Below, one piece after another: positions 1 through 64,000 of a stretch of 64,000 bases of DNA (position 1 is the stretch's first letter; the number at the start of each line of letters is the position of its first letter). This stretch comes from Spiroplasma citri (GTDB taxonomy: Bacteria; Bacillota_I; Bacilli_A; Mycoplasmatales; Mycoplasmataceae). The stretch covers positions 496,001-560,000 of the forward strand of contig NZ_CP013197.1 in assembly GCF_001886855.1 (NCBI RefSeq), in the 5' to 3' direction. Position numbers and translations under genes: made by a program. Below the pieces are notes generated by a model. The model did not search any database, was not told the DNA's origin, and saw nothing but the letters and a program-made list of their open reading frames with translations.

Positions 1-825
1 TCTAAAATAAAAGCAATTTTGCAAAGTATTAAAGATATTGAACATCAATTAGCACAAATTCAATATTATTTAAACCCAAATATATTAAGTGATTTATTAG
101 CAAAAATACCTAAAAGTTTAGAAATACAATTATTTAAAGATATTAGTTTTTTAGATAAAAATAAATATAAAGAAATTATAAATTCATTAACACCAACAGA
201 AAGTAATTGAACTATATTATCTAGTAGTTGATGTAAAAAGGGATTTTTTCAAATAACTAATAAACAAAAATTAATAGGTAATTTAACTATTTTAATTCAA
301 TCAGATAATGATAAACAAAAAAGATGATATGGGCCATATACATATCCAAAAGTACATATCCAAGTATGACAAGCAATGAAATCAGCAATAGGTAAAAATG
401 GAACTGGAGCAGGATCAGTATTTTGAAATATGTGATTACATGTATGATTACGCAGTGAATTAAGAGAATATGTTAATTGACAAATATATACACAACAAAA
501 TAAAGGCGGCGGTGATGTTAAATTAAGAGCAAGTAGAATTAATAAAAACTTATTAGAATTAAATAAAGAAATAAATCGTTATAGTACTAATTTTTATAAT
601 ACAAAAGATGCTAAGTTAAATAAAAACAATCAATTTATTGATAATAAAAATTGATTAATTCAACAACGAGAATATGCTACTAATTTAAAATTAGGTTATC
701 AAAAATTACATACTAGAATAATATCAAAACCAAAAACCATCAATATTTATAATGAAATTAAAAAAGGATTTAATATAATTAAAAACCCAATAAATACAAC
801 AAAAAATAAAATAAAAAGGAAATAA
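1..825 (+). CDS. Hypothetical protein, 5' end outside window
   Basis: The frame is open from the first base to TAA at 823-825, giving at least 274 residues with several UGA tryptophans. I do not recognise a family. The first 70 residues look helical and lysine-rich. A middle block is rich in Trp, Tyr and Gly (for example VFWNMWLHVWL), and the last 100 residues are basic and asparagine-rich. There is no membrane segment long enough to call with confidence. It converges on the broken capsid gene and shares a terminator hairpin with it, so it may belong to the same phage-derived block, but that rests only on position. Confidence 0.6.
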
Positions 826-834
826 ATCCTTTTT
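813..834. terminator. Bidirectional terminator
   Basis: AAAAAGGA and TCCTTTTT flank a 6-base loop. A-rich and T-rich runs on both sides allow it to end both the plus-strand gene and the convergent minus-strand capsid gene. Confidence 0.65.
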
Positions 835-3338
835 ATTTTTTAGTAGCAGCAGGAACAGTTAAATTAGCACCTACTGTTTCATCAGTTAATCAATTTGTAC
901 CAATTAAACTGTATAAAATATCTACATCTTTACTAAAATCACCTTCATCACGGTCATTAAAGATTTTATGTTCATAATCTAAAATATTAACAGTATAATC
1001 TGATGTTCTTAAACCAGCATTAAGTTTTTGAATTGCTGTTAAAATACCAGTATTCATTTCTGCAATTACATCTGCTTTTTTAGTTAAATTAGGAATATCA
1101 CTATATCAAGGTTTTTTTAAAGGTCCAACTCAACTAAAACTAATTTTTTTAACACTCATTTTATTTACTTTTTGCACTTTATAAAACTGAACTTGGGAAA
1201 CACCAGTTGCTTTATTTTTACCAGCAATATAAATATCAACTTGAATATCTGTTGTAGTAATATCATAAGTTGATGGTGAACCTTGATAATATAACGGTCA
1301 TCAATCATAATCATCTGTTGTTAAACTTGCATCAACTGTTTTAACTGCTTTTAAAACTTTATCATTTAAAAGTGGTCTTAAATCTTCACTTGCTACTTTT
1401 TGAGGTACAATAATTCCTTTAATTATTTCATCATCTGTTAAACTATCAACATTTTTAATTTTATCATGGATATCTACGGCACTACTTACTTTGAATAAAT
1501 TAAAGAAACTGTTCCACTATATTTATTTGGATTTCCAGTTGCTAATGTGCCAGTAGATGTAATATTAGAGAATGTTGCATCTCCATTTTGATAATTAGTA
1601 TTTTTTACTTTAATAGCAGTTTCTAATTCTGCTGTTGTTGGTGTATCACCAGCCATTGTAATTTTACCTAAATTAGGTGTTGTAATAACTGTTGATAAAG
1701 AAGGTTTTGTTGTACCATTAAATTAATATTTTTTTATCATTAATATTTTGATTATCAATAATACCTGCATTAATATGTAAATAAATATTTCCATTTACAA
1801 TTCCATTAACTGGTAAATAAATACCTGCTGAATTTATTTGAATTGGATAATCACTTGAACCATCACTTAATATTATGGCAGAACGCATAAATGATATAAC
1901 TTTGTTTTTTTTGATATGTAGTTAAATTATTATCTAATACTTTATCAAATAATTTTTTAATTTCTGCTGTGTCAAGAGTTGATGGAGTAATTCCAAAGAA
2001 TTCATGATATTTTTTCTTAACATCCATATTTAATGCTGTTTGATCTACATCTAAATTATTAATATTATTAATAGTATTTTGCATTGCAGTTTTAAATATA
2101 GGATTATAAAAATCTTTATAATTTGGATCATAATCTAATAATTGATAAGTTAATTCATTTTCTCATTCACCAGTAAATTCATTATATTTTTGTCATGAGT
2201 CACCAGTTGGATTTGTATTATCTCATAAACGAGCAATGGCATCATTTTGATCTTGTTCTGTAAACATTTCTTTAACAATTAAGAAACCTAATTCAGGTCT
2301 TGTTAAAGCAGGTAATGAAAATAATACACGACTTGTAAATGCTGGTTCTTGTGTATCATTATCAACATAACTAATATTTTCAGTAAAAATAGTAATCATT
2401 GCTGCATTTTCTCTATGAATTACAAGTCCTTCAATTTTTCCATCAATAGATAAATCAAAGCCACGAGTTCTATTCATTCCCTCTAAATTAACTTGTAATT
2501 GCCCATCTGATGTTTTACCATATAAAGGTTTAATTTCTTGCCCAAGTCATAATGATTTAGAAATCATATAACCCATTACTTTATCTTGAAATAAAGTACC
2601 TGTTACCATTGTATTTGCTGAAATATTTTCACCAATTAATTGAGTATATGCTCGTGTTAAATCTAAATATGAATGTGGTTCTCAAATCATTTCTCAATCA
2701 CTAGTATTTGTACCAATTTGAGATGCATTAATTTTTCTTGTTTCATCAGTCATACGATGTGCTAATTTATACATTAAATCTAATGCATCTTGTTGAGTTT
2801 TAATTGTACTTGTATCATAAATAAAAGCATAATCAGGATTAAATTTTGATCTAGCAATATAATTATCAATTACACCTTTTAAAAAGTATAATTCTAAATT
2901 AAACATCATATTTTCTGTAATTGAACCAGTTCATTTTGCTACTAATTCTCCTCGTAATGATGGATCAGTATTTTTTAAACGATCTAAATCATATCGTCTT
3001 CATTGTGTTTTTAATCCAATTGTATGATCAATTACTAAACGACCACGCTTAGCATTTTGATTTTGTTTTGGATTTCCTTTTTCATGATTTCATTCACTAT
3101 CACCATAAAATAATCGTTCTGGAATTGTATAAATTGCTACTGCATAATCTGCACTTTCCATATTAGGACTTGATTGTGCTGTTGCTGTTAAACGATGAAA
3201 TGTATAATAATCAGGATTAGTTAAAATATTTTTTACTCGCATTTCTTGTGCTGATAATAATAAATGTCCTTCTTTTGTTAAATTTGCTACTCCATTACCA
3301 ATAACAAACCCTTCATGTAATTCTATAATTGATGCCAT
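833..3338 (-). pseudogene. Phage capsid-like protein with spiralin-like C-terminal domains, frameshifted
   Basis: It starts at ATG 3338 after AAAGGAAAA and runs in one frame for about 410 residues (MASIIELHEGF...). Its position after a scaffold-like gene and the terminases suggests a major capsid protein. The reading then shifts frame at an 8-A tract (1905-1912), again near 1718-1724 and again near 1495-1505. The last about 300 residues resemble Spiroplasma spiralin as I remember it: a unit with TPNLGKITMAGDTPTTAELE and KYSGTVSL, then two blocks of the type DKVLKAV...VDIYI and TAIQKLNAG. The gene ends at TAA 833-835. With the shifts corrected it would be about 834 residues. Either the gene is decaying or the shifts are read errors. 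The capsid call is from context and moderate; the spiralin likeness is from memory. Confidence 0.6.
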
Positions 3339-3341
3339 ATT

Positions 3342-3812
3342 TTATTTTCCTTTCTGGTATTCTTTTTGAACTAATTTTTTAATTCTTTCATTAATAGGAA
3401 TATTATGATTATCTTGTAAATTTTCTTTAATTTTTTGTGATAATTCTTCAATAAACATATTTTCATCTTTAATTTGAATTCCACCATTCATTAGGTTTTT
3501 CATATCTAATTGTGGTTTTTTCTCAATTAAATCTTTAAAGTTAGTTTTAACATATTCCATATCTTTACCACTATTTAATAGTTCTTCAACTAATTTACGA
3601 TTTTCTTGTGGTACTTGTGATAACTCATATTCTTTTATTTTTGACTGATAATTACTAATTTTTTCTTCATATTGTTTTTCAGTTTCAGTTTTAATACGAG
3701 TTTCTACACTTGGTAAGACATTAGATAATATTTGCTTTTCTTTTTGTTCTAATAAAGCATTAATTTCATCTTGTGTCATATTTTCTTTATATTCATATTT
3801 AAAGTTTGACAT
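3342..3812 (-). CDS. Phage scaffold-like protein
   Basis: 156 residues, acidic and strongly helical, with heptad-like runs over residues 20-75 and a basic tail ending QKEYQKGK. Proteins of this size and composition directly before the capsid gene are usually capsid scaffolds in tailed phages (the GP20/DUF4355 type). The start at 3812 is preceded by GGAGGGATTAAAGT, and only 3 bases separate its stop from the capsid start, so the two are probably co-translated. Function is inferred from order and composition, not from a recognised motif. Confidence 0.6.
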   Translation of the reverse strand: MSNFKYEYKENMTQDEINALLEQKEKQILSNVLPSVETRIKTETEKQYEEKISNYQSKIKEYELSQVPQENRKLVEELLNSGKDMEYVKTNFKDLIEKKPQLDMKNLMNGGIQIKDENMFIEELSQKIKENLQDNHNIPINERIKKLVQKEYQKGK

Positions 3813-3879
3813 ACTTTAATCCCTCCATTATTTTTTTATAGAAAATTTCAAAAACTATCGTCACCATCTTACCATCATT

Positions 3880-4179
3880 TTAATTTTTGTAAACTTGTGG
3901 ATATTTTTTCTTAATTTCATTTCTAGTTTCTTCAATACCTTTTTTAAAACCTTTTTCATATTGATCTAAATATTCTTTTTGATTATTTACACCATAATCA
4001 TAAGTTTCTTTCATTAATTCTTGAAATATTTTAGTATGTTCTTCACAAGCAGGAACACCAATACCATTTCAATTTTTACTTACTTTTTTAAAACACTCTT
4101 TACCATCAATTATCATTCAACAAATATTTTTATCCATTCGCATTTTTTCAACATTTCTTTTAATTTGTTTTTTTGCCAT
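3880..4179 (-). CDS. Hypothetical phage-module protein
   Basis: 99 residues starting MAKKQIKRNVEKM. The start lies 4 bases after the stop of the terminase large subunit, so it is in the same transcription unit. It contains two cysteines (CW and ACEEH) spaced about 30 residues apart and a charged helical C-terminus. This place in a head module often holds a portal or minor head gene, but 99 residues is far too short for a portal. I do not recognise it. Confidence 0.65.
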
Positions 4180-4183
4180 AATT

Positions 4184-5702
4184 TTAACCTCGCTTTCCAA
4201 ACTGTTTACTTATTAAAAATGGATTATCTAATGTTTTTATAAAATATTCCATTATATCCATAACAGCATAAGTCATAGCATCGAAACCATCATCAAATAA
4301 TTTATTATCTTCTAATTTATAAGTAGATTTATTTGCTGGCGGTTTTCTTCATTCCATTTTTAACATATCTTTAAATAATTCTGGTGTTAATCTTTGACTA
4401 ATTTGTAAATAATTCTTATTTAGCAGGATGATTATAGCATCAATTCTATCAGTTCTATATCATATTTCTTTATTAACTGGTTTAAATCTTAATCAATTAG
4501 CATCAGGGAAAAACTTTCGTCTAATATTATTTAATGTATCAACCTCTACTAAATGACCACCACCAGTATCAACATTTATTTCTAAACCATTATATAAATC
4601 ATTTCATTGTGTAGCACATATTATATAAAAATGTACTATTTCATGTAAAACTTTCATTATATCTTTTTGTACCATTTCAGCATTACTATGTTTATATTCC
4701 ATTAATGGTGCCATTTTTTTATAATCTTTATCTATTCCCATTAAAATTGCATGAGTAGCATGTCCTAATGGTGATTCAGCATAACCTAAATCTAAACCTG
4801 CTCTAAAATTAACTGGTTCAAAATCATATAATTTACTAAATAAATAATTAGCAAAAATACTACCATCTAATGCACCTGGCATTCCAATTCCTCAAACCTC
4901 ATATTTTTTAGGTCATTCTGCTTTTAATTCATATAATTTCATTAATTCATCATAATTTAAATTATCTTTATTAATTAAATAATTAGTATAATGATTAATT
5001 ACTTTTTTATCATATGCTTTTTGACCTGTTTTAGGATCTAAGACTGGCACTATTAATTTAGATATTTGCTCACCATTACTTTCTAATTCTTTACGATTAA
5101 ATGGCATTAATTTATTTAAATAATCAATATGATCCTGATAAATACTATCAGGATTAGTACTTGTAATTAATATCATTTTTTTATAATCACGAACTGCTTG
5201 CATAATTGCTTCTTTTTCTGCTTTACTAAATTCATTTGCTTCCTCTAATCAAATAATACATAAATCAGCACCATTTGCTCGTGCTGTTCCTTTACCTAAT
5301 ACTTGCGATGAATTACTTTTTCTTGCTCCTTGTAATTTAATAAAACTACCATTAGGAAATAATCAAGTAGGTTTATTAAACCTAGCATTATATTGATAAT
5401 GACCACCTTTTCATTTTTTAGTAGGATTAAGAATTAAACCTATTTTATCTAATGCATCTTGAATATCTTGTTGCATTTCAGCAGTATCAGCACTATTTAA
5501 TCTAAAACCATATATTACTATTTTTTTTATCTTTATTTGCCAACACACCACAACTTAATAATGCTATTAATTCATCAATAGAATATGTTTTACCCGCTTT
5601 CCGACTACCTGCTAAATTAATCTCATCTGCAATATATTCTGTATTTTTTAATAAACTAACTACTATCTTATTAAGATAGCTATATTCATATAACATTGCC
5701 AT
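4184..5702 (-). pseudogene. Phage terminase large subunit (PBSX type), one frameshift
   Basis: DNA-packaging ATPase and nuclease. It begins MAMLYEYSYLNK at 5702, one base overlapping the small-subunit stop (TAATG). Residues near 35 carry GSRKAGKTYS, the terminase Walker A variant. After about 66 residues an 8-A tract (complement of 5521-5528) shifts the frame. The second frame continues with IVIYGFRLNSADTAEMQQD, then CIIWLEEANEF (Walker B with catalytic Glu) and the nuclease-domain start RAGLDLGYAESP, ending QFGKRG at 4184. Corrected length is about 506 residues, full length for the family. Removing one A restores a single reading frame, so slippage, sequencing error or true mutation are all possible. 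Confidence 0.85.
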
Positions 5703-6061
5703 TATATATCTCTTCCTTTATCTATATTAATCACTGGGGGAGCATAATTTATTTCAGTTTCATTTTCACGACCATAATACTGAGCATATACAGATACACC
5801 CCCCTTAGTTTTGTTTAAGAGATGTAATTTTATATCATTTTCTAATATTCGTATTTTCATTTTAAGTTCATTAAATGCTAATAAATTAGTGTCTTTTAAG
5901 GTATTATATTCATCTTCTTCTAAATTACAAAAGATTAATAAGGTTTCTTTTGTGGCAAGTTTAATATTATTTTCTTTACAATATTCATCAAATTTTGTTA
6001 ATTTTTGCTTTATTTTTGTTAAATTTGCCATTATTCATCACTTTTTATCTACTTTTGCCAT
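5702..6061 (-). CDS. Probable terminase small subunit
   Basis: 119 residues if the start is ATG 6061, which has AGAGGT 8 bases upstream. This requires reading two UGA codons as Trp (KKWWIMANL). A shorter start at 6031 is possible. The sequence KLTKFDEYCKENNIKLATKE resembles the N-terminal region of small terminases, which bind packaging-site DNA. It lies directly before and overlaps the large subunit by one base. The family call rests mainly on this position. Confidence 0.65.
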
Positions 6062-6114
6062 CTTTTTTACCTCTTTTGTCATCACCATTCTACAAAAAAA
6101 TATAAAAAAGTAAA

Positions 6115-6140
6115 ATAAAAAAAGACTTTTTCAAGTCTTC
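6115..6140 (-). terminator. Minus-strand hairpin upstream of the phage module
   Basis: AAGACTT and AAGTCTT pair around a 4-base loop, followed on the minus strand by a run of seven T. It would stop transcripts entering the phage module from the IS side. Confidence 0.4.
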
Positions 6141-6288
6141 ATTTTTAGTAATTTTTAAACAAGAGATTTAAGGTTGGATAATCCTACTTGTATTAAATTA
6201 CATCACCATCCTAACATCTTTTAATAAAATGTCAACAAAATTTTAAATTTTATGATAAAAATATTTTCAGAAAGGTTGGTTTAATCTT

Positions 6289-7281
6289 ATGAACAAGAAA
6301 AAATATAAACATTTTAGTCTTGTTGAAAGATATAAGTTAAAAGAATATTTAATATCAGAAACATTTAAAAAGAAAAATGGTACATCTAATTATTCTAAAA
6401 TAGCAAAAGTAATGAATAAAAGTCCTAATACTATTAGATTAGAGGCTCAAAGACTTGGTGAAGAATATAATCCTGAAAAAGCAAATGATGATTATAAAAA
6501 GAAAAGAAAAAAATCTATTAAATGTACTACAATTTCAACAAAAGTTGTAAATTATGTAAGAGAAATTTTAAGTAAAAAAATTTATTCACCAAGATTAATT
6601 ATTTATGAATATGAAAAAAAATATAATGAAAAGTTTCCATTTTCACATGTGACACTTTATAAATATATTGATCATAAAGTTTTTGATGATGAAAATAATG
6701 AAATTAAGAAAAAATTACCATTTAAAGGTAAAAAATATAAAACAAAAAAGAGAAAAGATGATCGTGGTCAATTAACTAATATTAGATTTATTGATGAAGC
6801 AGAACATGAAAAGGGAACTTTTGGTTGACTTCAAATGGATTGTATTGTTGGAAAAGAACATCAATCTGCTTGTTTAACTATTACCGAAGAAAAAAGTTTA
6901 TATACGATTTGTTTTAAATTAAATCAACATAATTCAGAAGAGGTTAATAAAGCTCTTAAAAGTATTATTAGAAATAAACTTTATAAGATAAATATAAAAG
7001 GAATTATTACAGATCAAGGTAAAGAATTTAGTAAATGAAAAGAAATTGAAAAAATTACTAATGCTAATGTTTATTTTTGTGATGCTGGAACTCCGACACA
7101 AAAAGCAAAAGTTGAAAGAATAAATAGAGATATTAGAGAATATTTACCTAAAGGAACTGATTTTAATACTGTTACTCAAAAAGAAATTAATAAAGTTATG
7201 AAAATTATTAATGAAAAACCGCGACCGAGTTTAGGTTGATTATCCTCCAAAGAGGTATTTTTACAAAATATTAATATTTAA
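6289..7281 (+). CDS. IS30-family transposase, apparently intact
   Basis: 330 residues. The N-terminal third is a helix-turn-helix region (IAKVMNKSPNTIRLEAQRLG). The C-terminal part is an RNase H-like DDE core with Asp in QMDCIVGKEH, Asp in GIITDQGKEF and Glu in KAKVERINRDIREYLPKG. The ending RPSLGWLSSKEVF is typical of IS30 enzymes. All internal UGA codons fall on expected Trp positions and there is no internal stop. Two damaged relatives lie at 10811 and 12957, but this copy is clearly divergent from them. I could not define clean terminal inverted repeats; similar 25-base motifs lie on both sides (6172 and 7420). Confidence 0.9.
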
Positions 7282-7473
7282 TTTTTTTAAATATAAATTA
7301 TATATTTGTAGCAAACTTTTCTTTTTGTCGTGCTTAAATATTAACTCATATTTAAAAAAGTTATTTTTTTTTGAAAAAATATTGCATTTTAAAATAAAAG
7401 GTATAATATCATATTAACAAGGTTGGGAATTACCTACTTGCATCTTTACAATACAAATAAAGGAATGATATAT

Positions 7474-7932
7474 ATGAAAAAAATTTTAGGATTATTAAGT
7501 TCATTTACATTATTAACTGCTGGAGTAACACCATTAATGGCAATGATGCCAAATAATAAAAATAAAGTACCAAGTTTAGAAGAAAAAATTACTACAATAA
7601 ATATTGAATATATAAATAAAGTTGATAAAGAAACAATCTTTAATAAATTAAAAGAGAAAAAAGAAACATTTCTTTCTCAACCAATATTTATCGAAAATTT
7701 AGAAATTATAGATATATTTTTGGAAAAAAAAGATTTTAATTATAGATTTGTTCATGGTATTTCAAAAATTAAATTAAAAGAAAATAGTAATATTTGTATT
7801 AAAAATAATAATAAATGAATACAAGTACCAGAAAATATTATTTACACTATTAACTTTTATACTCGAAATAAAAATTATGTTTCTTCTATAAAATTTTATA
7901 ATTGAAAACCAAGTTTTTATATTTATAAATAA
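7474..7932 (+). CDS. Secreted or membrane-anchored hypothetical protein
   Basis: 152 residues starting MKKILGLLSSFTLLTAGVTP, a clear signal-type hydrophobic segment without a lipobox cysteine. The mature part is basic, asparagine-rich and beta-prone (NYRFVHGISKIKL, IYTINFYTRNKNYV). ATG 7474 has AAAGGA 8 bases upstream. A TATAAT box at 7402 may be its -10. Function is unknown. Small secreted proteins of this kind are common and lineage-specific in Spiroplasma. Confidence 0.75.
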
Positions 7933-7974
7933 AATTAGAAAATCATTCTTATAAAAAATATAGTTAATTTATTT

Positions 7975-8003
7975 AAAACAACATTTAATTTTGTTGTTTT
8001 TTA
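7975..8003 (+). terminator. Terminator of the secreted protein gene
   Basis: AAAACAACA and TGTTGTTTT pair around an 8-base loop and are followed by TT and an AT-rich run. Confidence 0.6.
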
Positions 8004-8039
8004 TTTGACAAATAATTCTAATGACGCTATCATCACGGT

Positions 8040-8223
8040 GTAATTAGTTATATAAATATTAATTTTATTTTACTTATATACCCCCCCTATAAGTCCTTTA
8101 AAATAAGGACTTTTTGGGTTCCGATGTGGTGGGGTTCCGTGTACACTTTTTTTAATTTTGAAAAAAACCGCACTTTTATACTAAAAATAATAAAAAACCC
8201 CGTAAATAAAGGAGTTTTTATAA
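8040..8223. other. Structured leader of the second terminase pair
   Basis: No gene is visible. The stretch holds a run of seven C (8081-8087), a hairpin AAGTCCTT/AAGGACTT (8091-8112) followed by five T, and two copies of GGGTTCCG 16 bases apart (8116 and 8132). It lies just upstream of a P27-type small terminase, where cos or pac sites sit in HK97-like phages. The GC-rich direct repeat is conspicuous in such AT-rich DNA. A packaging site is a guess. Confidence 0.4.
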
Positions 8224-8728
8224 ATGAATGAGTTAAAAAATAGCAAAAAACAAGCAAAAAATAGCCAAAATTTAACAAAAAATGCCCCTTTTTTGACAAA
8301 AAATGAAAGCATTTTAACAAAAGAAAACAATAACTTAAACCAACAAAAAAACCTTTTAAATTGAGAAAAAGATAAAGAAAAATTAATAAATAAATATAAA
8401 CGATTTTTAAAAGAAAAAAATGTTATTTTAGATATTATTAAACTTGATTTTTTAGAAGAATTTTGTACCCTTAAATTAACTTTAAATAACATTAATAATG
8501 AAATCCAAACCTTAATTAATGACGGTAAATTATTTTCTGAAACCGATAATAATCGCGGAAAACCAAAAGAAGTAAGACACCCCCGCTTTAATTTCTTATG
8601 GACAAGCATATAAAGATTATAAAGCTGGATATGAAATAATAGAACAATGAATAAAAATAGCTAATCAAAAAGATAATTCCGATACTTTTAATTTTAATAA
8701 TTTATATGATAATTCAGAGGAAAAATAA
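8224..8728 (+). pseudogene. Phage terminase small subunit, P27 type, frameshifted
   Basis: Starts MNELKNSKKQAKNSQN with AAAGGAG upstream. The first about 115 residues end at VRHP, where a run of five C (8580-8584) shifts the frame. Dropping one C continues as HPALISYGQAYKDYKAGYEI and then IIEQWIKIANQ, the conserved C-terminal part of P27-type small terminases. The stop at 8726-8728 lies 2 bases before the large subunit. The uncorrected frame ends within about 15 residues. The protein would bind phage DNA at the packaging site. Confidence 0.75.
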
Positions 8729-8730
8729 GA

Positions 8731-10434
8731 ATGCAAGCAAATAATGAAAAAACAAATTTAGAACTATATTATGAATGAATAAATAAAAACTCCAATAAAA
8801 ATAAAGTTGGAATAAAAATTAAAAAAATTGTTTCCACATTAGTAAAAGAATTAAAATCAAATAAAGATTATTATTTTAATCACAAAGAAGCAAATAAAAC
8901 AATTAGCTTTATTGAAAAATCTTGCTTTCATACAACTGGAGAATATAATAAACAAAATTTTAAATTAGAATTATGGCAAAAAGCATTTTTAGAAGCATTA
9001 TATGGTTTTTATGATAAAAAAACAAATTTAAGAAGATTTAAAGAAGCACTCTTAATTGTCGGAAGAGGAAATGGAAAAACCGCCCTTGCTTCTGCAATCG
9101 CTTTAAAAAGTTTAATTTTAGATAATGAAGCAAATGCCGAACTTTATTCTATTGCAACCAAACGAGATCAAGCAAAAAGAGTTTATGAAGAAATGCGAAG
9201 AATGATTTTTATTAATCCTAACTTAAATAAAATTTTAAAAGTTAAGCGAGATAAAATAGAGTTTATACATAATAATTCTTTTTTTCAACCACTATCATCA
9301 GAAACAAAAACATTAGATGGTTTAAACCCCTATTTTGTTGTTTTAGATGAAGTAGCAATGATGGAAAAGCGTGACATTTATGATGTTATGCGAACAGCAA
9401 CCGCAAAAAGAAAAGATTATTTAATGTTATTAATAACAACCAATGGATCTATTAGAGAAAATATTTTCGATGAAAGATATTCTTATGCTGAGAAAGTTTT
9501 AGAAAACACAATAAAAGATAATAAATTTTTACCTTGAATTTATGAACTTGATGAAAGAAATGAATGAAAAAATTTTAACAATCTTTATAAAGCTAATCCA
9601 AATTTGGGTATTTCTAAATATATTGATAATTTTAAAGCCGAATGACAAGAAGCATTAATTACACCAACTCAACAACCAAATTTTTTAATTAAACATTGTA
9701 ATTTAAAGAGCAATTTAGATAGTGCCCTTTTTAGTCGATTAGATTTAGAAACTAAAAATAATAAAATTATTAATACCAATGAATACTTAATAAAAAATAG
9801 AATTTGTACTATTGGAATTGATTTATCAAAAACAAACGATCTAAGTGCAGTTGTATTTTTAATCCCAAATTTAGACACAAATGAATTTATATTATTATCA
9901 CAATTTTTTATGCCAGAAGCAAGAATAATTGAAAAAACAACAGAAGATAAAATACCATATAAACTTTACCAAGAACAAGGAATATTAACATTATGCAAAG
10001 GAGAAGAAATTAACATTAGTGAAATTGTTAATTATATTATAAATATAATGAAAAAATATAATTTAATTTGTTATGGTATAGGATATGATACTTTTAACTC
10101 ATATCTTTTAAAACAACATTTAGATAATGCAGGATTTTATCTTATAAATAATTTAATTAGATTTGGAGTAAGAACAATTAGTCCAATTATAAAAGCCCTT
10201 AAATTAGAATTTGATGACAATAAATTTGTTTTTAATCAAAACCCATTATTAAAATTACACTTTAATAATGTTGATGTTCTTATTGATGAAGAAAAAGAAA
10301 ATATGATGCCAATTAAAAGATCAAAAAACAAACGAATTGACGGTTTTATTGCCCTTTTATTTGCTTATAAAATCTTTCGCGATAATAAAGACCGAATTTA
10401 TATTGAATTATATAAAATATATTCTCAAAAATAA
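8731..10434 (+). CDS. Phage terminase large subunit (HK97/YmfN type)
   Basis: 567 residues, full length and in one frame. Walker A is LLIVGRGNGKTALA (about residue 110), Walker B is YFVVLDEVAMM, and the coupling motif LMLLITTNGS follows. The nuclease domain shows CTIGIDLSKTNDLSAVVF with the first metal-binding Asp and ends with KRIDGFIALLFAY. This is the Terminase_1 family, different from the enzymes at 4184 and 54401. No portal, protease or capsid gene follows; the module is cut off after this gene, so it is a remnant even though the reading frame is intact. Confidence 0.9.
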
Positions 10435-10460
10435 AAAAGAGATAATTAAATCTCTTTTTT
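10433..10460 (+). terminator. Terminator after the terminase
   Basis: AAAAAAGAGAT and ATCTCTTTTTT pair around a 6-base loop immediately after the stop codon. Confidence 0.7.
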
Positions 10461-10694
10461 TAGGTGGGGAAACAAAGTAGAAGCAATTATTTTGGGTGGT
10501 ACTAAAACATCATTAACCCTAGGAATTAATTTTCAATTACTATCTTTTGGTGGTTGTTGTGGATTATATTGTGGTTCTGGTTTATTATCCCCTCCACCGT
10601 TTTCATTATTATTTTCTTTTTTACAACTGATTAGTGTTGTTGTCCTTGTTGCGGTTAATCCGATTGCTCCTATTATGCTAAGTCATTTTTTCAT
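10446..10694 (-). CDS. Lipoprotein, probably truncated
   Basis: 82 residues, starting MKKWLSIIGAIGLTAT and reaching a lipobox LISC near residue 26, then an Asn/Gly/Pro-rich linker (NNNENGGGDNKPEP). AAAGGAG precedes ATG 10694. The N-terminus is that of many Spiroplasma lipoproteins, which are normally several hundred residues. Here the frame runs into the terminator hairpin of the convergent terminase and stops, so the C-terminal body has been lost, probably by deletion. Confidence 0.7.
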
Positions 10695-10810
10695 ATATAT
10701 TGCTCCTTTTTATTTTTTTATATATGATTGATTTTATCACATATCAATTATATATCAATTATTCGTATTAAATATTAATTTTATAAGTTAATGAAAGGTA
10801 TATAAATGTT

Positions 10811-11779
10811 ATGTATAGTCATTTAAGTTTTATGGATAAAGTTAAATTAGAATAATTATTATTATCAAAAATTTTTTTAAAAAAGAATGGTGAGCAGAAT
10901 ATTTCTGCAATTGCTAAATATTTGAATAGACATCGTAGTACTATTTTACGAGAAATTAAGCGTTTTAAAACTATTGATGAATATAGTGCTTATAAGTCAG
11001 ATAAAATGTATTATGAGAAAAGAAAAAAGAATAATAAAAGATTTAAGTTTACAGAAGAACAATTAAATTTTATTCATCTGAGATTTAATGTTTATCATGA
11101 TTCACCATCAGAACTTATTTATCGTTATTTTTTAAAATTTAAAGTTAAATTTCCCGTTTGTGTTAAAACATTGTATAAATGAATTCGTTTAGGTTTTTAT
11201 GGTTTTTTAAAACAGAATTTACGACACCATGGTAAAAAATACAAAAGAAAAGGAAAATCTGATAATCGTGGTAAATTAACTGATTTTAAGTCAATTTGAG
11301 ATATTGATAATAAAGTTTCTAATGTTGGATGACTTGAAATGGATACAGTGGTTGGTAAAGACCATAAATCTGCTATTTTAGTTTTAGTAGAACAATTAAG
11401 TAAAAAATATTTTGCAATAAAATTAGAAAATCATACTGCTAGGGAAGTTGAGAAAAAGTTTAAAGATATTATTATAAAAAATAATTTAATTGGAAAAATA
11501 AAAGGAATAATAACAGATAGAGGGAAAGAATTTAGTAAATGAAGAGAAATGGAAATATTTTCTGAAACACAAGTATATTTTTGTGATGCTGGTTCACCAC
11601 AACAAAAACCTTTAATTGAATATATGAATAGTGAATTAAGACATTGATTTCCTAAGGGAACTGATTTTAATAAAGTTAGTCAAAAACAAATAGATTGAGT
11701 AGTTAATGTTATAAATGATAAACTTCGACCGTGTTTAAATTGAATAAGTTCAAAAGAAATGTTTTTGCAGAATATATAA
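10811..11779 (+). pseudogene. IS30-family transposase with an early stop codon
   Basis: The frame starts MYSHLSFMDKVKLE, meets TAA at 10853-10855, and then continues in the same frame to 11779 (about 322 residues in all). Helix-turn-helix (IAKYLNRHRSTILREI) and DDE core residues are present: LEMDTVVG, ITDRGKEF and LIEYMNSELRHWFPKG. Only the nonsense codon near residue 15 prevents normal translation. Re-initiation downstream is possible but would remove part of the DNA-binding region. The nearest relative in the window is the fragment at 12957. Confidence 0.85.
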
Positions 11780-11880
11780 ACAATAAATATTTAAAAATGT
11801 ATATTAAATTATAAAATATGTATTTATTAATTAAAATTAATAAATTATTTTTTAGTTTGTTTAAATATTGATAAAATAAT

Positions 11881-11970
11881 TAATTTTTTTAAATTTATGG
11901 TTGATTTTTGTAATTTTTATTATATTATTTAATTAATAAAGATTTGTTGCACTTCATTTTACATAATTCA
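11881..11970 (+). repeat. 90-base IS tail, copy 1
   Basis: This 90-base segment is essentially identical to 13838-13927. Both follow an IS30-type gene and both end GATTTGTTGCACTTC, then ATTTTACATAATTCAA. I read it as the 3' non-coding end and right terminus of the same insertion sequence, here abutting the P-ATPase fragment. Confidence 0.75.
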
Positions 11971-12956
11971 ATGTTATTAATACTAAAGATGTCCAAGTTA
12001 ATGATCTTTTATTAATAAAAAAAGGTGAAAAAATTCCAGTTGAAGGAATTGTTACAAAAGGAATCGCATATTTAAACGAAGCAATGTTAACTGGTGAAAG
12101 TAATATTATTGAAAAGCAAATTGGTGATGAAGTGATTGGTGGAACCGTCAATATGGGAGAACCATTTTATTGTCAAGCAAAAAAAGTTGGTGCTGATACT
12201 GTTTTGGCAAATATTTTACAAAAAGTTGATGAAATTCAAAGTCAAAAACCGCGAATTCAACGAATTGCTGATCAAATTGCAAAATGATTTACACCATTTA
12301 TTTTAATTATTGCAATTATTACCTTTTTATGTCAATATTTTGTTTTTCATCCTTATGATATCGCAAAAGCAATTGATATTGCCATTACTGTCATTGTTAT
12401 TAGTTGTCCTTGTGTATTAGGTTTAGCAACTCCCTTAGCAGTTGCAGTTGGGTTTGGAAAAGCTTTAAAAGAAGGGGTTATTTTAATACTACAGATGCAT
12501 TTGAAAAGATTACTAAAATTGATGCTATTGCTTTTGATAAAACAGGAACAATTACTAATGGTCAATTAACTGTTCATGATTTATTAGGAGATAAAGAAAA
12601 TATCAAATACATTTATAATTTAGAAAAATTATCAGCACATCCAATTGCAAGAAGTATTCATCATTATTTTGCTAATTGTCAAGATGAAATTATCTTTGAA
12701 AAATTTCAAGAACAACCCGGACTTGGTGTGAGTAGGATATACCAGTATCAAATGTATCAATTATTATCTTATCAAACATCAGTATCCAAAGGTTTTCAAA
12801 ATGAAATGGAATTAGCAGTTCAAAAAAACTGTTGTTAATCCAATTTTAATTGCCCTTGTAATTAATAAAACAATTACTAATGTGATTATCTTAACTGATA
12901 CAATTCGGTTTGATGCAGAATTGTCAATTGCAAAGTTTACTAAAAAACATGTATAA
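11970..12956 (+). pseudogene. Copper-type P1B-ATPase fragment
   Basis: The pieces carry LNEAMLTGES (actuator domain), the metal-site motif ISCPCVLGLATPLAVAVG in a membrane helix, AFDKTGTITNG (phosphorylation Asp) and LSAHPIARSI (nucleotide domain HP motif). The family exports Cu or related ions. The N-terminus is missing, the frame breaks near 12480 and again around 12730-12830, and the C-terminal hinge region is scrambled and ends at 12956. It is flanked on both sides by IS30-type sequence, which probably removed both ends. Not functional. Confidence 0.85.
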
Positions 12957-13727
12957 TTTACGGAAGAACAGATTAATTTTATGAAAATTAGACTTAATAA
13001 ATATCGTGATTCTCCGAGAGAATTTATTTATCGTTATTTTTTAAAATTTGGTGTTAAATTTCCCGTTTGTGTTAAAACACTGTATAAATGAATTCGTTTA
13101 GGTTTTTATGGTTTTTTAAAACAGAATTTGAGACATCGTGGTAAAAAATATAAAACAAAAGGAAAATTTGATAATCGTGGTAAATTAACTGATTTTAAGT
13201 CAATTTGAGATATTGAAAATAAAGTTTCTAATGTTGGATGATTTGAAATGGCTACTGTTGTTGGAAAAGAACATTTATCTAGTTGTTTAGTTTTAGTAGA
13301 ACAATCAAGTAGAAAATATTTTGCAATAAAATTAGAAAATCATACTGCTAGGGACGTTGAGAAAAAGTTTAAAGATATTGTTATAAACAATAATTTAATT
13401 GGAAAAATAAAAGGAATAATAACAGATAGAGGAAAAGAATTTAGTAAGTGAAGAGAAATGGAAATATTTGCTGAAACACAAGTATATTTTTGTGATGCTG
13501 GTAAACCTCGTCAAAAAACTTCAATTGAAAATATGAATGGTGAGTTTAGAAAATGATTTCCTCCCGGAACTGATTTTAATAATGTTAGTCAAAAACAAAT
13601 TGATTGAGTAGTTAATAATGTAATAAATGATAAACTCCGACCGTGTTTAAATTGAATAAGTGCAAAAGATATTTTTTTTGCAAAATATATAAATAATAAA
13701 TATTTAAAAATATACATTAATTGATAA
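12957..13727 (+). pseudogene. IS30-family transposase, 5'-truncated and catalytically damaged
   Basis: The copy begins at the equivalent of residue about 85 of the 10811 gene (FTEEQINFMKIRLNKYRDS) and lacks the DNA-binding region. The first catalytic Asp is replaced: WFEMATVVGKEH instead of LEMDTVVG. Near the end an extra T (eight T at 13672-13679) shifts the last codons, so it reads on to 13727 instead of stopping near 13692. It has three independent reasons to be dead. Confidence 0.85.
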
Positions 13728-13837
13728 AAAATATGTCATTAAAATAATAAAATATGTATTTATTAATTAAAATTTAATAAATATTTTTTTTGGTGTGATT
13801 AAATGTATTTAAAATAAAAGAAAAATTAAAATATTTT

Positions 13838-13927
13838 TAATTTTTTTAAATTTATGGTTGATTTTTGTAATTTTTATTATATTATTTAATTAATAAAGAT
13901 TTGTTGCACTTCATTTTACATAATTCA
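13838..13927 (+). repeat. 90-base IS tail, copy 2
   Basis: Second copy of the 11881-11970 repeat, ending with the same TTGTTGCACTTCATTTTACA terminus. It abuts the IS3 remnant. Confidence 0.75.
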
Positions 13928-14577
13928 ATTAATAAAATCTATAATTTATCTTTAAAAGCTCATATGGTATATAGATATATGAAATATTTGAATCTAAAAT
14001 CTGTTCAAAGAATTAAAAAATTCAAATATAAACTTTCATCTGGACCTTTTCGATATGAAAATTTATTGAGTCAAAACTTTAGGACTACTTAACTTAATCA
14101 AAAACTAGGAACCGATATTACATATTTGCTAACTAATAAAAAACTTATTATTTATCAATTGTCAAAGATTTTCATAATAACCAAATTTTGGACTATCAAA
14201 TTAGTAATAATTTAGGTACTAATTTTGTTTTAAAAAATATTATTAATGCTTGAATAAAAGCTGGTAAACCTAAAACATGAATTTTACAATCTGATCAAGG
14301 ATTTCATTACACAAATCAAAATTATCAAAGACTTTGCAATTATTTAGGAATTAAAATATCAATGTCTAAACGAGGTAATCCATATGATAATACCCATACT
14401 GAATCATGATTTGGTACAATGAAAAGTGAATTTTTAAATCAAATTTCAAGAAAAAAGAGAACTACAAAATAAATTATAAGTAATTTACCTAAGTATATTT
14501 ATTTTTATAATAATTTTAGACCACAATCAAAATTAAAAGGTCTAAGTCCTGTTGAATACAGGAACCTAAACCTTTAG
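13926..14577 (+). pseudogene. IS3-family (IS150 group) OrfB remnant
   Basis: Pieces in shifted frames carry YRYMKYLNLKSVQRIKKFKY, TDITYL (first Asp), WILQSDQGFHYTNQNYQRL (second Asp), SMSKRGNPYDN and TESWFGTMKSEF (catalytic Glu), and YNNFRPQSKLKGLSPVEY at the end. The order is that of IS150-type integrase domains. OrfA is absent, the frame is lost between NFRTT and TDITYL and again inside it, and a TAA interrupts RTTK. The 3' end, with the motif at 14538-14600, recurs at 26857-26929. Confidence 0.85.
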
Positions 14578-14604
14578 TCATTTTTTATTAGTCTACTTTT
14601 CTTG

Positions 14605-14787
14605 ACTAATTCACTTGAAAAAGACCTTTTTCAAGAAATTGTTATAACAGATTATGAACAAGCAATGGCAGGGTTTCTTTTTTTAACGCAAAAAATTAAA
14701 ACAGTTGCCCAAGAAAAATTAGCAATTGGTAATAATAATTATGAAATTTTAACAAAGGTTAAAAAAAGAATAAAAATATGTTATTAA
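14605..14787 (+). pseudogene. Unrecognised gene fragment
   Basis: About 60 codons remain open (LEKDLFQEIVITDYEQAMAG, then FLFLTQKIKTVAQEKLAIG) directly after the IS3 end, with no ribosome binding site or own start. It is probably the 3' end of a chromosomal gene cut by the insertion. The start of the piece is also a perfect 10-base inverted repeat (CTTGAAAAAG/CTTTTTCAAG, 2-base loop). I do not recognise the protein. Confidence 0.4.
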
Positions 14788-14947
14788 GGTAATTTATGAT
14801 ATGAATATTAGGAGATTAATTTAAATATTTACATCCCAATAAATATTTTAATTTTATGCATACATAAAATCAGAAAAGTTTGTTTTGTTAAAAAAAGTGT
14901 GATAAGATGATATTGTTAATTTATATAGTTTTAGGAGTTGAAATATT

Positions 14948-15112
14948 ATGGCTACTGTTGTTGTCAAAGCAGGAGAACCGCTAGACAAAGCGTTAAAACG
15001 ATTTAACAAGGCTTCTTCAGTAAAAAGAAAAGAAGCCCGAAAACGTGAACACTGAATGAGCAAAAAAGAAAAAAGACGTTATAAACAAGAACAATCACGT
15101 AGTTTTCGTTAA
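14948..15112 (+). CDS. rpsU: 30S ribosomal protein S21
   Basis: 54 residues, MATVVVKAGEPLDKALKRF followed by a highly basic helical tail (KKEKRRYKQEQSRSFR). The sequence and size match S21, a small-subunit protein that sits near the anti-Shine-Dalgarno end of 16S rRNA. TTAGGAGTTGAAATATT precedes the start. It is a single-gene unit with its own terminator, convergent to guaC. Confidence 0.95.
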
Positions 15113-15145
15113 AAAAAATCCCATTTTAAATGGGATTTTTTTTAA
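15113..15145. terminator. Shared terminator of rpsU and guaC
   Basis: ATCCCATT and AATGGGAT-type arms with a short loop, flanked by A8 and T8, serve both convergent genes. The guaC stop codon lies at its edge. Confidence 0.8.
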
Positions 15146-16104
15146 AAATTAATATCTTTTAAAATTACATAATCAACTTTTTTAATGGCCGAAAGATCTT
15201 TACCTCCAGCATATGAAATTGATGATTGCAAATCTTCTGTCATTTCACGTAATGTTTCAAAAATGCTGCCACGAATTTCAATTAATTCTTTTTTACCTTC
15301 AACATAACGTTTTTCACCTTTATTATATTCACTTGCTGAGCCAAAATATTCTTTATATTTAATACCATTATTATCAACTTGTTTACCAGGTGATTCTTGG
15401 TGTGCAGCAAATAAACTCCCAATCATGCACATTGTTACGCCCATTCGGATTGATTTTGCAATATCACCATTAACCCGTAATCCACCATCAGCAATAATTG
15501 GTTTTGAGCTACCTTTACTGCATCATTTAACAGCAGATAATTGTCATCCACCATTACCAAAACCAGTTTTTAATTTAGTAATACATACTTTGCCCGGTCC
15601 AATTCCAACTTTTGTTGCGTCAGCGCCTCATTGCTCTAAATCACGAACAGCTTTTGGCGTCCCAACATTACCTGCAATAATAAATGTTTTATGACCTAAA
15701 TGTTTACGGATATGTTCAATCATTTTTTTTACACTAAAAGCATGACCGTGAGCAATATCAATTGTAATATAGTCAGGTACTAATTGCTCTTTTTTTAATG
15801 TTTCGATTAATGCAGCATCATCTGATTTAACCCCAACTGAAATTGATGTAACTAAGTTTTTACTTTTCATATGTTTAATAAACTTAACTTGATCTACGTT
15901 AAAACGATGCATAATGTAAAAATAATTTTTTTCTGCTAATTTTTCACATAATTCTTCATTAACTACCGTTGCCATATTTGAAGGGACGACAGGTAAATTA
16001 AAAGTATGTTTTCCTAATTTAACAGTTGTATCACATTCTTTTCGAGAATTGACAACACATAATTCTGGAATTAATTGAATGTCTTCATAATCAAATGCTT
16101 TCAT
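15142..16104 (-). CDS. guaC: GMP reductase
   Basis: 320 residues. It converts GMP to IMP with NADPH and so links guanine salvage to adenine nucleotides, which matters in an organism without purine synthesis. Visible are the start [14 protein letters not shown], the substrate loop [17 protein letters not shown] with the catalytic Cys, [14 protein letters not shown] and [12 protein letters not shown]. This is the short Firmicutes type without CBS domains, at its usual length. TAATTTCACC upstream is only a weak ribosome site on the minus strand. The upstream region holds the palindromic IS scar at 16192. Confidence 0.93.
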
Positions 16105-16191
16105 TATTTTAATTTCACCTCACTTATTAAATGTACCATAAAATAAGGCGAAAAACCCGAGTTTTCTTTTTAAAAAATGCATTTTGTAATC

Positions 16192-16251
16192 GAAGTGCAA
16201 CAAATCAACTCCTTTCAAAGTTGATTTGTTGCACTTCATTTTACATAATTC
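16192..16251. repeat. Palindromic IS-end scar
   Basis: A perfect 19-base inverted repeat (GAAGTGCAACAAATCAACT, 7-base loop 16211-16218) is followed by ATTTTACATAATTC. The right arm is the same terminus as at 11941 and 13898, and the left arm recurs alone at 41996. It looks like the two ends of one IS joined after loss of the interior. Alternatively it is a hairpin in the guaC upstream region. Confidence 0.7.
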
Positions 16252-16324
16252 AAAAAATAAAAAAATATCTTGTAATCACCTTAAAACCGGCATATAATTA
16301 ATTATGTAATTGTAGAAAGGAATA

Positions 16325-17278
16325 GTGATTATACAAATGATGACAAGAAATTTTGGTTTTACTAGATTTTGAATTGTGCTATCAAGTATTGTAGGTATTG
16401 TTGGAATGACAATAGCAGGAGGGGCTTACTTTTATTATTTAGACCGATATAACAATGGGACTTTTCCCGGTGATATCAATGCTGCAAATACTTGATTAAT
16501 GGATTCATATGCAGATTTAACAAGTCGTAAAGTTATATTTTTACTAATAGTGATTTTTTCATTTTTTACAACAATAATTTGTAATATTGGCTTAATCCGC
16601 TATGCAATTAGCAGTACTGATGCTGAATTATGTGCAAACAAATGAAGTTTAGCGGTATTATCATTATCACTTGGTGGTTTTTTTGCACCATTTGCATTAA
16701 CATGATTACCAGATACTGATGTTAAAGCTACAAAAAATGCCCGTGTTGTGATTGTGCGTTATTTCGGAACCGCTTGATTAGTATCAGCTATTGCTAGTAT
16801 TGTTGCAATTATGATTTTTTACAACAAAGCAACAGATAAAACTTGAGTTGGAAACTCAAAACAAAATTTTGCCATTATGATGGGAGTTTTAGCTGCTGTT
16901 AGTGTTTTAAGTTTAATTTTTGTCCCTGGCTTTTATAGTAATAAAGTTGTCGCTAATATGATGGCTGAAACTTCTTATGGAAAATGATTACGTTTCGTTT
17001 CAACTATTTATACTATTTTAGTTACAATAATGTTAGTGATTCAAATTATTACGGCATTACTAAAACTAATTGAAGCATTTAGCCGTATATTTCAAAAAGG
17101 ACAGAATGGATTATCAATTTTTGCTAATATTTTAAACTTTACAGCAACTTTAATTGGAACAATCTTTATGATTTATCTAATTACAAAAGTAATTAAAGGA
17201 TTATGACGTCGTGAAGATGGTTACATGATTAACATTCCACAATATAAAGCATCTGATCATACGCAACGTCAGTATTAA
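16325..17278 (+). CDS. Multi-pass membrane protein, conserved hypothetical type
   Basis: About 317 residues with roughly seven hydrophobic segments, for example LSSIVGIVGMTIAGGAY, KVIFLLIVIFSFFTTIICN and LVTIMLVIQIITALLK, and a short charged tail. No transporter motif is recognisable. I chose GTG 16325 because AGAAAGG lies 4 bases before it; ATG 16337 is an alternative but would be 16 bases from that site. It stands alone and is followed by a short inverted repeat. Confidence 0.75.
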
Positions 17279-17378
17279 TAAAATTTTTAAAATGGATTTT
17301 ATAACACTAAAATCCATTTTTTATTAGTTACTTTAAAGAATATAATCTTTTAAAAAAATAAAATTAATAATATTTTAA

Positions 17379-17408
17379 TTGACAAAAATTATTGTTTTAT
17401 ATAAAATT
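17379..17408 (+). promoter_or_regulatory. Promoter of the tRNA cluster
   Basis: TTGACA at 17379 is followed after 15-17 bases by TATAAAAT. The first tRNA starts 36 bases further on. Confidence 0.65.
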
Positions 17409-17443
17409 AAAAAGGTTTCAACACAATACTTAAATTGTGTCAT

Positions 17444-17519
17444 CGGGTGTTAGCTCAGTTGGGAGAGCGCCTGCCTTACAAGCAGGTGGTCAGCGGTTCA
17501 AGTCCGTTACACCCGACCA
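17444..17519 (+). tRNA. tRNA-Val (UAC)
   Basis: Acceptor CGGGTGT/ACACCCG with encoded CCA. The anticodon loop CTTACAA gives TAC. First of six tRNAs transcribed together. Confidence 0.95.
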
Positions 17520-17531
17520 TTAATGATTTCT

Positions 17532-17607
<76 letters not shown>

Positions 17608-17613
17608 TTCTTT

Positions 17614-17697
17614 GGAGGGGTAGTGAAGTGGCCAAACACATCTGACTGTAACTCAGCTCCTTCGGGTTCGGGGGTTCGAATCCCTCCCCCTCCACCA
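17614..17697 (+). tRNA. tRNA-Tyr (GUA)
   Basis: Acceptor GGAGGGG/CCCCTCC, loop CTGTAAC with anticodon GTA, and a long variable arm as expected for bacterial tRNA-Tyr. CCA is encoded. Confidence 0.95.
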
Positions 17698-17712
17698 TCT
17701 TTATATATATTT

Positions 17713-17787
17713 TGGGCTATAGCCAAGCGGTAAGGCAAAGGACTTTGACTCCTTCATGCGCTGGTTCAAATCCAGCTAGCCCAGCCA
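17713..17787 (+). tRNA. tRNA-Gln (UUG)
   Basis: Acceptor TGGGCTA/TAGCCCA, anticodon TTG in loop CTTTGAC, CCA encoded. Confidence 0.95.
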
Positions 17788-17791
17788 TTGT

Positions 17792-17867
<76 letters not shown>

Positions 17868-17882
17868 TTTATAAAAATATAT

Positions 17883-17969
17883 GCCCGAGTGGCGGAATAG
17901 GTAGACGCAACGGACTTAAAATCCGTCGGTTTTACAACTGTACCGGTTCAAGTCCGGTCTCGGGTACCA
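17883..17969 (+). tRNA. tRNA-Leu (UAA)
   Basis: Acceptor GCCCGAG/CTCGGGT with a terminal G-U pair, loop CTTAAAA with anticodon TAA, long variable arm, CCA encoded. Confidence 0.95.
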
Positions 17970-17996
17970 TTTATTTTATTTAAAAAAAATGTCAAT

Positions 17997-18184
17997 ATCT
18001 AGCTAAAATTTCGTAAATTTATTTAATTGATAATTGTTTCATAGTATATCTTTCAGTTCATGGATGATTTGATTTGGGTTTATGAGCTGGCATCGTACAC
18101 GATGCCTTTTCTGTCATTGTTAATTTTCTTTCCATAGTTATCACCAAATTAATAATATAAATAATTGCGAAATTTTTGCTAGAT
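17997..18184. mobile_element. MITE-like element between tRNAs
   Basis: The ends form an inverted repeat of about 20 bases with two mismatches: ATCTAGCTAAAATTTCGTAA on the left and the complement of ATCTAGCAAAAATTTCGCAA on the right. Inside are a hairpin GGCATCGT/ACGATGCC and a 38-codon minus-strand frame (MERKLTMTEKASCTMPAHKP, about 18020-18136) that resembles the beginning of a transposase. I read it as an internally deleted insertion sequence. No clear target duplication is visible. Confidence 0.55.
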
Positions 18185-18233
18185 AACTATTACGAAATTA
18201 TCACAAGATAAAGACAATTTTTTTTAAATAAAA

Positions 18234-18262
18234 TTGACATTATGTCAAGACAGTGGTATATA
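18234..18262 (+). promoter_or_regulatory. Promoter of tRNA-Gly
   Basis: TTGACA (18234-18239), a 17-base spacer and TATATA (18257-18262), 38 bases before the tRNA. Confidence 0.75.
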
Positions 18263-18299
18263 TATTACTGTAGTTTAGGATAAAATTTAAAATTAAAAT

Positions 18300-18373
18300 G
18301 CAGGTGTAGTTTAATGGTAGAACTTCAGCCTTCCAAGCTGACTGTGAGGGTTCGATTCCCTTCACCTGCTCCA
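18300..18373 (+). tRNA. tRNA-Gly (UCC)
   Basis: Acceptor GCAGGTG/CACCTGC, loop CTTCCAA with anticodon TCC, CCA encoded. Transcribed from its own promoter. Confidence 0.95.
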
Positions 18374-18442
18374 TGATATTAATTGTTAGTTTAACAATTT
18401 TTTTATGTTAAAATAAAAAGGTAAGGTGCAAAAGAGGAGTTA

Positions 18443-19030
18443 ATGATTCTTATGAAAGTCATTAAAAACAATAATAAAAAAGAGTCTACTAGTAATTGAG
18501 AACATTTACCACCAGAAATGCAACATGATTTAGAATTTCATGCTTCACGAACAGTGTTTTGAAAAAGTTTTTTATTTTTAATTATTGAAGCAGTAGGGCC
18601 ATTTTTATTATTGTTTTTTTTAACTTCCCCTGACTTAAGTTTTACTTACCATTATGATGTTGGAATTGGAATTGGTTTTGGTTTAACAATGGTTTTTAGT
18701 GTTTTTTTATTAACTTGTCTGGGGTTTTATTTTCATTTTCATCAAGCTGACCAGTTTACTTATACAATTGCATTATCTTGAATGCTATATGGCATTTACT
18801 TAACTGGATATTGATGAGGATGAGATAAAATTTTATATCGTTGTTTAGTATCATTTCTTTTTCTCTTAGGTGCTATTTTTGTTGGGACATTTATAACCGT
18901 ATGAATACGTAATCTTCGTGGATATTTTCAAATGAAAAAAAATAGGAAACAATCTGGATTACCAGTTAGCAATGAAAAAGAAAGCAATAATTCACCGGTT
19001 GATTCAGCAGTAACAAAAAAAGAACCCTAA
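18443..19030 (+). CDS. Four-helix membrane protein, hypothetical
   Basis: 195 residues starting at ATG 18443 with AGAGGAG upstream. A charged N-terminus of about 40 residues precedes four hydrophobic segments (FLFLIIEAVGPFLLLFFL; IGIGFGLTMVFSVFLLTCLG; two more to about residue 160), and a soluble Lys/Ser-rich tail ends SAVTKKEP. No family is recognised. The stop directly abuts the stop of the convergent kinase-like gene. Confidence 0.8.
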
Positions 19031-19816
19031 TTATTTTTTTTGTAAATTAGTTAATTTTAAATCAATAATTGTTAAGAAAATTTTTTCTTTTGTTTGTTCA
19101 TACATATAATTCGCTCAATAAATTCATAGAATGTTTTGGTAATACATTCATGCTGCTACTTTTTCTTGTTGCTGTGATGTTAAATTAAAAAGATTAAATC
19201 AATAAGTTTGTTCAGCTTTTGTTGTTAATGTTTCAGAAGCAAATGAAGCAATATCAAAAAATTTATCATTTAACATTGCATATTCAAAATCAATTAAGTA
19301 GAGTTTTTGATTTAAAAAAACTAAATTGCCACTATTTAAGTCATTATGGCATAAAACAAGTTCTGTTGGTTGCAATTTTGAATAATCAAGATTTTTTTCA
19401 TATGTTGTTAAATTGACCAATTGCTTACAAATTGCCGATTTTAATGTTATTAAAAATTGTTTGGGATTAAATGTTTTAATTTGATTATTTGTATTAATTT
19501 TAGTTTCTCATAATTGTTTAATTATTGTAGCAACTTGGGTTAGGACTTGGTTTGTAAGCTTAACCATACTAAGGGAATGCAAAGTTGGATAATATGGTGT
19601 AACCAAAAAGAAATGTTCACCATCATAACCATAATCAACAATTGGTAATGTTAAATCACTATTTTTAATTTGTTCTAAAACAAAAATTTCATTTTGATGA
19701 TCAATGAATAAATTAGTGAAAGGACTACTATAACGGATAAAAAGATTATCAATACTTTGATAATTTTGGTTCGTAATACCTAAATTTAATTTTGCTTTAA
19801 TTTGGTATTTAATCAT
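19031..19816 (-). CDS. Choline/ethanolamine kinase-like protein (APH fold)
   Basis: 261 residues. The catalytic loop LVLCHNDLNSGNLVF (Brenner motif HNDLxxxN) and the metal-binding LIDFEYA are those of LicA-type choline kinases and related aminoglycoside-phosphotransferase folds. It probably phosphorylates a small alcohol such as choline at the first step of phospholipid head-group use. ATG 19816 is preferred because GGAAG lies 8 bases upstream; a longer frame begins at 19831. Substrate cannot be read from sequence. Confidence 0.85.
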
Positions 19817-19899
19817 ATTTCTGACTTCCATTCTGTATGATATATATTATTAACTTTATTATACAATATATATAGTAAAGAAAAGCGGGGAAATAAAAA

Positions 19900-20514
19900 A
19901 TGGAAGAAATTTGGATTGCTACTAATAATAAGAACAAAGTACGAGAATTTAAAGAAATGTTTGAAGGTATTAATATAATTGTTAAATCATTATTAGATTT
20001 AACAACACCTGTGCCTGAAATTCCTGAAACAGGAACATCCTTTGAAGAAAATGCATTTTTAAAAGCTGATTATTTAAGTAAAATGTTAAATAAGCCAGTA
20101 TTAGCGGATGATTCTGGGTTAGAAATTATTGGTTTAGGAAATTTTCCTGGTGTTAATACTCGCCGTTGAGCAGAACCAATTACTGATAATAATATTATTA
20201 ATAATTTATTAATTGAAAAATGTCGATCACTAGAACAACGTGATGCACAAGCAGTTTGTGTTTTATGTTATATTAATCCAATTACAAACGAAACAAGATA
20301 TTTTCGTGGAGTAACAAAAGGCCTTATTACTGAAGAACCAAGTGGTACTAATGTTTTTGGTTATGATGCCATTTTTTTCTTACCTGAAATTGGCCAAACT
20401 TATGCTGAATTAACTATAATAGAAAAAAATAAGTATTCACATCGTTCAAAGGCTTTTCAGATGTTTAAAAAATGATGATTAGGAGGAAAAGATGAAAACA
20501 ACAAAAAAAATTAA
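19900..20514 (+). CDS. rdgB: dITP/XTP pyrophosphatase
   Basis: 204 residues of the HAM1/RdgB family, which hydrolyses non-canonical purine triphosphates such as dITP and XTP to monophosphates. Motifs: IATNNKNKVREFKEMF at the N-terminus, VLADDSGLEI in the active site, and KYSHRSKAFQMF near the C-terminus. The 3' end overlaps trmL by 23 bases, so both are translated from one message. Confidence 0.93.
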
Positions 20515-21016
20515 CATTATTTTATTTGAACCAGAAATTGCACAAAATGTTGGAGCCATTATGCGAACTTGTGTTGCAATTAATGCTAAATTACATTTAA
20601 TTGAACCATTTGGATTTATTTTTGATGAACGATTTATTACTCGTAGTAGTGCAAATTATGTTGATTTTGCTGATTATGAAACATATAATGATTGAAATCA
20701 TTTTTTGCAATTAAATCCAAATCTTAAATTATATTGTGCAACTCGTTATGCTCAACAGCCACATAGTGCAATTGATTTTACCAAGGATGAAAAAATTTTT
20801 ATTTTATTTGGACGTGAATCAACTGGTATTCCAACAGCAATTTTGAAAGAACATTTAGCACGAACTTTTCGCATTCCAATGTCAGAAAAAGTTCGTAGTT
20901 TAAATGTTGCTAATACAGTTGGAATTGTTGGTTATGAAATTATGCGTCAATTAGATTATCCCGGTTTATCTAAAGTTGAAATTCAAAAAGGGGTTGATTT
21001 TTTAAAACAAAAATAA
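20492..21016 (+). CDS. trmL: tRNA (cytidine/uridine-34 2'-O)-methyltransferase
   Basis: 174 residues, SPOUT (trefoil-knot) fold. EPEIAQNVGAIMRTC at the N-terminus and the SAM-binding knot motifs LFGRESTGIP and SEKVRSLNVANTVGIVGYE match TrmL, which methylates the wobble ribose of leucine tRNAs. GGAGGAAAAG lies just before ATG, inside the end of rdgB. Confidence 0.92.
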
Positions 21017-21117
21017 CAATGCTTTTTGTGAATTTTTTTCTTACTTTTGAAAAAAGTTTTTTATAATTCTTTTAAGTATTGAGTTATATTGGTTGTTTTT
21101 AAAAAGGATGATAAAGA

Positions 21118-21440
21118 ATGAATCAAGTAATACTGGTTGGGCAAGTAGAAGGAACTTATGAAATTATTTATGATAAAAAAGAAGCAGAACGAAAACTAAT
21201 GAAATTTTTACTAAAGATTCAGCGACCTTTTTAAAAAAAGATGGTAACTATGACAGTGATTTAGTTAATGTTAAAGTATGAACAAATAATATCGATGATT
21301 TAGATATTAGTTTACGTGATAAAGCAATTATTGCCGTCAAGGGGCGAATTCAATCATTTCGTTCCAATAATTTTGATGAAGAAAATTATTATAACGATAT
21401 AATTGATGACCGTGTTACGTATTTAAGCAGTTTTAACTAA
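21118..21440 (+). pseudogene. Short SSB-like OB-fold protein, frameshifted
   Basis: The start MNQVILVGQVEGTYEIIYD is that of single-strand-binding or PriB-like OB folds. The frame meets TAA at 21232-21234 after CCT TTT. One more T in the five-T run (21228-21232) would give RPFLKKDGNYDSDLVNVKVW and then IAVKGRIQSFR, the rest of an OB fold, to 21440. Corrected length is about 107 residues, shorter than a full Ssb, which is presumably encoded elsewhere. It is one of few broken genes in the conserved part of the window. Confidence 0.75.
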
Positions 21441-21471
21441 TATTATTAATATTATTAACTTAATACCAATT

Positions 21472-21498
21472 AGCCATTTCCTTTGAAATAGCTTTTTA
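21472..21498 (+). terminator. Terminator before the rrn operon
   Basis: AGCCATTTC and GAAATAGCT pair around CTTT with one mismatch, followed by five T. Confidence 0.6.
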
Positions 21499-21618
21499 TA
21501 TAAAAAAGTTAAAATTTAGTAGTAAATAAACAATAGTTTCAATGAAAAAAGGCTAAAATAAGCTCTTTTTAAGTAATTAGTTTTTTGTAAAAAAAATTAA
21601 TATTTTTACTAAAAACGA

Positions 21619-21647
21619 TTGCAAAAAAAATGAGGATTTTATATAAT
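21619..21647 (+). promoter_or_regulatory. rrn promoter P1
   Basis: TTGCAA (21619-21624), a 17-base spacer and TATAAT (21642-21647). Confidence 0.75.
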
Positions 21648-21751
21648 TATAAAGGTGTCAGTTGGGAGTAATTTATTACTTAATCATAATAAATACTTAC
21701 TTGCATTATCAAAAAAAATACTAAAAATATGAAAAAAAGAGTCAAAAGTTA

Positions 21752-21780
21752 TTGACAATAAACGCATAATTTTGTATGAT
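21752..21780 (+). promoter_or_regulatory. rrn promoter P2
   Basis: TTGACA (21752-21757), a 17-base spacer and TATGAT (21775-21780), about 110 bases before mature 16S. Confidence 0.8.
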
Positions 21781-21815
21781 TTAAAAGGTGTTTTGCTGAC
21801 ACAATAACGATCTTT

Positions 21816-21831
21816 GAAAACTAAACATAAC
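21816..21831 (+). other. 16S processing-stem 5' arm
   Basis: GAAAACTAAACATAAC here is exactly complementary to GTTATGTTTAGTTTTC at 23460-23475 beyond the 3' end of 16S. The 16-base helix would close the pre-16S stalk cut by RNase III. Adjacent bases extend the pairing imperfectly. Confidence 0.8.
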
Positions 21832-21893
21832 AACAAAAGATAATCATTTAATCAATGAATATCCGTCATTAAAGCTAGGAACAAAAACGATAT

Positions 21894-23416
<1,523 letters not shown>

Positions 23417-23689
23417 TATGGAGTTAATACTTTATAGTAATTAACTAGTTTTAATGACCGTTATGTTTAGTTTTCAGAGATTAGTTTCTCTGAAAATAAC
23501 AAGTAAATGTTATTGGAATTGTTCTTTGAAAACTGGATAATAGACATCTAGTTATTTTAATCACATGATTAAAATAACAATAATTCAAAATTTCTGTTAT
23601 TTTTAAAAAATAACTAAAATTTCACAGTTATATTTGTAAATGATTCTCAAAAAACTGATTTAAAATCAGGTCAAATAATTTATAAAACT

Positions 23690-26601
<2,912 letters not shown>

Positions 26602-26674
26602 AAGCGAGAGCTTATTTACAAATTTTAGACAGTTTATTATCTAGTTTTGAGCGGATAATTTCCCTCAGATATAA

Positions 26675-26781
<107 letters not shown>

Positions 26782-26783
26782 TA

Positions 26784-26808
26784 AAAAAAGGTTTTGACCT
26801 TTTTTAAT
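26784..26808 (+). terminator. rrn operon terminator
   Basis: AAAAAAGGT and ACCTTTTTT pair around TTTG, followed by T and an AT-rich sequence. Confidence 0.8.
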
Positions 26809-26856
26809 ATTTTTATTTACCCATGCTGTGGTAGCTAAACTATTACATTCAGTGAT

Positions 26857-26929
26857 GTAAGTCCTGTTGAATACAGGAACCTAAACCTTTAGTCATTTTT
26901 TGTTAGTCTACTTTTCTTAACTAATTCAA
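26857..26929 (+). mobile_element. 3' scrap of the IS3-type element
   Basis: It repeats the end of the 13926-14577 element (TAAGTCCTGTTGAATACAGG through CTTTTCTTAACTAATTCAA) with a few substitutions. Only the last codons and the right terminus remain, between the rrn operon and the next gene. Confidence 0.8.
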
Positions 26930-27292
26930 ACATTAGTCTTTTTTATTTATCAAAATGTACGTCCAATATTAATTAATAATAAGATTTTTAAATTAAAGGT
27001 TTGTTAATTTAAAACTAATGTGATAAAGTTAATATTGTAAATGATTTTAAAAAATGGTTAATATTTTTTAAAATAAATGACTTTAATTAATTGTTTTTAT
27101 TAACAAATCATTATAAATTATTTCATTTAAAAAATAATTAAATTAAATAATATATAGTATAAAAAGAGTAAATAAAACATAAATTAAAAATATAAAATTC
27201 TATTTTAAAATAGTTAATGTTTTAAAATAAAATGAAAATCATAAAATATTAATTTTATGATTTTCAATTATGAAAGGGGCATACTTAATATT
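26930..27292. other. AT-rich intergenic region with hairpin element A
   Basis: No gene visible. At 27021-27087 a segment shares about 65 bases with 34083-34148. Its centre is a perfect 12-base palindrome, ATTTTAAAAAAT/ATTTTTTAAAAT with a 7-base loop (27043-27073). The gene at 27293 follows 200 bases later. Confidence 0.5.
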
Positions 27293-27907
27293 ATGGGCTG
27301 CTTAGCAAAAATGATTGAAAATATAGGAAGAATATATTTAGTATATAAAATGATAATATGGAGTAAGAAAATGCGTAAAAAAACTAAAGCAGCATGAAAT
27401 TTTACTGCTGATAAAATTAGCAAAAAATGAAATAGTGCAAAAAATTGGTTATTAAAAAAACATTATTATTGAACTAACTATAATAAATGACTTGACATAA
27501 GAACAAAAGAAGAAAGAAAAAAAATTAATTTTCAACAAGATATTGTTATTAATGCTCAAATATATTATAAACAAGTTGAAAGAGAAGCAAAGCGTAAGCT
27601 TGAAGAAATAAAGAACATTGCCAAAAGAGATAATATATATCAGTATTTAGAACCTGACTTTAGCCAAATTGAAAATATTTTAGATAACTTTGACATAGTA
27701 AAAATGATGTCACGTCTTTCAACTTCAAATCAAGATCTTGCTAATAAATTTAAAGGCATTCTTAATGAATTTAGTACAGTTTCCTCATCACGTTCAAATA
27801 GTGAGCAAATGATTGATAATGATATATCATCTGATGATAATGATGAATTTTTTGATGCATTAGAAGAATTAGAGCCTGTTAAAACAGATAATGAACGCAG
27901 TTTGTAA
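27293..27907 (+). CDS. Hypothetical charged protein with amphipathic N-terminus
   Basis: 204 residues from ATG 27293, with AAAGGGG 16 bases upstream, which is rather far. MGCLAKMIENIGRIYLVYK forms a hydrophobic-amphipathic start and a very basic, Trp-rich segment follows (residues 28-70). The centre is helical and charged (REAKRKLEEIKNIAKRD) and the tail is acidic (DISSDDNDEFFDALEELEP). No family is recognised. The composition suggests membrane or nucleic-acid contact near the N-terminus, which is a guess. Confidence 0.65.
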
Positions 27908-27936
27908 GGAAATTGTAATAAATAATTTTATAAATA

Positions 27937-27968
27937 TAAAAAGCAATTAAAATTTTAATTGCTTTTTA
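27937..27968 (+). terminator. Terminator
   Basis: A perfect palindrome, AAAAAGCAATTAAAA/TTTTAATTGCTTTTT, follows the gene at 27293. Confidence 0.8.
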
Positions 27969-28006
27969 TATTTACTTGGCATTACAAAAAAAGTCCAATA
28001 TTTCCT

Positions 28007-28034
28007 TTGTTTTTTAGCTGTTTTACGATATAAT
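28007..28034 (+). promoter_or_regulatory. Promoter of the gene at 28079
   Basis: TTGTTT, a 16-base spacer and TATAAT (28029-28034). Confidence 0.55.
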
Positions 28035-28078
28035 TAATATGTATTAGTTCTGAATTTGTTTTGAAATGGGTGTTGATA

Positions 28079-29057
28079 ATGAAAAGTAATGATATTAAAA
28101 TTTTAAAAATAAAACCAATTAAGCAAAGTGTTCATAATAACCAGAACATTGAGCCCCAAGAGTTTATTTCAAACAATGATGAAACTTTTTTGCTACAAGA
28201 AAATAGCCATTTTTTTAAAAATAATTATTTTTTCACTAAGAACCAAAATGTGAATCAAAATAATGATTTAAATTCATTCGCACAGTCACGGAAAATAATT
28301 TTAAATTTAGATAATCCAAATGCATTAAAAATTTTACATCATCAAACTGAAAAATTACAAGAGGAGAAAACAAGTTTTCATCACCGATTAAATAAAATTA
28401 AATCAACTTTTGATGAAAAAATCCAATTGGATAATGAGGAACACTTATATGAACCACCAACCATTACAAAAAAAAATGACTTATTAAACTTTAATAATAA
28501 AAATAATGATGTTCAGTTTAATAATAAACCTGCTGAAGTTAAAGTTGACCATGCAACAGTCAAAGCACAAGCTCGTGCTGTTGCTCAAAAAATAATTCAA
28601 AAAGATCAAGAAAAATTAAAGTAATCATTAACTAATAGTGATAATAAAAAAAATATAAAATCAAAGTTAGGTTTAACAAATCATTTTCCTAAACTTACTT
28701 TACCGAACTCATCACCAAAAAAAGATGTTTTTTTACTCAAAGTTATAATAAAATGCCAGGTCAAAAAACAAATATTTCGCAAAAAATAACAGGTAATGTT
28801 ACTCCTATCCAAACGAAAAGTGATAAGGAAGAAACTTATGATAAAAAGTTTGATATTAAGCAAAATGAAAATAAAAAAATAGTGGAAGGAGTAAATTTAA
28901 TCGTTAGCCCGGACAAAGCAAGTCAATTTTATGATGAAATTGATACAATGGAAATTGATCAAGTAGTATTATGCAAATTATTAGTTATAGTTTTTTATTG
29001 ATAGCAAATATTTTGATGTTAGCAGCAGTTTTAAAAAGTAAAAAAGAAAGATCTTAA
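28079..29057 (+). pseudogene. Low-complexity protein with C-terminal membrane anchor, broken
   Basis: Starts MKSNDIKILKIKPIKQS (28079; 28061 is an earlier in-frame ATG). It is rich in Asn, Gln, Lys and His with no globular look. A TAA at 28622-28624 interrupts the frame. Open sequence continues to about 28730, shifts frame at a seven-T run near 28729-28735 (KKDVFFTQSYNKMPGQKTN), and shifts again near 28970 into YSFLLIANILMLAAVLKSKK, a single hydrophobic helix followed by basic residues. The original protein would have been about 325 residues with a C-terminal anchor. Function unknown. Confidence 0.6.
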
Positions 29058-29172
29058 ATTATATAGGAAATTATTTTAAGCAATAGGAAACCAATTTCTT
29101 ATCTTGGGTTTTTTAATTTTCAATGTTAAAATAATAGTACTAAATTATTATTAAAAAAGGAAGTGATGTGCA

Positions 29173-30306
29173 ATGAAAAAAGTTGTTGTTGGATTATCTG
29201 GGGGAGTTGATTCTTCAGTTAGTTTATATTTATTACAACAAGCAGGTTATGATGTTGAAGGTCTTTTTATGCGTAATTGGGACAGTCAATTAAATAATGA
29301 TATTTTAGGGAATAAAGCAATTAATAATATGATTTGTCCACAAGAACTTGATTATAATGATGCTGTTAATGTTAGTAAAACATTACAAGTGCCATTGCAC
29401 CGTGCTGATTTTATTAAAGAATATTGAGAATATGTTTTTAAACATTTTATTAGTGAATATCAAAAGGGGCGAACTCCTAATCCAGATATTTTATGTAATA
29501 AATATATTAAATTTAATTATTTTTTAAACTATGCAATTAATAATTATCATGCTGATTTTATTGCAATGGGGCATTATGCGCGTGTACGTTTCAATGAAGA
29601 ATTACAAGAATATCAATTATTACGGGGAATTGACCGAGATAAAGATCAAACTTATTTCTTAAGTCAGTTGAACCAAGGACAATTATCAAAAACATTTTTT
29701 CCGTTAGGAAATTTAACAAAAAAACAAGTTAGAGAAATTGCAATGACGCAAAATTTAAGCACGGCTAATAAAAAAGATTCAACAGGGATTTGTTTTATTG
29801 GCGAACGTGATTTTAAAATTTTTTTACAAAATTATATTCCAAATCAAGATGGTAATATTGTTGATATTGAAACAAAAGAAGTTGTTGGTCATCATAATGG
29901 GGTGATGTATTATACAATTGGTCAACGGCGTGGTTTAAATTTAGGTGGTATGAGTGAACCATATTTTGTTGCTGGTAAAAATGTTGAAAAAAATATTTTA
30001 TATGTTGCAAAAAGCAGCGAAGAAAAATGACTATATTCAACTAGTTGTCTTGTTACTGATGTTAATTGAATTAATACTTTCCGTGAAAAAGAATTTAATT
30101 GTACAGCTAAGTTTCGTTATCGTCAAAAAGATATTCCTGTTAAAATAACCGTTTTAAATGATAACAAATGTCTTGTGCAATTTGCAACAACAGTAAAAGC
30201 AATTACACCAGGACAAGCTTCTGTTTTTTATGTTGATGAAGTTTGTCTTGGCGGTGGAGTTATTAATGATGTTTATTTAGATAATCAAAAATTATGATAT
30301 TTATAG
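29173..30306 (+). CDS. mnmA: tRNA-specific 2-thiouridylase
   Basis: 377 residues. MnmA adds sulfur to U34 of Lys, Glu and Gln tRNAs. Visible are the ATP pyrophosphatase loop [15 protein letters not shown] at residues 8-22, the catalytic Cys in [12 protein letters not shown], the second Cys in [12 protein letters not shown], and GHYARV and [11 protein letters not shown]. Full length. AAAGGAAGTGATGTGCA precedes ATG. RecD2 follows 15 bases later in the same operon. Confidence 0.95.
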
Positions 30307-30321
30307 GAAAGGATTATTAAA

Positions 30322-32484
30322 ATGGTTGAAAAAATACGTGGTTATTTAAAATTAATTGTTTTTGAATCTAATAATGGTTATCGGATTTGTAAATTTCAAT
30401 TAGAAAATGATAAAACACATTTTATTTTTATTAAAGGATTTTTATCAGCTTTACAACCAGAACAATTATATGAATTATGTGGGGACTTTGTATATAATGA
30501 ACGTTATGGTGAAAATTTTGAAGTTAAAGAAGTTCATAAACTTGCTCCGCGTAGTAATGATGAGGTCTTAAAATATTTAACTAGTAGTTTATTTCCAACA
30601 ATTGGTGAAAAAGCAGCACAAATAATTATTGATTATTATCAAACAGATGTGATTACTAAGATTAAAGAAAATTTATCAACCTTACATCAAATCCCAGGGA
30701 TTAGTGTTAAACAAGCTAATATTATTGCAAAAGTATTTCAGTCAATGAGTCGTGATGATGAATTAAATCACCAATTTAATCAAAAAGGATTATCGCTACA
30801 AGTTTTATCTTTATTAAAAACAAAATATAATGTTGACCAGATTTATGCTTTATTAAAAAAAGATCCTTATTCATTATTATTAAAAGATAATATTGCTTTT
30901 AAAACAATTGATAAGATTTATTTAGCATTTGAGCAAGAACCTTTTAGTAATATTCGAATTGGTTATTATGCCTGATATTTAGCAAAGGAATTTTGCAATA
31001 ATAATGGTGATACTTATTTAACATTAAATGAATTAACAAAAATTTTACAAAAGCATTTTTCTTCTTTAACAAAAGAACAATTATTAGCAGGATTAAAATA
31101 TAGTAAAGAAATTAAATTACTAATTTTTAAGAATGATAAAATTTATGTTGCAGAAGTATATCATAGTGAAATAAATATTGCTGCAATGTTAGTTGGCTTG
31201 AACACAACTGACCAATATGATGATCAAAAATTAACAGAAGAGTTAGAGAATTTAACAAATAAAAAACAAATTATTTATAATATGAATCAAACAAAAGCAA
31301 TTAAGACTGCCGTTCATTCTAATTTTTTAGTTATTATTGGGGGACCTGGAACGGGAAAAACAACAGTTGTTGATGGCGTTGTTAGTCTTTTAAAAAAAGT
31401 TTACCAACAATCAAAAATTGTGTTAGCAGCACCAACAGGAAAAGCAGCAAAACGATTACGAGAAAAAACTGGCCGGAAAGCTTTAACAATTCATAAATTA
31501 TTAAAATATGATGCTTTAACTAATCAGTTTTTTTATAACGAAAATAATCCTTTAGAAAATGATATTTTAATTTTAGATGAAGTTAGTATGGTTGATAGTT
31601 TGTTATTAGCACAAATTGCCAAAGCTAGTGTTAATTTGCGTAAATTAATTTTAATTGGTGATCCAAATCAATTGCCATCAGTTGCTTGTGGTGATTTGTT
31701 ACGAGATATTATTCAAAGTGATGTTTTTAATGTTATTAAATTAGAAGAAGTTTATCGGCAAGAAGCTGGAAATGACATTTTAGAACTATCTTATGCAATT
31801 GAACAAGAACATTTTGAAGATAATAATTTATTTGATAAAAAAGATTTTACTTTTATTAATGAAACTGATTCGCAAGCATTATTAACAGTTGTTGGTGATT
31901 TATATCAAAACATTAGCAATCAATATGAAGCAGATTATAATGCTATCCAAGTAATTGCTCCAATGTATAATGGTCCAGTTGGAATTAATGCATTAAATAC
32001 TTATTTACAAAATCGAATGAATCATGCAGTTGGCCAAAAAGAAATTAAGATTGGACATCGTTTTTTTCGAGTTAATGATAAAGTTATGCAACTTAAGAAT
32101 CGACCTGAATTAGAAATTTATAATGGTGATGTTGGCATTATTATTGATATTAAAAAAGATAAAAATTTAAATGATGTTATTTTAGTAAAATATGATAATG
32201 TTATTACATATACTAAAGAACTTTATTATGATATTACTTTAGCTTATGCTTGTAGTGTTCATAAGTTACAGGGCAGTGAATATGATAATATTATTTTTGT
32301 AATAACAAAAAGTTTTTGAATGATGTTAAAACGAAATCTAATTTATACAGCAATTACCCGCGCTAAAACTAAGTTGTATTTAATTGGTGAACCATCAGCA
32401 TTTTTATATGGAGTTAATAATTTACCACAAAAGCGTCGAACAACTTTACAAGAAAAAATTAAAACATTTTTAAAAGAGCAATAG
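30322..32484 (+). CDS. recD2: RecD2-type DNA helicase
   Basis: 720 residues. The N-terminal region has an OB-like and helix-hairpin-helix part (LHQIPGISVKQANIIAKVF). The C-terminal half is a superfamily 1 5'-3' helicase: Walker A IIGGPGTGKTTVVDG, Walker B ILILDEVSMVDS, IGDPNQLPSV, and motif VI ACSVHKLQGSEYDNI and YTAITRAKTKL. This stand-alone RecD works without RecBC, in repair and fork maintenance. All UGA codons are at Trp positions and there are no breaks. Co-transcribed with mnmA. Confidence 0.93.
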
Positions 32485-32942
32485 TTATAATATTTTACCT
32501 AGTTTTAATACTATCCGTAAAATAACATAAAACTTATTAATTATAAATGTATTGCAATGGTAGCAACATCAGCAGGTTTTATTGCAAACATCTTTATCAA
32601 ATTATGTCCTGGTTTGTGTTGTTATAATAATAGTAATGAATAAAGTAGTGATTACAAATGATACAATATTTAAAATATTTACTATTTTTTTACCTTTTAA
32701 TTTGTTTTTTTAAAAATATTTTTAAGATAATTCTATCATAATTTAAAAAATCAATAAATTATGTTTTAATATTGTAAATTGTAAATACAAGTCTAGCAAA
32801 ACTGTTAATTAAGTAATAACATAAAAATAAGTTAAAAAACATCTTTAATAAAAAAATTTTTCAATTAAAAATTAAAAACTTTTTTATAAAGATTAATGTT
32901 TTTTATTTTGCTATTTAAAATAAATATTGATTCCTATACATT
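32485..32942. other. Intergenic region with large AT hairpin
   Basis: No convincing gene. A 28-codon frame at 32556-32643 (MVATSAGFIANIFIKLC...) may be a scrap of something larger. At 32834-32909 a long imperfect inverted repeat (AAAAAACATCTTTAAT...AAAGATTAATGTTTTTT) could end transcripts from both sides. Confidence 0.5.
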
Positions 32943-33643
32943 TTAGAAAAGAGAACTAGCAACACAGCCAATTATACTAAGCGCAGAACCTTTCGCGATA
33001 CCTTTAAGTACTCCGGTAGCGAATGCTTTTCCTGATTCTTTAATAATGACTTTTAAAGCAGAGTCACTATTTTCTTTAATTTTTTCTCAAGCATCACCAG
33101 GCGCATCAGCAAGAGTTTTATTTTTAAATGACTCAAAAATATTGTCTAAGCATGTTTTTTTCTCTTCTAGCTTATCTAATCTTGATTTTATTTCATCTAT
33201 TTCTGCTATAAGATTTATTATTTGATTGTTTTGATCTAAAATTATTAAATCTTGAATATAACCATGTAATATTTCTATTAATCATAGTTTAAATTCTTCT
33301 TTAAATGCCACTTCTTCTTTCATTAAAATATCTTTATTATAATTTTTATCGTTTCTTTTTGTTTGCAATTCCTCTTCTTTACTATTAGCTCAATTATCAA
33401 ATTGTTTTGCTTTTTCCGCTGTTAATAAAAATAGAGGATTTACATCAACTTTACCAACAAGACGAATTGCATTGTATTTTAATTTACTTCAAGTGCGATA
33501 AGTGCAATTTGATGATGAAAAATAATAATTATGTCTGATTTTTAATTGTTTTCCATCAAGAAATAATTCTATATCAATATAAGAATTCTGAACGCAAAAA
33601 GCTCAGGTACTAATACAGTTAACAAATTTAGTATTTTTTTCAT
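32943..33643 (-). pseudogene. Hypothetical protein with coiled coil and glycine-rich C-terminal helix, frameshifted near its start
   Basis: ATG 33643 (MKKILNLLTVLVPEL) has GGAG upstream but its frame ends after about 24 codons. A frame one base off continues openly from about 33600 to TAA at 32943: VQNSYIDIELFLDGKQ, a coiled coil (LIAEIDEIKSRLDKLEEKK), and a C-terminal glycine-zipper-like stretch KAFATGVLKGIAKGSALSII. The last segment could insert in a membrane. Length about 233 residues if corrected. No family is recognised. The gene is flanked by two copies of TTGTAAATTGTAAATA (32773 and 33732). Confidence 0.6.
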
Positions 33644-34287
33644 TACTTGTATTTCTCCTTTTCTCAATATTGAAACTTTTTATTTAGGGCCTATCTTGTA
33701 TTATATATATGCAAACAAAATTATGAATTATTTTGTAAATTGTAAATAAAGAAAAAAGTTAATATATTTTAAAACTTATTGATTTAGCAGTGAAATAATT
33801 TACTTTTTTTCATCAAACCAGTTTTTTTATAATGGGGGTGCTTAAAAATGGGGGTGCTTAAAATTAATATTAATAAATAACTTAATTTTAAGCAAACAGA
33901 GAAACATATATTTTATAGTTTTCATTAGTTTATATTTGAAATGTGTAATTAAAATCTTCTTTTTAGTTACACATTTTGCTTTTATTGAAAATACATTAAA
34001 AAAGCCAATTTTTATTGTTTTTTTAAAATAAAGATATAGAAAGGAAATTAATTTAAAAATAATTGTTAATATAAAATAATTATGATAAAGTGAAAAATGT
34101 AAATGATTTTTAAAATATTACTAATATTTTAAAAATAAATGACATTAATTTAATAAAATATAATAAAAAGAATTTTTAACATCGGCTAGCGATAAGAAGC
34201 CTTAATTATGATATTTAAGTTTTAAATTATTTTTTTAAGTTATAATTAGAAAGTATGAATATAAATATTACGAAGGGATTTTAAATT
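33644..34287. other. Intergenic region with 16-base tandem repeat and hairpin element B
   Basis: No gene is visible. AATGG GGGTGCTTAAA occurs twice in perfect tandem (33831-33846 and 33847-33862). At 34083-34148 lies the partner of element A (27021-27087), with the palindrome ATTTTTAAAATATT/AATATTTTAAAAAT around a 3-base loop. The lipoprotein pseudogene follows. Confidence 0.5.
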
Positions 34288-35837
34288 ATGAAAAAACTAA
34301 TGAGTTTATTAGGAATGACTTTTTTGCAACGGCAGGATTCAGTCCAATTATGAGTTGTAAGACGCCTCTTAAAGATGATAATAACAATGGTGTTGGAAAA
34401 GATATTGAAATTTTAAATAAAATTTCGCAACGTGCTATAAACAATTTTTCAGTTTATGCACGAACTAAAAATACAATTAATAGTACTGAATATCAAAATA
34501 AATTTGACAAGTTATATACAATGGTCAATAAAGAAACGGAAAGTAAAAAATTAAACCAAATGGATGAATATGTGAAGAATGCTTTAGCAACACTAAAAAA
34601 TGGTTTTATTGCTGTTTTTAATAATATTTGTAATGAGATTTATAATGACTATTCAAATTATTATCCTGATAGTAAACCAATTGAATTAGTAAGTGATAGT
34701 TTAAATTATGAATTAACTTTTATTGATATGGCACAATTAAAAACAATTTTAGATCGACCAGGATTAGAAAAAGTGAAAACAGTTAGATTAGATTTCCATT
34801 TTCAATTTAAAGCTAATTTTAAACTTTTATCAACAACTTCAGATTATGTGATTCAATATGTTATTACTGATAATTCAGAAGAAATGAAAGTTGTTTTAAA
34901 TGGAATGGTTCAAAAAATTTCCAGAGTAATTGTTAATTTTTTCAATACATAAGGAGTTTTTCAAATTGATAAAGCGCCAGAATTTGCTAAAATTTATCAA
35001 AATTTTGATGTAAACTATACGGCTGGTTTTGCTAATTTAGATAAAATTATTTTAGAAAAGTTACAGCGTAAAATTGAAAGTGATAGCGAATTACAAAAAT
35101 TTGTAAAGAATATTAAATATAATTCTTCAATAACCTTGTTGAGTTTACTAACAAGTGCAATTAATAATACTACTAATGGTGTTGATGTTGTTCGAAAAAA
35201 TACAGCCTCATATGTTTGAACTGGAAAAGAATATCAACCTGATAAAATTACTCCAGAAAATTTTGTTAAGTTTTATCGTGCATTAGTTAATGTTTTTAAT
35301 ATTGGAGGGCAAAACTTACGATTAGCTGATTTTCATGTCAATTTAGTTAAAATTCAAGTAGCTGTTTTCCCACTATCTGGAGCAGTAATGAATGATGGTC
35401 AAGCCTTAAAAGTTCAAGTTGAAATTACAGAAGAAGGTTTAACAAATAAGTTAATGGAGTTTGGACGGTTAGTAGTCGCTTTTTATAATCATTTTAAATT
35501 AGAATCAAATGAACATTCCGGCGTATTCCATCTTAGCGAAGAAGCTTTTACTGAAATTTTAAATTTAAAAAATCGCAAATATAAAGATGTTTTAAAAATT
35601 TTAATTGATGATTTTAAAGAAGCATATAAAGGAAAGAATTTACCAGGACTTGACATTTTTACCACTGGTAATTGAGAAAAACGTGTTCATGAAGTGAGTT
35701 TAAATAAAACTAAAGATACTTTTTCACTCCGTCGTCGGGCAGTTTGAAACTTTGATTTATTATTTGTTCCAAATAATGCGGTTTGTTATACTGGGTGAAC
35801 ATCAACATTATTTACTTTAGAATTTACTAAAAAATAA
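34288..35837 (+). pseudogene. Large lipoprotein, broken paralogue of the one at 55865
   Basis: The start MKKLMSLLGMTF has its frame disrupted in a six-T run at 34320-34325. With one more T the signal peptide continues ATAGFSPIMSC, a lipobox. The frame is then open to TAA at 34950-34952, which is a true in-frame stop, and continues in the same frame (GVFQIDKAPEFAKIYQNFD) to 35837. Corrected length is about 516 residues. Segments YQPDKITPENFVKFYR and FYNHFKLES align with YQPDKLTAKNFLEFYK and FWHYYKLET in the 55865 protein. Surface lipoproteins of this kind are lineage-specific. Two lesions make it non-functional. Confidence 0.8.
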
Positions 35838-35845
35838 GTTTAATT

Positions 35846-35876
35846 TAAAAAAAGCAAGAAAATCTTGCTTTTTTTA
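35846..35876 (+). terminator. Terminator of the lipoprotein pseudogene
   Basis: AAAAGCAAGA and TCTTGCTTTT pair around a short AAA loop and are followed by T7. Confidence 0.8.
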
Positions 35877-36461
35877 AATTAACGATAAAAATTGCTAGCA
35901 TTAACGCTAGCGAATATGTAAATAATAAATCTGGTCAGTTCATTTTAATGATAATTAGGATTAGTATGAGAATAATATGGGAGTTTGCTAATTATATTAA
36001 TTATATTATAATTAATACATTATTCATTAAATCATTTACCATTGTGACTATATTTCTGATTACTACTAGCAAGGAATATAACAAAATTTAAAACTAAACC
36101 TAATTTATTTAATAACATTGCAAATGAATAACTGCTATTAACTAAAAAACTATTTATTATCAATTGCTTATTATTTATTTTATTATATTATCGATTATTT
36201 TTATGGTGGGCTAGATTTTCGACTATTTTTTGATTCTAATTGAGATTGAAAGGAGTAAAAATACTTAATAAGTAAGGCCCATAAATATTATTTACAATTT
36301 TCATTATATTCTCCTAGATTTTTCTGACAATAGTTTTATTTTTAATTATAAAAATATCAACTTTTTTCCTAGTTTCTTTTTAGTTGGTAAATAATTTGTT
36401 AATTTTAACTTGCATTTTAAAAGTAAACTTTATATTATTATTTTAACAACTTTAAAAAGCA
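35877..36461. other. Intergenic region, no gene seen
   Basis: The region is AT-rich with stops in all frames. The only structure I see is a small hairpin GCTAGC/GCTAGC at 35894-35911. It may be the remains of a deleted gene. Confidence 0.5.
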
Positions 36462-36650
36462 ATTTTGGATGTTACGGGAATTAGGTGTGAATCCTAGGCT
36501 GTCCCAGCAACTGTAAAGTGGATGAAAGCTAGCATAATTCCATTGAGAAAATATTTCTTGAGAAGGAAAAGTGAGTAAAGTGAAACTAAGCCAGTAGACC
36601 GTTCTAAAAAACATTGGTAAGATATCAATGCTGCACTTATAGTTATTATC
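36462..36650 (+). promoter_or_regulatory. Cobalamin-class riboswitch
   Basis: The B12-box core is plain: GGGAATTAGGTGTGAATCC (36476-36494), then AGGCTGTCCCAGCAACTGTA (36495-36515), matching the class consensus GGGAA..GGTG.AAATCC..CTG.CCC.GCAACTGT. The second conserved block AAGCCAGTAGACC is at 36588-36600, where the consensus has AAGCCAGGAGACC. Spacing between blocks is normal. The class binds adenosyl- or methylcobalamin. About 365 bases without a gene separate it from deoD; this gap holds a small hairpin CATTG/CAATG (36612-36630) and no open frame, so either the leader is long or the originally controlled gene was lost. Confidence 0.85.
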
Positions 36651-37015
36651 TCTGGGGTTGGATGATTAATTATTTATTAGTGAAAACTATTAAATAATAA
36701 TTTGAAAGACGTCAAAAAGAGTTTTTTAGTTGTTAATTTAAAGCAGTAAACCTATCAAAAGGTATTATTTAAAAAATAATAAATAATAAAAATTAATTAA
36801 TAATTAAGTTTAATAGCATTTGATTTAAAATGGTTTTATTTTTGTTGTTGTCTTAAACTATTAATTAAAATAACCGTAGAAATTAAACATCATTTATGTG
36901 GATATGCAACAATATTCTTTTTCGTGTTGTTTAAATATCCTTACTTTTTAAATAAAAATAGGATTGATAGGTATTTATTGGTAATTAAATTAAGCGGAAA
37001 AGAGAGGAACAAAAA

Positions 37016-37726
37016 ATGACACCACATATTAATGCCAAAAAAGAAGAAATTGCAAAAGTCGTTTTAATGCCGGGAGACCCATTACGAGCAAAAACCGTTG
37101 CGGAAAAATATTTAACAAATTTAAAATTAGTAAATGAAGTTCGAAATATGTTAATGTATACTGGCAAGTATAAAAACATTGAGGTAACAATTGCTGGAAG
37201 CGGAATGGGTTGTCCAAGCATTGGAATTTATTCATACGAATTATTTAAGTTTTACGATGTTGATTACATTATTCGAATTGGTTCAGCTGGAAGTTATAAT
37301 CCGAATATTAAAGTTTATGATATCTTTAATGTTCGTGAAGCATTTGGTGAAAGTAATTATGCAAAAATTGCAGCTAATATTGATAGTAATTTAATTGCCG
37401 CAAGTGAAAAATTATTTAATGAAATTGAAGCTGTAGCACAAGCAAAAGGAATTAAAACACACACGGGAATTGCGCATGCAGCAGATGTTTTTTACCGTTA
37501 TGATGATTCATTAGACTTTATTCATACTCATAACTTAGATGTTGTTGAAATGGAATCATATGCTTTGTTTACTAATGCAATTGTTACGCAAAAACATGCA
37601 GCGACATTATTAACAGTTTCTGACCATCTTGTGACGAAAGAAGTTACTACAGCTTTAGAACGGCAAAATAATTTTATGACAATGGTTGAATTAGCATTAG
37701 ACACTGCTGTTCAATTAATGGGTTAA
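37016..37726 (+). CDS. deoD: Purine nucleoside phosphorylase
   Basis: 236 residues, the hexameric low-specificity type. It splits purine (deoxy)nucleosides with phosphate to base and (deoxy)ribose-1-phosphate. Motifs: VLMPGDPLRAKTVAE (phosphate site), AGSGMGCPSIGIYSYEL, the ribose site VVEMESYALF, and the catalytic Asp in LTVSDHLV. AGAGAGGAACAAAA precedes ATG. First gene of the salvage operon, with 19 bases to the kinase. Confidence 0.95.
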   Translation: MTPHINAKKEEIAKVVLMPGDPLRAKTVAEKYLTNLKLVNEVRNMLMYTGKYKNIEVTIAGSGMGCPSIGIYSYELFKFYDVDYIIRIGSAGSYNPNIKVYDIFNVREAFGESNYAKIAANIDSNLIAASEKLFNEIEAVAQAKGIKTHTGIAHAADVFYRYDDSLDFIHTHNLDVVEMESYALFTNAIVTQKHAATLLTVSDHLVTKEVTTALERQNNFMTMVELALDTAVQLMG

Positions 37727-37745
37727 AAACGAAAGGAGCAATAAA

Positions 37746-38369
37746 ATGAAAATTGCAGTCTTTGGAACCGTTGGGGCAGGGAAAACAAAAGTTAGTGAAG
37801 AATTATGCAAACAATTAAACTATAATTTGTTTAAAGAACCATTAGAAGAAAATCCATATTTTAAGGATTTTTATCAGGACATGGAAGGATTTGCTTTTAA
37901 AATGCAAATTTATATGTTAACAACAAGAATTGAGCAATTTTTTAACATTGATAATTTAGATGATACTGTTTTTGACCGCACAATTTTAGAAGACCCTGTT
38001 TTTGTGCGAGTTTCTCATTTATTAAAAATTATGAATGAAATTGATTTTAAAGTCTACAATCGTTTTTTTCAAAATGTTATTGTTCCAATTTTGAAACAAA
38101 AATTAGGATTTGATGTCATTATTTATTTAAAAGTTTCAACTGAAAAGGCTGTTGAACGAATTAAACAGCGTGGGCGTCAATTAGAATTAGAAACCCCATA
38201 TTATTACTGGGAAAAATTGAATGAACAATATGAAATTTTATATCATGAATTAAAAAATGATTATAAATTTATTGTTATTGATGCTGACAATGATGATTTT
38301 TCAGAAAAAATAAGCATTATTATGCAACATTTATTACCTCTTGATAATAAGGTTCCTTGTTTAATTTAA
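37746..38369 (+). CDS. Deoxynucleoside kinase (dGK/dAK type)
   Basis: 207 residues. P-loop KIAVFGTVGAGKTKVSEEL, substrate motif LFKEPLEENPYFKDFY, DRTILEDPVF, and the LID arginines in RIKQRGRQLELE match the Bacillus-type deoxyguanosine/deoxyadenosine kinase family. It traps imported or salvaged purine deoxynucleosides as monophosphates. AAAGGAG precedes the start. Exact nucleoside preference cannot be read from sequence. Confidence 0.9.
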   Translation: MKIAVFGTVGAGKTKVSEELCKQLNYNLFKEPLEENPYFKDFYQDMEGFAFKMQIYMLTTRIEQFFNIDNLDDTVFDRTILEDPVFVRVSHLLKIMNEIDFKVYNRFFQNVIVPILKQKLGFDVIIYLKVSTEKAVERIKQRGRQLELETPYYYWEKLNEQYEILYHELKNDYKFIVIDADNDDFSEKISIIMQHLLPLDNKVPCLI

Positions 38370-38414
38370 AAATAATTATTATTAATATTTTAATTTAATA
38401 AGGAGGAAATTAAA

Positions 38415-40403
38415 ATGAAAAGCACAAATAATAATATTGAAACAAAAAGTTTAAGTAATTTAAGAATTTTAGGCTTAGATCCTATTATTTATAATAAAAC
38501 TGGTCACCCAGGGATTGTATTAAGTGCAGCACCACTAATGCAAGCAATTTATTTAGATAATTTAATTGCTAATCCGGCAGTACCCGATTGAATCAATCGT
38601 GATCGTTTTGTATTATCCCCAGGACATGCTTCAACTTTACAATATGCGATTTTACATTTAGCTGGTTATAATTTGACAATTGATGATTTAAAAAATTATC
38701 GTCATATTAATTCAAAAACTCCAGCTCATCCAGAATATGGCGTTACTCCTGGAGTCGATAATTCTTCTGGCCCCCTAGGGCAAGGAGTTGGCTATGGGGT
38801 TGGGATGGCATTATCTGAACAACATCTAGCGGCTAAATTTAATAAACCAGATTATAAAATCATTGACCATTATACTTATGTTTTATGTAGTGACGGTGAT
38901 TTACAAGAAGGAGGAGCAATTGAGGCAATTCAATTAGCTGGGGTGTGAAAATTAAATAAATTAATTATGTTATATGATTCAAATGATTGTCAATTAGATA
39001 CAAAATGTGATGCTGTTTTAAAGATTGATTATCAACGTTTTTTTGAAGCACAAAATTGAAATTATATTCGAATTGAAAACGCAGATGAGGACTTGCCAGC
39101 AATTCAAAAAGCAATTGAACAAGCTCAAAAATCTGATAAACCAACATTAATTGAATGTAAAACAATTATTGGTTATGGGCATCCAAAACAAGGTTCACCA
39201 ATGCATTCTTCACCATTTACTTCTGAGGAGATGGACCAAGTAAAAGCATTTTATGATTTTAATCATCCTCAATTTTATGTTGACAATGATGTTAAAAAAC
39301 ACTGACAAGATACTTTTGCTAAACGAGGAGCAATAAAATATGAAGAGTGAAAGAAAAAAATAACTGCTTACAAAACAGAGTTTCCAAAGGAATATGAAGA
39401 ATTATTTGCTATTCCATCGGTTAATTTAAAATCTTTTGCAGAATTATTAACAACAGATAAAGATAAAAAAGCAGGAACACGAATTATTATGGGAGATGTA
39501 TTTAAATATTATCAACAAAAATGTTTAAATAATATGTTTGGAGGTAGTGCTGATTTAGGAACTGCAACCAAAATCATTGGTTATAATGGATCATGAACAA
39601 CATCAACCCCACAAAATAATAATGTCCATTTTGGAGTGCGAGAATTTGCGGCCGGAACAATTAGCATTGGTGTTGAATTACACCAAGGTTTGAAAGGATT
39701 TAATTCAACATTTTTAATTTTTGCTGATTATATGAAACCATGTGTTCGAATGGCGTGTATTCAAAACTTACCAGTTATTTTTGCTTTTTCCCATGATTCA
39801 ATTGGTGTTGGTTTTGATGGAAAATCACATCAGCCAGTTGAGCAATTAGCAATGTTACGAAATTGTCCGAATTTAAATGTTTTTCGGCCAGCGGATATTA
39901 AAGAAGCAATTGGATGTTTGAAAGCAAGCGTGGAAGCAAAAAGTACTCCATCAGCTTTGATCTTATCGCGACAAGATACCCCATATCAATTATCAGAAAC
40001 ATGCTGAGAACAAACACTAAAAGGTGGATATATTGTTGTTGCTGAAGATGAGACAAAACCATTGGAGGCAATTATTATTGCAACAGGAACTGAAGTAGCA
40101 CCAGCAATTATTGCAGCTAAGACAATTAAGAAAAACATTCGTGTTGTATCAATGCCTTGTGTTGAATTATTTGAACAACAACCAAGGGCTTATCAAGAAA
40201 AAATTGTTCCAAAAAATATAACAAAAGTAATTGCAATTGAATTTTCAAATGATTATGTTTGATATAAATTTGTTGGTAAAACTGGTTTAGTTCTGGGTGT
40301 TGATGATTATGGTTTATCGGGAAGTGCTGATGCTGTTATTAAGTATAAGCAATTAGATCAAAGTTCTATTATTAATAGAATTACAGCATATTTAGAAGAA
40401 TAA
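38415..40403 (+). CDS. tkt: Transketolase
   Basis: 662 residues, full length. [37 protein letters not shown], the thiamine-diphosphate motif [35 protein letters not shown] (catalytic Glu of the Pyr domain) and THDS-like FSHDSIGVG are in the right order. It exchanges two-carbon units between sugar phosphates and in mollicutes makes pentose phosphates. AAGGAGG precedes ATG. The TAATG junction overlaps the next gene by one base. Its place in a nucleoside operon suggests use of the ribose branch. Confidence 0.95.
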
Positions 40404-41014
40404 TGATTACATTAGAAAAACTATTAGACTATAAAACTTTTTATGTAATTCGAAATCATAATTATGCTGTTGCTCAACAAATTTGTGAACAGTTAATTAA
40501 TTTACAAGTCAAATGTTTAGAATTAACATTCACGATTCCTAATGTTGCAGAATTAATTAGTTTTTTTCGTAACAAATACCCAACAATTTTAGTTGGAGCA
40601 GGAACAGTTTTAACATTAGAACAAGCAATGCAAGCGGCAAAAGCCGGAGCTCAATTTTTAGTGGGTCCAGTTTTTAACCAAGCAGTTAGTGAATATTGTC
40701 ATCAAAATAATTTACTATATATTCCAGGGGCAATGACACTACAAGAAGTTAACGATATTGTTAATGCTAAATGAGAAATTATTAAAATTTTTCCAGCAAC
40801 AGCATTTAAATTAAATTTTATTCAAACAATTAAAACATTTTTTCCAACAAAAATTTATATGGCTTCGGGAGGAATTAATTTAACTAATTATGAAGAAGCA
40901 AAAAACTTAGGATATGATTTAATTGCCGTTGGTGCTTTTATCACGGGTGATATTAATAGCACATGTCTTGATATGGAAAAATTTAAAAAATTTGAAACAA
41001 TAATTAATCAATAA
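40403..41014 (+). CDS. eda: KDPG/KHG aldolase-family protein
   Basis: 203 residues. A class I aldolase barrel: CLELTFTIPNVAELI, ILVGAGTVLTLEQAMQAAKA, GPVFNQAVSEYC, the Schiff-base Lys in IIKIFPATAFKLNF, and the phosphate site YMASGGINLTN. Family members cleave 2-keto-3-deoxy-6-phosphogluconate or 4-hydroxy-2-oxoglutarate. Spiroplasma is not expected to run the Entner-Doudoroff pathway, so the real substrate may be another 2-keto-3-deoxy acid. It is not DeoC by motifs. The start overlaps the transketolase stop. Confidence 0.88.
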
Positions 41015-41029
41015 AGGAGAAAAAATAAT

Positions 41030-41617
41030 ATGAGAGATAATAAAAAAGTAATTTATAATGCGGGTAGTATGTTTACTGAGGCCCAGTGAAATACAAGAAA
41101 ACGTGAAGGAGATATGTTGCGTAAAATGTTTCCAGATTTTATTATTGGAAATCCAGTTGATTTTGAAACAAATCAAAAAAAGCGCCCTACAAATAAAGCA
41201 ATTTTTGAATTAGATTATGCTGGTTTAACGGAGGCAGACTATGTTATTTTTGAATTAGATGGATGAGATTCAGGAACTCATATGGAATTTGGTTTAGTAG
41301 TTGAACAAGCAATTCATAATAAAAATAAATATTTATTACCAATTATTTCTGACTTTCGTTTACACCAAGGAATTTTAAAAGGAGAATATCCTGGTTTTGG
41401 TTTAAATGAAATGATTACAGGGGCATTATATTATGAACCATTAAATAGTGGTGATGTTCCTCAAATGACATTATGTAATTCGCATAAATTAGCGTGTGAA
41501 GCAATTTGAGCTATTGAAAAGGGCAAAATTGAAGATTATCGAAAAAAATATGATATTAAAGATATTTTCAAAGAAAGAGAAGATGCTTTATATCATGGCT
41601 TTGATTGTTTTATTTAA
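41030..41617 (+). CDS. Nucleoside 2-deoxyribosyltransferase
   Basis: 195 residues. YNAGSMFTEAQW at the N-terminus and DGWDSGTHMEFGLVVEQA with the catalytic Glu are typical of the Ndt family, which swaps bases on deoxyribonucleosides. With DeoD and the kinase it lets the cell make all needed deoxynucleosides from whichever one it can obtain. AAAGGAG lies upstream of ATG 41030. It is the last gene of the operon and a terminator follows at 41684. Confidence 0.88.
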
Positions 41618-41683
41618 AATAATTAATAAATTAACTTAAAAAGTGAATATATAACGAAAAGTGTACATAAAAAATAAAATTTT

Positions 41684-41725
41684 AGGATTAAGTCATTCTA
41701 TATTTAATAGAACTCAATCCTTTTA
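41684..41725 (+). terminator. Operon terminator
   Basis: AGGATTAAGT and ACTCAATCCTTTT form a stem with one mismatch around a 17-base loop and end in T4. Confidence 0.55.
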
Positions 41726-42034
41726 ATTTGTTACAAAATAATAGTTTTAAAAACCTTCAAGAAATTTTTGATTAATTTTAGTAATAAATTTATTAAGATT
41801 TATTTTACGAGTATATTAACTTTTTTATTTGCCAGAATAAGTATTGTTCCTAGCCAAACAAGTAATTATTTTATTAGTTAATTACTTGCATTTTTTTTAT
41901 AATTTAACCGTGTCAAATTTTAGAACTTTAATATTTGATTACAAATTTTATAATGGAAAAACTAATTTATATTAATAAAATGGCATCATGTAATCGAAGT
42001 GCAACAAATCAATTCTGAAAGGAGTTGATTTTTT
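41726..42034. other. Junction region with a solo IS end
   Basis: No gene. At 41996-42010 the IS terminus GAAGTGCAACAAATC appears alone (see 16192 for the same arm in a palindrome). It marks the left edge of the plectrovirus-derived DNA. Confidence 0.55.
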
Positions 42035-42148
42035 ATTGAAAAGAAACATTATTTTATTTTGCGGTCCTTAGTAACTAAGTATGGAAAAGATATTGTTATT
42101 AATACTGTAAATAAGATAGTAATTAATAATGTAAAAGAAAATGAATAA
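42035..42148 (+). CDS. Small plectrovirus protein
   Basis: 37 codons after AAAGGAG: EKKHYFILRSLVTKYGKDI, then VINTVNKIVINN and VKENE. I recall this short protein from SpV1-type plectroviruses, where it precedes the coat-protein cluster. The only start in range is ATT at 42035, so initiation is unusual or the original start has been lost. A TTG in another frame nearby gives only 11 codons. Confidence 0.5.
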   Translation: MEKKHYFILRSLVTKYGKDIVINTVNKIVINNVKENE

Positions 42149-42197
42149 ATTATCCGCGTAATTTATTAGCGGTAATTTATTCAATATTGTTTATTTT

Positions 42198-42229
42198 GAG
42201 CGTAGCGAACACGCGGAGCGTGACGCGAT
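42198..42229. other. GC-rich structured island
   Basis: GAGCGTAGCGAACACGCGGA followed by GCGTGACGCG stands out in the AT-rich surroundings and can fold through its repeated GCG/CGC elements. It lies just before the phage coat cluster. Plectrovirus genomes have a GC-rich intergenic hairpin of this kind, possibly for replication or packaging, but I cannot prove the match. Confidence 0.45.
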
Positions 42230-42252
42230 ATTTTTTAGAAAGGAGATGTATT

Positions 42253-42402
42253 ATGCCAACTTGATTAACGACAATATTTAGTGTTGTTATTATATTAAGT
42301 ATTTTTACTTATATTGGTTTATCAATTTACCAAAAAATTAAACAAATTCGAGGAAAGAAAAAAGATAAAAAAGAAATTGAAAGAAAGGAGAGTAATAAAT
42401 AA
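42253..42402 (+). CDS. Plectrovirus small membrane protein
   Basis: 49 residues with one transmembrane helix ([18 protein letters not shown]) and a Lys/Glu-rich tail. AAAGGAGATGTATT precedes ATG. The stop overlaps the coat-protein start (TAATG). Placement directly before the coat gene is as in SpV1-type phages. It is likely a minor virion or assembly protein. Confidence 0.75.
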
Positions 42403-42653
42403 TGTTAGGTATGTATTTAACAACAGCGTTTAATTTTTTAACAGCACCTACACCTAAAACTATGTCTGAGGGTATGACTGGTATTTGAACTGGTTTATCT
42501 AGTGCATTATGAAAAGTTAAAGAAGGTATAACAAATATTTTACCTGAGATAATGGTTTTCTTAGGTGAAGCGTGAATTATATTAATTCCATTTGCTATAT
42601 TTTGTATTATTAAAATCTTAAACTTTTTCCGTGTTATGGTTAAAGGATTTTAA
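42402..42653 (+). CDS. Plectrovirus major coat protein
   Basis: 83 residues. [20 protein letters not shown] leads to a central amphipathic part (EGMTGIWTGLSSALWKVKEG) and one long hydrophobic helix (EIMVFLGEAWIILIPFAIFC) with a basic end (FFRVMVKGF). This is the small helical coat protein of rod-shaped filamentous Spiroplasma viruses. Intact. Confidence 0.85.
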
Positions 42654-42687
42654 TATTTATTATAATCGATCATAATATCTTAGTTAA

Positions 42688-42853
42688 GGCACACTAGGAA
42701 GTTTTAGTGAAATAATTGTTTTAATTGGTGATACCATTCATGATAATCAAAAAATAGATGCTATCACATTTGTAAAAAATGAATTTATTAAATAGAAAAA
42801 TGAACTTATTATTATTTACTATTAAAGTTCTTAATAGTTATTTTCAGTGTGCC
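42688..42853. mobile_element. Small element bounded by GGCACACT inverted repeats
   Basis: GGCACACT (42688-42695) and AGTGTGCC (42846-42853) frame 166 bases. Inside, a frame encodes IVLIGDTIHDNQKIDAI and FVKNEFIK before TAG, without a start. It may be a MITE or an excised IS scar within the phage fragment. Confidence 0.35.
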
Positions 42854-42885
42854 AATTTTTATTATTTTTATATTTAACAATGTTT

Positions 42886-43010
42886 ATTAAACATTAAATA
42901 AACAATATATTAGCATTATATATAACATTGTTAATAATCAGTGTTTATTACAATTAAAAAACATTATATAAACATTATTTATAACATTGTTTATTAAACA
43001 AATATTTAGC
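42886..43010. repeat. Iteron-like AT-rich repeats
   Basis: Variants of AACATTGTTTATTAAACA occur about five times in both orientations, for example AACAATGTTTATTAAACATT, ATAACATTGTTAATAATCAG and ATAACATTGTTTATTAAACA. The pattern suggests a protein-binding array or replication region directly before the duplicated gene at 43025. Confidence 0.5.
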
Positions 43011-43024
43011 TAGGAGATTATATT

Positions 43025-43362
43025 ATGGATATGAAATTTAAAACAACTAAGGAATATAAAAAAATAAAGAAAAATTTTATTAAAGATATTTTTTTATTAA
43101 TTTTTTTAATTTTTTTAAATTTAATTGCTGCTTTCTTTTTTTAAGTTCTTTTATTTATTTTTCAATATTGAGTTGAAATGATAAAGATTTTCCATACTTT
43201 GTGCTTGCAATTATTATGTCTGTATGTGTTTTTATAGTTATTATTTTTGTGATTATTATGTATATAAAATATATTTTTGAAATTAAGGTAGAATTTGATG
43301 TTGAAAAAGAAAAATTAAACAAATATTTAGTTAGGAGACTATATTATGGATATGAAATTTAA
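43025..43362 (+). pseudogene. Two-helix membrane protein, first copy, frameshifted
   Basis: Starts MDMKFKTTKEYKKIKKNFIK, then a hydrophobic helix ending AAFFF and TAA at 43142. A frame one base off continues SSFIYFSILSW, a second helix (YFVLAIIMSVCVFIVIIFVI) and a charged tail. The seven-T run before the stop is the likely site. The first 77 bases, including the ribosome site, are repeated at 43317, and the corrected frame runs into the second copy. Confidence 0.6.
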
Positions 43363-43609
43363 AACAACTAAGGAATATAAAAAAATAAAGAAATGATATA
43401 TTTTAGTTAATTTTTTTGTTTGATTTTTATATATTTTTCTTTTTATAAGTTCAGTTGTGTTAGTTTATGTTTTTATTTTAAATATAAATAATAACAATAA
43501 AGAAATTTTTATTTTGGCATTAGTTTCATGGTTTGTTTCTGTAATTTTGGTAATTGTTCCAACTATTTTGGAACATATAGATTTAAATAAAGGATTTAAA
43601 AAAAATTAA
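43346..43609 (+). CDS. Two-helix membrane protein, second copy
   Basis: 87 residues with the same 16-residue start as the gene at 43025, then two helices (ILVNFFVWFLYIFLFISSVV; FILALVSWFVSVILVIVPTI) and a basic end. TTAGGAGACTATATT precedes ATG. The duplicated 5' part and divergent 3' part suggest recombination between phage variants. Probably plectrovirus-derived; function unknown. Confidence 0.65.
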
Positions 43610-43618
43610 AGAAAGAAG

Positions 43619-43783
43619 TTGATAAAATTGAGTAATTTTGTTAAGAAAAATCAGAATGTAGAAAATTATTTTATTAGTAAGGAATTTATCCCTTTTACAA
43701 CAGAAAAAGCAAGTTTTATTAATTTACCTAATCATAATCGTCTCATAATCGTCATATTGGTTTTTGATTATTATGAATATTAA
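43619..43783 (+). pseudogene. 5' fragment of a plectrovirus gene
   Basis: TTG 43619 with GAAAGAAG upstream opens [36 protein letters not shown] and NHNR. An 11-base direct duplication (CATAATCGTCT) then shifts the frame; without it the next residues would be HIGFWL. The remainder of the gene is absent because minus-strand sequence of a different element begins here. Confidence 0.6.
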
Positions 43784-44645
43784 TTAATGTTTTTATAAAA
43801 TAACCATTAGTTCTTTTTTCTAACTGATAATTTGGATTTAAAAATTCAATTCATCCCTGGGTATCATTATTATCATTTAGTGCTTTTTTTATTTTGTTAT
43901 CCATTTGTGTTTTAATTTGGTTTCAATTATTAGCACTTTGTGGATTATTATCAATATTAGAATAATAACTAAATTCTTTATTTAGTTCTCTTGTTAAATT
44001 ACTTTTCATATCATTAAAACTAAAACTTGTATTAAAAATTAGTTCATTAACTTTTAATCATGTTTTCGCTCAGGTATTACTTGAATTTCATCCGTTTTTC
44101 GCTCGTGCATAAACCAAAAAATCAATTTTAATGCAATCATTATTTTCTAATTGATATCTTACATTTGCTCATCCTCATTCTTCATTTTGGGTATAACCTT
44201 GATAGTGATTAAAAATTTGTTCTGTTTTTGCTATGCCACTTATTTCATTTAGATTGATATAGTGATAAGCATTATAATTTGCCGTAGCCGCCTGATTGTG
44301 AGCAACATAACCCTCAAAATCAATTTTAATCTGTTTGTATTTATTTTTAAAATCATTTCAACTACTAGCATAATTCAATATATTAACATAATAATATGAT
44401 GATTCTACTTTCTGTGTATAATCACCACCCCAAGTTCCACCCGTTTCGACATCAATATCATCATTCCAATTAATATTTTTTGTAAAACTTGGTGCTGTTG
44501 GATTAAAACTTTTCTTTGCATTTTTACTGATAACTTGTTCTTGTTTTATAAACAAAAAATTATCATTGATGGATGATTTGACAATAAATGGTTCACTTAC
44601 ACCAATCAACGATGTTAATAAACATGATAATATAATCTTTTTCAC
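43728..44645 (-). CDS. Secreted protein, C-terminus at the junction with phage DNA
   Basis: 305 residues. [20 protein letters not shown] is a signal peptide. The mature protein is rich in Trp, Tyr and Asn ([33 protein letters not shown]-type stretches), which suggests a beta-rich extracellular fold. AGGAGG precedes ATG 44645. The last codons (IWRLWDDYD) lie in plectrovirus sequence, so the natural C-terminus may have been replaced. Last gene of the long minus-strand operon. Function unknown. Confidence 0.7.
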
Positions 44646-44708
44646 AGGATATAACCTCCTTTCTGCTTTAAAAATATTTTATAAATTGCTTTTAAATATT
44701 TTTTCATT

Positions 44709-44939
44709 TTATTTCAAAGTTGGATATATTAATCCAATTCACAATCCAATTACTAACAAAAATAACACAAAACAACTTATACTAAAATATAATATTATTC
44801 GACAAGTTTTTTTGTATTTCGTTAACTCAATTTGTTTTTTCATTTTTTGCAATTTAATACCAAGAAACTTCCATAAACAACCAAACAAGCCGATTATGGC
44901 AATTGTTCCCATCATACCAATTATTGTATTTAACATCAT
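44709..44939 (-). CDS. Small two-helix membrane protein
   Basis: 76 residues: helix MMLNTIIGMMGTIAIIGLFG, a basic loop (KLQKMKKQIELTKYKK), a second helix (IILYFSISCFVLFLLVIGLW). The start overlaps the end of the metalloprotease gene by 10 bases and AGGAAG precedes it. No family recognised. Confidence 0.7.
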
Positions 44940-45916
44940 TTACACTTCCTTTCTTTTTTATTTCTTATTTGTGGTAAATAACTTGTAAAGTATTCGTTTC
45001 AAAATGCTCATATTTTTGTTTGCATACTTTGTTTTGTTAATAACCAATATGCAAATCCCTCTGCCAATAACTTGTCATCATCACTCAATCCATAATTACT
45101 GTTAGCAAATATCCTTAACACTTTTTCTTTGTCTAGTTCTGCAAACTTATTTAAGTTATTAATTTTCTGTCCTAAAAATTGCTTTAAATAAAAAATATGA
45201 TTGATTTTAAATTCTTCTCAATCATAAAAATAAAAGATATGTCCTAATTCATGGATTAAAATATGCAGAAAATTATTGGTTGTAAATTGTCCTTTGTGTC
45301 ATTCACTATTTATTGTTTTTTCAAATGCACAAGATAAAACCTTTTTGTTTAGCAAAATAGTTTGGTGATTATTTGTTTGTCCTAAGACATTATTATCACC
45401 ATCAATCGCATTTTTTATTTCCATTTTCTTTAAAATTTCACTGATATTTGTTTTATTTCAAATATTAGCAACAAAATTATAAAACAATAAAATAAGTTGC
45501 TTTAAATTATCTTGGTATTGTTGACAAATATTATTCAATAAATTTTGTCAATAATTTTGTTGTTCTATTTTTAAATAATATTGTAGTTGTTGATAAGTAC
45601 TAAATTCTGTTTTAAATTTAATTTCTAAATTAATATCTGCTTTGCTTAAAAAAGCATCTGTTAAATTTTTGATTATATCTTTTTTATATTGATTAAAGAA
45701 AGTTCCTTTATAACCTCGCTGTTGCATTAAAACGGAGTGGGGTAAGTATATTTTTTCTAAATTAATATTTGTTTCTGAATTAACTTTTAAATCATTTTTG
45801 AAAGTGATTGGTGGTAAATATGTTTTATTATTAACAATATTAGCACAATTAATCAAATTCACTGTGTTTGTGCATAAAAACGAAAATATTGCTAAAAAAC
45901 TAAGTAATTTTTTCAT
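44930..45916 (-). CDS. Lipoprotein with zinc-metalloprotease motif
   Basis: 328 residues. The signal peptide MKKLLSFLAIFSFLCTNTVN ends at lipobox LINC. Near residue 240 is HILIHELGHIFYFYDWE, a HExxH zinc site, and about 60 residues later LLAEGFAYWLLTKQ offers a third ligand Glu in the order of gluzincins. It is therefore probably a surface-anchored peptidase. The first 20 residues are nearly identical to those of the lipoprotein at 51413. In this operon it might process the cell envelope or a host protein; that is inference. Confidence 0.75.
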
Positions 45917-45950
45917 ACATTTTTATTTTTCCTTTCTATTTTGACAAAAT

Positions 45951-45978
45951 AAAAAAACAGCAAACTTAATTGCTGTTT
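45951..45978 (-). terminator. Minus-strand terminator
   Basis: AAACAGCAA and TTGCTGTTT pair around a 6-base loop and are followed on the minus strand by T7. It divides the operon into at least two units. Confidence 0.65.
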
Positions 45979-46002
45979 ATAACTTACATTACTTTTGCTA
46001 AT

Positions 46003-46116
46003 TTATTTGTTTTCATTTGATTCACTAATATTTTCAATATTTTTTGTTTCATTTTTACAGTTAGCTTTATTTTGTTTTTTATTTCTACAAAATAGTTTTT
46101 TAAATCAACATTTCAT
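46003..46116 (-). CDS. Tiny basic peptide
   Basis: 37 residues, MKCWFKKLFCRNKKQNKANC followed by an Asn/Glu-rich tail. AAAGGATGTGATAAAA precedes ATG. Three cysteines. A scrap at 51330-51400 (NDLCIDNKKQNKSKYKDE) resembles it. Whether it is translated is uncertain. Confidence 0.45.
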
Positions 46117-46130
46117 TTTTATCACATCCT

Positions 46131-46319
46131 TTACTTTTTATACTTTTTCTTATTTTCTTGTTGTCTAATACTACCGTTAATACAAACTTGACATTTTTTT
46201 GTTAAGCAAACTTGACAAGAAATACACTTTAAACAACTTTTACAACCTTGGAAAGAACCTGTACAAACACGACAAGTATAGCAATTATGACCTCCACCAG
46301 GACAACAAATTTCTAACAT
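46131..46319 (-). CDS. Cysteine-rich 62-residue protein
   Basis: MLEICCPGGGHNCYTCRVCT, then GSFQGCKSCLKCISCQVCLT, then KKCQVCINGS and a basic tail. Fourteen of the first 48 residues are Cys, mostly as CxxC pairs, so it should bind several zinc ions or another metal, or be a disulfide knot if exported. It has no signal peptide. The ribosome site GGGAGGAAAAT is one of the strongest in the window. No family is recognised. Confidence 0.75.
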   Translation of the reverse strand: MLEICCPGGGHNCYTCRVCTGSFQGCKSCLKCISCQVCLTKKCQVCINGSIRQQENKKKYKK

Positions 46320-46355
46320 ATTTTCCTCCCTTTACATTTAATTATTTTTACTGGT

Positions 46356-46709
46356 TTATTTGTTTTCAGTTGTTTTACTAATGTTTTTAATATTGTCTGT
46401 TTTATTTTGTTTTTTATTTAAATTTTTAAAAGCTGCTTTTATTTCTTGAATTTTTTTATCATCATTTTTTAATAGTTCAGGGTGACACTTTTTATAACTT
46501 AATTTAAGATGTTTCCTAACTGAATCAAAATCAAGTACCTCAACTTCAATTTCATCACTAATATCAAAAAAATCTTTAATATCTTTAACAAAGTAATCTG
46601 AAACTTCACTAATATGGATTAAACCATCAGCTCTTTCTGCTCTACAAAAAGCACCATAGGGCGTAATGTTTGTTATTTTAACAATAACTTTATTTCCTTT
46701 TTCATACAT
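46356..46709 (-). CDS. S1-domain RNA-binding protein
   Basis: 117 residues. The first 75 form one S1 OB-fold: YEKGNKVIVKITNITPYGAF, GLIHISEVSDYF, VEVLDFDSVRKHLKLSYK. The rest is a Lys/Asn-rich tail. Short S1 proteins bind single-stranded RNA. AAAAGGAGATATAT precedes the start. In a mobile-element operon it may act in translation or plasmid-type copy control, which I cannot tell. Confidence 0.85.
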   Translation of the reverse strand: MYEKGNKVIVKITNITPYGAFCRAERADGLIHISEVSDYFVKDIKDFFDISDEIEVEVLDFDSVRKHLKLSYKKCHPELLKNDDKKIQEIKAAFKNLNKKQNKTDNIKNISKTTENK

Positions 46710-46767
46710 AAATAAAATATATCTCCTTTTCTAAATTAAATTTTGATAAGTTGATATTTGATACATT

Positions 46768-47485
46768 TTATCTTTGTTTATTTGTTTCTTTTAATTTTAG
46801 TTCCATTTCTAAAATTTCTTTTTTTAAGCGTAAATTTTCATTTTCAAGTAATAAATTTGGCTGCGTTTGCTGTTGTTTTTGATTTTCTTTTGCTTTCAGA
46901 GATTCCAATTCTATTTTTAACTTAGCAATTTCTGCTTTTTGTTCAGGAATATTTTTTTCATAGTATTTTATTAATTTATGTGTTGTTTTAGATGGTTTAT
47001 CTATTTTATTTCATTTTGTTTTATTTTCACTTTTTCTTCATATTTCATAATATTCTATTTCTTGTTTATAAAGAACAAATTTACTTTCATCTTCTTCTAA
47101 TTCTTTTTCTCTGATTTGAATGCGATATTCGAGAAATGGAATTGCACCTTTTTTATATTCGTCGTATCATTCTCAAGCTTGATCTCATCTTATTTGTTTT
47201 GAATCAGTATTTTTAGGGTGTAATTCACTTGCATTATTAATATGTGAGTTTTTTAATCATGTATATTTAGCAGTTATTGGGATAATACGACCAAATTTTT
47301 CTAATACTCACATAACATTATTTTTGTCATCGTCGTTTAATCTATCAATGCTTAGAGGAATATTATTAGTTCCCCCCTTGTGAGTTAATAATTGCACCGT
47401 GAATTTCAGTTGCAAGACCTCTGTCTTGCATTTTGGCAACGCGTTCTCAGTTGATTTCGCCACCTAATAATCGTCATAATCCCAT
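46768..47485 (-). pseudogene. Coiled-coil protein, one frameshift
   Basis: Starts MGLWRLLGGEINWERVAKMQ at 47485 with GGAGTAATAAATT upstream. A six-G run (complement of 47372-47377) ends the frame after about 40 residues. With five G it continues TNNIPLSIDRLNDDDKNNVM, a Trp-rich part (IRWDQAWEWYDEYKKG), and a long coiled coil with Gln-rich linker to LKLKETNKQR. Corrected length about 238 residues. No family recognised. As with other breaks, error or true mutation cannot be separated here. Confidence 0.65.
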
Positions 47486-47574
47486 AATTTATTACTCCTT
47501 TTTACTTATATTATACCGCATTTCTTATTTTTGTCAGGTGTTTTTTTACTTATGACTTTTTCTTTTCTGCTTTT

Positions 47575-49212
47575 TTAGCAACGGGTTTTTTCATCCCATT
47601 TTTTATTTCTAGTATTTTGTTTTGTAATATGACTAGCAATATTTTTATTAAGTTTATCTGCTTTTTTATAAACTTTTTTAACTGGCTTATTGTGTTTTGC
47701 TTGTTGTTTATTTTGTGAATTAACAAAAACAAAACTATTATTTGGAATATTTAATTTTGCTTTTATTTTGTTTACTTTCCCTAGTTTTTTGTTTAAAGAC
47801 TCAGATTTTGAATTACTGAAATTGCTTGTTTTTAACTTATTAGTTTCATTACCACTATTTGCCAATTGTGGGTTAAATCTTTTACCAATTGCTTTGAATG
47901 GTGTTGCAACTCCAATTCCAATTTGGCGGAAGAATCCTTTTGTTCCACCACCGCGAACTGCCCCCACTAGTTTACTTGTTGCAAGCGTTGTGACCCCAAG
48001 TCCAAAGCCCGCTAAACCAACAATCCCAGCTCTTGAACTCATTCCCTCGGTCGCGTGTCAGAAATGGCGAAAGTCAAGGGGTTTTTCTTGGCGAGATTGA
48101 CCGCTTGATGATTCACTATCTCCTCAATCAGCATCACCACCAGAACCCATCGCATTCATGGTTTTATCTGCCATACTAGTACCACCACCCATTGTCATTG
48201 CTCGTTTGGCTCTTTTGCTTTTGGCAAATCCAAATGCTTTTCCTGCCATTTTAGCAGCTCCCATTGCCATCATTCCACCAGCAACAGTTGATTTCATTGA
48301 ACTCATTCCCTCCCTAACACCAGCTGCTTCACCAATTAAGTTGGCAACAACATCCGAAAACGCCATTACTGCCAAGCCACCACCGCACATAAACAGAATA
48401 ACAAACAATGATTTTCCAATTCCCTCAATACCTAATCCTGCTAAATTAGTGCTTAAAATTGTTTGAATTGTTGTCATAAAAATAAAATATCCTGTTAAAG
48501 TGGCGGTTGATGCTAGAAATTTTGCAATTACCATATCTTTTCAAATAAATGCTCCTTTACCATTGTCAATTGTCATAATAATCATTACTCATAGCGAAAT
48601 AATAAATAAGAAAAACAATTCGATTATTTTTTGTACCAAAGCAATTCCAATCATAAACATTGCAAACAACATAAATCACACTCCAAAAACTTCGGCAATC
48701 ATATTAAAATCACCAATATTGTCAGGATAGGAATAATTTTTTGGTATATTATCACCACTACCATCTCAATTGGTATTTCCGATATTGTATAGATAGTTTG
48801 CAATATTTCCGTTTTCACCACCAAATCCCGATGTAATCATTTTGGCAATGTTAGAAATTGCAAAATTAGTCAAAAAGAAAAAGATTGGAATTAAAAAGAT
48901 AAAAACAAACGCTTTACTACCATTTTGTAAAGCAACAATAAATTTTGTTTTTGTTTCGGTGGCATCTTGAAACAAAATTTTAATCATAGTAATTGTAAAT
49001 ATTAAGGAAAATAAACACAAAGCAGTTATGACAAAATATCAGAATGCCATTGGGATATTTTGAAAACTAAATTCTTGTTTTGATCCAAACATTAAATCAC
49101 CAACCACTCCTCCCGTTAAATAATTTAGGACTGTGTTAAATGATGCAATTAATTGCAATGGCCCTTGTACAAAAATTGATCATATTAGTTTATACAGTGC
49201 ATTAAGTATCAT
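47575..49212 (-). CDS. VirB6/TrbL-like membrane protein of a conjugation-type system
   Basis: 545 residues in one frame. The N-terminal 300 residues carry about six transmembrane helices, for example FWYFVITALCLFSLIFTITM, AFVFIFLIPIFFFLTNFAIS and IIELFFLFIISLWVMIIM. A glycine- and methionine-rich segment follows (GGMMAMGAAKMAGKAFGFAK, MTMGGGTSMADKTM), then a basic low-complexity tail. This layout is that of TrbL/VirB6-type channel proteins, including those in mollicute ICEs. The end KKWDEKTRC may be shifted; one base earlier gives a Lys-rich KKPVAKKAEKKKS ending at 47550. No VirB4 or coupling ATPase is in the window. Confidence 0.75.
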
Positions 49213-49242
49213 AATTTTTCACTTCCTTTCATTTTTTATCAA

Positions 49243-49533
49243 CTATGTTCCAATACTAGGGTTATATGTTTTGATAACTTGTAAAATAACATTCATAACA
49301 GCAATTACAACTAAAATTATAATAATTGCTATAATCGGTCATTTTAAAGCACTTAAATCATTTCCTCTCGCTTCAGGATTATCAGCATTTCGCATTATTG
49401 AAATTAAAATAATAATTAATTTTCAAACTGTAAAAACAACTGCCAAACCCATTATTACTCCCAAAACAACATTACTTCATAATATAACAACATCCATTAT
49501 TCCACTAAAATCTGCTGTGTTGTTTGATTTCAT
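49243..49533 (-). CDS. Small two-helix membrane protein, VirB2-like in layout
   Basis: 96 residues with two helices (VVLGVIMGLAVVFTVWKLII; WPIIAIIIILVVIAVMNVIL) joined by a polar loop (RNADNPEARGNDLSALK). The size, two-helix layout and place beside the VirB6-like gene fit a VirB2/TrbC-type pilin or channel subunit. AAAGGAGGATGAAAAT precedes ATG. There is no sequence motif that proves the family. Confidence 0.7.
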
Positions 49534-49550
49534 ATTTTCATCCTCCTTTG

Positions 49551-49670
49551 TTATTTTAAAAATTTGTTTTTACTTAATTTGTTTCTTTTTTGATAATAAA
49601 TATTTTTCTTTTTTTGATAATATTGCTGTTGATTATTAAAGTAATTTTTAATATTGTTTTTCTTAGTCAT
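49551..49670 (-). CDS. Tiny basic peptide
   Basis: 39 residues, MTKKNNIKNYFNNQQQYYQK, then a Lys/Tyr-rich end. AAAGGAAAGAAAAAA precedes it and the start overlaps the preceding gene. Very basic, possibly nucleic-acid binding. Translation is plausible but unproven. Confidence 0.5.
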   Translation of the reverse strand: MTKKNNIKNYFNNQQQYYQKKKNIYYQKRNKLSKNKFLK

Positions 49671-49854
49671 TTTTTTCTTTCCTTTCGAAAGGTAAGTAAA
49701 ATAAATGCAATAATAAATTACCAATCATAAAATCACAATCAATTCCAAGGGCAATTAAAAACAAAATAGGGGAAATTATTAGCAACAAAATTCCAATAAT
49801 AATTGTTAAAGGATATAAAAGTAATTTTCACCAAACTTTTCTCTTATTTTGCAT
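49663..49854 (-). CDS. Small membrane protein
   Basis: 63 residues with a basic start (MQNKRKVWWKLLL) and two close hydrophobic segments (LTIIIGILLLIISPILFLIA; FMIGNLLLHLFYL). VirB3-like in size and position next to the VirB2- and VirB6-like genes, but without a recognisable motif. Confidence 0.6.
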
Positions 49855-49856
49855 CT

Positions 49857-51114
49857 TTAATTTTTCCTTTCTATTTGAAACATTGCTGTAAATATTTTTT
49901 CTAACACATCAACAACAATGCTATTACCAGCTTGTTTATAAAGTTGGGTTTCTGAAACAACTTTGCTTGCTTTATCAAAGTCTTTATTACTAAATCCCAT
50001 TAATAATCAACATTCACAAGGGGTTAACACTCGTAAAAAGTATTCTTTTTCAGCAATTAAAAAAGATAGTATTTTACTACTATCTTGTTGTTGTCTTTTA
50101 TTATCAATCATAATTTTATTGACATTACTTGCTGCGATTGTTCCCATATAATTATTTTCTGTTTTTCAAAACCGATTATATGATCCATTAATTAGCAAAC
50201 CATCTTTTGCTCGTGGTAAAACAATAAAATTACCATAATCCTTAATTGGCAATGCAATTTGTGGTGGTCTCCCGTGTCCTGTTGTAATGGTTGGAATAAG
50301 ATTATTTTTTGTTATATCATTAAAAATATTAACTTGATTATAATTTCTCAGATTAATCATTAATTTTCCATCATTAAGTTTTTTTATATCATTGGGAATT
50401 GCAATAATTTCTGCGTTTCCTCATCGCATTTGTTTTGTTGTAATTGTATAAGAACATTGTTGAATGATTTTAAGTTTATTGTTTTCAATTGCTTTTTTCA
50501 TTGATTCTTGTCTAATAAAATATTTTTCATTTACATTGTTTTCTAAAATATCTTTTACTAAAAATTTTAAATTACAAGGTTGGGGATATTGAAATTTAAA
50601 ATCTTGTTTTAATGTTGAAATCATAAATAATCGTTTTCTATTTTGGGGAATTCCATAATCTTTGGCATTCATTGTAAAATATTGGTTATGATATCCTAAT
50701 TTATTAAGTTGATTTTGTAGATTTTGAAATCCAACAAAAAACTTTTTACTTAATAAATTTGGTACATTTTCCATTAAAAGATATTGCGGTTTTATTGCCA
50801 TTGTGCTTATTAAATCAACAACTTTGTAAGCCAAACCACTTCGCTTGCCATTTAATCCTTGGCCATTATTATTGGCATTTGATATGTCTTGGCATGGGAA
50901 TGATCAAGTTATTAAATCAGCATATGGTAAAGTTTCTAATTTAGTAATGTCACCTTAAATTTGGTGTGTCATAATCATTAAAAATCGCTCGATATGATTT
51001 TTCAGCGTATTTATCATTATCACAAAAAGCAATTACTTTGTGGTTAATTCCAATCTTTTCTAATGCTTTTCTTTGACTCCCAATCCCAGCAAATAATTCA
51101 ATTACTTTAAGCAT
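49857..51114 (-). pseudogene. DNA cytosine-C5 methyltransferase, one frameshift
   Basis: Starts MLKVIELFAGIGSQRKALEK (SAM motif I). Near 50960 one extra A in TTTAAGG ends the frame; without it the protein continues GDITKLETLPYADLITW, then SFPCQDIS (catalytic Cys, motif IV), LMENVPNLL (motif VI), PQNRKRLFMIS (motif VIII) and YKQAGNSIVVDVL (motif X), to 49857. Corrected length 418 residues, full size. The long region between motifs VIII and IX is the target-recognition domain; specificity cannot be read. No restriction enzyme is nearby, so its role would be protection or regulation of the element. Confidence 0.85.
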
Positions 51115-51272
51115 AATAAACAATCATTCTTCTAATTTTTCTTTTATCTAAAACGATTCATGGATTGGGATACCTATAATAACAAAAAAATAATATATTA
51201 ATATTGTTTTCAATATAAATATTATGAATATATTTACAAAATGGGCAATTAATCATTTCTGCACCTCTTTCT

Positions 51273-51304
51273 AAAAAAAACAAGATAATTAATATCTTGT
51301 TTTG
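51273..51304 (-). terminator. Minus-strand terminator
   Basis: AAAACAAGATA and TATCTTGTTTT pair around ATTAA; T8 follows on the minus strand. It ends the unit with the 51413 gene. Confidence 0.7.
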
Positions 51305-51412
51305 TGTTATTTTCATTATTTATGTTTTTTTAATTTAATCTATTGATGTATTTTCATCTTTATACTTGCTTTTATTTTGTTTTTTGTTATCTATACATAA
51401 ATCATTTCTTCC

Positions 51413-51946
51413 TTAATTGTTTTTAATTTCGTCTAAAATTGTTTTTATATTTTTTATTTTTGTATTTATTTTTTCTAAATCTTTCTGGTCAAAATCACTA
51501 TTTTTATTTTCGCTTAATAAATTTAAAGTACTATTTAAGTTGTTTATTTGTTTTTTTAATAACTTAATTGCTTGTTGTTTTTGTTCGTCTGTAAACTCAT
51601 TTTCTTTTTGACATAGTAAAATTTGATATTCGCAATTATTTAGTTCAGACATTTTAATAAATTTTTCTGCTTGTGATTGGTTTAATTCTGTATGATAATC
51701 TGTTTCGTTTTCATAATCATTTTTACTATTTTCAATTTCTTTAATTACTTCATCATATTCTTTGATTTCTGCTGTAATTTCTTGTTTTAATTTTTCATAG
51801 TAAAAAACATCTTTGACTATTGGTTCTTTTGGTTTTGCTGGTGGTAAGTGTGGTTTATTATTTGCAATATTACCACAACTAATCAAATTCACTGTTTTTG
51901 TACACGATAACGAAAATATTGCTAAAAAACTAAGTAATTTTTTCAT
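51413..51946 (-). CDS. Lipoprotein with coiled coil
   Basis: 177 residues. Signal MKKLLSFLAIFSLSCTKTVN with lipobox LISC, then a Pro/Lys linker (LPPAKPKEPIVKD) and a long charged coiled coil (IKEYDEVIKEIENSKNDYE; LNLLSENKNSDFDQKDLE). The signal peptide is almost the same as that of the 44930 protein, so one may have been copied from the other. Surface protein of unknown role. Confidence 0.8.
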   Translation of the reverse strand: MKKLLSFLAIFSLSCTKTVNLISCGNIANNKPHLPPAKPKEPIVKDVFYYEKLKQEITAEIKEYDEVIKEIENSKNDYENETDYHTELNQSQAEKFIKMSELNNCEYQILLCQKENEFTDEQKQQAIKLLKKQINNLNSTLNLLSENKNSDFDQKDLEKINTKIKNIKTILDEIKNN

Positions 51947-51993
51947 ATTTGTTGTATCCTAAATAAAAACCATTTTCTCAATAATTGGGGTTA

Positions 51994-52413
51994 TCAATTG
52001 GGGTTATCAATATTTTCTAAATCTTCTAGTAATTGTTTTAATTCTTCTAATGTTAATTTTTGTTGTTGTATTTTATTATTTTTATAATGATTATCATATT
52101 TATTTAGTAAATCATTATTAGCATCAATGTTGTTTTGCGAATTAAACTGTTTTTTGTTTTCATGTTTTAATTTTTCAAAAGATAAAATTAAATTTTTTCC
52201 CACAATATTACCATTTTTATTATTGATACTACTATGAACCGCATAATTTTTATTTTCATCAATTTTTAAACAAAAATAATTTTTATAATTTGATAAACCT
52301 AAACAATTTTTATCTAAAACAACACAATCTTTTTGTTTGTTTATTAAAATATGCGTTTTATTTTTTATTTCTTGTGAAATTAAATTTTGGTTTAAATAAA
52401 TTTTTTTTATCAT
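51994..52413 (-). CDS. Hypothetical protein
   Basis: 139 residues from ATG 52413, with AGGTAGG 9 bases upstream (GTG 52422 is an alternative). MIKKIYLNQNLISQEIKNK opens a beta-prone domain of about 75 residues, followed by a charged linker and a helical end (LTLEELKQLLEDLENIDN). No family recognised. Confidence 0.65.
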   Translation of the reverse strand: MIKKIYLNQNLISQEIKNKTHILINKQKDCVVLDKNCLGLSNYKNYFCLKIDENKNYAVHSSINNKNGNIVGKNLILSFEKLKHENKKQFNSQNNIDANNDLLNKYDNHYKNNKIQQQKLTLEELKQLLEDLENIDNPN

Positions 52414-52519
52414 ATTTAACACCTACCTAACTTTTTTTGCTTTTAATTTTATTTTTCCTAAAATTAATATCTAATAGTATTTTAAAAATAAATAATTAAT
52501 TAAACCAAAAAATCACTTC

Positions 52520-52898
52520 TTAACGAACTGGTTCTATATTTTTGTCTGAATCTTTTTGTCATTTAATATCAGATAAATAATTTATCACTGTCACTGTATA
52601 ACTAAATTTATCTTCAACTAATTTTATCTTCCTTACTTTCTAACTTACTTGGTAAATTATTAATATCTTTAATTAGGCAATATCTATGATTATTACTTTC
52701 ACAATATTTTAAGTGCATTTCAATTGTTATTTCATCAGTTTGTAAACTTTCTCAATCATATGTAAGTTTATCTTCTTCACAAAGTAAATAAAAGTCTTCT
52801 TTAAATAAATGTTTTGATTTTAGTTTTTTAATTTCTTTATCTTTTTCAGCAAGTTCTTTTTTAAGTTTGTCATATTTAATTAATTCTGTTATATTCAT
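52520..52898 (-). pseudogene. Hypothetical protein, frameshifted near its end
   Basis: Starts MNITELIKYDKLKKELAEKD with coiled coil, then EEDKLTYDWESLQTDEITIE and NNLPSKLESKED. The frame ends at 52608, but a frame one base off continues KIKLVEDKFSYTVTVINYLS and DIKWQKDSDKN to TAA 52520. The second part looks like genuine coding sequence, so one base has been lost or gained around 52620. Corrected length about 126 residues. Confidence 0.55.
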
Positions 52899-53017
52899 TA
52901 TTTTTTCTTTCTAAAAATATATGGGTTTTTTGCAAAAATACAATAAACATTTGTGCATCATAAATGTTTATTATCACCATCTATTTTTGATCTACATTTA
53001 GGACAACTTTTCCTCAT
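52898..53017 (-). CDS. Mini zinc-ribbon protein
   Basis: 39 residues. MRKSCPKCRSKIDGDNKHLW then CTNVYC: CPKC and CxxxxC form a possible four-Cys zinc site. AAAGGAGATAAAAATA precedes ATG and the stop overlaps the next gene's start by one base. Function unknown. Confidence 0.6.
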
Positions 53018-53057
53018 TATTTTTATCTCCTTTATTTTTTACTTATCAAAAATAAAA

Positions 53058-53090
53058 AACCAACTAATTTTAATAAATAGTTGGTTTAAT
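53058..53090 (-). terminator. Minus-strand terminator
   Basis: AAACCAACTA and TAGTTGGTTT arms with an 11-base loop, followed on the minus strand by T6. Confidence 0.7.
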
Positions 53091-53093
53091 TTT

Positions 53094-53246
53094 TTATCGT
53101 ATTTGATTTAAAATATTTTCAATATTATTAACTTTATGAATTAAAGTTTCCATAATTTGTTCTAAATTGCTTAAATTGTTTTCTGTTGTTGTTTTAATCT
53201 CGTTAATTAACTCGCTAATCGTATTTTTGATATTATTTTCAACCAT
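53094..53246 (-). CDS. Small coiled-coil protein
   Basis: 50 residues, MVENNIKNTISELINEIKTT followed by ENNLSNLEQIMETLIHKVNN, regular heptads throughout, so probably a dimer or trimer. AAAGGAGAAATTATAAA precedes ATG. Confidence 0.6.
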   Translation of the reverse strand: MVENNIKNTISELINEIKTTTENNLSNLEQIMETLIHKVNNIENILNQIR

Positions 53247-53263
53247 TTTATAATTTCTCCTTT

Positions 53264-53566
53264 CTAATTTTTAATATTAATAATTCATCATTTATTTTTC
53301 TTAAAAATTAATTTTTTAATAATTTGATGGTTATTTTTGCATTGTAAAGTCAAAAATCAAAGATTATAACTTATTTTTTGTTTGTTAATAAATTCTAATC
53401 TTGCTAAACAATACCGAGCATACTTTTTACAATATCAGCCACCTTTTTTGTTTTTGGTTAATTTTGTAAAGTCCTCATTGATATAACACTGACATTTATT
53501 AATTAATCCTCTCTTATTTTTTAATTTAATTTTTAACTCTTTTCAACAGAGTTTTTTTAAAGACAC
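53264..53566 (-). CDS. Basic Cys-containing protein, GTG start
   Basis: 100 residues from GTG 53566, with AAGGAGGATTTGAAA directly upstream. MSLKKLCWKELKIKLKNKRG leads to NKCQCYINEDFTK, KKGGWYCKKYARYCLARLEF and a basic end. Five Cys residues (CQC, YC, YC) could bind metal. First gene of the long operon, next to the structured non-coding region, so a DNA-binding or regulatory role is conceivable. No family recognised. Confidence 0.65.
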
Positions 53567-53847
53567 TTTCAAATCCTCCTTATAAATAGTAAGATTTCTA
53601 AATTTTTTTATTGTGGAACACTTACCCTTTAACCATTGCAGGTTAAAGATTTATCCCCAAACCACGATAACTCTTTTATATTGCCTAAAAGAATTGCCTG
53701 CATTATGTCGTAGCGGTACGGCCACCCCTATATTGTTTATCCTCGCTTGCTTGGTTTTACGACATTCCAAGTAGGAGAGTTTTATTCGGTTGGTTTTGCT
53801 GTTATTTTCTTAAGCTAAGCAAGGTTAACGACAACTTTAACCTAATT
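53567..53847. other. Structured non-coding region heading the minus-strand operon
   Basis: No gene, yet GC content is higher than its surroundings. CTTTAACC/GGTTAAAG forms a perfect hairpin (53627-53648, 6-base loop). AGGTTAA/TTAACCT forms another (53822-53843) using the same motif. GTAGCGGTACGGCCACCCC (about 53710) and TATCCTCGCTTGCTTGG are conspicuous. The whole could be an origin, an oriT or a structured leader RNA for the operon. Confidence 0.5.
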
Positions 53848-53879
53848 AAAAAAGATAGAATTTTATATCTATCTTTTTC
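53848..53879. terminator. Bidirectional terminator
   Basis: AAAAAGATAGA and TCTATCTTTTT pair around an 8-base loop with A and T runs on both sides. Confidence 0.7.
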
Positions 53880-53913
53880 TTAGTTTTTGGAAATTTTATA
53901 CCAAACGATAACT

Positions 53914-54286
53914 TTACGCGGTCAAAATATCTTTATATCTTTTTCCATCACCTATAAAAGACATATATTTATTTTTTAAATTTATTTCAATTCTTTCGTA
54001 TTTTTTTAAGCCTAATTCTTCATCTAAAGGATAACGATTTATATTTTCTTTTTTTTCTTCATCATATTTAACATATAATCTTCTTCTTTATAGGAATATT
54101 TCCATATTCTGTTTTAATTGTTTTTGGTAATTTTGATATAACCTTATATCCTTGTAATATTTGTCCTTGTTGATATAATTTAAATATCTCATTATCTCTA
54201 TTAATTAATAAATTTTTAACTTCATTTTGTGTCTCGATTGTTTTATTTTTTTTATAATTTCCTAACAAATTTTTTTCTAACTCCAT
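53914..54286 (-). pseudogene. UPF0236 / ICE transposase-like protein, N-terminal fragment
   Basis: Starts MELEKNLLGNYKKNKTIETQ at 54286 and leads to LPKTIKTEYGNIPIK. One base later in phase the sequence reads RRLYVKYDEEKKENI, LDEELGLKKYERIEINLK and MSFIGDGKRYKDI, then TAA. These are the conserved N-terminal segments of the UPF0236 family, annotated in mollicute ICEs as Mbov_0401-like. The remaining two thirds of the protein are missing. It links this neighbourhood to ICE-type elements. Confidence 0.7.
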
Positions 54287-54400
54287 CTTATTATTTCCCT
54301 ATCTTTAAAAAATATTTTTAATATAATATTAATAATACTTAATTTGATATTTGATAAGTTTTATTATTTTATCATAATTTGAAAGCGAGGATATCTAAAA

Positions 54401-55573
54401 ATGCAAGACTTTACTGAAATTAATAACAAAAAACGAATTACTAGTTATGAACATTTAAATACAAAATATGATTTAAATTTTAGTGACTATAATTTTGGTT
54501 TTGACTGAGAAGTATTTAAAGACTTTGTTGGGGATAGTTATGCCCGTTATTTTACTTCACCAAGTTTTTTTAAGTTTGTTTCTGCGGGTCGTGGTACTAA
54601 TAAAACATGAAATCATATAGCAGAAAAATTATTTTATGCTTGTAATTTTACTGATGCTTCATCTAATATTTTACGAAGATATGCTAATACCCACGAAGAT
54701 ACTACTTTTGGAGATACAATTAACGTATGTAACTACTTATATGATAAATATGGTATTGATTTAGGACTCGACAATGAAAATGGCATTGTTTGACCTAAAA
54801 ATGTTAAAGAAGCTGGAGAAATTGTTTTTCCTAGTGGTGTTCGTATTGCTTTTGCTGGTTATGCCAATTGTAATAAAATTATGGGTAAAGTTGGTAAAGG
54901 TAGCGGTATTATAACAGCGTGAACTGATGAAATGATACATGCCGAAGAAAAAGAAATCTTAACTGATAAAGAATTAGATAAAAGATATAATAATTTAAGA
55001 GTTTCAATGTTTCGTTCTAAAAGTTTAAAAGTATCTTATGAAAAATACACCGATGAAAATAATAATGAACAATATAATTTAGACAATCCTATTCCTATAA
55101 AAGAATTATCTTGGACATTTAAAGAATGAGATAATATAACAAAACAATATACAAAAATAACAACATATTTTCATAAAACATATTCTAATCAATTTACTTT
55201 TAATCCTTTTGATAAATACCACGTATTTTATGAAAAATTTGTAACCCAATATTTACCTTTAAATGAAAGAATTAAAAATATTTTAAAAGAACATAACCAA
55301 ATATACTCAGAAAATAAACAAGCATTTAACGGTTTAGGTGTTTTTAATTTACGATTAACAATGGGGGCTGTTTGAAGTAAAATACCTAATATCACTAAAA
55401 AACTTGTTTTAACCAACAAAGAAGAACGACCAGACTTATTTGAACTTGAATATTACGGATTTGAATATAACGACAATGACCCCAGTATTTATGTTTTACG
55501 AAATTATCGTAAATATATTAAAGAATATAATTTAAAAGATTTTTATAATTCTAATACAAAATTAAAAACCTAA
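54401..55573 (+). CDS. Terminase large subunit-like ATPase, third type, shortened
   Basis: 390 residues. SYARYFTSPSFFKFVSAGRG then TNKTWNHIAEK supplies a Walker A-like loop, ILRRYANTHEDTTFGDTI is the terminase adaptor segment, and GIITAWTDEMIHAEEKEI is Walker B. The frame ends before a nuclease domain. A short continuation one base off (EYYLFSGLVIGILIGKYENE, 55576-55667) suggests that the C-terminus has been lost. It is clearly different from the enzymes at 4184 and 8731. No small subunit precedes it. Confidence 0.75.
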
Positions 55574-55696
55574 GAATAATGAATACTACCTTTTTTCAGG
55601 TTTGGTTATTGGTATTTTAATTGGTAAATATGAAAATGAAAAACCACAAGGATTAGTTACTAATTAGTTAAAATTTAATTAACAATTTAATTAGTA

Positions 55697-55733
55697 GAAA
55701 AAAGTTATTATTTAAATAATAACTTTTTTTGTA
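55697..55733 (+). terminator. Terminator
   Basis: AAAAAAGTTATTATTT and AAATAATAACTTTTTT form a near-perfect hairpin followed by T. Confidence 0.8.
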
Positions 55734-55864
55734 ATTTAAGCAAATAAATTGTTAATTATTTTTATCTATTGCAAATAATTTGAAAAGTAAGTTTAATTAC
55801 TTTTTATTTTTCTTTTTGTAAGATAATATAAAATATATCGTTTAAATAAAATGAGGTATAAATA

Positions 55865-57469
55865 ATGAAAAAACTTTTAGGTATTTTAAGTATTCTTTTA
55901 TCAGGCACAACAGGTAGTTTTGGGGTGCATGGTTGTGCAATAAGAGGTAACAATTTATCAAAAACTAATGAATATAAAGCAGAAGCGAATCAAGATATTG
56001 AAACTTTTTATAAAATAATAACATTAATTAAAAAGAAAATTAAAGATTGATGAGATGCTAAAGCATTGATTGATATTAATAAGTATTTTAATGATGTTAC
56101 TAAACTTAATGAATTTATTACAACTTTAAAATCAGATGAATCACAACCCTTTATTGGCGCGGCAATTAGCAAATGACCTTTTTTAGAACAGTTAATTAAT
56201 GATTTTAAAAAAGAAGTTAATAATATTAATAGTGAACTTGCTATTACTTATAATAATTTTTATCGTGACACAGAAAAAGAATTTCCAATATTATTGTCAG
56301 ATGATAATATCAAATTAAAAGTAAATAAAATTAATTTTGATAAACTATCAAAATTAATTGCTGAGAATAAAGAAAATTTAAATGCAATTACAATTAGTTT
56401 TGATATTAATTATTCAGTTAAATTTAAAGAATTTGACCAAGTTTATGAAAGTAACGGGTTAGTTATTGCTAGTAATAATTTGGAAGTCTTAACTAATGTT
56501 CAAGAAAACATTGAATTATGATTTATAAACTTTATTAATGATTTACTTATTAAGCAAGAAAATAAAATTATTGATAGATCAAATCAACATTTTAATAATA
56601 TCAATGGAAATAATACAATTTGACCAATTATTAAACAAGAATTAGATAAAAAAAATATAATAACTAATTCTCAACCTTATTTTTCTCATTTTTTTAATAC
56701 TTTAAATTTATGAAGTTCTTTTTATAGAAAAAATTCAATGTTAACCTTGGTAGGAGAAGGATATCAACCAGACAAATTAACAGCAAAAAACTTTTTAGAA
56801 TTTTATAAACAACATAACAATATTATTAGTGAAAATAATTATTATGTAAAAGCAGATATAAAATATTTTTTGCCAGGTAATTTAACAATTGAAAATTTAC
56901 CGTTTAAAGATAAAACTCCGCAGTGAAGAAATTTAAAGACACCAATTAAAGTCTTAGTACCAAAAGATAAAGTTGATGAACAATTACAGCAATTTGCAGA
57001 AAAAATAATGGCATTTTGACATTATTATAAATTAGAAACTTATAATAATAAACTTGTTTTTAAGATGAACCAAGCAGATTTTGATACTTTATTTAAAAAA
57101 GTTAGTTTATTTAAGCCAGAAAGTTCAGTAGATGCAAGAATGACATTACTTTTTGAAACTATTTTTAATCTTTTTAATAATACTTGTGCTGCCACAGAAA
57201 AAATTAAATCAAAAATTTATAAACCTAATGTAGCAGAAGAAGAAAAAGTTATTTCAAAATTTAAAATGGAAACAATAAAAGATGATAAAAATATTACAAT
57301 TAAATTATTTAGAAATCATTATTCTGATGGAAATTATCCAATTTATTATATAAATTTATCTTATAATGATTTTGGATATAGTTTCTTTTTTACTCCGGAT
57401 GAAAAAGAAAGAAATCTTGAGAATGATGACTATTCATTTTTACAAACAATAGAATTTAAGGTTGGTTAA
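55865..57469 (+). CDS. Large surface lipoprotein
   Basis: 534 residues, intact. Signal peptide MKKLLGILSILLSGTTGSFG with lipobox VHGC. The mature part is mixed helix and beta without known domains. It is the whole relative of the broken gene at 34288: shared blocks include YQPDKLTAKNFLEFYK and FWHYYKLET followed by a beta hairpin. Spiroplasma carries families of such lipoproteins, which face the host. ATGAGGTATAAATA precedes ATG. It has its own terminator. Confidence 0.85.
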
Positions 57470-57496
57470 TTTTTAAAATTTTAATTATAAGAAACA

Positions 57497-57532
57497 AAGC
57501 GGTGTTATTTCATAAATAACACCGCTTTTATT
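57497..57532 (+). terminator. Terminator
   Basis: AAGCGGTGTTATTT and AAATAACACCGCTT form a perfect 14-base stem around CAT, followed by TT and an AT run. Confidence 0.85.
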
Positions 57533-57624
57533 TCACAGTTTATTAAACTTAATTTTACATTCATTTGGGAATAATGTTATAATAACATGAGAAAAATATA
57601 ATGAAAGTTATAAAGGTGATGGTA

Positions 57625-58344
57625 ATGAAAATATATGTTTTAAAAAAATATCAAAAATTTATTAATATTTTCTTTATTATTTTTCTTGTTTATATTTTAT
57701 TTTCATCATCATTTTCAATTATTGATATTGCTGGTAATTATAATTTTTTAAATATTACATTAAATTTAATTTATCTTGTTTGATCTAGTTTTATTTTTCT
57801 CTTTTTTATGGGAATTTTAATGCAAATTTTAATTAATTTTAAACAATTGAAAAAGACAACAATTTCAGCGTGGAAATTAATTTTATTTTCTAATTGACAA
57901 ATTATTATTTTATGACTTTGCAATATTGTTTTAATTTCATATATATTATTTTTTGGTTATACTTCAATAATTTTTCAATTGCAAAATATAATTGCATATG
58001 AAACAATATATTCTTTTTTAGTTATTTTATGCTATGTTTTTTATGCAATTTTTACCATTAGTTTTATTATAATGCTAATATTGTTTCGATTATATATTGG
58101 TTATTTAAAAAAGATTAATGATGTGATTGCTTCTAGTTATTATACATTTTGTAAATATACTTTGACTAGTATTGTTGTCACTAAACATAACCAATTAACA
58201 ATGTCAATTTTATTAATAATTTATCCAAATTATGATTTTAATCAATGATTTAAAAAAGCTACTATTGTTGATAATCTTCGTAAAACAGAATTATTAACAC
58301 AGTTTAAAAAACAAACAACACCACCTAATCTTTACTCTAACTAA
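57625..58344 (+). CDS. Membrane protein, about five helices
   Basis: 239 residues. Hydrophobic segments near residues 13-30, 45-70, 85-110, 125-150 and 155 are visible (FINIFFIIFLVYILFSSSF; IIILWLCNIVLISYILFFGY; IFTISFIIMLILFRLYIG). The C-terminal 60 residues are soluble and basic. ATG 57625 is chosen because AAAGGTGAT lies at the right distance; 57601 is an alternative. It precedes the giant permease by 32 bases and may be in the same unit. No family recognised. Confidence 0.75.
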
Positions 58345-58376
58345 ATTCAAATATTAACAAAAAAAGAAGAAAGAAT

Positions 58377-61300
58377 GTGGAAAAAATGACAGGTTTTAAG
58401 TTATTATTTAAAAACAATTTTAAAAACACAGTTAAAAATAAAATTCAATTTATTGGTTTAGTTGTTTTGGTATTTTTAACTAGTTTTATTTTTACAATTA
58501 TTGCAGTTTCTAAACAACGAGTAGAAAATAATTATAGTAGTTTTATTTCTGAACAATTAAGTAATCAACATGATTTTGTTGTTAGTTTTGCTAATTCCAC
58601 TTATGTTAAAAATTCAAATAGGGAACCGGATCAGTTTGAAAAAATTACAGATAGTGGGATTCGTCAAAATGCAATTTTAGAATTTGTTAAAGAACAATTA
58701 AAGAATAGAGATGAACATTTTATTTATAACCGTGTTGAAGCGCGAACATTTACATTGGGGAATAATAAAGTTATTAAAGCAGTAACATTAAATCTTCATC
58801 AAGAAATTGATAAATTTATTGTGGCTAATGGAATGCCATTAAGTGTTTATACGAAATATTTATTATCAATTAACCAAGAAACAATGCATTGGATTTATTT
58901 AACCCCTGAGTTTGCTCGCAAAAATAATATTAAAATTAATGATATTATTCGATTACAACCCGATAGGTATGGAACAACAATTAAAGTTGCTGATAGTGAA
59001 TTAAAAGATGTTGATTTAACTCCATATGAAAAAGAAGATATTAATAAATGATTGCCGAAATCACCATATGCAAATGAAAATTGGTTCCGAGTAGTTGGAT
59101 TTGGACAATCAGCGGATTATGTTACGCCAATTATTGATGCAGTACATCCATTTCCGAATATGAAAAATGAAGGAATTGCATATTTAGATCCACGATTGTT
59201 TGGATTAGTTGAAGATACAGCTGGTAATAAATATCCAGTAACAAAATTAGATTTAACAAAACAAATTTTAATTCCAAAAAGTCAATTAGAGCGAGAAGTT
59301 TATTATGTTGGAAAATTTCAACAGACAAAAGTTGAACAAATGCGAAATAATTATAGTCAAACAATCAATAATTATTTAAATACTAATCAGGGCAAACATA
59401 TTGGTTTACATGGATATTACGTCAAAACATTGTCAACTGGTTTACCAATTGCTACTTTTCGGACAGATAATCGTTATGAATTTGCGAAAAGAATTACATA
59501 TTTTACATCAACATTAAATGCTTTTATTAGTTGTTCTTATATTTTAATTACGATTTTATTAATTATTTCGTTCTTTGTGTTAATTCTAGTTGTTCACCGG
59601 CAAATTGATGCAACTGGACCACAAAATGGATTATTACGAGCATTGGGATATCGACGCCGTGTGTTAACCTTTAGTTATATTTCCTATCCATTAATGATTG
59701 CATTAATTGGTGGGATAGTTGGTTATGGAATGGGGATTAGTGGCCAATTTACTGTTAAATATTTATTTGGTTCATATTTTAATTTACCATATGGAAATTT
59801 TGTATTTGCACCATTAGCATTAGTAACTTGTGTTTTATTTATTTTCGCTTTGTTAACTTGTGTCACAATGATTAGTGGAACAATTATAATGGTTTCAAGA
59901 ACACCATTACAATTAATTCGTAAAGAAAAAACAGTTTCATATGGTCGTTTTAAAAAAATTGTTTATAAAATGTTTGCAATTCGTAAAACATTTGATGCAC
60001 GATTTCAAGCAGTACAATTATCTAATTCAATTGGAAAAATGGTTGGGGTATCTTTAACGATGATTATTAGTACCATTATGATTACGATGTCAACAACAAT
60101 TCCAATTATCTTACAGAATAATATTCGTTATTCATATGAAGGAGATAATTATAAAACTTTAGTTGAATATAATAGTCCGATTTATAATTTACCAACAAGT
60201 TTTTTACGAACATATGATCCAAGTAAAAAGCCATGAGATAGTAAAAAAAGTCTTTTGATTAATACAAATATGACAACAGATGTTAATCAATATCTTACTG
60301 ACTTTGAAACAGGGCAAATTAATTCCGAAAATTTTGCTCCGACATATCAAGCAGATGATATGCGATCGTTATTATATCGTAATATTTCCAAAGAATTTTT
60401 ACAAAGTAATAAATTAACTTCAACTAATCCGGATTTATCAAAAGCAATTTGTAGCACAACATGAGGTGACTACAATGATTTTGGTTTAAATCTTTTAACA
60501 AAATCAACCATTGAGAAATATTTACGAACAACAGAAACAGCACGGGAACATATTGATATGTTAGAAAAATCTCGATTATTTTATTGAAAATATCGGGAAA
60601 CTGTTGGATTAAACATTAAACGTGCAGATTATTTTGATTCACGAGGGAATTTAAATTTAAATGATAAGTTAGGGAAAAATATTTTTACCCAGAGTGATTA
60701 TAAACGAGATTTTGGAGAAGGAAATCCAACGATTACATTAGCAAATAATTATTTTCGTCCAGCATTAGAGCAACCATTGTCTGTATCTTTTTATGATGTT
60801 TTAGATTCAGCAACAGGAAATGAATTTAATACACGTTTAAAAAAACCAATGTATGATTTATATAATTGAATTTATGCTTACTTTGTGGAAAATGTTAATC
60901 AATGTTTTATTCAAGGAGTATATTCACGTTCTCCACAAACTGTCCGATTAAAAATGCAACAAGCATTTAATCAAAACAATGGTAATTTTAATTTAACCTT
61001 TGGAGTAATTCCGTTTAATCCATTAACAGATGATCGGGGGACAATGATTAATGCTGAATTAAATAGTATTGAGTTTAAAATTTACGGAATTAATCACACA
61101 TTTAAAAATCAAGCATTAACTAATAAAAATAATGCGAATTTAAATGAAAAATTATTTACAGCAAGTAATAATATTGTTTTAAATGAAACATTAGCTAAAC
61201 GATTAAATTTTACAGTTGGAGATCAAATTAGTCCGCGACTGATTCGCAAAGCGTTAGTTGCTAGTGAACAAGATGCTACTTCGGATCAAATTTTACAAGC

Positions 61301-62465
61301 TTGAGATGCAAGCGATATAACAGGTAATAATACTCAAGCACAAGGGCGAGTTGGTAAATTAATGTTTAATGGGGATAATAAATATAAAAATAAGGTTTTA
61401 AAAGATGGAAATAATGAATATGTTTTAGAAAGTAAAATTGATGCACTTGACCCTAATTTTACAAAACCATCAATTTTAAACGATAAAATTGTTAATAGAA
61501 GTTATCGGGTAAGTAATGAAACGAAGAACGAATCCTTTACCGTTGTTGGTATTACTAATCAATATGGTTCACCACGAGCTTGAATTAATGAAAATAGGGC
61601 ACAACAATTACTAGGATATGATAAAACCCGAAATTATTTATTACAATTATTTTTAAACGAATGAACAAATTCATTTATTAAAAACAATGATAAATTAGCA
61701 CCATCTAAACGAAAAAGTTTAGAATTATTAGAAAAATTTATTAAAGAGCATTCAAGTACACCTGTTGATAAGTTATGGGATGAGTTTGTTAAATATTGAA
61801 AAGCACATCAAAGTGCAGTTAATTGTATTGCTGTATTTGAAAATGAATATCCAATTTTTAATTATAAAATTTCTAATAGTTCCAAAATTGATGATATTGA
61901 AACCGGATTAGGAACAAGTCAGTTATTTGGTGACTATAGTTTTTATGGTTTAAATGCTGGTATTAGAAGTGAAATTTCCTATCCACCATATGCAAATAGT
62001 ACTTTTAGTAGTTTAATGCCAATTGCTGAAGCTCAAGCAATTTTAGGAAATATTTCAAAAGCCGTTAATGGTATTATTTTCTTTATTATTGGTATTTCTT
62101 TTGTATTAAGTTTTATGATTATTATTTTAACAAGCAATATTGTTATTGCGGAAAATCAAACAATTATTGCAACAATGAAAGTATTAGGATATCGAAATCG
62201 TTATATTACAAAATTAGTTATTGGAATGTATATTCCTATTATTGTAATAATGACAATTGCCGGCTTTGGTTTTGGGTGATTATTTTTAATTATTTCTAAC
62301 ATGATATTAATTCGAATTGGAATAGTTTTACCACTGTTTATGAATATTATGATTCCAATTATTGCAATTGGCAGTGGTTTATTATTATACTTTATTGCAT
62401 ATTTAATTAGTTGATTTAATATGAATCGGATTAATCCATTGATCGCAATTATGAATGCGGATTAA
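58377..62465 (+). CDS. Giant FtsX-type ABC transporter permease
   Basis: 1362 residues from GTG 58377 (ATG 58386 is also possible). Organisation: one N-terminal helix (IQFIGLVVLVFLTSFIFTII), a large extracellular domain, a three-helix FtsX block around residues 380-520 (LLRALGYRRRVLTFSYISYP), a second helix and large outer domain, and a second FtsX block at the end (NQTIIATMKVLGYRNRYITK). Such permeases need a separate ABC ATPase, absent here. The family moves lipids or lipoproteins or drives cell-wall enzymes; in Spiroplasma the substrate is unknown. Frame intact over 4 kb. Confidence 0.88.
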
Positions 62466-62477
62466 GGAGGGATTAAA

Positions 62478-63437
62478 ATGAAAAAATTACTGGCAACTAT
62501 TGCAATTGGTATTTTAACTTCAGGACCAGTAATGTCTGTAGTTAGTTGTACTAAAAATGATAATTGAAATAATATTCCAATTGCTCCACCAGTTTTACCA
62601 GTTGAAGTAACTGGTTTTGCTGGAATTGATTTTAAAACAATTAATCCACAAAATAATAAACAGACTATTCCTGAATTATTACAACAATTGGCACAATTGT
62701 TTAAAGGAACAAAATGAAACTTTGAACAGTTAATAAAAAATTATAAATTTAATAATCAATCAAAACCAGTTAATAAAATTGATTTGTATCGCAATGGTCA
62801 GTATGAATTAAATTTTAGTGATGGAACAACTTTAAATACAATAAAAATTAATAAAACAGTAACAACTTCAAATCATTTAGCTGATAAAGTAAAAAGTATT
62901 GATTTAGGTCAAATTACTGATGCACGACCAAAAACAATTTTAATTGCCATTATTTTTAACAATATGCAACTTATTTCAGAATTAGAAAATTTTGGTGAAT
63001 TTTTTATTGGTGAACAAACATCAGCTATATGAAACAAACAAATTGACAGAGTTGATAAAATTGAAGTTGAACCTGATCAAACTAGCGCAACTTTAATTTC
63101 AGGAAATGACCACTGATCGGAACATAATAACCCAGCAACAGATTATTATGGTTCAGTTAAAGTACATTTTACTGTTGTGGCACCAAAACCACCAACAGTA
63201 AAAGAAGATTTGGAACAAATGAACTTAATAACAAATTTAGGCAAATTACCAAAGGTAACCATTTTACAAGTAATGATGATGTTTATTAGTGTTAATTTTG
63301 TTAGTCAGTTAAATCGACTAAGTGCTTTATTAAATGATTTATATTTAGATATTAATCCGGATAAAAAAAGTGGAACAATTACTGCCTATGAGAAATCAGA
63401 ATATTATACTGGTAGTATTAACGTAACTTTTAGTTAA
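62478..63437 (+). CDS. Lipoprotein partner of the FtsX permease
   Basis: 319 residues. Signal MKKLLATIAIGILTSGPVMS with lipobox VVSC. The mature part has beta-prone segments (NGQYELNFSDGTTLNTIKIN) and a Pro linker (VVAPKPPTVKED) before a helical end. AAGGAGGGATTAAA precedes ATG, 12 bases after the permease, so the two are co-translated and probably act together at the cell surface. Function unknown. Confidence 0.82.
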
Positions 63438-63452
63438 TTATACATATTAATA

Positions 63453-63478
63453 GAAACCGCTTGATTAGCGGTTTTTAA
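63453..63478 (+). terminator. Terminator
   Basis: AAACCGCT and AGCGGTTT pair around TGATT, followed by TT. Confidence 0.8.
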
Positions 63479-63699
63479 TTATTTGCATTAATTTTATTAT
63501 TTAGCAATTTATTATTTATTTTTAATAATTTGATTAAAATATTTATTTTTAAATTAAAAATATGGTATGATTAAATATCTTTTTTATCATAAATATGGTA
63601 TAATTATAATAGAAAAAATAGTTCCATAAGAAAATTCTAGGATGTAATAATTATAAAATGTATTAAATGATTTTATAATTATTCATGTAAGGAGTTTTT

Positions 63700-63945
63700 A
63701 TGTTGAAAGATATTTTTTATATTGCCGAAGAAGAAATGTGTAATAAATGTTGAAATCAATTAGCACAAGCAATAAAAGAAGTTAAAAATAATAATCTGCA
63801 AGAAATTAATAATTTAATGTTTTTCAAATATTATTTAAAAGATCAAATTAATACACTTGTTTCAAAGGTTATTGCAATTATTAAATGTAATAATAATTTT
63901 TATACATTATTTTGAAAAGAAGATTTGCTAGTCAGGACTGTATAA
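63700..63945 (+). CDS. Small hypothetical protein
   Basis: 81 residues, MLKDIFYIAEEEMCNKCWNQ, helical with three Cys and two Trp from UGA. TAAGGAGTTTTT precedes ATG. No family recognised. It may extend differently if the end near VRTV is shifted, because sequence after it (to 64000) contains no obvious gene. Confidence 0.6.
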
Positions 63946-64000
63946 AAAAAGTAGGGTATAAAAATATAAAGAAATTAAATAAGAATAATTAAACCATTTA

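Follow-up and report, generated by a model that had tools for sequence, protein, structure and literature searches.

A constrained noncoding region at the ORF1-side end of a Mollicutes ICE in Spiroplasma

Related systems

Among described systems, the Mollicutes ICEs (MICEs) are the closest to the locus considered here, and their features have been described in several studies (PMC6030558, PMC3942029, PMC7648426). The traits that our element has in common with ICEA, ICEHo-I/II and the p-MULT 5 transposase are a DDE transposase of the Mbov_0401 family near one end, a VirB4 of the Mbov_0397 type, a TraG-like ATPase, lipoproteins, terminal repeats that start with G-CCGyGTAAA, target duplications of 8-9 bp, varied insertion sites, and a conserved untranslated region upstream of the first gene. 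In the MICEs of M. hominis, this region spans about 210 bp upstream of CDS1 and ends in a similar repeat, GGCCGTGTAAA... (PMC7648426); the position of the oriT of these elements is still an open question (PMC6030558).

As for transfer origins in other systems, the MOBV1 oriT (pMV158 type) is located directly upstream of the relaxase gene, and it consists of overlapping inverted repeats together with a direct repeat (PMC5863519). In S. citri itself, the pSci plasmids have inverted-repeat clusters (IRR) located upstream of the pF gene, for which a role in transfer, as oriT, or in replication was proposed (PMC2386487).

The locus described here lies in a window of 64,000 nucleotides, the whole stretch of Spiroplasma citri DNA that was analysed. 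Compared to the MICEs listed above, it differs in its Spiroplasma host, in the presence of a recognisable MobV (Mob_Pre) relaxase, and in its longer untranslated end (357 bp, from the start of ORF1 to the end of the element) with a GC-richer, hairpin-rich core; in addition, the window copy is truncated. Its noncoding region, named E1, recalls the description of the pSci IRR, in that both are groups of hairpins preceding a small gene.

The operon and the complete element

The sequence-only reading had placed a structured region, 53567-53847, at the head of an operon, and this position is correct: a conjugation operon is encoded on the minus strand, and the region begins at the base immediately preceding the GTG of its first gene, so that E1 adjoins both this start codon and its ribosome-binding site. 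In this organism TGA is read as tryptophan, and the relevant features are:

53267..53566, minus strand: ORF1, the gene that opens the conjugation operon, coding for a cysteine-rich protein of 100 aa, with its GTG start at 53566
53575..53580, minus strand: ribosome-binding site of ORF1, AGGAGG
43740..53246, minus strand: remainder of the truncated ICE operon, with orf2, remnants of orf3-orf6, a frame-broken dcm, a T4SS pilin-like protein, a polytopic membrane protein (TrbL/VirB6-like), an S1-domain protein, lipoproteins and the N-terminal part of orf14

ORF1 is under purifying selection (dN/dS 0.28), and its predicted structure is of low confidence (pLDDT 53). An ORF1-like gene with 30% identity, shared cysteines and a C-x2-NH motif occurs at L109:6754-7050 in Spiroplasma sp. 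JKS002669; judging from such residues, ORF1 may be a small metal-binding protein. This locus, a divergent ICE relative, has no alignable E1, and the region upstream of its gene gives no better fold than shuffles do (z -0.9).

In the window copy, truncated at ~43.74 kb, what remains runs from ORF1 to an initial portion of orf14; VirB4, the relaxase, TraG and the transposase have been lost. Regarding the genes that remain, the dcm gene, encoding a DNA cytosine methyltransferase (window 50834-51123), has a frame change here and is intact in the plasmid copies, and one of the lipoproteins of the operon (window 44930-45916) has a zinc-protease-like HELGH motif, with a Pfam match that is only sub-threshold.

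DNA searches for the stretch gave 23 copies in total: 21 substantial ones in six Spiroplasma genomes, this genome accounting for four, and a further two on the S. citri plasmids pSciBLHMB-2 and -3; these two ICE-bearing plasmids are the only ones of the collection with a full-length E1, and the phage collection gave no match to the stretch. Matches of 25 bp to 53790-53814 in the chromosomes of three other genomes were discarded as chance similarity, as they lie within unrelated sequence common to them.

In both plasmids the complete element is 26.7 kb long and is bounded by GACCGCGTAAAGTTATCGTTTG and GATGGAGTAAAATAAACGTTTG, imperfect inverted terminal repeats of 22 bp, and the two copies are flanked by 9-bp target duplications, AATTTGTAA and TCTTTCTAT, respectively. 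Its Mutator-like DDE transposase (L042:25162-26544) matches NF046004, the Mbov_0401 ICE transposase, with 293 bits (cutoff 162), and its ATPase matches NF045975, the Mbov_0397 ICE VirB4, with 919 bits (cutoff 590); it also encodes a TraG/VirD4 coupling protein (NF045973, 285 bits), a pilin-like protein, and a MobV relaxase that scores above the Pfam Mob_Pre cut-off and below the stricter NCBIfam MobV one. Since the DDE transposase, VirB4, TraG/VirD4, pilin-like protein, MobV, repeats and duplications are features of Mollicutes ICEs, the element is, on the basis of its genes and ends, a Spiroplasma member of the MICE family, with excision and transfer predicted from its genes. Its insertion site is not fixed, as the flanks differ among all copies.

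The end of the element

The ORF1-side end is defined by these features:

53849..53878, no strand: bidirectional terminator-like hairpin with an 11-bp stem, an A run on one side and a T run on the other
53902..53923, minus strand: terminal inverted repeat of the ORF1-side ICE end, GACCGCGTAAAGTTATCGTTTG read inwards; the element ends at 53923
53924..54156, minus strand: 5' portion of another ICE transposase gene of the Mbov_0401 type, into which the window ICE copy is inserted

Of the 23 copies, 22 lose homology at 53923, and the flanking DNA beyond it differs in every copy, which identifies this position as the end of a mobile element. A strict terminator scan did not list the hairpin at 53849-53878 because its stem has few G-C pairs; a related terminator-like hairpin, in inverted orientation, is found at the opposite ICE end. 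The opposite end shares only the terminal repeat and this hairpin with the ORF1-side one, and has neither AACGACA motifs nor a comparable GC-rich region. The ORF1-side end provides exact boundaries by which these ICEs can be located and counted in the plasmids and genomes of Spiroplasma.

The window ICE copy is nested within the transposase gene of another element, whose other half falls outside the window; the gene broken at 53924-54156 is present without interruption elsewhere in the genome; it is intact in L041, and uninterrupted copies occur in L005-L008. Around the G012 fragment, a second end was sought that would make it a minimal, two-ended copy of the MITE-like sort; none was found.

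Composition and structure of E1

E1 extends between ORF1 and the terminator-like hairpin, and its parts are:

53567..53848, no strand: E1, the conserved noncoding region that corresponds to the flagged stretch
53580..53624, no strand: 45-bp composite TTATAAATAGTAAGATTTC-N15-TGGAACACTTA, also present in a second noncoding element (E2) of other ICE copies
53627..53648, no strand: first hairpin, CTTTAACC/GGTTAAAG, inside a 9-bp outer stem (53608-53616/53662-53670)
53672..53692, no strand: third hairpin (7 bp), TCTTTTA/TAAAAGA, within the most invariant block
53710..53805, plus strand: GC-richer domain, with a long G-U-rich helix (53710-53723/53792-53805) formed in the plus-strand RNA only
53822..53843, no strand: second hairpin, AGGTTAA/TTAACCT, motif AACGACAA

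The raised G+C noticed from the letters was borne out: it is 35% across 53567-53847 and 39% between the hairpins, against ~20% in both flanks, and 35% is reached by only 6% of the same-size stretches of the element. The same applies to the two hairpins said to enclose about 170 bases, as a perfect 8-bp hairpin, CTTTAACC (53627-53634) and GGTTAAAG (53641-53648) separated by ATTGCA, is spaced by 173 bases from a perfect 7-bp one, AGGTTAA (53822-53828) paired with TTAACCT (53837-53843); such a pair of hairpins arises in 2% of dinucleotide shuffles. GTAGCGGTACGGCCACCCC is at 53710-53728, between the two. The third hairpin and the strong terminator-like one at 53849-53878 had escaped the sequence-only reading, and the claim that both of the others are built from one motif holds in part: they have in common only the core GGTTAA/TTAACC, and the second is not the CTTTAACC/GGTTAAAG pair. 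In the left arm of this second hairpin, AGGTTAACG, the C of CTTTAACC is private to the window copy; the other 17 aligned copies have ATTTTAACC, with T at this position. As for the AACGACA repeats, they are conserved, and within the element they are clustered only in E1.

The fold of 53567-53847 is better than that of every shuffle on both strands, with z of -4.75 for the plus-strand RNA, -2.9 for the minus-strand RNA and -3.3 for DNA; the GC-richer domain, taken separately, has z of -2.4 on the plus strand and +0.4 on the minus strand. RNAalifold gave a plausible plus-strand consensus of 68 pairs for 18 copies, with 97.9% of the cells paired. Shuffled columns gave 97.8%, and double changes were present in 2 of the 68 pairs, in a comparison of limited power given that the copies differ by ~5%. 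Likewise, when the 84 substitutions observed among these ~5% different copies were compared with random ones of equal type, they disrupted the fold no less on either strand, and they fell in the helices no less often. As to the arms, on whose conservation the structural proposal had been staked beforehand, they are 92-100% paired, no more than sequence identity predicts. No Rfam match was found in E1 at either gathering or permissive thresholds. As pairing is at the level of the shuffles and substitutions do not avoid the helices, a selected RNA structure is not demonstrated; at the level of sequence comparison it lacks support, and a function that resides in the sequence, such as a promoter or an operator, is favoured.

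Regarding constraint, the ratio between the E1 distance and the synonymous distance of ORF1 is 0.35 (95% CI 0.19-0.62), similar to the dN/dS of ORF1. Small ORFs in E1 were considered on both strands, including a 24-codon minus-strand frame, and were rejected: the changes are mostly amino-acid changing and the frames are broken in several copies, so that E1 has no conserved reading frame. From this combination of a reduced distance and no conserved frame, the alignments indicate that E1 is functional noncoding sequence under constraint.

Function of E1

The stretch is read here, with moderate confidence, as the untranslated ORF1-side end of a MICE, namely the promoter and leader region of its transfer operon, with a bidirectional terminator as insulation. 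This reading is consistent with the element end, the target duplications, the gene content, the constraint and the position of E1; among the functions proposed from the letters (oriT, a replication origin or a leader RNA), the leader is plausible and fits best, given that the stretch adjoins the AGGAGG and GTG of ORF1, with which the minus-strand operon opens. In such an arrangement, the terminal inverted repeat would be bound by the DDE transposase, and the bidirectional terminator hairpin would shield the element from outside transcription and, after circularisation, from that of its own other end. Transcripts arriving across the circular junction, or from outside, would be halted by this terminator; the most likely location of the promoter for the minus-strand conjugation operon is therefore E1, which would serve as its promoter/operator region and also as its 5' leader. 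The transfer genes would be controlled at this site by a regulator that may recognise the AACGACA and GGCAAT repeats or the 45-bp composite. Three results count against this assignment: a simple consensus scan found no sigma-70-like promoter inside E1 on either strand, the terminator hairpin, with its few G-C pairs, does not pass a strict scan, and the middle domain is more stable when folded as plus-strand RNA than as the minus-strand leader, in better agreement with a divergent transcript. Promoters of Mollicutes often miss a clear -35 box.

Such a divergent transcript would be a plus-strand noncoding RNA of ~250-300 nt, antisense or regulatory, ended by the terminator at 53849-53878, and it is a doubtful but substantive alternative. 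The strong plus-strand fold with its 68-pair consensus, the middle domain that folds on this strand only and the terminator that closes E1 on the same strand all agree with it, as does E2, where the 45-bp head is followed on the same side by another GGTTAA-type structured stretch. However, covariation does not exceed that of shuffles, with its two double changes only, the real substitutions damage the fold at least as much as random ones, and neither an Rfam match nor a clear promoter was found. The possibility that E1 is merely an extended end bound by the transposase would account for the short end remnants L012, L020, L031 and L014, which keep E1 without an intact ORF1, but the motifs of E1, considered as transposase sites, are absent from the other ICE end, which also has no comparable GC-rich region; we regard it as very unlikely. 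Least probable of all is that E1 serves the circular ICE as a single-strand origin or an origin of replication: the AACGACA repeats are concentrated in E1, and related Mutator-type ICEs (TnGBS) are able to replicate in circular form (PMC3942029), yet no initiator binding site, Rep gene or skew evidence was found near E1, so that this proposal of the sequence-only reading is left with no positive evidence.

It is also unlikely that E1 is the oriT of the ICE, one of the functions suggested by the sequence-only reading, with relaxase-binding hairpins and a nick site. Inverted repeats are indeed clustered beside the conjugation operon, as in the pSci regions proposed as oriT, and the MICE oriT is yet to be placed; however, the MobV relaxase gene is ~19 kb away, and the layout of overlapping inverted and direct repeats of MOBV1 oriTs, absent from E1, is present upstream of mobV in the intact copies:

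L042:19168-19207 (CP047439.1): MOBV1-oriT-like repeat block, also in L023, L043, L088, L094-L096, L098, L100 and L103

This block, ATTTTGGC-AAA-GCCAAAAT-GTATGATGAG...-ATTTTGGC, lies directly upstream of mobV, it is conserved across every copy in which it was found, and it is missing from the truncated window copy; by analogy with MOBV1, it appears a better oriT candidate than E1. The hairpin cluster is thus placed at a defined end of a multi-copy Spiroplasma ICE and the search for oriT moves to the block upstream of mobV; the recognisable relaxase and the adjoining oriT-like block make the MICE oriT question directly testable. E1 itself is an ordinary component of a known kind of element, to which this locus adds a clearly bounded member from Spiroplasma.

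A second noncoding element

E2 is a second conserved, hairpin-rich noncoding element, located between traG and the DDE transposase gene in other ICE copies:

G000:C1:78299-78519, 124562-124784 and 1495883-1496105 (L073, L080, L084): E2 copies, with further copies in G003, G007 and G011

As E2 carries the 45-bp composite found at window 53580-53624, it is possible, from the shared sequence, that E1 and E2 have a regulator in common. A broader proposal, that they are related regulatory noncoding RNAs or operators with a 45-bp head that would jointly switch the ICE between transfer and transposition, is rather improbable. In G011, E2 is found behind ORF1 in two copies.
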